The notes under the pieces were generated by a model. The model ran no database searches. It saw nothing but the letters and a program-made list of their open reading frames with translations, and was not told the origin of the DNA. The position numbers and the translations under genes were made by a program. Shown here piece by piece: positions 1 through 37,286 of a stretch of 37,286 bases of DNA (position 1 is its first letter; every line of letters starts with the position of its first letter). This stretch comes from Bacteroidaceae bacterium. Its GTDB lineage: Bacteria; Bacteroidota; Bacteroidia; Bacteroidales; Bacteroidaceae. The stretch is taken from assembly GCA_021443335.1 (NCBI GenBank), contig JABUUE010000006.1, positions 11,990-49,275 on the forward strand, given 5' to 3'.

Positions 1-463
1 AATATTAATATTTTCTTATTTTCTTATTTGTAATTATTTTAAATAATCCGTAATAATATACGCTAAAAGCGAGTATTTCGCACCTTTTGACACCTAATAT
101 ATATCAAAATATTGCCGAAGAGTTGAGCCTAACCGCCTAAGATTTAATACTTTTTGAGGCCTACCTGAAAAACGAAATCCCTTTATCTCGCACACGAGCG
201 CCGCCACACTGGGCGCGCCGCATTCCTCCCCACCCATGAAAGCGCGGCATATATGCGGCCGGGCCTCCTATATTGGGCACAGCTCACCGGAGCTCGGCGA
301 GAACCGCCACCAGAGCGGCACAGCGTCGCAATCTGAGCGCACCAGCACAGCGGCACACACACAATAGCAGCAGCCACACCACCAAGGGCGGCATGGCTGC
401 AAGTTGACGCGGAGCGGCAGCGGCTGGTATGCGCTGCCTTATATATAATACGGTGTGCGGATG

Positions 464-823
464 TTAGTCCTGCGCCGGTCCTCCTATGTCCTGGCGGATC
501 ATGTCCGCGAGTCTGAGAAGGTCGGCAGCGGCGGTGATTCGGTGGATAGTGCCGCGGTAGTCTATAAACCCAGATGCAGCGGGGGCGGCGGTGCTCTCGC
601 TCTGATCATCGTCATCGAACAAGTCAAACAGGTCGCAACCTATTGCGGCGGCTATTCGTTGCAATGTTATAACGGATGGAGCGGGCGGCATGCGCTCACC
701 GTTTACATTCCTTCCGTTTATCCACCCGTTAACATTCATTGGGGAGGTGTCCAGGCGCGCGGCCAGTTCGCGCGCAGTCATGCCTGAAGCGGTCAAGGCA
801 GCTTTTATGTTTAGTCTTCTCAT
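464..823 (-). CDS. XRE-family helix-turn-helix transcriptional regulator
   Basis: 119 aa; HTH-like N-terminus MRRLNIKAALTASGMTARELAARLDTSPMNVNGWINGR; Bacteroidetes -7-like TAACTTTG on the minus strand at 855-862. Confidence 0.8.
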   Translation of the reverse strand: MRRLNIKAALTASGMTARELAARLDTSPMNVNGWINGRNVNGERMPPAPSVITLQRIAAAIGCDLFDLFDDDDQSESTAAPAASGFIDYRGTIHRITAAADLLRLADMIRQDIGGPAQD

Positions 824-854
824 ATATATATTATAATGTGTTATATTGTGGGTG

Positions 855-862
855 CAAAGTTA
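855..862 (-). promoter_or_regulatory. Bacteroidetes-type -7 box (TAACTTTG) for the XRE gene
   Basis: Plus-strand CAAAGTTA upstream of the 464-823 minus-strand ORF, in an AT-rich divergent region. Confidence 0.5.
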
Positions 863-955
863 CGAAAATAAACTATATAATTAAATAATATGTTTTAATA
901 GTTAATTGATATTAGTCAAATAAACATATAATATAACATAATAGTTTATTTTATA

Positions 956-987
956 TTTGTACAATAAACTAAATAGTTATACCTTTG
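956..987 (+). promoter_or_regulatory. Bacteroidetes-type promoter TTTG-N20-TACCTTTG
   Basis: TTTG at 956-959, TACCTTTG at 980-987, followed by CAGCAG; upstream of the ORF at 1031. Confidence 0.7.
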
Positions 988-1030
988 CAGCAGAAAATAA
1001 CAAATAATAACACTTAAACACTTAAAGAAT

Positions 1031-1312
1031 ATGAAAGCACTCGATTTTCTTAATGAAATGTTATACCAGGGCTGGACAAATGCAGAAGTGACAACAGTTA
1101 ACGCGCAGCACTACAACAGCGCGTTAGAGTTAGCAGAACAGTTTGCGGGCGGCACAAACGTATGTTTCCGCAAAGGTTATATATATAACCAGAACGCTAA
1201 TTACAGCCTTGTGTGGATTGATTCATCAAACAGTTATCTTTTTGAACGCTTAACCCCTGACTTTATCGCAGAAAGCGACGGTCAGAGGATTCTTTTTTTC
1301 GAACTCGCATAA
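1031..1312 (+). CDS. hypothetical protein (93 aa)
   Basis: Intact ORF downstream of a recognisable promoter. Confidence 0.7.
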   Translation: MKALDFLNEMLYQGWTNAEVTTVNAQHYNSALELAEQFAGGTNVCFRKGYIYNQNANYSLVWIDSSNSYLFERLTPDFIAESDGQRILFFELA

Positions 1313-1404
1313 CACCCACCAGGGCGGGCGACCGCTCGCCCTGATAATAATAATAACAACAACTATTCACCGCCGGAGTTCCGGCACAAAAAACATTCAA
1401 TATT

Positions 1405-4400
1405 ATGACAACAGCAAACAAAATTCAAGATTTCGGCGCAAAGATTGGCGGCGCACGCAAAGACATGTATCAGGCAGCGAAAGAAATGGCGTACAAGTTC
1501 GCCGCAGCTGCAAACGTCCAAACCCTCGCAAACGCTAAGAGCGTGGGCGCACTGGTTAAGCTCCCGAACCTTGAAAGCCTGACAGCGGCGGGCGCAATCA
1601 GCGCAGACGCGGCGCGCGCAATCCTCACCACATGGCGCACGATAGACCGCAAGCCCAGTGCGAGCACCTGGCGCGTAAATCGCTGGGCAGAAAAGACCGC
1701 CCCGAAACTCTCGGTAATCTCCGCAATGCTTAACGGCGGAGAGGTGGAAGACGACACACGCCGCGCGCCTGAGTTCCGCGTATTGTGTGCGGCTAATTGG
1801 CCGGCACAGCCTTTCAGCTTCGGCAAATACTCAGTAGATTATTATTTGCTTTGGACAGCAGGCAAAGAGGGCGACCCGCTTTGTGTTACTACGGGTACCC
1901 GCTACTACTCTAACACTAAGACCAACGACCCCGCCGAGATTGTCGCGACATTAAAAAAGATGCTCGACGATGACAGCGCAAAGCGCGCCGAGGGTCCGGC
2001 ACTCGCAGCATACACCAACCGCGCGGGCGTTTGGTATATCGCCCCAGAAGGAAAGAAAGAAATTAATTTGCGCACACTGTCAGCAGACACCCCACGCGCA
2101 GAAATCCGCCGCATTCTGGCCGAAGAGCGCGCGCAGCTCCTCGCAACTCTCGCCGCATACAAAAATGTTCCTGAACTTCGTCGCGACTGGAACCGCCCCC
2201 GCATTGGTCAGGACTGGCGCAACGGTCAGGACGCAACCCCGGAGACATACGCCGCCGCTCTTCCGTTCCGCGGTGTTGAGTTCGGCAACTGGGTGACACA
2301 GACAGAGCGCGCCGCGTTACTTAACTCCGCTTTTGACGGCTTCCACGACCTCGCCCAGGTGCTCGGCATATCAGCAAATGAGATCACGCTTTTTGGATCG
2401 CTCGCGTTTGCGTTTGCTTCTCGTGGTATCTCTAAGGCGGCGGCACACTACGAAAGAGATTACAAGGTGATTAATCTGACCAAGAAAAACGGCGCGGGCT
2501 GTATGGCTCATGAATGGTTTCACGCTTTCGACAACTACGCCGGCGGCGGTTTGTCTTATGCTACAGATGGCCGCGGCGAGTTCGGCGCGTATGGTGTTAG
2601 ATTATACAAAGCAATCCGCGAAACAGAGTATTACAACCGCTCCGCAAATCTCGCTACCATCAAAGGCGATTACTGGACAAAGAATTGTGAACTAACCGCG
2701 CGCGCATTTGAGGCGGTTTGCGCCTATCTCCTGAAGCGTGCCGGCATCGTGTCCGACTTCCTCGTGAACTGTCTTTCGCTCGATGAGTTCACCGAAACCG
2801 ACAACTTGCACCGCTCATCCATTTATCCATATCCAACCGAGCAGGAGGCCGCCGCGCTCCTCCCTTATTATGTAGATTTCTTCCGCGCCGTTTTCGGCCC
2901 TCACGCTTTGCCGATAGATGCGGCAACAGAAAGCGACATCCAGCAGAAGACCGCCCAGGCAGACCGCGAGAAAGCTGAGAAGGAAGCCGCACGCACAGCA
3001 CAGGAAAAGGCCGAGCAGGAGGCACGCGCAGCGGCTCGCGCAAATGAGCATGAGAAGCAGCGCGCCGCAATAGAACAGCGCGCCGCACAGGTAGCCGAGG
3101 AGATGGGCGCAGACTTTAAGCATATTTTTACAAGCGGTTGCAAGGCTTACGCCGTTTGCGCCAACTCCGATTTTATCGCTATGATTTACAACAGTGGTAA
3201 AGTTGCATTCCGTATCATCACGACTAACACCAAGATACGCAAAGCGTACAGGACCGCGCATCGCTATTATATGGAAATCAACCCGGCGCAAGATTGGCGC
3301 GCGGTGCTCGTCGGAGAGTCTGTAAACGGTTTTTGTGTCGCAAATCAAAATTTTTATGACCTTTTCCGCTTGTCATATAATTCAAACTCTTTCGTAGAGT
3401 TTTGCGAAGCTCACGCCGAGGACATCGAAGTAGAGCGCGCAAAGCGTGCCGCAAAGGTTAAGAAAGCCCCACAGACCGCCGCAACACCGGCAGCGGACAA
3501 CAACACCACAACGACAGCCCCAGCCGCTCAGAGCGACCAGAACGACACAACAACCACAGCCCCGGAAGGCCTCACCCTGTGCGAGATGCCGGGCGGCGTG
3601 TATGTAGATGGCGAGAGCCGCGCAACCTACCGCAACCGCAAGGCAATTAAGGCACGCGGCGCACGCTGGAACAAAGACGCGCAACGCTGGGAAGCAACCG
3701 ACGCGGAATCCGTGGCAACTCTCCGCGCTTGGTTTGGTCAGGCTGACCAGACCGCCGAAGAGACCGCCGAGGTAGCCGCAGAAGCCACAACAGCCCCACA
3801 GAGCGACAACGCCGCCGAGGTGGAGGGCAATACCACCGAAACCCCGACAGTGGAACAGAGCGAGAGCAACGACAGCGCATCCGGCGCAGCCCCTTATAGC
3901 ACCGGCGAAAATTCACAGAATTTCGCCGCAGCCGGAGAAACCGCCGCGCCAGTGCTCACCGCTGTTAAAATAGTCAGCACGGGCGTAGCTGTTGCAATCG
4001 CCGTAGTAATTGACGGAGAGCCGCAGGAGGCGCGCCCCATATCCTCAGAACAGGCGCGCGCCGTCCTCACTGCCGACGACCCCACCGCAGCACGCTACGC
4101 CCTTGCCTTGGAGGTTTTCGCCGACCTCCTCGGCGGCGGCACTCAAAACCCCTCTTATAGCACCCCCGAAAATTCACAGGATTTCGCCACAGCGGGAGAG
4201 ACCGCCCCGACCGTCGCAGAGCTCGCCGAAGAGCCTACCACGGCCACGGAAGAGGGCGCCACCCAGACAACCGCGGGCGATGCCGCCACCAGTGGCCGAG
4301 CGTGCGAGACCGACGACGCAAACAGCCCTTATAAGGCCTGCGAAAAATCACAGAATTTACCGGCGCAGGAAGGAAATGACCCGACCGCCGCGCCAGACTC

Positions 4401-4710
4401 AGAGACTGAAACAACCGTTTGCCCTGACCTGATGGACACAGCCGCGGAATCTATAAAGCGCATACAAGAGCAGCATCCTGCCCATGTTTGCCTTTTCCGC
4501 TCTGACAAGTTTCCAGTTTATGAGACATGGGGCGCGAGTGCGGAAAAAGTCGCCGCAGCCCTGGAGGGCGTGGCACTTGAAAGTTACGAGAGCTTCCCGC
4601 AGTCAATGTGCAGGCGTGCCGCGTTCCATTGTCACGATTTAGTTCTAAATCTTCCAGAACTTATAAGACATGGGTTAAGAGTTGCAATTTGTGACGGGGT
4701 GGACTACTAA
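1405..4710 (+). CDS. large polyvalent protein with LPD1-like domain and zincin motif (HEWFHAFDN)
   Basis: 1101 aa; contains GVEFGNWVTQTERAALLNSAFDGFHDLAQVLGI...INLTKKNGAGCMAHEWFHAFDNYAGGG, typical of LPD1/zincin polyvalent proteins; long Ala/Glu/Thr-rich C-terminal linker. Confidence 0.75.
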   Translation: MTTANKIQDFGAKIGGARKDMYQAAKEMAYKFAAAANVQTLANAKSVGALVKLPNLESLTAAGAISADAARAILTTWRTIDRKPSASTWRVNRWAEKTAPKLSVISAMLNGGEVEDDTRRAPEFRVLCAANWPAQPFSFGKYSVDYYLLWTAGKEGDPLCVTTGTRYYSNTKTNDPAEIVATLKKMLDDDSAKRAEGPALAAYTNRAGVWYIAPEGKKEINLRTLSADTPRAEIRRILAEERAQLLATLAAYKNVPELRRDWNRPRIGQDWRNGQDATPETYAAALPFRGVEFGNWVTQTERAALLNSAFDGFHDLAQVLGISANEITLFGSLAFAFASRGISKAAAHYERDYKVINLTKKNGAGCMAHEWFHAFDNYAGGGLSYATDGRGEFGAYGVRLYKAIRETEYYNRSANLATIKGDYWTKNCELTARAFEAVCAYLLKRAGIVSDFLVNCLSLDEFTETDNLHRSSIYPYPTEQEAAALLPYYVDFFRAVFGPHALPIDAATESDIQQKTAQADREKAEKEAARTAQEKAEQEARAAARANEHEKQRAAIEQRAAQVAEEMGADFKHIFTSGCKAYAVCANSDFIAMIYNSGKVAFRIITTNTKIRKAYRTAHRYYMEINPAQDWRAVLVGESVNGFCVANQNFYDLFRLSYNSNSFVEFCEAHAEDIEVERAKRAAKVKKAPQTAATPAADNNTTTTAPAAQSDQNDTTTTAPEGLTLCEMPGGVYVDGESRATYRNRKAIKARGARWNKDAQRWEATDAESVATLRAWFGQADQTAEETAEVAAEATTAPQSDNAAEVEGNTTETPTVEQSESNDSASGAAPYSTGENSQNFAAAGETAAPVLTAVKIVSTGVAVAIAVVIDGEPQEARPISSEQARAVLTADDPTAARYALALEVFADLLGGGTQNPSYSTPENSQDFATAGETAPTVAELAEEPTTATEEGATQTTAGDAATSGRACETDDANSPYKACEKSQNLPAQEGNDPTAAPDSETETTVCPDLMDTAAESIKRIQEQHPAHVCLFRSDKFPVYETWGASAEKVAAALEGVALESYESFPQSMCRRAAFHCHDLVLNLPELIRHGLRVAICDGVDY
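3891..3927 (+). repeat. dispersed palindromic element, copy 1 (in-frame in CDS)
   Basis: cccttatagcaccggcgaaaattcacagaatttcgcc; GGCGAAA...TTTCGCC dyad. Confidence 0.75.
4151..4188 (+). repeat. dispersed palindromic element, copy 2 (in-frame in CDS)
   Basis: cctcttatagcacccccgaaaattcacaggatttcgcc. Confidence 0.7.
4326..4360 (+). repeat. dispersed palindromic element, copy 3 (in-frame in CDS)
   Basis: cccttataaggcctgcgaaaaatcacagaatttac. Confidence 0.75.
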
Positions 4711-4729
4711 CCACCCTACCCCACAAACA

Positions 4730-4765
4730 CCCTTATAAGGCCTCTAAATATTCACCGTTTTTTCA
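4730..4765 (+). repeat. dispersed palindromic element, copy 4 (intergenic, degenerate)
   Basis: cccttataaggcctctaaatattcaccgttttttc. Confidence 0.6.
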
Positions 4766-4800
4766 AACATAAAAGCATAATTACATAAAGACATAATATT

Positions 4801-4956
4801 ATGAAGACAAACAACATCTATCGCGCACATCGCACAATATATCGCCGCATAGCTGCGTGGCTCGACCGCCATGAGACTGTTTGCACTGTCGTAGCTTACA
4901 CTCTTGCCGGAGTCCTCATGCTTGCTGGCATAGTCCGTATGCTTGACAGCCTGTAA
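4801..4956 (+). CDS. small single-TM protein (51 aa)
   Basis: MKTNNIYRAHRTIYRRIAAWLDRHETVCTVVAYTLAGVLMLAGIVRMLDSL*; hydrophobic segment; below the ORF track length cutoff. Confidence 0.5.
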   Translation: MKTNNIYRAHRTIYRRIAAWLDRHETVCTVVAYTLAGVLMLAGIVRMLDSL

Positions 4957-4965
4957 CCACAACGG

Positions 4966-4996
4966 CCCTTATATGGGCTGTGAAAAATCACTGAAC
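4966..4996 (+). repeat. dispersed palindromic element, copy 5 (intergenic)
   Basis: cccttatatgggctgtgaaaaatcactgaac. Confidence 0.7.
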
Positions 4997-5045
4997 ACAC
5001 ATATACTATACCTTTTATCTTTTATTTCTTAGTTTAAGTGTTATT

Positions 5046-5250
5046 GCCTGGAGAACCAGGCGAGGCGCGTTAAGTAGTCCGAGAGGATGAAAGCCTAACC
5101 TTGTTTTATTTTCTAAACATTGTTGTGCCGGTCGCTGGGAAGCGGTCGGCACTGCTTCGCTCTCCCTACTCTATCAGCTGAAAGAAATTAACGTAATTAA
5201 GCCAGAAATCAACATAAAAAGATAAATGTTTTGTCCGCGCGGTGCGGGCT
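5046..5250 (+). ncRNA. candidate structured RNA in a long intergenic region
   Basis: GCCTGG-AGAA-CCAGGC (5046-5061); AGGC/GCCT (5063-5066/5093-5096) enclosing TCC-GAGA-GGA; GTGCCG-gt-CGCT-GGGA-AGCG-gt-CGGCAC (5125-5152); no good ORF. Confidence 0.4.
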
Positions 5251-5434
5251 GTTTTCTAATCATTCCTTTTTAATACATAATTACATCTATAAATAACATC
5301 ATAATGCCATAATTACATACATACATAATAACATATATCCATACTTTTATTTAATTATTCAATCTATCTTCACTTGACTAATATCATTTATAGTAAATTT
5401 TATATTTATAAAACGAAATATTTTACACAAATAA

Positions 5435-5465
5435 TTTGTAGATATAAATAAAAGTCGTACCTTTG
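5435..5465 (+). promoter_or_regulatory. Bacteroidetes-type promoter TTTG-N19-TACCTTTG
   Basis: TTTG 5435-5438; TACCTTTG 5458-5465; 19-bp spacing. Confidence 0.8.
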
Positions 5466-5528
5466 CAGCAGAAACAAAACAAACATTATCGTTAACCGGG
5501 GCATAAGCTCCACAAAACAACTAAAGTC

Positions 5529-6017
5529 ATGAAAGCAACTAAGAAGAACATTAAGGAAGCAGTCAAGAACTACATTTCGACACGCAATCTTACGCAGTTC
5601 TGCAAGTCAATGAAACTTATGGGTATCACCAAGCAGCTCGACATCCTCAATGCTGTTGAGGAAGTAGCCTGCAAGCGTGACGCAAATGCCATGTGGCACA
5701 TCATCATGGGTGCTCACGGATATCGTCGTTATGACAAGGTTGCAACTCTTCACAGCAACCTCGACGAAAGCCCCGTGTTCGCTCCTTCTCAGTCTGAGGA
5801 CACTAACTTTGTCAGTGGCTTTGCAAACCTCATGAAGTCAATGCGCGCAAACAAAGATAGCGGTTCTTACATGAAGGTACTTGTCGTTGGTAACAAGCAC
5901 ATCTATTGGGCAAGCCCTGTATATCAGCACTCTGACTACAACAAGAGCGTATGGCGCGAGAACGCAGCAGAGAACCGCCGCAAGGCCGAAATCATCAACG
6001 CTTATCTCCTTAAATAA
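5529..6017 (+). CDS. hypothetical protein (162 aa)
   Basis: Intact ORF downstream of a strong promoter. Confidence 0.7.
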   Translation: MKATKKNIKEAVKNYISTRNLTQFCKSMKLMGITKQLDILNAVEEVACKRDANAMWHIIMGAHGYRRYDKVATLHSNLDESPVFAPSQSEDTNFVSGFANLMKSMRANKDSGSYMKVLVVGNKHIYWASPVYQHSDYNKSVWRENAAENRRKAEIINAYLLK

Positions 6018-6114
6018 CAGGACTGGGGTACACACTGTACCCCCTACTCTTATACACCTTATAATTTTCAAGGCATTTTCAACCGGGCAACAGCCCATAA
6101 AACAACAAAGCATT

Positions 6115-6468
6115 ATGAAAACTACTAATCGGGACAATGTTACACTTTATCTCGTAAGGACTTATAAAGCATATATGGCTTCAGAATGTGTAACACAGTG
6201 GAGAACAAACGACTCTCATAACGACGCATATTACGGCGAGGAAACGCTGGATAATGCGGATTTTATCCTCCCTCAAGGTTATTCAGTACACGAATCGCGC
6301 TTTGGCGAGATATACTTCAAGCAAGGTAATACTGTATTCGAGGAAATAATTACAGGCGAAGACGGAAATCCTTATGTGACAGATTACCTTAATGGGTGCG
6401 AGATAAAGTTGGAAAGAGTAAGCAACAATGTGGCAGAAACAGAGATAGAAATAGAAATTCCTAAATAA
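6115..6468 (+). CDS. hypothetical protein (117 aa)
   Basis: ATG at 6115 (MKTTNRDNVTLYLVRTYKAYMAS...) preferred over the upstream start at 5881, which overlaps the previous CDS. Confidence 0.65.
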   Translation: MKTTNRDNVTLYLVRTYKAYMASECVTQWRTNDSHNDAYYGEETLDNADFILPQGYSVHESRFGEIYFKQGNTVFEEIITGEDGNPYVTDYLNGCEIKLERVSNNVAETEIEIEIPK

Positions 6469-6516
6469 CCACATAATTACATAATTACATAAACCGCGGG
6501 ATGCCGCACAATCACT

Positions 6517-7878
6517 ATGACTTACAGAGACTATTTGCAACTTATACACGAGGCCAACCGCCACAGCAACCTATATTATAACGAATCACGACCAGAGATA
6601 AGCGACGCGGACTTTGACGCACTCGTGGCACGCATAGAAGCCTACGAGAGCGAAAACCCAGCGCAGGTGCACCCAGACAGCCCAACCCAGAAAGTAGGCG
6701 CAGCATGTGCCGGAATTGTGGCACACACAACGCCAATGCTGTCGCAACAAAAGAGCCACACAGCAAACGAGGTGCTGGCGTGGATAGAGAAGACTAACAA
6801 TAAGCTCGGCCACAAGGCTAACTACGCCGTAGCGTGGAAATACGATGGCATCAGTTGTTCACTTGTATATATCGATGGACGTCTAACAACAGCAGCCACC
6901 AGGGGCGACGGGACGAGAGGACAGGACATCACCGCCCATGCGCTTGCAATACCTTCTATCCCAAACATTATAGACTGTGAGGGTAGGGTAGAGGTGCGCG
7001 GCGAGATTGTCTGCCCTCTTGCCTCCTTCGGGAGCTTAGGCTACAATGACGCAAGGACCGCAGCGAGTGCCATCTGTAATGCCTCTTATAGTGAGTGTGC
7101 GAAATCACTGGTTTTCTACGCCTGGGATGTAATAGGTAGCCGTCATGCGCTCAACTCCTTCATATACGAGAGTGAGGCGGTGACCGAAGAGCAGATTACG
7201 CAAGTTATAGCAGAGCGCACGGCACAGCGCGACACACTGACATTTCCGACCGACGGACTTGTTATCCGCGTGACTGATAATGCCGACTGCGCGATGCTCG
7301 GAGCAAACAAGCATCATCCGCACGGCAGCATGGCTTACAAGTTTGCGGCAGCAAGTTGCACTACAACAGTGCAGCGAATAGAGGTAATGACCGGCAAGAC
7401 AGGCAAGCGCACGCCTGTAGCGCACATAGAGCCTGCAATGCTCGGAGGCAAGACCATCCGCAAGGTGTCGCTATACACCGAGCGCACAATGGCACAGATG
7501 GGCGTAACGGAGGGGAGTAGGGTAGTGGTAACGCTGCACAACGATGTAACGCCTAAGATTACGAGAGTAGTAGGGGAGAGTGCGGCAGAACAGGAAAGTT
7601 CAGACAGCGGGGCTGATATAGAGCGCGACGCCAACTTACAGCGCAAGGCATGCCGCGAAGATCGCAAGGCCGAGGAAGCGCAACAATCGGATGAAGAAGC
7701 ACGCATAGCAGCGGAGCAGGAGGCAGCAGCAGAAGCCGCGCGCAAAGCGAAATATGCACGCCAGGCAGCAGTGCTCACAGCAGTAGTGACAGTGGCAGCA
7801 GTGGCAGCGGTGGCGGTTGTAGGCGTAGGCATGGCATTCTTCATTGCACCCCTGTTGGTTGGAGCTTTCAAGGGCTAA
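6517..7878 (+). CDS. ligA: NAD-dependent DNA ligase (Ia, adenylation and OB-like regions) with C-terminal coiled-coil and TM segment
   Basis: YYNESRPEISDADFDALVARIEAYE...DSPTQKVG (domain Ia), AWKYDGISCSLVYIDGRLTTAATRGDGTRGQDIT (KxDG nucleotidyltransferase), hydrophobic C-terminus VLTAVVTVAAVAAVAVVGVGMAFFIAPLLVGAF. Confidence 0.85.
   Translation: MTYRDYLQLIHEANRHSNLYYNESRPEISDADFDALVARIEAYESENPAQVHPDSPTQKVGAACAGIVAHTTPMLSQQKSHTANEVLAWIEKTNNKLGHKANYAVAWKYDGISCSLVYIDGRLTTAATRGDGTRGQDITAHALAIPSIPNIIDCEGRVEVRGEIVCPLASFGSLGYNDARTAASAICNASYSECAKSLVFYAWDVIGSRHALNSFIYESEAVTEEQITQVIAERTAQRDTLTFPTDGLVIRVTDNADCAMLGANKHHPHGSMAYKFAAASCTTTVQRIEVMTGKTGKRTPVAHIEPAMLGGKTIRKVSLYTERTMAQMGVTEGSRVVVTLHNDVTPKITRVVGESAAEQESSDSGADIERDANLQRKACREDRKAEEAQQSDEEARIAAEQEAAAEAARKAKYARQAAVLTAVVTVAAVAAVAVVGVGMAFFIAPLLVGAFKG
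7082..7116 (+). repeat. dispersed palindromic element, copy 6 (in-frame in the ligase gene)
   Basis: cctcttatagtgagtgtgcgaaatcactggttttc; encodes SYSECAKSLVF. Confidence 0.6.
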
Positions 7879-7941
7879 ACCCTTGGAAGGGCAGAAAAAA
7901 GGCGCAATCTTTATGCCCATTTTCCGCCCTTTATCTAAAAA

Positions 7942-7976
7942 CCCTTATAAGGTGTCTGAGAAATCACCGAATTTTC
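7942..7976 (+). repeat. dispersed palindromic element, copy 7 (intergenic)
   Basis: cccttataaggtgtctgagaaatcaccgaattttc. Confidence 0.75.
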
Positions 7977-7992
7977 AAAACCTAAAAACAAA

Positions 7993-8805
7993 ATGAACAC
8001 ACTTCCTTATATCGGTAAGCACGAGCTTACACCATTACCAATACATGAGCCAATGTCCGTTCCGGCATTCAGGCAGAACATGGCGCATGATGCGCCGTAT
8101 ATAGTAACCAAGTTTCAGCAGCGTAGCGGACTCGGCGACTGTATAATAGGCCTGTTTCCTCCGCATTTCGTGGCGAAGATTTACGCCTTCAAGACCTCAG
8201 ACCACAGGCAGCATGTGAGAGAGCGTGATGAGTCGGCGAGGGAAGCCTATATGACTAACAAGCAGAGGGCAGCCCGAATGGGCTACGAGGCGAAGAAGAA
8301 AGGCTACAGGAGCGTTAAAGACTATATCGCGGCAGAAGGCGGCGCAAACGGAGTTCCAGTGACCTACGATGACGAGTACGACGAAGCGCGGCTAACAGCG
8401 AAGGTGCCAGGACTGAATGTGTATCTGGAACTGCAAGGATGCCTTGACAATTGCACCGACGACTACCACCATCCGTTTCGCGATGCTTCCTTCCATGATT
8501 ACGCAATGGCAGAACTAAACAATATGGCACTGTGGGCACTCAACAACTGGACGCGCAAGGATCGTCGAGCAATGGCTACCAAGAGCGATGACGAACAGCC
8601 GGTGATGGAGTGGCAAGAGAACTATGACGAGAGCCAACGCCCGCCTATGCCTCCTAAGCGCGGTATAGGCGTCTGGCCCAACATTGATGCCAGCCGTCGC
8701 CCAGAACTTCTCCACAGCAAAGCCCCCCTTTGCGCTAAAGATGACCATGAGGCCATTATGGAGCTGAAGGCGGCTACCGCACGGGCAGCAGCGGGAGCAG
8801 TCTGA
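7993..8805 (+). CDS. hypothetical protein (270 aa)
   Basis: Intact ORF, no recognised domain. Confidence 0.7.
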   Translation: MNTLPYIGKHELTPLPIHEPMSVPAFRQNMAHDAPYIVTKFQQRSGLGDCIIGLFPPHFVAKIYAFKTSDHRQHVRERDESAREAYMTNKQRAARMGYEAKKKGYRSVKDYIAAEGGANGVPVTYDDEYDEARLTAKVPGLNVYLELQGCLDNCTDDYHHPFRDASFHDYAMAELNNMALWALNNWTRKDRRAMATKSDDEQPVMEWQENYDESQRPPMPPKRGIGVWPNIDASRRPELLHSKAPLCAKDDHEAIMELKAATARAAAGAV

Positions 8806-8809
8806 AAAG

Positions 8810-8846
8810 CCCTTATAGAGGGTCTGCGAAATCACTGAATTTCGCA
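8810..8846 (+). repeat. dispersed palindromic element, copy 8 (intergenic)
   Basis: cccttatagagggtctgcgaaatcactgaatttcgca; perfect TGCGAAAT/ATTTCGCA arms. Confidence 0.75.
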
Positions 8847-8927
8847 ATACTAATTGTTCTTTGACATCATTTATCGCAGCCAAATACAAAAAATCAAGGC
8901 TACAGTAGAAAAAAGGATGATTTTATT

Positions 8928-8957
8928 TTTGTAAAACGAAATAAAATTATAACTTTG
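8928..8957 (+). promoter_or_regulatory. Bacteroidetes-type promoter TTTG-N18-TAACTTTG
   Basis: TTTG 8928-8931; TAACTTTG 8950-8957. Confidence 0.75.
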
Positions 8958-8963
8958 CAGCGT

Positions 8964-9196
8964 TCAAGTTCAAGTTTTTACCATAGGCATGATGCAAAAG
9001 TCTGCCAAAAGCAGGCTTTTATTGTAGCCAAAAGTATGAGGGTGTATCGAAACGCGACGCCCTTACATATAGCATAACGGTTGCTTAACCCCGTGGATAT
9101 ACTGTAATGGTAATCCGAGCCTGTGGTAACATGACTTGAACAGCGGGAAGTGGGCAACCGTTTATTTTGTCCTATCATCATTAATGTTTCAAAATT
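8964..9196 (+). ncRNA. structured leader / possible antisense RNA upstream of the antirepressor gene
   Basis: Hairpins 8996-9020 (AAAAG-T-CTGC/GCAG-G-CTTTT) and 9039-9063 (AGGGTGT/ACGCCCT); perfect 9-nt complement AACGGTTGC (9076-9084) / GCAACCGTT (9154-9162) close to the start codon. Confidence 0.45.
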
Positions 9197-10090
9197 ATGT
9201 TACCAAACATTAAAATTTTTGAGAACGCCGAATTTGGAAAAGTCAGGGTAACGACTGACGAGAACAATGAGGCATGGTTTAACGCAACGGATGTCTGCAA
9301 GGGGCTGGGATACGCAGCAGCGCGAAATGCGGTTAAGGCACATGTAGATTGCGACGATGCACTGAAACGATGCACCGTCGATTCAAAAGGAAGGAAGAAC
9401 ACTGCGCTTTTCGTCAACGAGTCTGGTTTGTACGCCTTAATCTTCGGCTCCAAGTTGGAGAAGGCAAAGGCTTTCAAGCGGTGGGTGACGAAAGATGTTC
9501 TTCCGAGCATCAGGAAGACCGGCAACTACACCGTGCCGGCGTCTACCGACGAGCAGACCGCGCAGTTGCAGAAGATAGTCAAAGACAGGCATGGGCTGAA
9601 ACTCGCACTGAACACCATCAACACGGTAAAGGACTGGACAGAGGCTCTGATGCTTGCCCTTGACAAAGAGGGCAACCACGACTACTTGGACTACTTTCTT
9701 CGCTGTCGCACCGACATCAGTATGATAACCCTTGCCAATGATTACGGAGTGGCATACGGCAAGATGTATGAGTACATGGAGCACTGCGGAGTATTGGAGC
9801 GCGTATCTTCCCAGTCTGCGAACACGCAATGCTTTGACTTCGTGCCGGAGTTTCAGCAGAACGGCATGTTCTATGAAGGTGACTGCATAAGCATCAAGGA
9901 CAAAAACGGCGATTATGTCTGCGACTGCGATATAATGATAACAACGAAAGGACGCATATTCATGTACCTCCGTCTGCGTAGTATCGGCATCCTGCCAGTG
10001 ATAGAGCGCAGCTCAATAAGAACCCAGCGCATCCTGAAGCCAGACGCAGCAGATTGCCTTCCGAGATTATCAATAACTAAAACAAAATAA
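9197..10090 (+). CDS. phage antirepressor, BRO-N domain with KilA-C-like C-terminus
   Basis: IKIFENAEFGKVRVTTDENNEAWFNATDVCKGLGYAAARNAVKAHVD...TALFVNESGLYALIFGSKLEKAKAFKRWVTKDVLPSIRKTGNY; C-term GRIFMYLRLRSIGILPV. Confidence 0.85.
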   Translation: MLPNIKIFENAEFGKVRVTTDENNEAWFNATDVCKGLGYAAARNAVKAHVDCDDALKRCTVDSKGRKNTALFVNESGLYALIFGSKLEKAKAFKRWVTKDVLPSIRKTGNYTVPASTDEQTAQLQKIVKDRHGLKLALNTINTVKDWTEALMLALDKEGNHDYLDYFLRCRTDISMITLANDYGVAYGKMYEYMEHCGVLERVSSQSANTQCFDFVPEFQQNGMFYEGDCISIKDKNGDYVCDCDIMITTKGRIFMYLRLRSIGILPVIERSSIRTQRILKPDAADCLPRLSITKTK

Positions 10091-10095
10091 ACGCT

Positions 10096-10266
10096 ATGTT
10101 CGAGAAGATGTTTCCTATGGCCGTTGACGAGTACCAGGCAAAGGTCATTACAGCAATACAGATGATTCTCGCCCTTCCGCCTGAGAGCGAGATAAGAGAC
10201 AGCATAGAGGTGCTGACATACGCGCACCAGATGAGCGAATATATAGACAAGCAAGACAACGAGTAA
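10096..10266 (+). CDS. small hypothetical protein (56 aa)
   Basis: MFEKMFPMAVDEYQAKVITAIQMILALPPESEIRDSIEVLTYAHQMSEYIDKQDNE*; follows the antirepressor in the same direction. Confidence 0.5.
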   Translation: MFEKMFPMAVDEYQAKVITAIQMILALPPESEIRDSIEVLTYAHQMSEYIDKQDNE

Positions 10267-10364
10267 CTACAATAAGATCGGGATAGGCAGAGAATGCCTA
10301 TTCCGGACTTTGCCGCATAACACAATAAATACATAATTACATAAACCAATAAAACAATAATATT

Positions 10365-10889
10365 ATGAAAAAGCTATTTGCTACAATCGTGTTTGCGTTA
10401 GCATGTACTTGCGTAAACGCACAGAACCAGACAATGGAACTATCCTTTAACGAGGATGGATGTTTCTCAACAGTTATATCTGTTAATGCAACAGCACAGC
10501 AGATATATACACATGCGCAGTCTTATTGCCTTAATAAGGCAAGAACAAGCGACAAACCAATCGCCAACAAAGTTCCTGAAACATATACAATAAGATATAC
10601 CGATTTCTGGACACATGGCGTATATGCGAATGTTGTAGGTCAAAACAAAGATGTTGCAGAGAAATGCAACATTACTATATCTGCACAAGATGGCAAGATG
10701 TATATACATATTGAGACTCCGAATATAGTATATCCGAGAGTGAATGAGCAAACGCAGTATAAGGTATTCATGGCGATGCTTAAAGAAGACGGTAAGGCTA
10801 AGTTTTTGGAAACAAGAAAAGGCTATTATTCAGAATTTCTTTCTCCGATAAAAGACTTTATAGAGAAAAGAGTCAACTTCGAGAAATAA
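10365..10889 (+). CDS. exported protein of unknown function (signal peptide)
   Basis: MKKLFATIVFALACTCVNAQ N-terminal signal peptide; DUF4468-like by general impression only. Confidence 0.6.
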   Translation: MKKLFATIVFALACTCVNAQNQTMELSFNEDGCFSTVISVNATAQQIYTHAQSYCLNKARTSDKPIANKVPETYTIRYTDFWTHGVYANVVGQNKDVAEKCNITISAQDGKMYIHIETPNIVYPRVNEQTQYKVFMAMLKEDGKAKFLETRKGYYSEFLSPIKDFIEKRVNFEK

Positions 10890-10924
10890 CCCTTATATGG
10901 TTTGTGAAAAATCACTGATTTTCG
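10890..10924 (+). repeat. dispersed palindromic element, copy 9 (intergenic)
   Basis: cccttatatggtttgtgaaaaatcactgattttcg. Confidence 0.75.
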
Positions 10925-10948
10925 GAACACTATTAAACTTAAACCATA

Positions 10949-11794
10949 ATGGACAGACTAAAAGAAGTGCTCGCCTTCGTGAACAACAAAGGTGGAGTAG
11001 CTAAGACCACCACGGTGCAGAACACGGCAGCCGGCTTGTTACGAAAGGACAAGCGGCTGCGCGTGCTGTGCATAGACCTTGACCCACAAGGAAACCTGTC
11101 GAGCCTGTTAGGGTGGAGGAAGAAACAGGACGAGGTGAGAACCAACAAGACGATAAAAGACTCTCTAATGGATGCCGACAACCCGCTCTATATATACAAG
11201 AGTAGGGAAGGGTTGTATTACTGCCCTGCGTCTCCAGAGTTGGCACAGATAGACCCTGCGCTGCATAGTCAGATGAACTCAAAGTTAGTCCTTTGCTCTT
11301 TGTTCGGCAACAAGATATTCTATATGGATGATTTGTACGGCAGCGACCACAAAGATGCCATGTGTAGAGAGAGATATGTGTATGAAGCATTCGACTATAT
11401 CCTTATAGACTGTGCGCCCGCATTGTCGGAACTTACATATAATGCCCTTGGAGCAGCCACAGGAGTAATCATCCCCGTGCAGTTAGGTTCACTATCGGTT
11501 GATGGTATTCCACCGCTTATACAGGCTTATAAGTCGGCGAAGAAGGGGCTTAACAAGGAACTTGAACTCAGAGGTCTGTTGATGGTGATGTGCGATGAGC
11601 GCACAAGACTCGCCAAAGAGACCATAGACTATGTTAAGGAGCAGTACGGTTGCAATGTGTTCAAGACAAGAATAAGACAGTGTGTTAGGGTAGGGGAGAG
11701 CCAATTTCAGCACCAGGACATATTCCAATATTCGCCATACTGCAAGGCAGGAATAGACTATATGAGTTTTGTCGAAGAATTAATGCCGGAATAA
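10949..11794 (+). CDS. parA: ParA-family partition ATPase
   Basis: Deviant Walker A VNNKGGVAKTTT, then VLCIDLDPQGNLSSLLG and DYILIDCAPALSELTYNAL. Confidence 0.95.
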   Translation: MDRLKEVLAFVNNKGGVAKTTTVQNTAAGLLRKDKRLRVLCIDLDPQGNLSSLLGWRKKQDEVRTNKTIKDSLMDADNPLYIYKSREGLYYCPASPELAQIDPALHSQMNSKLVLCSLFGNKIFYMDDLYGSDHKDAMCRERYVYEAFDYILIDCAPALSELTYNALGAATGVIIPVQLGSLSVDGIPPLIQAYKSAKKGLNKELELRGLLMVMCDERTRLAKETIDYVKEQYGCNVFKTRIRQCVRVGESQFQHQDIFQYSPYCKAGIDYMSFVEELMPE

Positions 11795-11830
11795 CATAAC
11801 ACCGGAATAAATTAACAAATAAACATAATA

Positions 11831-12127
11831 ATGAACAAGAAATACGGAAAGCCACTTGTCGCTGGCAGTGCAGCAGCACAAGAGAACATTGAAAAGATTA
11901 AGCAGTCTAACGCAGAATATACGGAAGCAGCAGAGGTGGTGAAAACAACCGCAAAGCCAAAGCGCAGCAGAACGCAAGGCGAAGACTGGATATTGATACA
12001 GGCTCGCATACCTATTAATCTTCATAAGCGTTTCATGATATACATGGCAGAGAACAATCTTACGAACACTAAAATGAAACTCGTGGAAGAAGCCTTGGAG
12101 TATTGGCTTGACAGCAAGCAGGGCTAA
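11831..12127 (+). CDS. small basic partition partner (ParB-like/RHH candidate)
   Basis: 98 aa immediately downstream of parA; C-term IQARIPINLHKRFMIYMAENNLTNTKMKLVEEALEYWL resembles a ribbon-helix-helix arrangement. Confidence 0.6.
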   Translation: MNKKYGKPLVAGSAAAQENIEKIKQSNAEYTEAAEVVKTTAKPKRSRTQGEDWILIQARIPINLHKRFMIYMAENNLTNTKMKLVEEALEYWLDSKQG

Positions 12128-12182
12128 GACGGTTGACACGGTGCGTCTTTACCTTAAATTCTTGGCTCGTTCATCTGCAAAT

Positions 12183-12219
12183 CCCCTATATAGCGTCCTT
12201 GCAAAATCACCGAATTTTC
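12183..12219 (+). repeat. dispersed palindromic element, copy 10 (intergenic)
   Basis: cccctatatagcgtccttgcaaaatcaccgaattttc. Confidence 0.65.
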
Positions 12220-12378
12220 AAAAATTTTTTCGCTTTTTATATTAATATAATATGTATATATAAATCTTGGTTTTACAATATTATGTATATTATATTCTAT
12301 TATATATATTACCGAAACTGAAAACCACTGAAACACAAAGCGTTATATACATGAATGCTGAACAAGATGCCAAAAAAC

Positions 12379-12466
12379 CTGAACGAAATGGTAGATTATG
12401 CTGAACGAAATGGTAGATTATGCTGAACGAAATGGTAGATTATGCTGAACGAAACGGTAGATTATG
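12379..12466 (+). repeat. iteron array, 4 x 22 bp (CTGAACGAAATGGTAGATTATG)
   Basis: Copies at 12379, 12401, 12423 and 12445 (last with one A>C change); directly upstream of the rep gene and downstream of an AT-rich stretch (12220-12310). Confidence 0.9.
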
Positions 12467-12479
12467 ATACACATAACTG

Positions 12480-13940
12480 ATGAATATGGAAAAAGAAAAA
12501 TCACTCTCAATACTTAACGACTGGATAAATACTCCATTCTCATACTTGGAGCAGTTTGCTGGAAAAACCAATCTTGCACAAGATATAATGATGAAGGTGT
12601 CTGAGAGCATTCAGGAGTATATAGCACCTTTCTTCGATGAAGGCCGGCACAAGGACAAGGTAAAACCTAACCCTTTGTTTTCTGCTGAAGACAGGCGGAC
12701 ACTGAAACCGATAGTCATCCGTCTTGCCGACTACGGCATCTCTGGTCATTACGATAGGGTAGAAGCAGCTGTCAAGGCAATATTGGAATCACACATAAAG
12801 ATAGAGACACCACTACCAGGAGGAAAGCGTGTCAGATGGTACAATATCTTTAAGAACAGCCTTACCGACTACACCGACAAAGGCTATACCTTCATTAACA
12901 AAGATGGCGAGAAGGAGACAGTTTCGCGCAGTAAGGGATATGTGGTGTTTGAGATAAACGAAGATGTGGCAGACTTGGTTTTTGACATGAGCAAAGGCTA
13001 TATCAATCACCCGGTGAAGATGGCGCGTATAAGTAGTGCCACACATACAACGCAGCTGTATGCCTTGCTAAAGCACCATTGCATAAACGGCAAGTGCAAA
13101 CTTACGGTCAATGAAATCAAGAAATATCTTGGGCTGTGTGCCGTTGACGAAAATGGAGATGTAACGAGCTGGATGTTTCCGTACTTCTACCATTTCCGTA
13201 AGAATGTTCTCGATAAGGTGCAAGCAGACCTTACACGCATGGGCGAACTGGGGCAGATAGACTACACATATACATATAAGGAGATAAGGCAGGGCGGGAA
13301 GACCAAGGGCGATCCTGACAGCATAGAGTTCACCTTGGTGCCGACGATAATCACGGAGCAGGTAGAAAACGATAGGGCTATGCAATCAAAACGAAGGAAG
13401 CTAATAAATACATTATGCAAGCGATGTGGCGACCTTAACCGGAAAGAAGTAAAGGATGTTACGGACTATGTTAAGGAAGTTGATTTCCTGATATTCGCTG
13501 ACTACTGTTATAAGGAGATACCTATGCTTATTGAAAAGAACTATCCAGAAGATGTGGCAGGATATATACTGTATCTTATGCGTACATGGATAGAGAATTA
13601 TGAAGCAAGGAAGAACAAGCAGCCGATAACACAAAGTCTTTTTGATACTATAGAACCTGAGCGACCGAAAGAAACGGTAATAGAAGGAAAGTACGCAGTG
13701 GAGTGGGAGAGACTATGCAATGAATGTCCTGAGTCATATAAGGAATGGTTAAGGAAAGCGACATTTATCGGAGGACGCGGAATGAACATATACATAGAAT
13801 TTAAGGATAAGGTCACGCAGGGAAGGTTTAGTGAGTTTCACCACAACGGAAGCAAGGATAGTAAGAAATTTCATAAACTATATAAACAAATAATGAACAA
13901 TAAAAGCAGTGGATGTTTGCTTACTTTCGGAAGCAAGTGA
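12480..13940 (+). CDS. plasmid-type replication initiator (Rep_3-like winged helix)
   Basis: YALLKHHCINGKCKLTVNEIKKYLGL...FRKNVLDKVQADLTRMGELGQIDYTYTYKEIRQGGKTKGDPDSIEFTLV; iterons immediately upstream. Confidence 0.8.
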   Translation: MNMEKEKSLSILNDWINTPFSYLEQFAGKTNLAQDIMMKVSESIQEYIAPFFDEGRHKDKVKPNPLFSAEDRRTLKPIVIRLADYGISGHYDRVEAAVKAILESHIKIETPLPGGKRVRWYNIFKNSLTDYTDKGYTFINKDGEKETVSRSKGYVVFEINEDVADLVFDMSKGYINHPVKMARISSATHTTQLYALLKHHCINGKCKLTVNEIKKYLGLCAVDENGDVTSWMFPYFYHFRKNVLDKVQADLTRMGELGQIDYTYTYKEIRQGGKTKGDPDSIEFTLVPTIITEQVENDRAMQSKRRKLINTLCKRCGDLNRKEVKDVTDYVKEVDFLIFADYCYKEIPMLIEKNYPEDVAGYILYLMRTWIENYEARKNKQPITQSLFDTIEPERPKETVIEGKYAVEWERLCNECPESYKEWLRKATFIGGRGMNIYIEFKDKVTQGRFSEFHHNGSKDSKKFHKLYKQIMNNKSSGCLLTFGSK

Positions 13941-13976
13941 TAAAAGAGCGGTACAGATGTATCGCTCTTTTTTTGT

Positions 13977-14009
13977 CCTTATATATGCCTGAAAAATCAC
14001 TATTTTTGC
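13977..14009 (+). repeat. dispersed palindromic element, copy 11 (intergenic, divergent 3' end)
   Basis: ccttatatatgcctgaaaaatcactatttttgc. Confidence 0.55.
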
Positions 14010-14035
14010 AGCATAATACTAATACATTAATATAT

Positions 14036-14620
14036 ATGAGACTATTATGCTTAACATTCATCATCGCGTGCCTGCTGTCATGCTCGACAACAAAAAAGGC
14101 AACATCAGTTGTGCATACTACGGAAAAAGATTCCGTAGCGCAAGTAATAGAACAGTCTCGGACTGTACAGAAGACTATCGAGGAGACCGACTCCACAGTG
14201 CAATCAAACTCAGAGACATCCTCCATCAATAAGGAGGAGGATAAGACCGCAGCGGAGATAATATTTGAGGTAATATCCATCACAACGGACAGTGCCGGTG
14301 TTACACATCGCAGAGAAGAGCGCACCATAAAGCGTAACAGCGCATCTATATATAAGGAAAGCAGTACAGCGGAAAGACAGGAGAGGAGTGAGATTATAGA
14401 CAGACAGAAGCAGATGCTCGACTCGATATATGAAGGCAGACTGACTGATATAAAGACACATTATTCAGACAGCCTCAATTACCAGGATAAGAAGGATAAA
14501 GAAAGTGTTATAGAAGACTTTTATGAAAAACATATAGAAGTCCCGCTTATAACTTCAATTATAATATTACTTGTAGTAGTAGGCTCTTGCATCTACTGGA
14601 AATACAAGAACAAGAAATAA
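14036..14620 (+). CDS. lipoprotein with C-terminal TM helix (u-spanin-like topology)
   Basis: MRLLCLTFIIACLLSCSTTKK lipobox; C-term VPLITSIIILLVVVGSCIYWKYKNKK; start at 14036 preferred over 13913, which overlaps rep. Confidence 0.6.
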   Translation: MRLLCLTFIIACLLSCSTTKKATSVVHTTEKDSVAQVIEQSRTVQKTIEETDSTVQSNSETSSINKEEDKTAAEIIFEVISITTDSAGVTHRREERTIKRNSASIYKESSTAERQERSEIIDRQKQMLDSIYEGRLTDIKTHYSDSLNYQDKKDKESVIEDFYEKHIEVPLITSIIILLVVVGSCIYWKYKNKK

Positions 14621-14628
14621 CATAAAAA

Positions 14629-14658
14629 AAGATACCACGCTTCGCAGCGAGGTATCTT
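14629..14658. terminator. bidirectional hairpin terminator between convergent genes
   Basis: AAGATACC...GGTATCTT with A-tract 5'; between ORFs ending at 14620 (+) and 14680 (-). Confidence 0.65.
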
Positions 14659-14679
14659 CCCATGAAAAATTACTCTCAT

Positions 14680-15003
14680 TTACACTGTGTTGTTTTGTTG
14701 TAATCTCTCTTTGCTTAGCTTTATGTTTGTAAAAATCATGAGTTCACCAGTCAGTGACACCTGAAGAAAGAAACCTTCTTGTTCAAGCATTGTAAGATAT
14801 TCTTTCAGAGGATCACCCAAAGATGTAGGCCATGCCTTAAAGAAATCCCTGAGCTGCGTTTCGTTGAAACTATTTGATGAGTTGTATTCTGTAGCAGGAG
14901 AGTAGTACGAGCAGAACGCCCTTACTTTTTGTGGGATAATAAACTCCATTATAGAAGTCCCCTGCTCTTTTGCGTCCTTATATGGATCTTCTTTCTTTGC
15001 CAT
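14680..15003 (-). CDS. hypothetical protein (107 aa)
   Basis: Intact ORF; minus-strand TACTTTTG -7 box (15029-15036) upstream. Confidence 0.6.
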   Translation of the reverse strand: MAKKEDPYKDAKEQGTSIMEFIIPQKVRAFCSYYSPATEYNSSNSFNETQLRDFFKAWPTSLGDPLKEYLTMLEQEGFFLQVSLTGELMIFTNIKLSKERLQQNNTV

Positions 15004-15128
15004 TAACGGTTTTTTGATTTTCGCTCTGCAAAAGTAGTGTTTTATTTTGTAAATACTGAATATAAATTTGTAAAATTGAATAAAAGTTATAATATATCAA
15101 GTTTAATTACAAATTTATAAAATAAAAC

Positions 15129-15159
15129 TTTGTAAATTAAAATTGATGTATTACCTTTG
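15129..15159 (+). promoter_or_regulatory. Bacteroidetes-type promoter TTTG-N19-TACCTTTG
   Basis: TTTG 15129-15132; TACCTTTG 15152-15159. Confidence 0.8.
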
Positions 15160-15197
15160 CAGTCACTAACGATTACTTAACCGAATACCTAATTTAT

Positions 15198-16028
15198 ATG
15201 TATTATTACAAAACATATCGCACAACAGTTCTTGGAAAGAAACTAACCTCTTTTATGGAGAAGTCAGAGATAGCGGCAAGGGCATCTGAACGATATGCAA
15301 AAAAATGCGGTGCGTTGGCATACATTCAACCTGTGCAGTATTTTGAGGGTGGCGTAGAGTTCTTGGAGTTCGAGAAAGAGCCAGACCTTAATGTATGGCG
15401 CAAGAGAACTGACTTAGGCGATACGCCGCTTTATGAACCTAACTGCTCCTCCGAAAGCTGTTACCTTGCAACGAATGACGATAAGTTTACACCGTCAAGC
15501 ACATGGAACAAACTATACGCTACAAAAGCCGTACACTGGGACCAGGTGAAGTACGAGAAACCTATTGAGTATTGGATGCAATACGCGAAGATAACTCCAA
15601 CAGAAGACGAGAAACATAATCTTGCAGCATACAAAGAGATGTATGCTAAAATGCTTGACGACAAATTAGGCAAGATGCTTTTCTGGCGATGTCTCCGTTT
15701 TACGGGGCCACAAAAGCCGCAAGACAGACGCGCAAAATCGTCAAGAGCGTTGCATAAGGCGGTCAAGATGGAGCAGATGCGCATCGCGCTGCCTGTAGTT
15801 CAAGTTCAGGAATTGTATGATATTCTCGACTGCGCTCTTAGTGACAGGAAGAGCGAGCAAGAGCAATATACTCCTACGCTCTTCCTGTATAAAGACCATT
15901 ACTATATAGGCGTGCAATACAAATGCTCTAACTCTGAACTTACGGAGATAGAGAAGTCGGAACATAATTACCAGATGGAGCAGTATAAGATTTCCCTGAC
16001 ATACAAAGGCGAATATGGCGACATTTAA
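15198..16028 (+). CDS. hypothetical protein (276 aa)
   Basis: Intact ORF with promoter; convergent with the repressor gene. Confidence 0.7.
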   Translation: MYYYKTYRTTVLGKKLTSFMEKSEIAARASERYAKKCGALAYIQPVQYFEGGVEFLEFEKEPDLNVWRKRTDLGDTPLYEPNCSSESCYLATNDDKFTPSSTWNKLYATKAVHWDQVKYEKPIEYWMQYAKITPTEDEKHNLAAYKEMYAKMLDDKLGKMLFWRCLRFTGPQKPQDRRAKSSRALHKAVKMEQMRIALPVVQVQELYDILDCALSDRKSEQEQYTPTLFLYKDHYYIGVQYKCSNSELTEIEKSEHNYQMEQYKISLTYKGEYGDI

Positions 16029-16729
16029 GCGTGATTATCCTCGGCAGCGAGACCAATAACGCTGTTTTCCCCCGTGCTCGTTATTGCATCATCCGAATCA
16101 ACATCAGGCTTATCCCTGTTATCATTAGTAAGCATGGCGATAGTTTTCTCTTGGTCTTTAATGATATTTACCAGCGATTCTATCTGTGCATTATGAGCGG
16201 CAACAAGATTATTAACCGTACTCAAACACTTCTCAATAACCTCACGCATAGACTTCTCGTGGGTAACATCCACCACATGTTCATCTTTCATCTGGCCAGT
16301 ATTACCTTTAAGGATGCCTTTGTTGCGCTCCAGCTGTGCATCTCGGTTTTTAAGACCTATTTCCACAGCATCCTTCTGAGCAAGAGTGGTCGCTTTGCGC
16401 TCAGTAATCTTAGTGATAACAATCCCACGCCCTGCGCCTTCCTTGATACCGTAATTGTCCGTTGGAAGCAGTTGAGCGGTCTTATCAGGAGCGCATGGCT
16501 CAAAATCAGCAGGCAGCCCATCTTCATCAACGAAGAAGTTTGCGAGAGGAATATTATAATAGTTACAGATACGAAGCATAGCACATATATGAACAGGCAC
16601 CTTCCCTTCATACCAATTCTTGGGAGACGCAAAGTCCTTACTGCCTAACGCTTCTACAATGTCGCGGGTGCGAAGATGATGCTTATCCATGAACTGACGG
16701 AGAAAAGCATAGTTGTAAGAGTAATTCAT
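16025..16729 (-). CDS. phage repressor-like HTH regulator
   Basis: N-term LRQFMDKHHLRTRDIVEALGSKDFASPKNWYEGKVPVHICAMLRICNYYNIPLANFF is HTH-like; C-terminal coiled coil; divergent from the replication operon. Confidence 0.65.
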   Translation of the reverse strand: MNYSYNYAFLRQFMDKHHLRTRDIVEALGSKDFASPKNWYEGKVPVHICAMLRICNYYNIPLANFFVDEDGLPADFEPCAPDKTAQLLPTDNYGIKEGAGRGIVITKITERKATTLAQKDAVEIGLKNRDAQLERNKGILKGNTGQMKDEHVVDVTHEKSMREVIEKCLSTVNNLVAAHNAQIESLVNIIKDQEKTIAMLTNDNRDKPDVDSDDAITSTGENSVIGLAAEDNHA

Positions 16730-16828
16730 AAGTTTATGATTTAAAGTTATAATAGAGATTTGTGAAATACAAATATAGGTTTTTCAACTGCAAATTTATA
16801 AAACAAAACATAAATTTTAAATATTTTT

Positions 16829-17314
16829 ATGATAAAGATTGAAATTAGTGAGAAAAAGCATCTGCAATCTTCCGATTTGAGCGCAAATCAGAAGAAATGC
16901 CTCTATGCAGTGATGCAGAAAAACGGTGCTACGGAGATGTTTTCCTACACTCGTTTCTTCCGCGACGGGTTTAAGGAATGGGAGTTGAGAGGTATAGACA
17001 ATATCAAGAAAGATTTTCTAAAAGAAAATGAAGTCCAGATAATGACAGCGACAGATGAGAGCGGCGACAAAGGTTATGCCGGTGTTCTTGCTTTCATAGA
17101 GCAGAACGATAAGGCTTTCTATGATATACTTGGAATGTCGCGCCTGAAGTTGAAGTTCATTAAGCACATGGAAAGCCTGGGTATGTGTACTTCAGTTGTT
17201 ATAAAGCGTTTTTCCGAACTACGCGAGCAGGACTTTAAGGCATTCGAGCGTAAAGGCATTAATGCTATAGTGAAGGATATTGAGCGCGAGATTAACGAGA
17301 ATAATATTGTGTAA
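16829..17314 (+). CDS. hypothetical protein (161 aa)
   Basis: Intact ORF at the head of the rightward operon. Confidence 0.65.
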   Translation: MIKIEISEKKHLQSSDLSANQKKCLYAVMQKNGATEMFSYTRFFRDGFKEWELRGIDNIKKDFLKENEVQIMTATDESGDKGYAGVLAFIEQNDKAFYDILGMSRLKLKFIKHMESLGMCTSVVIKRFSELREQDFKAFERKGINAIVKDIEREINENNIV

Positions 17315-17324
17315 TGATACAGCA

Positions 17325-17744
17325 ATGGACATGAATGAGGTTATTCCGTGCGTGGTCAGAGGCAAGGTGCCGGGAAAATATGGCAAGGAGAACAGGATGC
17401 CAATAGAGATAGTAGCGACACAGGACTATCGAGGCGAAGACGACAAGGAAATATTCTTCTTCTTCCGCGAGCCACCCATCAAGATGGTGATACAAGCCTT
17501 TGACCAGATGATATGCAAAGGAAACGGAATATCTAAAGGTGCGGAAATACTATATGACCTTGAGCGCATAAGGCGTGTTGGATATGGCACGGTGAGAATA
17601 TCAGTGAAACTCATACAGCCCAACTATAAGTTATGCGAACCAGAAACAATAAAGGCTCTAATAGAAAGATTTATGCGGCAGCAATATCCTATAAGCAAAT
17701 TCCGCTGGCTATCAATCTATAATTTCTTAAATGTCAAACATTAA
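17325..17744 (+). CDS. hypothetical protein (139 aa)
   Basis: ATG at 17325 (MDMNEVIPCVVRGKVPGKYGKENRMP...) avoids overlap with the upstream gene. Confidence 0.65.
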   Translation: MDMNEVIPCVVRGKVPGKYGKENRMPIEIVATQDYRGEDDKEIFFFFREPPIKMVIQAFDQMICKGNGISKGAEILYDLERIRRVGYGTVRISVKLIQPNYKLCEPETIKALIERFMRQQYPISKFRWLSIYNFLNVKH

Positions 17745-17756
17745 ACTTACAACACA

Positions 17757-18410
17757 ATGAAACACCTTGATTTCACCATTGACCTTGAAACATTGGCGAG
17801 AACGCCAAACTCGGCGATTGCGCAAGTTGCGATAGTCCCTTGGCATAGAACGGCAAAGGAAACGCCGTTTTCTGAAGAGCATACTCCGTTTGTGGCAAAC
17901 ATAAACATAAACTCATGCCTACTGCATAACATGGATATAGAGCCTGAAACGCTCAAATGGTGGAATACACAAGACAAAGATGTTAAAGAGAACGTCTTTG
18001 GAGGTCACCAGCACGACATTAAGGATGTAGTAAAAGCTATCAAAGACTATGTCCAAGACGAAATGATTGTCGCGGAAGCAGATAGCTGTTGTGTGTGGGC
18101 GCAAGGCTCAGACTTTGATATTGCTATACTCAGAAGTGTATTCAAAAGGTTCAATGTCTCATTTCCTTTCATCCGTTCGGAGTTTCGCGATGCTCGTACA
18201 TTCATTCTTGAGATTGGCACATATATCGTAAATCCGAATAATATTCTTGAAGGCATAAAAACTCCTGCTCTTGTATATAACTTCATTCAGAAACTGCCAA
18301 ACGAGAAGGAGATGGTTCATACAGCCTTGTACGACGCCATGAGAACTACATGGAATGTATGGAATCAGATGCAGATGCTTAATAGAGCTTTTAATTCAAT
18401 GCAGCCATAA
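17757..18410 (+). CDS. DnaQ/Rv2179c-like 3'-5' exonuclease
   Basis: FTIDLETLARTPNSAIAQVAIVPW (DxE), WAQGSDFDIAILRSVF, HTALYDAM. Confidence 0.75.
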   Translation: MKHLDFTIDLETLARTPNSAIAQVAIVPWHRTAKETPFSEEHTPFVANININSCLLHNMDIEPETLKWWNTQDKDVKENVFGGHQHDIKDVVKAIKDYVQDEMIVAEADSCCVWAQGSDFDIAILRSVFKRFNVSFPFIRSEFRDARTFILEIGTYIVNPNNILEGIKTPALVYNFIQKLPNEKEMVHTALYDAMRTTWNVWNQMQMLNRAFNSMQP

Positions 18411-18419
18411 CATACAGCC

Positions 18420-21400
18420 ATGATTTACTCCCCACTTATCGACGATTTTGCGCAGATGCCTTTGGAGCAGCTGCCCGGCGTCATTCCTGCGCCGGAGCAG
18501 TATGACGATGGCAATGAGTTGGCGTGTCGCTGCCCTTTCTGCAAGGGCGACGACACTAAGACTCCGCATTTCGTCATATACCGCAATGTGAAGGGAGGAA
18601 TGTACGGCAAGCCTGTGCGGAAATGGCTCTGCAAGAAGACCGGCAAGGCTGGCTACGGCGCGATAGAACTATATGCGGCGAAGGCCGGCTACGGCTACTG
18701 GTGGCGCAAGGACAACCGCAACGGATGGCAGTTCATCTGCCAGGGCGATGACCTGCGCAAGACTTGCATCGAGTTGTGGAAGATGTCAAAGGGCTATCCC
18801 TATTGGCAGAACACTACGCTCACCCCAGAGCAGCAGGAGGAACTGAGGCAAGAGGGCAGGGCTGCGCTCATAACGATGGACTACCGCACAGAGGCTGTCC
18901 GTGCGCAGGAGCAGACCACATACGAGATAAAGACCACCTTCACTCCGCAAGACCTCTATGCGCTCGGCTGCATCACATGGCTCTCAAAGGACAATATCGT
19001 AAAGTACGACTTCTCCGCGCAGGAGGACAAGGCGCAGTGGCATTTCACTCCAGAAGACATTATCCGCGATTTCAACCTTCAGCCCATCAACAAGGCTACA
19101 CTAAAAGCGAAGATGAAGAACGGCAAGATGGTCAGCGAGGTGATACACTCCACTCCGTTCTCGCCTCTCTTTGTCTCGCTCGTGGAGGAAGAGCCGGAGG
19201 ACAATGAGGCGTTTGCCGCATACAAGCCCGCCGGCACAATCATACAGCCCGCTGTAAGGACGAGTGAGCCGATAGTGTTCTCCAACGACGATGACCTCTC
19301 TGTCAAGACACTCTCGCGCCGCATGAACGGCGACAAGGTTTACACCACCGCCCAGTCATACCGAGAGACGCGATGCACCGGCGTGATGCGCGCCATAAAG
19401 GAATGTGGCAGCGGCGAGAAGCCGACTGCGACGCGCAAGGAGTATCTGCCAGACGAAAAGGGCAGGTTCATCCCCACTGACGTGGATATACCAGAGCCGG
19501 AGCGCAAGGCGAAACATCTTATCCTCTGCACCTCCGCGCAGGATGCCATCAGCACATTCTACCACCTGAAAGCCCTGCGCTACGATGACGCTTACCACTA
19601 TGGCGAGAGGCATTATCATGTGTGCTGGATAATGGGCGGCGACCGCGAGGACTTCACGACATACCATTACACCAAGCTCGCGCAGTTTGCCGAGACGCTT
19701 ACCACGCTCTACCCTGTGGATTCCGACTCGCTCCTGAAAGCGCGACTTATCAGCGGCAGACACGCGAATATGCGCCGCGCTGCTCTCCCTCAGCCATTCA
19801 GCAAGAAGGAGCATCTTTTCCGAGACTGGCTGTTCCACAAGAAGCCGTCCTCCGTGCGCGACTTCTTCCTGACATACAAACTCTCCGTCGTGGAGAGCAA
19901 TATGTACGACAAGGACATCAACCGCCTTTTCTCCACAATCATTACCTCCGCGCTCACCTCCAATCCCTTTGAGCGCAAGGTTACACGCGACAAGGACGGA
20001 CGCATCAAGGAGATTTCCTACAAGATAAATCCCGCTACTCTGTGGGAGTTTGTGGCAAACCAGGGCTATGCTCGCTATGTAAGGGAGGGAGAGACGGACA
20101 AGATAGGCCGTTACGTCCATGTGGATGGCGCGTTTGCCGACGAGCTTGACCCTCCTTCTATGGTAGCCCGCGTGAACACCCTCTTGCACGAATATGCGCG
20201 CTTCTTAAACAACGGCAGTGAGGAAGGCGCAGAATATGAATTGATGATACAGGCCATCAGCAAGGCTTCGCGCGACATAAACGAGAAGACCATCGCCAAC
20301 CTCCCCGAGGTGCAGCTCAACTACTCCGCCGCTTACGGCAGACGCTTAGAGCATTTCTACTACCGCAACGGCGCACTGCGCATCACTCCCGAGGGCTTCA
20401 CCCTTTTGCGCTACGATGACCTTGACTTCAATGTTGACCGCGGAGAGGTTCTTGACTGGCCAATCACGCTCCACAAGGATATGCCTTTCTCTATTTCAGA
20501 GAACCCCGAATGGAAGCGGCGCTTAGACGAATATGAAAACATGAAGGTGCAGCTAAAGCCCGACGGCACGCCTGCCTACACCATGCAGCAGATAGATCGC
20601 AAGTCTATTGACAACGCTCTATGGGCGGAGACACACCGATGGATTGTTGACTGGCACGGCGTGCGACCTAAAGACCTTTGGCCTCCATTGCAGGTGCTTC
20701 GCGGCTTCGCCAATGAGGAGTGGGAGCATGAGATGCAGCGCGAGCATGAGGGCAAGCGACTGGAGGAAGACCGACAGCGCGAGCTTGACTGCCGCTTTGC
20801 TAACCTTCTCTTCACGCTCGGCAGGATGCTGTGGCGTTATCGCGACTCAAAGAGCAACTGCCTCCTTTACCTCATGGAGAATGTCGTAACACAAGAGAAC
20901 CGTGCGGAGGGTGGCAGCGGCAAGTCTTCTTTTGTCAAGGTGTTCGCCGGCTGTGCGGCTAATGTGTTCAACATAGACTGCAAAGACCTTGTGCCTGGCA
21001 AGGATATGGCATCCAACCTCGCCACCTACCGCCACCGTCAACACCGCATAGTGCATTGGGAGGACACGCAGCGCGACTTCGATGTTACGAAGCTCTATAA
21101 CTTTGTCACGGGCGATGTCAGCGTCTCTATTAAGTATAAGGACAAGTTCACCATACCTCATGCCGAAGCCCCGGCGATGGTCATCAGCAGCAACTTCCCC
21201 CTCTCCGACACGAGCGACTCCACCATGCGCCGTGTGTGTATGGGCGGATTCTCCCACCGCTTCGCTGGTCAGAACATTATGAAGAACAAGGCTGCCCGAC
21301 TGATTTCAGACCTCATGCCCGACTTTGTTACCGACGGTCCCGTGAAGCTCTCCGCAAAGACGCGAAACCAGCTGGCAATCATCTGCGCCCTCGCCGTGCA

Positions 21401-22157
21401 GTTCGTGATGCGCTACGACGTGAAGGTTGATGCGCAGAAGAAGTACATCGAGAAGCGTACACTGGAGCAGCAGCTCGGCGAGCAGTTTATGTCATACGCT
21501 CGAACATTCTTCTCCCACGACAACATCTACGGCATACCCCACGACTTGCGCTCCATGCTGGAGGACTACAAGGCTGACTATGCCGACACCTCAAAGCTCC
21601 GCTCCGAAGCCTACTCCCTTAAAACCTTCAAGCGCAAGATTAAGGACTACTGCCTGACGCAGGGCATCGTGATGAACCCCGACCAGCTCTTTACAAAAGC
21701 AGACGGCACGACGCTCAAAAAGGCTTGCGAGACAAACTATTTCGCCCATAAAGCCTGGGTGCGCCACCTCTATTTCTCCGATGAGGAGCGCGAATGGAAG
21801 GACGATGACACCGTGCGCCACAACCTCCGCATACGCATCCTCCAGCGCACGGAGCAGGCTGTCTATTTCTACCGCAAGGGCATAGACAACCAGCCGGCGA
21901 ACAACGAGGAGCTTATGGAGCAGTACAACGCTTTCATAGCAAAGGCGCAAGACCCGATGCCGTACCGCGACGAGCAAGGCACGCCGACAAGTCTCACAGA
22001 CCACGAGCGCAACCGCCTCCTTACCCTCAACCGCCGCCGCCAAGGACTGCCCATCAACGTCTCACAGCCGGAGCAGGTGAGCGCAGCCCCGACAACGCCG
22101 AAGGGCGATGAAGACCCTTTCAGCGGAAACATAAACCTTGACGAAATACCGTATTAA
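18420..22157 (+). CDS. primase-helicase (zinc-finger N-term, SF3-type P-loop helicase)
   Basis: CRCPFCKGDDTKTPHFVIYRN...KWLCKKTG zinc finger; EGGSGKSSFVKVFAG P-loop; IVHWEDTQRDF; MVISSNFPLSDTSDSTMRRVC. Confidence 0.8.
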   Translation: MIYSPLIDDFAQMPLEQLPGVIPAPEQYDDGNELACRCPFCKGDDTKTPHFVIYRNVKGGMYGKPVRKWLCKKTGKAGYGAIELYAAKAGYGYWWRKDNRNGWQFICQGDDLRKTCIELWKMSKGYPYWQNTTLTPEQQEELRQEGRAALITMDYRTEAVRAQEQTTYEIKTTFTPQDLYALGCITWLSKDNIVKYDFSAQEDKAQWHFTPEDIIRDFNLQPINKATLKAKMKNGKMVSEVIHSTPFSPLFVSLVEEEPEDNEAFAAYKPAGTIIQPAVRTSEPIVFSNDDDLSVKTLSRRMNGDKVYTTAQSYRETRCTGVMRAIKECGSGEKPTATRKEYLPDEKGRFIPTDVDIPEPERKAKHLILCTSAQDAISTFYHLKALRYDDAYHYGERHYHVCWIMGGDREDFTTYHYTKLAQFAETLTTLYPVDSDSLLKARLISGRHANMRRAALPQPFSKKEHLFRDWLFHKKPSSVRDFFLTYKLSVVESNMYDKDINRLFSTIITSALTSNPFERKVTRDKDGRIKEISYKINPATLWEFVANQGYARYVREGETDKIGRYVHVDGAFADELDPPSMVARVNTLLHEYARFLNNGSEEGAEYELMIQAISKASRDINEKTIANLPEVQLNYSAAYGRRLEHFYYRNGALRITPEGFTLLRYDDLDFNVDRGEVLDWPITLHKDMPFSISENPEWKRRLDEYENMKVQLKPDGTPAYTMQQIDRKSIDNALWAETHRWIVDWHGVRPKDLWPPLQVLRGFANEEWEHEMQREHEGKRLEEDRQRELDCRFANLLFTLGRMLWRYRDSKSNCLLYLMENVVTQENRAEGGSGKSSFVKVFAGCAANVFNIDCKDLVPGKDMASNLATYRHRQHRIVHWEDTQRDFDVTKLYNFVTGDVSVSIKYKDKFTIPHAEAPAMVISSNFPLSDTSDSTMRRVCMGGFSHRFAGQNIMKNKAARLISDLMPDFVTDGPVKLSAKTRNQLAIICALAVQFVMRYDVKVDAQKKYIEKRTLEQQLGEQFMSYARTFFSHDNIYGIPHDLRSMLEDYKADYADTSKLRSEAYSLKTFKRKIKDYCLTQGIVMNPDQLFTKADGTTLKKACETNYFAHKAWVRHLYFSDEEREWKDDDTVRHNLRIRILQRTEQAVYFYRKGIDNQPANNEELMEQYNAFIAKAQDPMPYRDEQGTPTSLTDHERNRLLTLNRRRQGLPINVSQPEQVSAAPTTPKGDEDPFSGNINLDEIPY

Positions 22158-22160
22158 GAA

Positions 22161-22259
22161 ATGAAAATAGGACTTATAGATATAGATAGCCACGCAAAGG
22201 TGAAGAAATGGGGAGCGACCATCTACCCTAATCTCGCCCTTTGCCATCGTCCTTGTTGA
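22161..22259 (+). pseudogene. truncated 5' gene remnant (33 codons incl. stop)
   Basis: MKIGLIDIDSHAKVKKWGATIYPNLALCHRPC*; N-terminus resembles a radical-SAM-type phage protein family (from memory), ending abruptly where GNAT-like coding begins in another frame. Confidence 0.5.
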
Positions 22260-22533
22260 CATAATCAAGGAGAAGCAGGAAGGGCAGCGTTTCGATGTAG
22301 GCGACGCGCTGATATGGAACCTTTGCGTACACGAAGACTACCGCGGTCAACGCTACGGCAGACAGATGCTTGCCGAAGCAGAAAAGCAAGCCGCCATGCA
22401 CGGAGCGAAGACCGCCTACCTTGAATTTGACAACAGAGACAGCGAGCCGTGGGTACTGGATTGGTGTCTGCGCTGCGGTTACGACGAGGTGGAGTTTAAC
22501 CAGCACTATTCACTTCTGAAAAAAGACCTCTAA
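22216..22533 (+). pseudogene. GNAT-like acetyltransferase fragment lacking an obvious start
   Basis: Frame encodes SPFAIVLVDIIKEKQEGQRFDVGDALIWNLCVHEDYRGQRYGRQMLAEAEKQAAMHGAKTAYLEFDNRDSEPWVLDWCLRCGYDEVEFNQHYSLLKKDL*; no ATG before the catalytic core. Confidence 0.55.
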
Positions 22534-22535
22534 AA

Positions 22536-22577
22536 TCGCCGCCGCGTCTCCGACCTCAGTCGCCGCCGCGTCTCCGA
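22536..22577 (+). repeat. tandem direct repeat 2 x 18 bp (TCGCCGCCGCGTCTCCGA)
   Basis: Perfect copies at 22536-22553 and 22560-22577, flanked by AAAATCG...CGATTTT. Confidence 0.8.
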
Positions 22578-22629
22578 TTTTCAACCCCGATTTTACGCAT
22601 TTTTTAACCCCTAAAACCACAACAAAATT

Positions 22630-23238
22630 ATGGCAAGATTTAGAATGTCAATCGACCTCGGCGCATTCCTTGGTATGCGCCACATCAGCATCCCTCTCAC
22701 TGAGGGAGGCAAGCCGGTGGAAGGTATCTTCATACCTACCGCCATCAACGGCATCCGCGTGCAGGCAGACCAACGGCCCGAAGGAAAGGGCAACCAGTCG
22801 AAGCTCCGCGCATTCGTAAACTTTATGCAGCGCACATACAGCAACGCCTTCCTCCAGACCGTCAAGGACAACCTTATCCGCAAGGGGGAGCAGGTGACGC
22901 TCTACAATGTGCCGGCATACCAGGTGTGCTACTCCCTGCCCGAAGAGACGCGCAATATCATCCGCGCGGCTCTAAAAAAGCGTATCCTCCGCGACAACCC
23001 CAACCTCGCGGGTCAGGAGGACGTGAAAGGCACGGAACTCTCCGCCGCCATCTCACGCCTCATGCCGTTCCAGATGGGAGACTCCTACCTCATGGAGGAG
23101 CAGCAGTATAACAGCGGTTATGCTTCTCCGACACCTCCGCAGGCTGTGCAACAAGTACAGACTTTCACGCAGGCAGCAATACCAACACCTGAAGACGATC
23201 CGCTCAACGGCGGAGAGATAGACGACCTACCTTTCTAA
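22630..23238 (+). CDS. putative ssDNA-binding/replication protein with SSB-like acidic tail
   Basis: 202 aa, Gln/Pro-rich linker, C-term EDDPLNGGEIDDLPF; between primase-helicase and clamp genes. Confidence 0.55.
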   Translation: MARFRMSIDLGAFLGMRHISIPLTEGGKPVEGIFIPTAINGIRVQADQRPEGKGNQSKLRAFVNFMQRTYSNAFLQTVKDNLIRKGEQVTLYNVPAYQVCYSLPEETRNIIRAALKKRILRDNPNLAGQEDVKGTELSAAISRLMPFQMGDSYLMEEQQYNSGYASPTPPQAVQQVQTFTQAAIPTPEDDPLNGGEIDDLPF

Positions 23239-23257
23239 TTACAAATAATACAACAAT

Positions 23258-24409
23258 ATGAAACTATCAATCCAAAGTAAAAACTTCGCAAACGCGCTGA
23301 CTGCTATCTCTAAGGTCATTGAGAAGAAATCAGTGATGCCAATAACGGAATGTGCGCTAATTACTAATCGTAATGGCAAATATTACGCCACTGGCGTAGG
23401 CGCAAACCAAGAGCACCAGTTGACGGTAGAAATACGCTTCGTCGAGGTGCCAATGTCAAACAAGTATGTGCCTGTATGTATTCCTGTCTTCAAGATGCTG
23501 GAAATACTCTCTCTCCTCCCTCCGCAGATTGTGGATATGGAGATTGACGAGCAGAACGGCTTTAAGACAACAATAAAATTCCAGTCGGGAGAAATCACGA
23601 TGATGTTCTATGACGGCATGTTATTCCCGACAATATCACCGATACAAGAAGACGACGCGCTCATCTTCTCGCTTCCTTCCGATGTGATGACAAGCAACCT
23701 GAAAGCAGCCGCAGACAATGCCGTGGAAGAGGATATAAGGGTAGTAATGAATGCGGCTGTTATGGACGTATCACAAGAAGGTGTAACATTCGTCGGTTCT
23801 GACAGTCATAAACTGTATCGCAGCGAATGGCATCACGGAATGCCATATCTTGAAGGAGGAAAACCCGCACAAGTGCTTGTGCAGAAGAAAATGATTAACG
23901 CAATGGCAATGCTTGCCTCTGGTGATGACATTGTAACCTTAAAATATAATGGCCGCAACGTACAGATGGAATGTGGTGAGAATACGCTTATAAGCCGCAC
24001 CATAGAAGGTAGATATCCCAACTATAACAGTGTGATACCTAAAGATAATCCATACACACTGAAAGTCAAGGCAAAGGAGTTAGCGCATGCACTGCGACTG
24101 GCAAGCCTGACTTCAAGCGAGGCAAGCAAACTCATTCGTATGGAGTATAAACACGGCAAGGTATTCTTCGTGGCAGAAGATTTTGAATTTGCCCGTGACT
24201 CACGCATTGAACTTAACTACGAAGAATGCAATTTACCGGAGTATTACAAGATAGGCTTCAAATCAACAATAATGCAAGGAGTTATAGACAACATACCAGG
24301 AGAGGACATCAACATAACATTCGGCGACAAGTCGCGGTCTATACTGCTCAAATCAACGGAGCCTAACACAGATGTGCTGCAACTGGTAATGCCAATGCAC
24401 ATAGACTAA
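23258..24409 (+). CDS. dnaN: DNA polymerase III beta subunit-like sliding clamp
   Basis: MKLSIQSKNFANALTAISKVIEKKSVMPITECALI...FVGSDSHKLYRSEW...RTIEGRYPNYNSVIPKDN...VLQLVMPMHID. Confidence 0.9.
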   Translation: MKLSIQSKNFANALTAISKVIEKKSVMPITECALITNRNGKYYATGVGANQEHQLTVEIRFVEVPMSNKYVPVCIPVFKMLEILSLLPPQIVDMEIDEQNGFKTTIKFQSGEITMMFYDGMLFPTISPIQEDDALIFSLPSDVMTSNLKAAADNAVEEDIRVVMNAAVMDVSQEGVTFVGSDSHKLYRSEWHHGMPYLEGGKPAQVLVQKKMINAMAMLASGDDIVTLKYNGRNVQMECGENTLISRTIEGRYPNYNSVIPKDNPYTLKVKAKELAHALRLASLTSSEASKLIRMEYKHGKVFFVAEDFEFARDSRIELNYEECNLPEYYKIGFKSTIMQGVIDNIPGEDINITFGDKSRSILLKSTEPNTDVLQLVMPMHID

Positions 24410-24421
24410 AACAGAATGATT

Positions 24422-24976
24422 ATGTTAAAAATATTCAAGAAACGCAAGGATCGCAAGCAGATTCAGCAACTAAGAGAGTTTACATCAGTATTCTCTACAC
24501 TTAGACAACTGGAAAAATCGGGCTTGTTGATGTGGAACAAACGAGAGCGTAGGCTGTTCATAGCCTACGACCTCGCAATAGTGATGATGGGAAGAGGTAA
24601 GGAACATTGGATGAACTTTCTTAACAATACATTCCTTTATCTCCAAAACAAAGAACTTGAAGACAGATGGAAAAGCTACATCCTTCGCCGACAAGCAGCA
24701 GCAATAACAGCAGCAAGACAAGATAAACACGACCTTAACAAAACTGAGATTCAGGGAGTGAAAAGCAGCGTGCTAAAAGAGATTGAAGGCGACGAAGTGA
24801 AGTCAAACAAGATTGAACCGTTTGAGTTTTATATCGTAGATAACGACAAGACAGGAGAAAAAGACGACGATACTCCGTCAATTCTTCTCGTCGGCACATT
24901 CAACCCCGATACTGAGGAATTAGATATGGTGGACTGGAACAAACTTAAAGATAACTTTAACCTAAAACCAGAATGA
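24422..24976 (+). CDS. hypothetical protein (about 184 aa)
   Basis: Intact ORF; start 24416 or 24422. Confidence 0.65.
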   Translation: MLKIFKKRKDRKQIQQLREFTSVFSTLRQLEKSGLLMWNKRERRLFIAYDLAIVMMGRGKEHWMNFLNNTFLYLQNKELEDRWKSYILRRQAAAITAARQDKHDLNKTEIQGVKSSVLKEIEGDEVKSNKIEPFEFYIVDNDKTGEKDDDTPSILLVGTFNPDTEELDMVDWNKLKDNFNLKPE

Positions 24977-25053
24977 AAAAACCAAAGATATATATCAGCG
25001 GCCAGATAAGTGGATTCCCTGACGATTATTCTCTATACATACAAACCCTATAA
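24973..25053 (+). pseudogene. truncated DUF4406-like gene remnant (27 codons incl. stop)
   Basis: MKKPKIYISGQISGFPDDYSLYIQTL*; N-terminus matches the typical start of DUF4406 proteins, then the frame is lost. Confidence 0.5.
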
Positions 25054-25063
25054 CCATAAAACT

Positions 25064-25843
25064 ATGCCTTACGCCAAACCACTTAAACCGAAAAAGAAAC
25101 AAAAGGCAATACACAGCAGAAAGCCTGACTATGTGCCGTTACAAGCTATGCCTTACAACATACGATACGCTATTGAACTATGTGACTATACAATTATGAA
25201 TACTATAAACTACTTCAACATGGGAATAGCAGAGGTAGTTGATTGGCTGGAAGAACATATACCTGACGATTTACAAGGATGTGAACAGGCATTGGCTACT
25301 ATTATAGAGAATGAGAAAAATCACTATAAGCGTAACGCCAACTATAAAGATGCAAAAAGCAACAAGAATCGCACCCTAATGATGCGTTACTTTACTCACC
25401 CCGACCTTATGGCATATCGAGAGAAAATCAAGAAGAATGTCTCGATGCGAGCCGTGCGTAATCATTACCGCAAACCTTATCTTGTCGGATGGTGCTGCCT
25501 TCTCTATATGGCGAGTAAGGTACTTATACAGGTTTTACGCGATGTCCCAGTAAGGCTTTCCGATAATCTCCGCTGTGCGCATATCGACATCCGACGCATA
25601 GACGAGATAGTGAAGGACATTGATATTGAAAGCATGATAAGGGAGTTGACTCAGCCAGTAAGCAAACTTATAGGGCATTTGTTGGAGCAGACCGGAATGG
25701 ACGAGAATACATTTCAAGAATATATAGCATGGTCATCAAAGAATGATGGCGAATACATCGACATCTTCGCCAATATTCACATAAAAGACATCTGCGACTC
25801 AATAAACAAAATGGTTGACGAGGAGCAGAGGCAGAAGCAGTAG
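25064..25843 (+). CDS. hypothetical protein (259 aa)
   Basis: ATG at 25064 (MPYAKPLKPKKKQKAIHSRKPDYVPLQAMPYN...). Confidence 0.65.
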   Translation: MPYAKPLKPKKKQKAIHSRKPDYVPLQAMPYNIRYAIELCDYTIMNTINYFNMGIAEVVDWLEEHIPDDLQGCEQALATIIENEKNHYKRNANYKDAKSNKNRTLMMRYFTHPDLMAYREKIKKNVSMRAVRNHYRKPYLVGWCCLLYMASKVLIQVLRDVPVRLSDNLRCAHIDIRRIDEIVKDIDIESMIRELTQPVSKLIGHLLEQTGMDENTFQEYIAWSSKNDGEYIDIFANIHIKDICDSINKMVDEEQRQKQ

Positions 25844-25872
25844 ATACTAATTGCCATTCTATATATATTCCC

Positions 25873-25912
25873 GTGTCGCGGCGTCTTCGGGCGTCGCGGC
25901 ACTTTTGTTTTG
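25873..25912 (+). terminator. rho-independent terminator
   Basis: 12-bp GU-containing stem GTGTCGCGGCGT-CTTCGG-GCGTCGCGGCAC followed by TTTTGTTTTG. Confidence 0.85.
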
Positions 25913-25937
25913 TCCTTGCCACACCATTATATATATA

Positions 25938-25945
25938 TATCTTTG
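25938..25945 (+). promoter_or_regulatory. Bacteroidetes-type -7 box (TATCTTTG)
   Basis: Immediately after the terminator, 20 bp before ATG 25965; -33 only CTTG at the expected spacing. Confidence 0.5.
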
Positions 25946-25964
25946 CACAAAAGATTACAAAACT

Positions 25965-26495
25965 ATGGCAGCAAAACTTTACAATAACAATCGCCCCATC
26001 AATGAGGTTTTGGCACGCATAGCAAATAGCACGCTTGATACAATGAGATATAATTTTGCAATGCAGCACGTCTGGCCTTATGAGTTATATCCAGGTTTCG
26101 CAGAAGTAAACAAGAAGCGTAAGGCGAAAGGACTGTGGTACGCTACCGGCGAAGGCCTTAAATCATTCTCGACACGTTTTAATGCCACTCCCGGTAACGA
26201 ATCAATATATTTCTCTTATAACGATTACTTGCGTTATGTTGATATAGGTGTTGGTCAAGGAACTACCGCCGACGAAGTTTCAACCGCTCGAAAGGCACGC
26301 AAGAATCGCAGATATACATCACGCTGGGACAGAGCTGAAGGTCGCTCTCATAGACCTTCCATAATGATGGAAATGCGCCACGTCGCAACCTTACTTGGAG
26401 AGTTCTTTCAAGATTATTATGGCATGGACGGTGTGGCAAAAGTCTATCCAGTATTCGAGAAGATGGAGAATAATCCAATAGTGTTAACCGTTTAA
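25965..26495 (+). CDS. hypothetical phage (possibly virion) protein (176 aa)
   Basis: MAAKLYNNNRPINEVLARIANSTLDTMRYNF...; directly upstream of the tape measure gene. Confidence 0.6.
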   Translation: MAAKLYNNNRPINEVLARIANSTLDTMRYNFAMQHVWPYELYPGFAEVNKKRKAKGLWYATGEGLKSFSTRFNATPGNESIYFSYNDYLRYVDIGVGQGTTADEVSTARKARKNRRYTSRWDRAEGRSHRPSIMMEMRHVATLLGEFFQDYYGMDGVAKVYPVFEKMENNPIVLTV

Positions 26496-26507
26496 TAATA
26501 CTTAGCG

Positions 26508-29500
26508 ATGGCAAAGAAATATACCGTAGGCATATCAGTAAATGGTAAGGATGCAATAAACACGCTGAAGGTTTTAGAAAAGGAATATTCTAACCTTGAC
26601 AAGGTATGGCAGCAGCTTGTGCGAGACGGCAAGGCAGAGTCCGAGCAGGGGAAAAAAGTCGCTAAAGAGCGAAGCAGTCTTGCGAGAGTCACCAAAGAAC
26701 TGAAAGAAAACACAATGCTTGTAGATAAAGTGATTAAGAGTTTGGCTTCGGACACAAAGCCGTCTCTCAATCAGTTGCAGCGCGCTTTTCGTGAAGTGAC
26801 GAAAGAGATATATCATACAGCAGAAGGCAGTTCAAAGTACAAAGAACTTGTGCAGCAAGCAAAGACCTTAAATGCGGAGATTAGCAGACAGAAAGCAGCA
26901 TTGCAGTCTTCGACAGGCGCAGTCAACAACCATACCTCGGCATGGAAAAAGACCGCGGCGGCCATCACTTCATATATGGGAGTCACTATGGTTATCGGCA
27001 AGGTGCAGCAGAAGATGTCAGAATTTGTTAGCCTTAATCTTAAATTCTCCGACCAACTTGCCGACATCCGTAAAGTGTCAGGACTTGCCATTAATGACAT
27101 CAACCAACTTGCCGTAAATCTTGCAAAGGTAGATACACGCACCACCATTGAAGAACTAAACAAGATAGCCTATGCCGGAGCAAAACTCGGTATCGGACAG
27201 TACGGCATATCCGGACTTGAAGGCTTCACCAAGGCGGCTAACGAGATAAATGTGGCTCTCAAAGAAGACCTCGGAGAAGACGCAATGACAGCCCTCTCAA
27301 AACTGACAGAAGTCATGGGGCTTATTCCAAAGATGGGAGTGGAAAAGAGTATGAAGGCGGTAGGTAGTGCACTCTTCATGTTAGGTGCGACATCCACCGC
27401 TACCGCAGGTAATATCGTGGAGTTCTCGAAACGACTTACAGGTCTCGCAAAAGTTACCGGAGTGACAACCGACCAGTTGCTCGGCCTCGCGTCCGCATCT
27501 GATGCTATGTACCTTATGCCGGAAGTGTCTGCCACTGCTTTCAACAAACTCTTCACCTCCCTACAAACGAAGCATAACCTTATTGAGCAAGAACTGTCAA
27601 TAACTCCTGGCACCATCAATAACCTTTATTCCGCAGGCAAGGCGATGGATGCAATGGTGCTCATATTTGAGAAAATGAAGGAGAAGGGCAACATGAACGC
27701 TCTGCAATCCGTATTCAAAGACCTCGGCTCTGATGGTGCTCGTCTCGTAAATGTTATGGTAACAATGTCGCAGAATGTAGATATGTTAAAGAAACATTTG
27801 CAGACATCCAAGACATCCTTTGAGGAAGCAACCGCTGTAACAATGGAGTACAACATCCAGCAGCAGACAGCAGCAGCCCTTATGGAGCGCGCAAGCAATA
27901 TCTGGGAAAAGGCTTTCATAAACCCCGAAGGTGTTGATACTGTAAAAGGATTAGCTAAAGCATGGTACGATTTGAGCGTACAACTTACCAGCTCTTACGG
28001 TTATATGACAAGCGTGAAGATTGCCTTATCTCTTGTTATGTCAGCCATAAAAGCAATGATATCCATATTACCACAACTTATAACATTACTCATGTTCAAA
28101 GGCGTCGTCGCAGCAGGCATGGGTGTTGTTAGTATGTTCAAGATGGTTGGTGAGGCATCATTTTTTGCGACAGTCAGGGCAAAAGGACTATCCACTGCGC
28201 TTAAAGGGCTGAATGCGGTCGGAACGATGAACTTAATTGCTATTGGTTTAACAACCCTATGGGCATTAGTGTCTGTCCTGGCTTCTCTCAAAGACAAGAG
28301 TGATGAAGCCGCAGATAGCATGAAAGGATTTGAGGCAGGAACTGAAGGCATAGAATCAGCGATTGCTAAGACGAAATACGAAGCGGAACAATACTATAAC
28401 GCAATATCAAAAGCAAAGAACGGAACAAAGGAGCATGCTACGGCAATAGACAACTTCAACAAGAAATTTGGACAGTATTACAATACGCTGCTCACAGAGA
28501 AATCTACAGCGGAGGAAGTAGCAAAAGCCTATGCTAAAGTAAACGAGCAACTGCGCGCAAAAGCCGTTCTTGAATTACGCGAGAAAGATGTCTCAAAATA
28601 TGTCACTCCGCGCATTGGATGGGAAGCAGAGAAACTGTATAAATACGACCTGCTAAGTCGAACATCTGGTGCTACGCAATTTAACGGAGAATGGCTTAAG
28701 GCCATAACAGCAGATGCAAAATCGTTCCAAGATGTAGTCTATAGGGTCGGCAAGGAAATGAAAGTTTCCACAGACATTGTTCAGGCTGCAATAAGAAATG
28801 CAGGAAAGCCAGTGCCAGGTGTAGTGAACGACGACCGTTACACCACTGAAACAATGTCATTGCAAGGATTGAGGGTTCGCACACAAGGGACAAGAGCAGC
28901 AACTGGTGCAGAACGAGCAGTATTTGCAGCTGCCGCTTATGCTGCCCAGCATTTTTCTCGTCTTAATGCGGAAAAAAGAGTAAACGACAAGTATAAGCCT
29001 TATCAGGCAGATTTAAACGCAGCCGTTTCCAATACACCGCCATCTCTTGGCAATCTCGAAAATCAAGCACCAGACAAAGATGCGATAAAGGCAGCAAAGG
29101 CAGCGGCAAACGCGGCAAAGAAAGAAAAGCGTGAGCGCGAGGCGGCATGGCGCGAAGAACTTAAAGACCAAAAGGATCAAGCAACTGCCATAATCGACAA
29201 CATCAAGAACTTCTATACCCGCCAAATAACGGAGGTCACTCGTCTTGCAAATGAGAGCGGTGACGATATGCAGAAGAAAATGCTCGACAGCCAGGTGAAC
29301 TATCTGAAATCTCAGATGGATGCAATGCTGTCAGAGGCACGCAAGGGTATCGCCGGCGAGAAGAACGCATGGGAAGAAGTGAAGACGCAGATCGCCAACG
29401 ACCTTATAGAACCAGGCAAAGACAGTATATCGTCTAAACTCATTCAGCGCATCAACGACACAAGCATATCTGCCTTACATAACAAACTCAAAGGACTTGC

Positions 29501-31565
29501 AGCAGCATTAGGCCTCGAAATGAACTCCGTCCTCGATGCCATCAATAAGAATGCTTCTGTAAACGAACTAAACATAGAAAACCGTCGCCTGAAAGAATTA
29601 GAGAATAGGTTAAAACTCATCGTCGAAAACAGTTTTACGGGAAAGGTTGATAAGGACTACCGTGAGAGCATGGTTGACCTTGGCTATTTCTCAATGACAG
29701 AAGACCAGACCAAGGCCTATACACAAGGACAAGGCAGTGGCGGCACAGGCAAGAACCTTGTTAGCACGATGAAGACGCAGATGGATGCGTTATTGGCAAC
29801 AGCGAGAGAGAAGATGCTTGAACTGTACGCTATCACTGATGCTTCCACGGAAGAAGGTAAGAACAAGCTCCTTACAATATTCTTCGGAGAGAACTGGCAG
29901 AACAGCGACACCGAACTACAGAACATCCTCAACAAGAGCGGAGCAGAAATGCAACTCTTCTATACGAAGATGCTTGAATATCTTAACGACTATACGGAGG
30001 CTGAGAAGAAAGCAAAAGAGGAGGGCAAGCGCGTATTCAACTTCCAGTGGAGCAACAGCGCAACTGGCGACGCTTTTACAAAAAGAGAAGAAGATGACGC
30101 AAACTATAAGGCTGGTGTCCTTAAATACACTAACCCCCAAGCAGCAAAAGAAAGGCCTGAATACGGAGTTTACGGCAATGAGAATTTCGTACAAGAGTTC
30201 GGCGTTGACCCTGAGATAGAGATGATAAAAACCCGTATCGCTCAGCGACAAATAGAATTAGAAGTGTTAAAGGCTACGCATGCCGACAAACTACTCATTG
30301 CGGATAAAGAGCGAGAGTTGTTTGAAGCACAGAACGAATATACGAAAGCAACAGTTGACCGCACCAAAGAGCAGATGGACGCTCTCTACGGCATGATGTC
30401 GCCATTAGAAGACTTCGGTTCGGCTGTCGGTTCCGCTTTCGCTACAATGTCTCAGGATGCGGAAAAAGGCAAGCAGGAGTTCAATGACGCTATCGCAGAA
30501 ATGATAAAAGCCTTCGCAAAGCAGACCCTTGAAATGCTTGTTGAATACACCAAGCGTCGCGCTTTTCAGAAGATAAACGATAAGCTCGTCCAGAAGCAAA
30601 TGAAAAAGGAAGGACAAGACGAGCAGAAAATCTTTGACGCATCAGGTGCGGCGAGAGTAGCAACGGAATCTCTCATTCAAGGTGCACTGACGACAGTAAA
30701 GACAGAAGGAGGAAAAGCGCAAAACCAAGTAGAAGAGACAACTGCACAGACTTCTATTCAAACAAAACAAACGCAGACGCAAAGTTCCGTAAATATGGGC
30801 TTGTCTGAAGCCATCGCAAATCTTATACTCGGTATCGCTGGTGGTTCAGGTAAAATCATAGAATCTCTTGGATGGTGGGGTATTCCGCTTGTTGCGGTAA
30901 TAACAGCATTGCTTGGTGGGCTTATGTCGTGGGTTACATCAAGCATCAGCAATCTTTTTGGCAGTTCAACATCAACAAGCACCGTTGCTTCAACACCAAA
31001 GACGAAACTCACATCAGGCATGCTCACTTACGATAGCGGTAATATACAAGCCTTCAGCGGAGTTATCGACGGCAAGAGTTATCCTGTTGTGGGCAGTGAT
31101 GGCAATGTGTATGCTGCAAAGGATGGAGGACAACTCGCCACAGGACTAATCAAAGACCCTATAACTACTTTTGTCAACGGGCAGCCTGCGCTCGTTGCAG
31201 AGGAGGGGCCAGAGATTGTTGTGGGAAGGGAGACAACAGCAGCAGTGATGATGTCGCGCCCGGACATTCTGCGCGACTTGGTGCAGATAGACCGCAATCG
31301 CAGCGGACGCACATACAAAGCATTCGCAGACGGTAATCTCGACCAGTTTGTCATAAACACCGATAACGGCAACGGAATGAGCGCACAAGACGCGCAGCAA
31401 CTCCGTGAAACTATCACTGCTCTCTCCCTAACCCTCTCCGCACTCCAAAGCAATGGCATCCCAGCCCATATCAATATGTTTGGTCGCGGTGGATTAGCAG
31501 AAAGCAATGCAAAAGCACAGCAGTTCATGCAGCGAAATAGCGGCGACAGATTGTATCGCAGATAA
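26508..31565 (+). CDS. phage tail tape measure protein
   Basis: 1685 aa; TP901-like architecture (DQLADIRKVSGLAINDINQLAVNLAKVDTRTTIEELNKIAYAGAKLGI...), hydrophobic segments, long coiled coils. Confidence 0.9.
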   Translation: MAKKYTVGISVNGKDAINTLKVLEKEYSNLDKVWQQLVRDGKAESEQGKKVAKERSSLARVTKELKENTMLVDKVIKSLASDTKPSLNQLQRAFREVTKEIYHTAEGSSKYKELVQQAKTLNAEISRQKAALQSSTGAVNNHTSAWKKTAAAITSYMGVTMVIGKVQQKMSEFVSLNLKFSDQLADIRKVSGLAINDINQLAVNLAKVDTRTTIEELNKIAYAGAKLGIGQYGISGLEGFTKAANEINVALKEDLGEDAMTALSKLTEVMGLIPKMGVEKSMKAVGSALFMLGATSTATAGNIVEFSKRLTGLAKVTGVTTDQLLGLASASDAMYLMPEVSATAFNKLFTSLQTKHNLIEQELSITPGTINNLYSAGKAMDAMVLIFEKMKEKGNMNALQSVFKDLGSDGARLVNVMVTMSQNVDMLKKHLQTSKTSFEEATAVTMEYNIQQQTAAALMERASNIWEKAFINPEGVDTVKGLAKAWYDLSVQLTSSYGYMTSVKIALSLVMSAIKAMISILPQLITLLMFKGVVAAGMGVVSMFKMVGEASFFATVRAKGLSTALKGLNAVGTMNLIAIGLTTLWALVSVLASLKDKSDEAADSMKGFEAGTEGIESAIAKTKYEAEQYYNAISKAKNGTKEHATAIDNFNKKFGQYYNTLLTEKSTAEEVAKAYAKVNEQLRAKAVLELREKDVSKYVTPRIGWEAEKLYKYDLLSRTSGATQFNGEWLKAITADAKSFQDVVYRVGKEMKVSTDIVQAAIRNAGKPVPGVVNDDRYTTETMSLQGLRVRTQGTRAATGAERAVFAAAAYAAQHFSRLNAEKRVNDKYKPYQADLNAAVSNTPPSLGNLENQAPDKDAIKAAKAAANAAKKEKREREAAWREELKDQKDQATAIIDNIKNFYTRQITEVTRLANESGDDMQKKMLDSQVNYLKSQMDAMLSEARKGIAGEKNAWEEVKTQIANDLIEPGKDSISSKLIQRINDTSISALHNKLKGLAAALGLEMNSVLDAINKNASVNELNIENRRLKELENRLKLIVENSFTGKVDKDYRESMVDLGYFSMTEDQTKAYTQGQGSGGTGKNLVSTMKTQMDALLATAREKMLELYAITDASTEEGKNKLLTIFFGENWQNSDTELQNILNKSGAEMQLFYTKMLEYLNDYTEAEKKAKEEGKRVFNFQWSNSATGDAFTKREEDDANYKAGVLKYTNPQAAKERPEYGVYGNENFVQEFGVDPEIEMIKTRIAQRQIELEVLKATHADKLLIADKERELFEAQNEYTKATVDRTKEQMDALYGMMSPLEDFGSAVGSAFATMSQDAEKGKQEFNDAIAEMIKAFAKQTLEMLVEYTKRRAFQKINDKLVQKQMKKEGQDEQKIFDASGAARVATESLIQGALTTVKTEGGKAQNQVEETTAQTSIQTKQTQTQSSVNMGLSEAIANLILGIAGGSGKIIESLGWWGIPLVAVITALLGGLMSWVTSSISNLFGSSTSTSTVASTPKTKLTSGMLTYDSGNIQAFSGVIDGKSYPVVGSDGNVYAAKDGGQLATGLIKDPITTFVNGQPALVAEEGPEIVVGRETTAAVMMSRPDILRDLVQIDRNRSGRTYKAFADGNLDQFVINTDNGNGMSAQDAQQLRETITALSLTLSALQSNGIPAHINMFGRGGLAESNAKAQQFMQRNSGDRLYRR

Positions 31566-31623
31566 CAACATATTCTCATACATATTCGCAAACGGTGCAT
31601 CGTTTGCGCTAAAACATACCTCT

Positions 31624-31660
31624 AAAGGCTGGTTCTTGCACAAGAAACCAGCCTTTATTT
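31624..31660 (+). terminator. rho-independent terminator after the tape measure gene
   Basis: AAAGGCTGGTT-CTTGCACAAG-AAACCAGCCTTT followed by ATTTTT. Confidence 0.8.
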
Positions 31661-31681
31661 TTAAGAACAAAAACGCACTTT

Positions 31682-32150
31682 TCAGGGAGAAAATATCCTC
31701 AGTGAAGAAAAAAGGACACCACCCTAAAACTTTTTTGTAATAAATTTTTCTTTCCTTCTGACTTCCCTTTACCTTTCTACCCCTTTGAACATATAGTGAA
31801 AGCGTTGCTTTCTCCATTGATTGTTAATGGTTTAGGTAGAGTATTTTGATAGCAGCTGGAGGCTGTATGTGCCTATTTTCATGCCTTTTTCTTATTTCAT
31901 TTTTCTCTCTCCCGTATATAGTTTTTCCTTAAAAAGGGTATATTTTATCCTTACATATAAATAAGAGAGTGTAAAGTGTTGAAAATTAACTAATAATAGT
32001 AAGGAGAAAATTTTGAGTCATTCATCTTTGTTCATCTTTACTCTCCTTTATGGCATTATTTCATCCTTGACGTTTTCGGCAGAAAAGCAAGGTCAGGGAG
32101 AAAACGCATTTTTCAAGGAGAAAATTCTTTGGTCAGGGAGAAAATCTCCT
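31682..32150 (+). repeat. short direct repeats of (t)caRGGAGAAAA in a long intergenic region
   Basis: Copies near 31682, 32001, 32092, 32114 and 32132; last three tightly clustered. Confidence 0.55.
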
Positions 32151-32294
32151 TGAACATAAAAACAAATAAATTCTGTTGTTGATGTCTGTAATATATAAAG
32201 GTAGTATGGAAGGAATTTGTATGGAGTAAAACTCAGTAAAAATTAAGTTTTATTTGATAAATATAAAATAAAAGTCAAATTTATTGAGTTTTAT

Positions 32295-32325
32295 TTTGTA
32301 AATTTAAAATAAAACTTTACCTTTG
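32295..32325 (+). promoter_or_regulatory. Bacteroidetes-type promoter TTTG-N19-TACCTTTG
   Basis: TTTG 32295-32298; TACCTTTG 32318-32325. Confidence 0.8.
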
Positions 32326-32344
32326 CACCTGTTATAACAGAGAT

Positions 32345-32776
32345 ATGCCTAACCTATCCAAACATACAAACATAACATACTATACTTATATGAGCAGATA
32401 TTTCTTTGTATTGAACTGGCTTCAGCTCGCTGTATTGTTACTTATTCATTTCTGTCTTATAACAACGATGGGCGTAGCAGTCACTCTCGGCTGCGCACTT
32501 GGCGGTATGCTCACCGCTGGTCTTCCGTCGTGGATGTTTCATAAGGACACCGATCCGAACAAGGACATGTCGTGGCGTTACAAATACTTCAATAAGGAGT
32601 ATAGACACGAGGTGTTCTTTCATTTCGGTGTCCTATTGCTTACATCCACGACATTAGTGTTTCCGTTCTGGCATCCGTTCTTCCGTTTTATTTGGGGACT
32701 ATCGTTGATGTTCTTTTCGGCAGTAATGTTTGAGACAGCCTACTATTATGTCTTTATAAACATAAGGAAGAAGTGA
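32345..32776 (+). CDS. multi-pass membrane protein (143 aa)
   Basis: Several hydrophobic segments (FFVLNWLQLAVLLLIHFCLITTMGVAVTLGCALGGML...). Confidence 0.7.
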   Translation: MPNLSKHTNITYYTYMSRYFFVLNWLQLAVLLLIHFCLITTMGVAVTLGCALGGMLTAGLPSWMFHKDTDPNKDMSWRYKYFNKEYRHEVFFHFGVLLLTSTTLVFPFWHPFFRFIWGLSLMFFSAVMFETAYYYVFINIRKK

Positions 32777-33777
32777 GCGAAGGCAGAAGCATATTTGATG
32801 TGCCGTGTTCTGTATATCGTAACGCACGAGACAACTACGGTCGCTATGTTGACCGTGAGACCGGCGAAGTGATACAGCAGATGACTCTCCGAGAGTTCTG
32901 CTTGTCTGACAGGTGGAAGCCTACTGTTGACCGACTCCGGCTCATGCGCAACTTATACGGCGAAGATGCGAAGAAGATGCCTGAATACACACAAACAAAG
33001 CAACTGATACCAGGAGCAACGCTCTCCGCACTCTTTGAGATAAAGCCAGTACATGATGCAAAGAAGCAGCGTACAGAAATAAAGTCGCGCATCACCTGCA
33101 ACCTAAAACAGCATACAGGCTTTATCTGCATAGACATCGACGGACAAGACAATACGAGTCTGCAAGACATGAATAGCATACTCCGCACTCTCCGACATCG
33201 CACAGAGGTAGCATTACTGATGCGCTCATGTAGCGGCACTGGCTATTTCGCTCTTATACCTATTGCCTATCCCGACCGACACAAGGAGCATTTTGCAGCC
33301 CTTATGCGAGAATACGCATCTCTTGGCATCACTATCGACAAGCAGTGCGGAGATGTCACTCGCGTACGCTTCGGCTCTTACGATGAACATCCGTACATCA
33401 ACGAGCATGCCATTCCCTACGATGACTTCATTACCGACACGCAGCCCCTCTCGCTGCCCCGACAGCACTTTTCTATACGACCAACAGAGAGTGGCGACGA
33501 ACTGATAAGCAAGATAGAGCAGTTAGTGGCAAAGTTAGAGCATTTCGGCATAGACATCACCAACGATTACGGCGACTGGTATCGCGTGGGCTTCTCCCTC
33601 GCTAATCTCCCTGAACCTTACGGCAGGCAGTTCTTCCACCGCGTCTCTGCCATCTGCCCGAAATACTCACCTGCCCACTGTGACACTAAATTCCGCGAGG
33701 TGCAGAATCCGCAGCGCATAGGCATCGGCACATTCTTCTCCATCTGTAAAGACTATGGAATAACTTTAAGAAACTAA
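32773..33777 (+). CDS. BT4734/VirE-N-like primase domain protein
   Basis: GATLSALFEIKP...TGFICIDIDGQDN...VALLMRSCSGTGYFALIPI; PriCT-like C-term; GTG start overlapping upstream stop. Confidence 0.75.
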   Translation: MSEGRSIFDVPCSVYRNARDNYGRYVDRETGEVIQQMTLREFCLSDRWKPTVDRLRLMRNLYGEDAKKMPEYTQTKQLIPGATLSALFEIKPVHDAKKQRTEIKSRITCNLKQHTGFICIDIDGQDNTSLQDMNSILRTLRHRTEVALLMRSCSGTGYFALIPIAYPDRHKEHFAALMREYASLGITIDKQCGDVTRVRFGSYDEHPYINEHAIPYDDFITDTQPLSLPRQHFSIRPTESGDELISKIEQLVAKLEHFGIDITNDYGDWYRVGFSLANLPEPYGRQFFHRVSAICPKYSPAHCDTKFREVQNPQRIGIGTFFSICKDYGITLRN

Positions 33778-33786
33778 ATACACAAT

Positions 33787-34353
33787 ATGGCACTACCATC
33801 ACCAACCCACATATTAACGTCAGACCCTCTAATCATTGCTATTGTCGGTCCCTCAGGTGCCGGCAAGGACACGATAGCAGAGATATTATGCAACAGCAAC
33901 GGATGGAATCGCGTTGTGTCTTTCACCACTCGCCCTATGCGTGAAGGAGAGCGCGACGGCGTAGAGCACTGGTTTGTTAATGAGATGCCGCGCGGTGTGC
34001 CGCTACTTGCGCAGACTACCTACGGCGGCTACAAGTATTGGACTACGGCTGCGCAGGTCGTAAAACATGAAGTCAGCGTCTATATTATCGACGAAGCCGG
34101 ACTCGCAGACCTCCAGCAGACGGTCAGCATGCTATACAAGATAAACATCGTCAAAGTATATGTAGAGCGCGATGAAGAGATAAGGTATCAGAGCGGAGTA
34201 TCGGCAGAGCGCATTAAACGCGACCGCCACAGAATGCAATTCCATAAAGAATATTACGACTATATCATCATCAACAACAAGAGCATATCGGCATTGAAAC
34301 ACCGACTCCGCGCTCTTGCAAAATCAATTTACAAGAAATACATAAATACATAA
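33787..34353 (+). CDS. guanylate kinase-like (d)NMP kinase
   Basis: IIAIVGPSGAGKDTIAEILCNSNGWNRVVSFTTRPMREGERDGVEHWFV. Confidence 0.85.
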   Translation: MALPSPTHILTSDPLIIAIVGPSGAGKDTIAEILCNSNGWNRVVSFTTRPMREGERDGVEHWFVNEMPRGVPLLAQTTYGGYKYWTTAAQVVKHEVSVYIIDEAGLADLQQTVSMLYKINIVKVYVERDEEIRYQSGVSAERIKRDRHRMQFHKEYYDYIIINNKSISALKHRLRALAKSIYKKYINT

Positions 34354-34365
34354 ATACATACAAAT

Positions 34366-34731
34366 ATGACACTAAACGAATACCAGAAACAAGCAATGAC
34401 AACCTGTCTGCCTGAATCGCAAAACGACGCTTATATGCTCCTTAATCTTGTAGGTGAAGTGGGTGAGACTTGCAGCAAGATTGCAAAAGCCATCCGTAAG
34501 GATAAAGCCTTCTTCTCCTCAAACATCCTTATACCTGATTTTACCGATACAAAGGAGGAAGAAGATTTCTTGAATGAGATATACCAAGAACTGGGCGATA
34601 TTCTTTGGCAACTCTCCGGCGTATGCTCGGTTATGGACATAGACCTTGAAACCATTGCACAGATGAACCTCAACAAACTCGCATCACGCAAACAGCGAGG
34701 TGTCATTGACGGCAGTGGCGACAACAGATAA
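34366..34731 (+). CDS. mazG: MazG-like nucleotide pyrophosphohydrolase
   Basis: LLNLVGEVGETCSKIAKAIRK...EIYQELGDILWQLSGVCSVMDIDLETIAQMNLNKLASRKQRG. Confidence 0.85.
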   Translation: MTLNEYQKQAMTTCLPESQNDAYMLLNLVGEVGETCSKIAKAIRKDKAFFSSNILIPDFTDTKEEEDFLNEIYQELGDILWQLSGVCSVMDIDLETIAQMNLNKLASRKQRGVIDGSGDNR

Positions 34732-34810
34732 CAGCATATAGGGCAAGCGGCCGTATAATCTGAGAACCGCGCAAGCCGGCATATCCCTAACACTAATTCC
34801 ACTTTAACAA

Positions 34811-35296
34811 ATGAAAGACTATCCACTTTGCATATATCTCGACAAGCATGAACTCGGCTGGCTGCTTACAGCCTGCTTATGTGGCAGTCATCTTCGTTCA
34901 GCAACCGTTGAGCGTGTCTTCATAAACAAGTACAACGGGTTTCCGCCCGCTGTGCGACTGTATCTATGGATAACGACCTTAGACTTATTGTTTAGATGTA
35001 AATATACTATCTCTGACAGCATGTGCGGCATAGACAGACTCTGGTTTGCAAGATATGACCCGCAGAATCAGTATTTCATCACTGTAAAATATGATAGCGG
35101 AACATCAAAGTTCAATGCTTTCAAATATGACGGAAAATACTATATCAGCAGCACTCGCTTCGTGGCAAAATCTTACATAATAAAAATTGAACAAGACACA
35201 TCGCTTATGCCTGACTACGAAGAATACTTGCAACCAGGATACCGACTCGACAAATGGCCCGCCAATAGACCTAATGAGTATAAAAGCGAAAACTAA
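34811..35296 (+). CDS. hypothetical protein (161 aa)
   Basis: Intact ORF in the operon. Confidence 0.6.
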   Translation: MKDYPLCIYLDKHELGWLLTACLCGSHLRSATVERVFINKYNGFPPAVRLYLWITTLDLLFRCKYTISDSMCGIDRLWFARYDPQNQYFITVKYDSGTSKFNAFKYDGKYYISSTRFVAKSYIIKIEQDTSLMPDYEEYLQPGYRLDKWPANRPNEYKSEN

Positions 35297-35305
35297 TATG
35301 TAAGG

Positions 35306-35530
35306 ATGCTTATGGCAGCGATTTTATCCGTAAACCCGCTGCGCAGCACAGAACTTAATATGATAACGAAAGCGAAATGTATAATGACCTACCTCTGCAA
35401 GCGAGAGGTGGCATTCCAGAGGGGCAAGACCTACAAGATACACGATTTCTATTGGATAGTATCGGAGCAGGGTGAACGCTGGCACTTTGACGATTTCATG
35501 AACTTCAACGACCATTTCATACTGATATGA
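35306..35530 (+). CDS. small hypothetical protein (74 aa)
   Basis: Stop overlaps the ATG at 35527 (ATGA). Confidence 0.6.
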   Translation: MLMAAILSVNPLRSTELNMITKAKCIMTYLCKREVAFQRGKTYKIHDFYWIVSEQGERWHFDDFMNFNDHFILI

Positions 35531-35669
35531 GCAAAACTCATTCCTGCGCCATGCGGCAGCGTGGTACCCCCCCAACACATACCACCGACTGGAGATAGGC
35601 TCTTGTATAGCCAACTCTATAACAACCATCAACACCGACTCAATGTTAATACTTACATATAATGAATAA
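35527..35669 (+). CDS. unit 0: phase-variable methyltransferase-segment ORF with C7 tract (out of frame)
   Basis: As sequenced MSKTHSCAMRQRGTPPTHTTDWR* (ends 35598); with C8 it would read MSKTHSCAMRQRGTPPNTYHRLEIGSCIANSITTINTDSMLILTYNE* (ends 35669). Confidence 0.6.
35567..35573 (+). repeat. C7 homopolymer (candidate slippage tract)
   Basis: gtggtaCCCCCCCaacac. Confidence 0.85.
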
Positions 35670-36408
35670 TCCATTACAACACATCCGCGTCTTCACAGCC
35701 TTCTCGGGCTATGACTCGCAGTGCATGGCTCTCGACCGTCTGCATGAGCAGTTTCCCGGCTTCACCTACGAACTGGTGGGCTGGAGTGAGATAGACGCTA
35801 ATGCTATCAAGGCGCATAACGCCGTTTACCCTGATGCCGCCGACAAGAACTACGGCGACATATCTAAGATTGAATGGCAGTCGGTGCCCGACTTCGACCT
35901 CTTCACCTACTCATTCCCCTGCACGGACATCAGTGCGGCTGGTCAGCAGAAAGGACTTTCTGAGGGCAGCGGCACGCGCTCAGGTCTCTTGTGGGAGTGC
36001 AAGCGTGCCATCAGCGAGAAGCACCCTAAATACTGCCTTATGGAGAATGTGGCTGCACTGATGACGCAGAAGTTCCTGCCGCAGTTCCGCAAATGGTGTC
36101 GTTTTATGGAGGACGAGGGCTACACGAACTTCGCGCAGATACTCGACGCAAGCGAGTACGGCGTGGCGCAGCATCGAGAGCGTGTCTTCATGGTGAGCAT
36201 CCTTGACCCTGACGCGCGTTTCTATTTCCCGCAGCCGTTCCCTCTCGATAAGTGCATAGACGATTACCTGGAGACGGATGTGGACGAGAGCTTCTTCCTC
36301 AACCAGGAACGCGTGGATGCACTTATAGAGAATGTGATAAGCGGAAAGCAGACACACACCGAAGAACCATTAACCGATGACGATGGCGCACCATTGCTGT
36401 TCTCATGA
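35662..36408 (+). CDS. dcm: C5 cytosine DNA methyltransferase core (motifs I-VIII)
   Basis: FTAFSGYDSQ (I), YSFPCTDISAAGQQKG (IV), CLMENV (VI), YGVAQHRERVFMVSIL (VIII); no motif IX/X in this ORF. Confidence 0.9.
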   Translation: MNNPLQHIRVFTAFSGYDSQCMALDRLHEQFPGFTYELVGWSEIDANAIKAHNAVYPDAADKNYGDISKIEWQSVPDFDLFTYSFPCTDISAAGQQKGLSEGSGTRSGLLWECKRAISEKHPKYCLMENVAALMTQKFLPQFRKWCRFMEDEGYTNFAQILDASEYGVAQHRERVFMVSILDPDARFYFPQPFPLDKCIDDYLETDVDESFFLNQERVDALIENVISGKQTHTEEPLTDDDGAPLLFS

Positions 36409-36672
36409 AGAAGATAGCCGACCTTGCACCGGGACACATTCGTGATGGCGTTTATCTGACCACTGGCAGTAGTCCTGCGATAATGGCCCACATGGGCAGT
36501 CACGGGGGGGTATTTACGTTGTGCTATTCTCGGACCCACAAGATGTTTCGCCAACAAATTCAGGGTAGTTTATACAGATGTTTGCCCGACAATAACCACC
36601 GTGCCAAACGGAAAGGGCGACGGAATGTTTGTAATACAGATTGAAGATGAACAAGGTGCAGATGCTCTTTAA
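36405..36672 (+). CDS. unit 1: phase-variable methyltransferase-segment ORF with G7 tract (out of frame)
   Basis: MKKIADLAPGHIRDGVYLTTGSSPAIMAHMGSHGG then tract; with 3n G the frame continues YLRCAILGPTRCFANKFRVVYTDVCPTITTVPNGKGDGMFVIQIEDEQGADAL*. As sequenced it ends at 36644. Confidence 0.6.
36504..36510 (+). repeat. G7 homopolymer
   Basis: cacGGGGGGGtattt. Confidence 0.85.
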
Positions 36673-36805
36673 TATCTACGGATATAAGAACCCCGGCTTT
36701 GCTGGCTGCGTGTATAGCACAAAAGGGCTTTCGCCAACCATAATGACCTCGCAAGGGGGGGGCAGAGAACCGCATATTATAATCATTGAAGATGACCAGA
36801 CTTGA
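36647..36805 (+). CDS. unit 2: methyltransferase-segment ORF with G8 tract (in frame)
   Basis: MNKVQMLFNIYGYKNPGFAGCVYSTKGLSPTIMTSQGGGREPHIIIIEDDQT*; classic C5-MTase GLSPTIxTSQGGGREP segment; 52 aa, below track cutoff. Confidence 0.75.
   Translation: MNKVQMLFNIYGYKNPGFAGCVYSTKGLSPTIMTSQGGGREPHIIIIEDDQT
36755..36762 (+). repeat. G8 homopolymer
   Basis: gcaaGGGGGGGGcaga. Confidence 0.85.
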
Positions 36806-36996
36806 AAAGCCCGAAGTGATAATCACTCGCCACTATATTAGGGGGGGGGTATTCAGGAGTTGTCTATTACTGGTGTCGCCACAACAACCCTACGGCATAC
36901 ACTGATGCCGTGGGATGTATAACGACAAAAACAGGCTGTGCCAACCAAACATATATAGCATATCTTGAAGATGAAGACAGGCGGCAAGAGACTTGA
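36792..36996 (+). CDS. unit 3: phase-variable methyltransferase-segment ORF with G9 tract (out of frame)
   Basis: As sequenced stops at 36905; with G8: MTRLEKPEVIITRHYIRGGYSGVVYYWCRHNNPTAYTDAVGCITTKTGCANQTYIAYLEDEDRRQET*. Confidence 0.6.
36841..36849 (+). repeat. G9 homopolymer
   Basis: tattaGGGGGGGGGtattc. Confidence 0.85.
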
Positions 36997-37158
36997 AACG
37001 ATGTTCCCCTTGGTACTGGATGCCATTAGGGGGGGCAGACGGTCTTCATTGATGCGTATAACCAGCGTGTCTATACTGATGCAGTCGTTTGTATCACAAC
37101 GCGCTTCGACAGTTGCAACCACTATACAATAACCATACTTGAAGATGAGGAATGTTGA
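36971..37158 (+). CDS. unit 4: phase-variable methyltransferase-segment ORF with G7 tract (out of frame)
   Basis: As sequenced stops at 37132; with G8: MKTGGKRLETMFPLVLDAIRGGQTVFIDAYNQRVYTDAVVCITTRFDSCNHYTITILEDEEC*. Confidence 0.6.
37029..37035 (+). repeat. G7 homopolymer
   Basis: ccattaGGGGGGGcagac. Confidence 0.85.
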
Positions 37159-37286
37159 ATACGCCCTTGACCATTTAGGATGGAAGCGCAAGGCAATAAC
37201 GGATGCTGTGAGGGGGGGCAGACAGTGTATCTGAATTTCTTCCCCAAAGCGTATATGATTGGTATATGCGGCACGATAAACACGCG
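37145..37286 (+). CDS. unit 5: phase-variable methyltransferase-segment ORF with G7 tract (out of frame, runs off window)
   Basis: As sequenced stops at 37234; with G8: MRNVEYALDHLGWKRKAITDAVRGGQTVYLNFFPKAYMIGICGTINTR... to the window edge. Confidence 0.55.
37212..37218 (+). repeat. G7 homopolymer
   Basis: gtgaGGGGGGGcagac. Confidence 0.85.

Follow-up and report, generated by a model that had tools for sequence, protein, structure and literature searches.

The repeated sequence in the left part of the analysed window (37,286 nt; positions 11990-49275 of the 58.5-kb contig C92, in a MAG of 125 contigs) is best explained as belonging to a lineage-wide family of asymmetric, bipartite, putative DNA recognition sites in Bacteroidales phage-plasmids. 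The sites share one orientation, are conserved across diverged phages and have no RNA structure. They might be stoperator-like directional protein-binding sites that control the early operon of this phage-plasmid lineage, a reading to which the analysis gives a probability of about 0.4.

Copies in the window and their carrier

A position-weight matrix (PWM) was built from ten of the reported copies, and each copy was scored with itself left out. The left-out copies reached 28-49 bits; in 20 simulated contigs scored with the same PWM, the maxima averaged 3.5 bits and the highest was 13.5 bits. Ten of the eleven copies in the original prediction are thus real and share one 36-bp asymmetric profile, and all ten lie on the plus strand, as had been stated. 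The eleventh reported copy, at 13977 (13975-14010, plus strand), is doubtful. It was not counted because its spacer is one base short, it scored -14 bits in the leave-one-out test, and it overlaps the conserved N-terminus (M..KSL) of the next gene, where the relatives have a similar N-terminus.

The copies had been described as lying mostly at gene ends, which is right for six of the ten. Copy 4 (4728-4763) starts about 20 nt past the stop of an LPD-domain ORF (1405-4710), and copy 5 (4964-4999) about 11 nt past the stop of a 51-aa ORF (4801-4955). Copy 7 (7940-7975) lies between the stop of the NAD-dependent ligase ORF (7878) and an ATG at 7993. Copy 8 (8808-8843) is directly past a stop at 8805; copy 9 (10888-10923) is directly past a stop at 10889 and upstream of parA (10949); and copy 10 (12183-12218) is about 60 nt past the stop of the RHH ORF (12127). 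The remaining four copies do not fit that description: copies 1-3 (3889-3924, 4150-4185 and 4324-4359) are within the LPD-domain ORF, and copy 6 (7081-7116) is within the ligase ORF (6517-7878), as the PWM and the ligase alignment show. The claim that no copies occur in 14-37 kb was not confirmed: there is one weak plus-strand match inside a gene (25297-25332; 20-23 bits), found by the PWM and the covariance-model search, which may be due to chance.

Contig C92 has tail and head genes, including those for a tape measure and a head maturation protease. The window also encodes, on the plus strand, ParA (10949-11794; assigned by domain and homology, and used as the query for finding relatives), a small ParB-like RHH protein (11831-12127; assigned by synteny and by RHH_10 at E=0.001, below the Pfam cut-off), and a Rep3-type replication initiator (12480-13940; Rep3_N). 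Genes of the Cro/CI-type HTH family are located at 464-823 and 16025-16729. With tailed-phage genes beside Rep3, ParA and the RHH protein, the carrier is most simply a phage-plasmid; a closed molecule was not observed, so this status is inferred.

Pattern searches of the whole MAG placed every confident copy on C92; elsewhere there was one singleton with two mismatches, and no clusters were found on the other contigs. A sequence-only covariance model was run on 200 same-genus genomes. It revealed clusters on C92, on contig C37 of G037, and apparently on contig C289 of G227 (four minus-strand matches), and background singletons only in the rest. A loose pattern scan of viral contigs returned only loci with one match each and was uninformative. 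The strict pattern returned one viral match and four unrelated genomic matches, few because single copies are too divergent for exact patterns.

Conservation, orientation and placement in relatives

Relatives were collected through ParA. A search of IMG/VR gave 16 contigs at 57-66% identity, and further relatives came from searches with the ParA of diverged relatives. The related set comprises ParA-found records (42-67% identity) from IMG/VR and same-genus MAG contigs, and includes records of 62-130 kb. Two of the IMG/VR records, 2885358051_000002 and 2602041664_000001, apparently derive from isolates. A Rep-based search of viral records gave no matches; the nearest plasmid-borne relatives of ParA are in Segatella plasmids (42-45% identity). 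With an iterated matrix, 244 copies were found in 1.69 Mb against 5 in simulated sequence, though weak copies lean towards a matrix trained in this way. Each related record holds 3-26 copies; the records are partly non-independent (for example, G201 and G205 are close) and many are fragments. The copies are confined to the LPD-ligase-ParA-Rep operon region, from the start of the early operon to ParA/Rep, and are largely missing from the structural genes. The densest regions are in G393 and G392, where about two dozen copies lie in about 12 kb and separate nearly every gene pair.

Both strands were scanned and no orientation was imposed; 233 copies have the majority orientation of their own record, and 3 the opposite. 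The orientation is that of the genes in the region: plus in G205, G206, G393 and G392, and minus in G201, G202, G207 and G390. In every element-rich region the gene run is read in the same direction as the sites. No convincing opposite-strand genes were found in these regions, so gene strand and replication or translocation polarity are inseparable there. Polar DNA-processing sites limited to the origin-proximal arm, such as a replication-fork barrier, a translocase-orienting sequence or a DNA-entry signal, would also have one orientation, and nearly all sites are on one side of rep. Such a role is improbable, however: it does not require the preference for junctions or the retention behind particular genes, and nothing in the analysis links the sites to replication or packaging.

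The preference for junctions is strong. Among 224 copies, 44% are no more than 60 nt from both a stop and a start, compared with 4% of positions drawn at random from those regions. Where the gap measures 60-150 nt, the stop of the gene before is the closer end for 42 copies and the start of the gene after for 11; the gene calls behind these figures are simple longest ORFs, with small genes missed and some gap lengths too long. Copies after stop codons follow them at a median distance of 13 nt, and others are inside long genes. Most copies are single, with a median spacing of 666 bp, and ten pairs stand head to tail at 26-28 bp; some relatives have pairs or triplets. In G199, G201 and G205 the operon opens with a good Bacteroides-type promoter, and tandem arrays lie about 60-70 bp upstream of it. 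An apparent exclusion between the elements and host-type promoters vanished once it was conditioned on gap length, and was not used as evidence.

Several junctions are shared across diverged phages. The element behind the LPD gene, as in copy 4, is also present behind the same gene family in G037, G206 and G159; the position of copy 9, before parA, is occupied in six records; and the element behind the RHH gene, as in copy 10, is found in four other records. A further shared junction follows a short gene, some 53-63 codons long. The in-gene copies use two reading frames, CGT TAT AGC... or CCT TAT AGC... in the window (copies 1-3 and the ligase copy), and CCC GTT ATA GAG... in relatives. Alignment showed that the ligase copy (copy 6) stands in for coding sequence of about equal length in the relatives; it arose through substitution, not insertion.

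These placements bear on the suggestion of a mobile REP-like element. An REP/MITE-like or Rickettsia-palindrome-like element inserting between and within genes might leave many copies, some of them in ORFs; and copies 1-3 have extra flanking similarity in common, therefore local duplication contributed. But the copies are not palindromic and keep one fixed orientation, and no clusters occur on the host chromosome. A mobile palindrome is excluded because the same junctions are kept in divergent phages and because the ligase copy, which swaps with coding sequence of equal length and shows no insertion relative to the relatives, is explained by substitution. We consider such an origin hardly credible.

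Motif composition and its possible readers

The motif is bipartite and asymmetric, and reads TTATAG-N4-tcTG-A(W)4-T[C/T]A[C/G]-nGaTTTT in the direction in which the genes are transcribed. The consensus in one lineage is nCCCnTTATAGnnnCTCTGAAAAATCACnGATTTT; other lineages have T[C/T]A[C/G]AG in place of TCACnG. The TTATAG part is nearly invariant, even where the ParA proteins are only about 42-56% identical. At positions 21-23 both A and T are tolerated and G or C is very rare, in keeping with recognition of double-stranded DNA.

No pair covariation was found over 175 non-redundant copies, and the proposed stems pair no more often than shuffled partners. The same copies have no excess of RNA folding (z = -0.01), and an independent pairing count on 50 copies likewise gave no excess over shuffles. 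There was no Rfam match in the window. The element had been called palindromic; however, the dyads of copies 1 and 8 are not family-wide, and paired cells do not exceed shuffles. A structured RNA element was rejected for its lack of compensatory changes, its folding z near 0 and the missing Rfam match; and transcript processing or attenuation through a hairpin, as originally suggested, is unsupported by the pairing, covariation and folding tests.

An unstructured RNA signal at the gene junctions might instead be read by an RNA-binding protein, a nuclease or a ribosome-associated factor. The sites have one orientation, always sense, and are placed at junctions; the start-associated sequences of Cluster K phages are a comparable start-linked repeat (PMC3203893). 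This reading is unlikely, since A and U would be interchangeable where G and C are almost absent, which is unusual for RNA recognition, no structure was found, the distance to the ATG differs by lineage, and several relatives have tandem copies upstream of the operon promoter. The SAS/ESAS repeats resemble the sites in being repeated, asymmetric, nearly all in one orientation and at gene junctions (PMC3203893); whereas the SAS is 13 bp long and tied to start codons, and the present site exceeds that length, goes with the stop before it, and is found also in coding sequence and in tandem. Assignment as a Start Associated Sequence was rejected on the lineage-dependent distance to the start, the nearness to stops in the 60-150 nt gaps and the in-gene copies.

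Each site could also be a small promoter recognised by an alternative host RNA polymerase or by one that the phage has modified, so that each early gene would be transcribed separately, by analogy with halovirus HF2. In G392 and G393 nearly all genes of the region are immediately preceded by a site, often one that runs up to the ATG, and the single orientation would fit. The HF2 repeats, which like these sites lie between genes at positions conserved among relatives, have been shown to carry promoters in the archaeal host (PMC8707807); promoter activity is less likely here. In gaps of 60-150 nt the sites are tied to the stop before them and not to the start after them, several in-gene copies have no start for 350-900 nt, and a spacing of 26-28 bp between head-to-tail copies leaves too little room for separate polymerases. 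Moreover, the RNA polymerase motif DxDGD was not found in the predicted proteins, and the operon already opens with a good Bacteroides-type promoter. The promoter reading is therefore possible but rather doubtful.

Binding by Rep or a ParB-like protein had also been proposed. Rep binding is disfavoured, as Rep has its own probable iterons: four tandem 22-bp repeats before rep (12379-12466, plus strand). A separate 22-bp array of this kind precedes rep in C92, G206 and G207; whereas the element is dispersed and unrelated in sequence, so it was rejected as a Rep3 iteron. A dispersed centromere would have the RHH protein beside ParA bind the sites for partition. In most records its gene follows parA; six records have a site ahead of parA, five (the window included) have one after the RHH gene, and tandem copies occur. 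The RHH ParB omega of pSM19035, which also pairs with a ParA, binds WATCACW heptads that resemble the AAATCAC part of the site, and four or more contiguous heptads are needed (PMC9499535). The present sites, however, are mostly single and have no contiguous heptads. The β-strand that gives the RHH protein its specificity varies (VQTRIP, VQTYIP, NINVPIP and VKVTIP), but TTATAG and most of the motif do not change with it, and the same VQTYIP strand occurs with different second half-sites (TTAG in G390, TCAC/TCAG in G393). Partition also offers no reason for a fixed orientation. ParB binding is thus disfavoured, and the element is probably not the ParB centromere; we regard the centromere reading as quite unlikely.

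Proposed stoperator-like control of the early operon

Of the three options first proposed for the element, protein-binding sites of the plasmid-like half fit best, as putative sites, given the A/T-only positions, the bipartite asymmetry, the 26-28-bp head-to-tail pairs and the lineage-wide conservation. The A/T-only positions, the asymmetry and the spacing of tandem copies suggest that duplex DNA is read by a protein; the single orientation, at junctions and inside genes alike, points to action on a passing polymerase; and the nearness to the preceding stop is as for a roadblock behind a gene, not a promoter before one. A sequence-specific protein would bind the sites and act directionally on RNA polymerase passing through, like the stoperators of mycobacteriophage L5. 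The early operon might then be kept silent or low during the plasmid prophage state, and induction would release it.

The known systems nearest to these sites are the L5 stoperators, whose behaviour matches best, and the start-associated sequences of Cluster K. Cluster A mycobacteriophages include extrachromosomal parABS phages. Their stoperators are asymmetric, lie in short intergenic spaces, are oriented with transcription and are inactive when reversed; L5 and TipsytheTRex are examples, with 20-30 sites per genome (PMC9283540, PMC6550527). In the same way, the sites described here are many, asymmetric and aligned with transcription (233 against 3), and favour short intergenic spaces (44% against 4%), with others in genes. 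There are also differences. Stoperators are 13-14 bp long, whereas the present site is bipartite and about 30-36 bp; stoperator motifs vary with the repressor, whereas this motif core is nearly invariant across distant phages; and, unlike in Cluster A, sites are present here within genes and on the flanks of parA and rep. The 17-bp repeats of Cluster O phages (Corndog), which have been likened to stoperators, are similar in having more than 30 copies, about one third of them in coding regions, and a higher density towards one genome end (PMC4351075). These are perfect dyads without fixed orientation, whereas the present site is asymmetric and directional.

Several observations weaken the stoperator-like reading. 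Immunity repressor sites usually diversify fast, and TTATAG is more constant than that. The HTH candidates (464-823 and 16025-16729) were not detected in every element-bearing record, and neither has an upstream element. The protein of 16025-16729 was rejected as a universal reader, as it was absent from detection in many element-bearing records, several of which are fragments. The tandem copies of the relatives are about 60-70 bp upstream of the host-type promoter and not on it. In addition, parA and rep, whose expression a plasmid prophage requires, are flanked by sites.

A more tentative proposal is that the element is a transcription-polar DNA site whose reader has kept one specificity in widely diverged phage-plasmids, even as the ParB-like protein, the repressor-like genes and most neighbours changed. 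It would then be a new genome-wide, one-way control site, distinct from a promoter, an operator, a terminator hairpin or a centromere, at nearly every accessory early-gene junction, and might aid the exchange of gene cassettes. We hold this to be somewhat unlikely.

To our knowledge, the switch between plasmid maintenance and lytic growth has not been described for the phage-plasmids of gut and rumen Bacteroidales. That many related viruses share these sites, with matching positions and direction, suggests a conserved switch on early viral gene expression. A motif in one orientation, at 3-26 copies per genome, marks the early region and permits a search for the binding factor, and its profile can recognise such elements in metagenomes. 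It also makes it possible to test directly whether control of the stoperator type arose outside the mycobacteriophages.

Repeats in the window

Tandem direct repeats with a 22-bp unit, CTGAACGAAATGGTAGATTATG, are located immediately upstream of the Rep3 gene (12357-12466), where four near-perfect copies form the array. Period-22 repeats also precede rep in the related records G206 and G207, and the array at 12357-12466 probably represents the replication iterons. The window also contains a further repeat type, composed of A-rich 8-bp units (ACATAATTACATAA / ACATAAATACATAA), at 4762-4796, 5266-5357, 6458-6492, 10310-10344 and 34327-34361. ATGs lie 5-25 nt downstream of the repeats at 4762, 6458, 10310 and 34327; the A-rich repeat might be a leader or translation-enhancer sequence.

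Ligase and HTH genes

The NAD-dependent ligase ORF (6517-7878) includes the adenylation and OB domains, and later ligase domains were not detected in it. Its C-terminal end is an Ala/Lys-rich, hydrophobic tail, and the ligase of the relatives is longer. An HTH gene with a coiled-coil tail (16025-16729, minus strand) stands alone on the opposite strand amid plus-strand neighbours. It is kept in twelve of the records, and is a candidate regulator.

Early-operon leader and a probable further carrier

Downstream of the host-type promoter of the early operon, the 5' leader of five relatives (G199, G201, G205, G206 and G207) contains a short hairpin, whose arms differ yet stay complementary (GTGGC/GCCAC, GCCTC/GAGGC, GAGGGC/GCCCTC). 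The hairpin is flanked by AACC on one side and by CACAAAA or CATAAAA on the other. It looks like a genuine structured leader.

Minisatellites rich in G+C, such as GGGGTGCCCGTGTGTGCCTCCATG, occur immediately upstream of this promoter in G201, G205, G206 and G207, and these records start or stop there.

The same-genus contig G227:C289 has four weak matches to the 36-bp element, all on one strand (12563-15765), and is probably an additional carrier.
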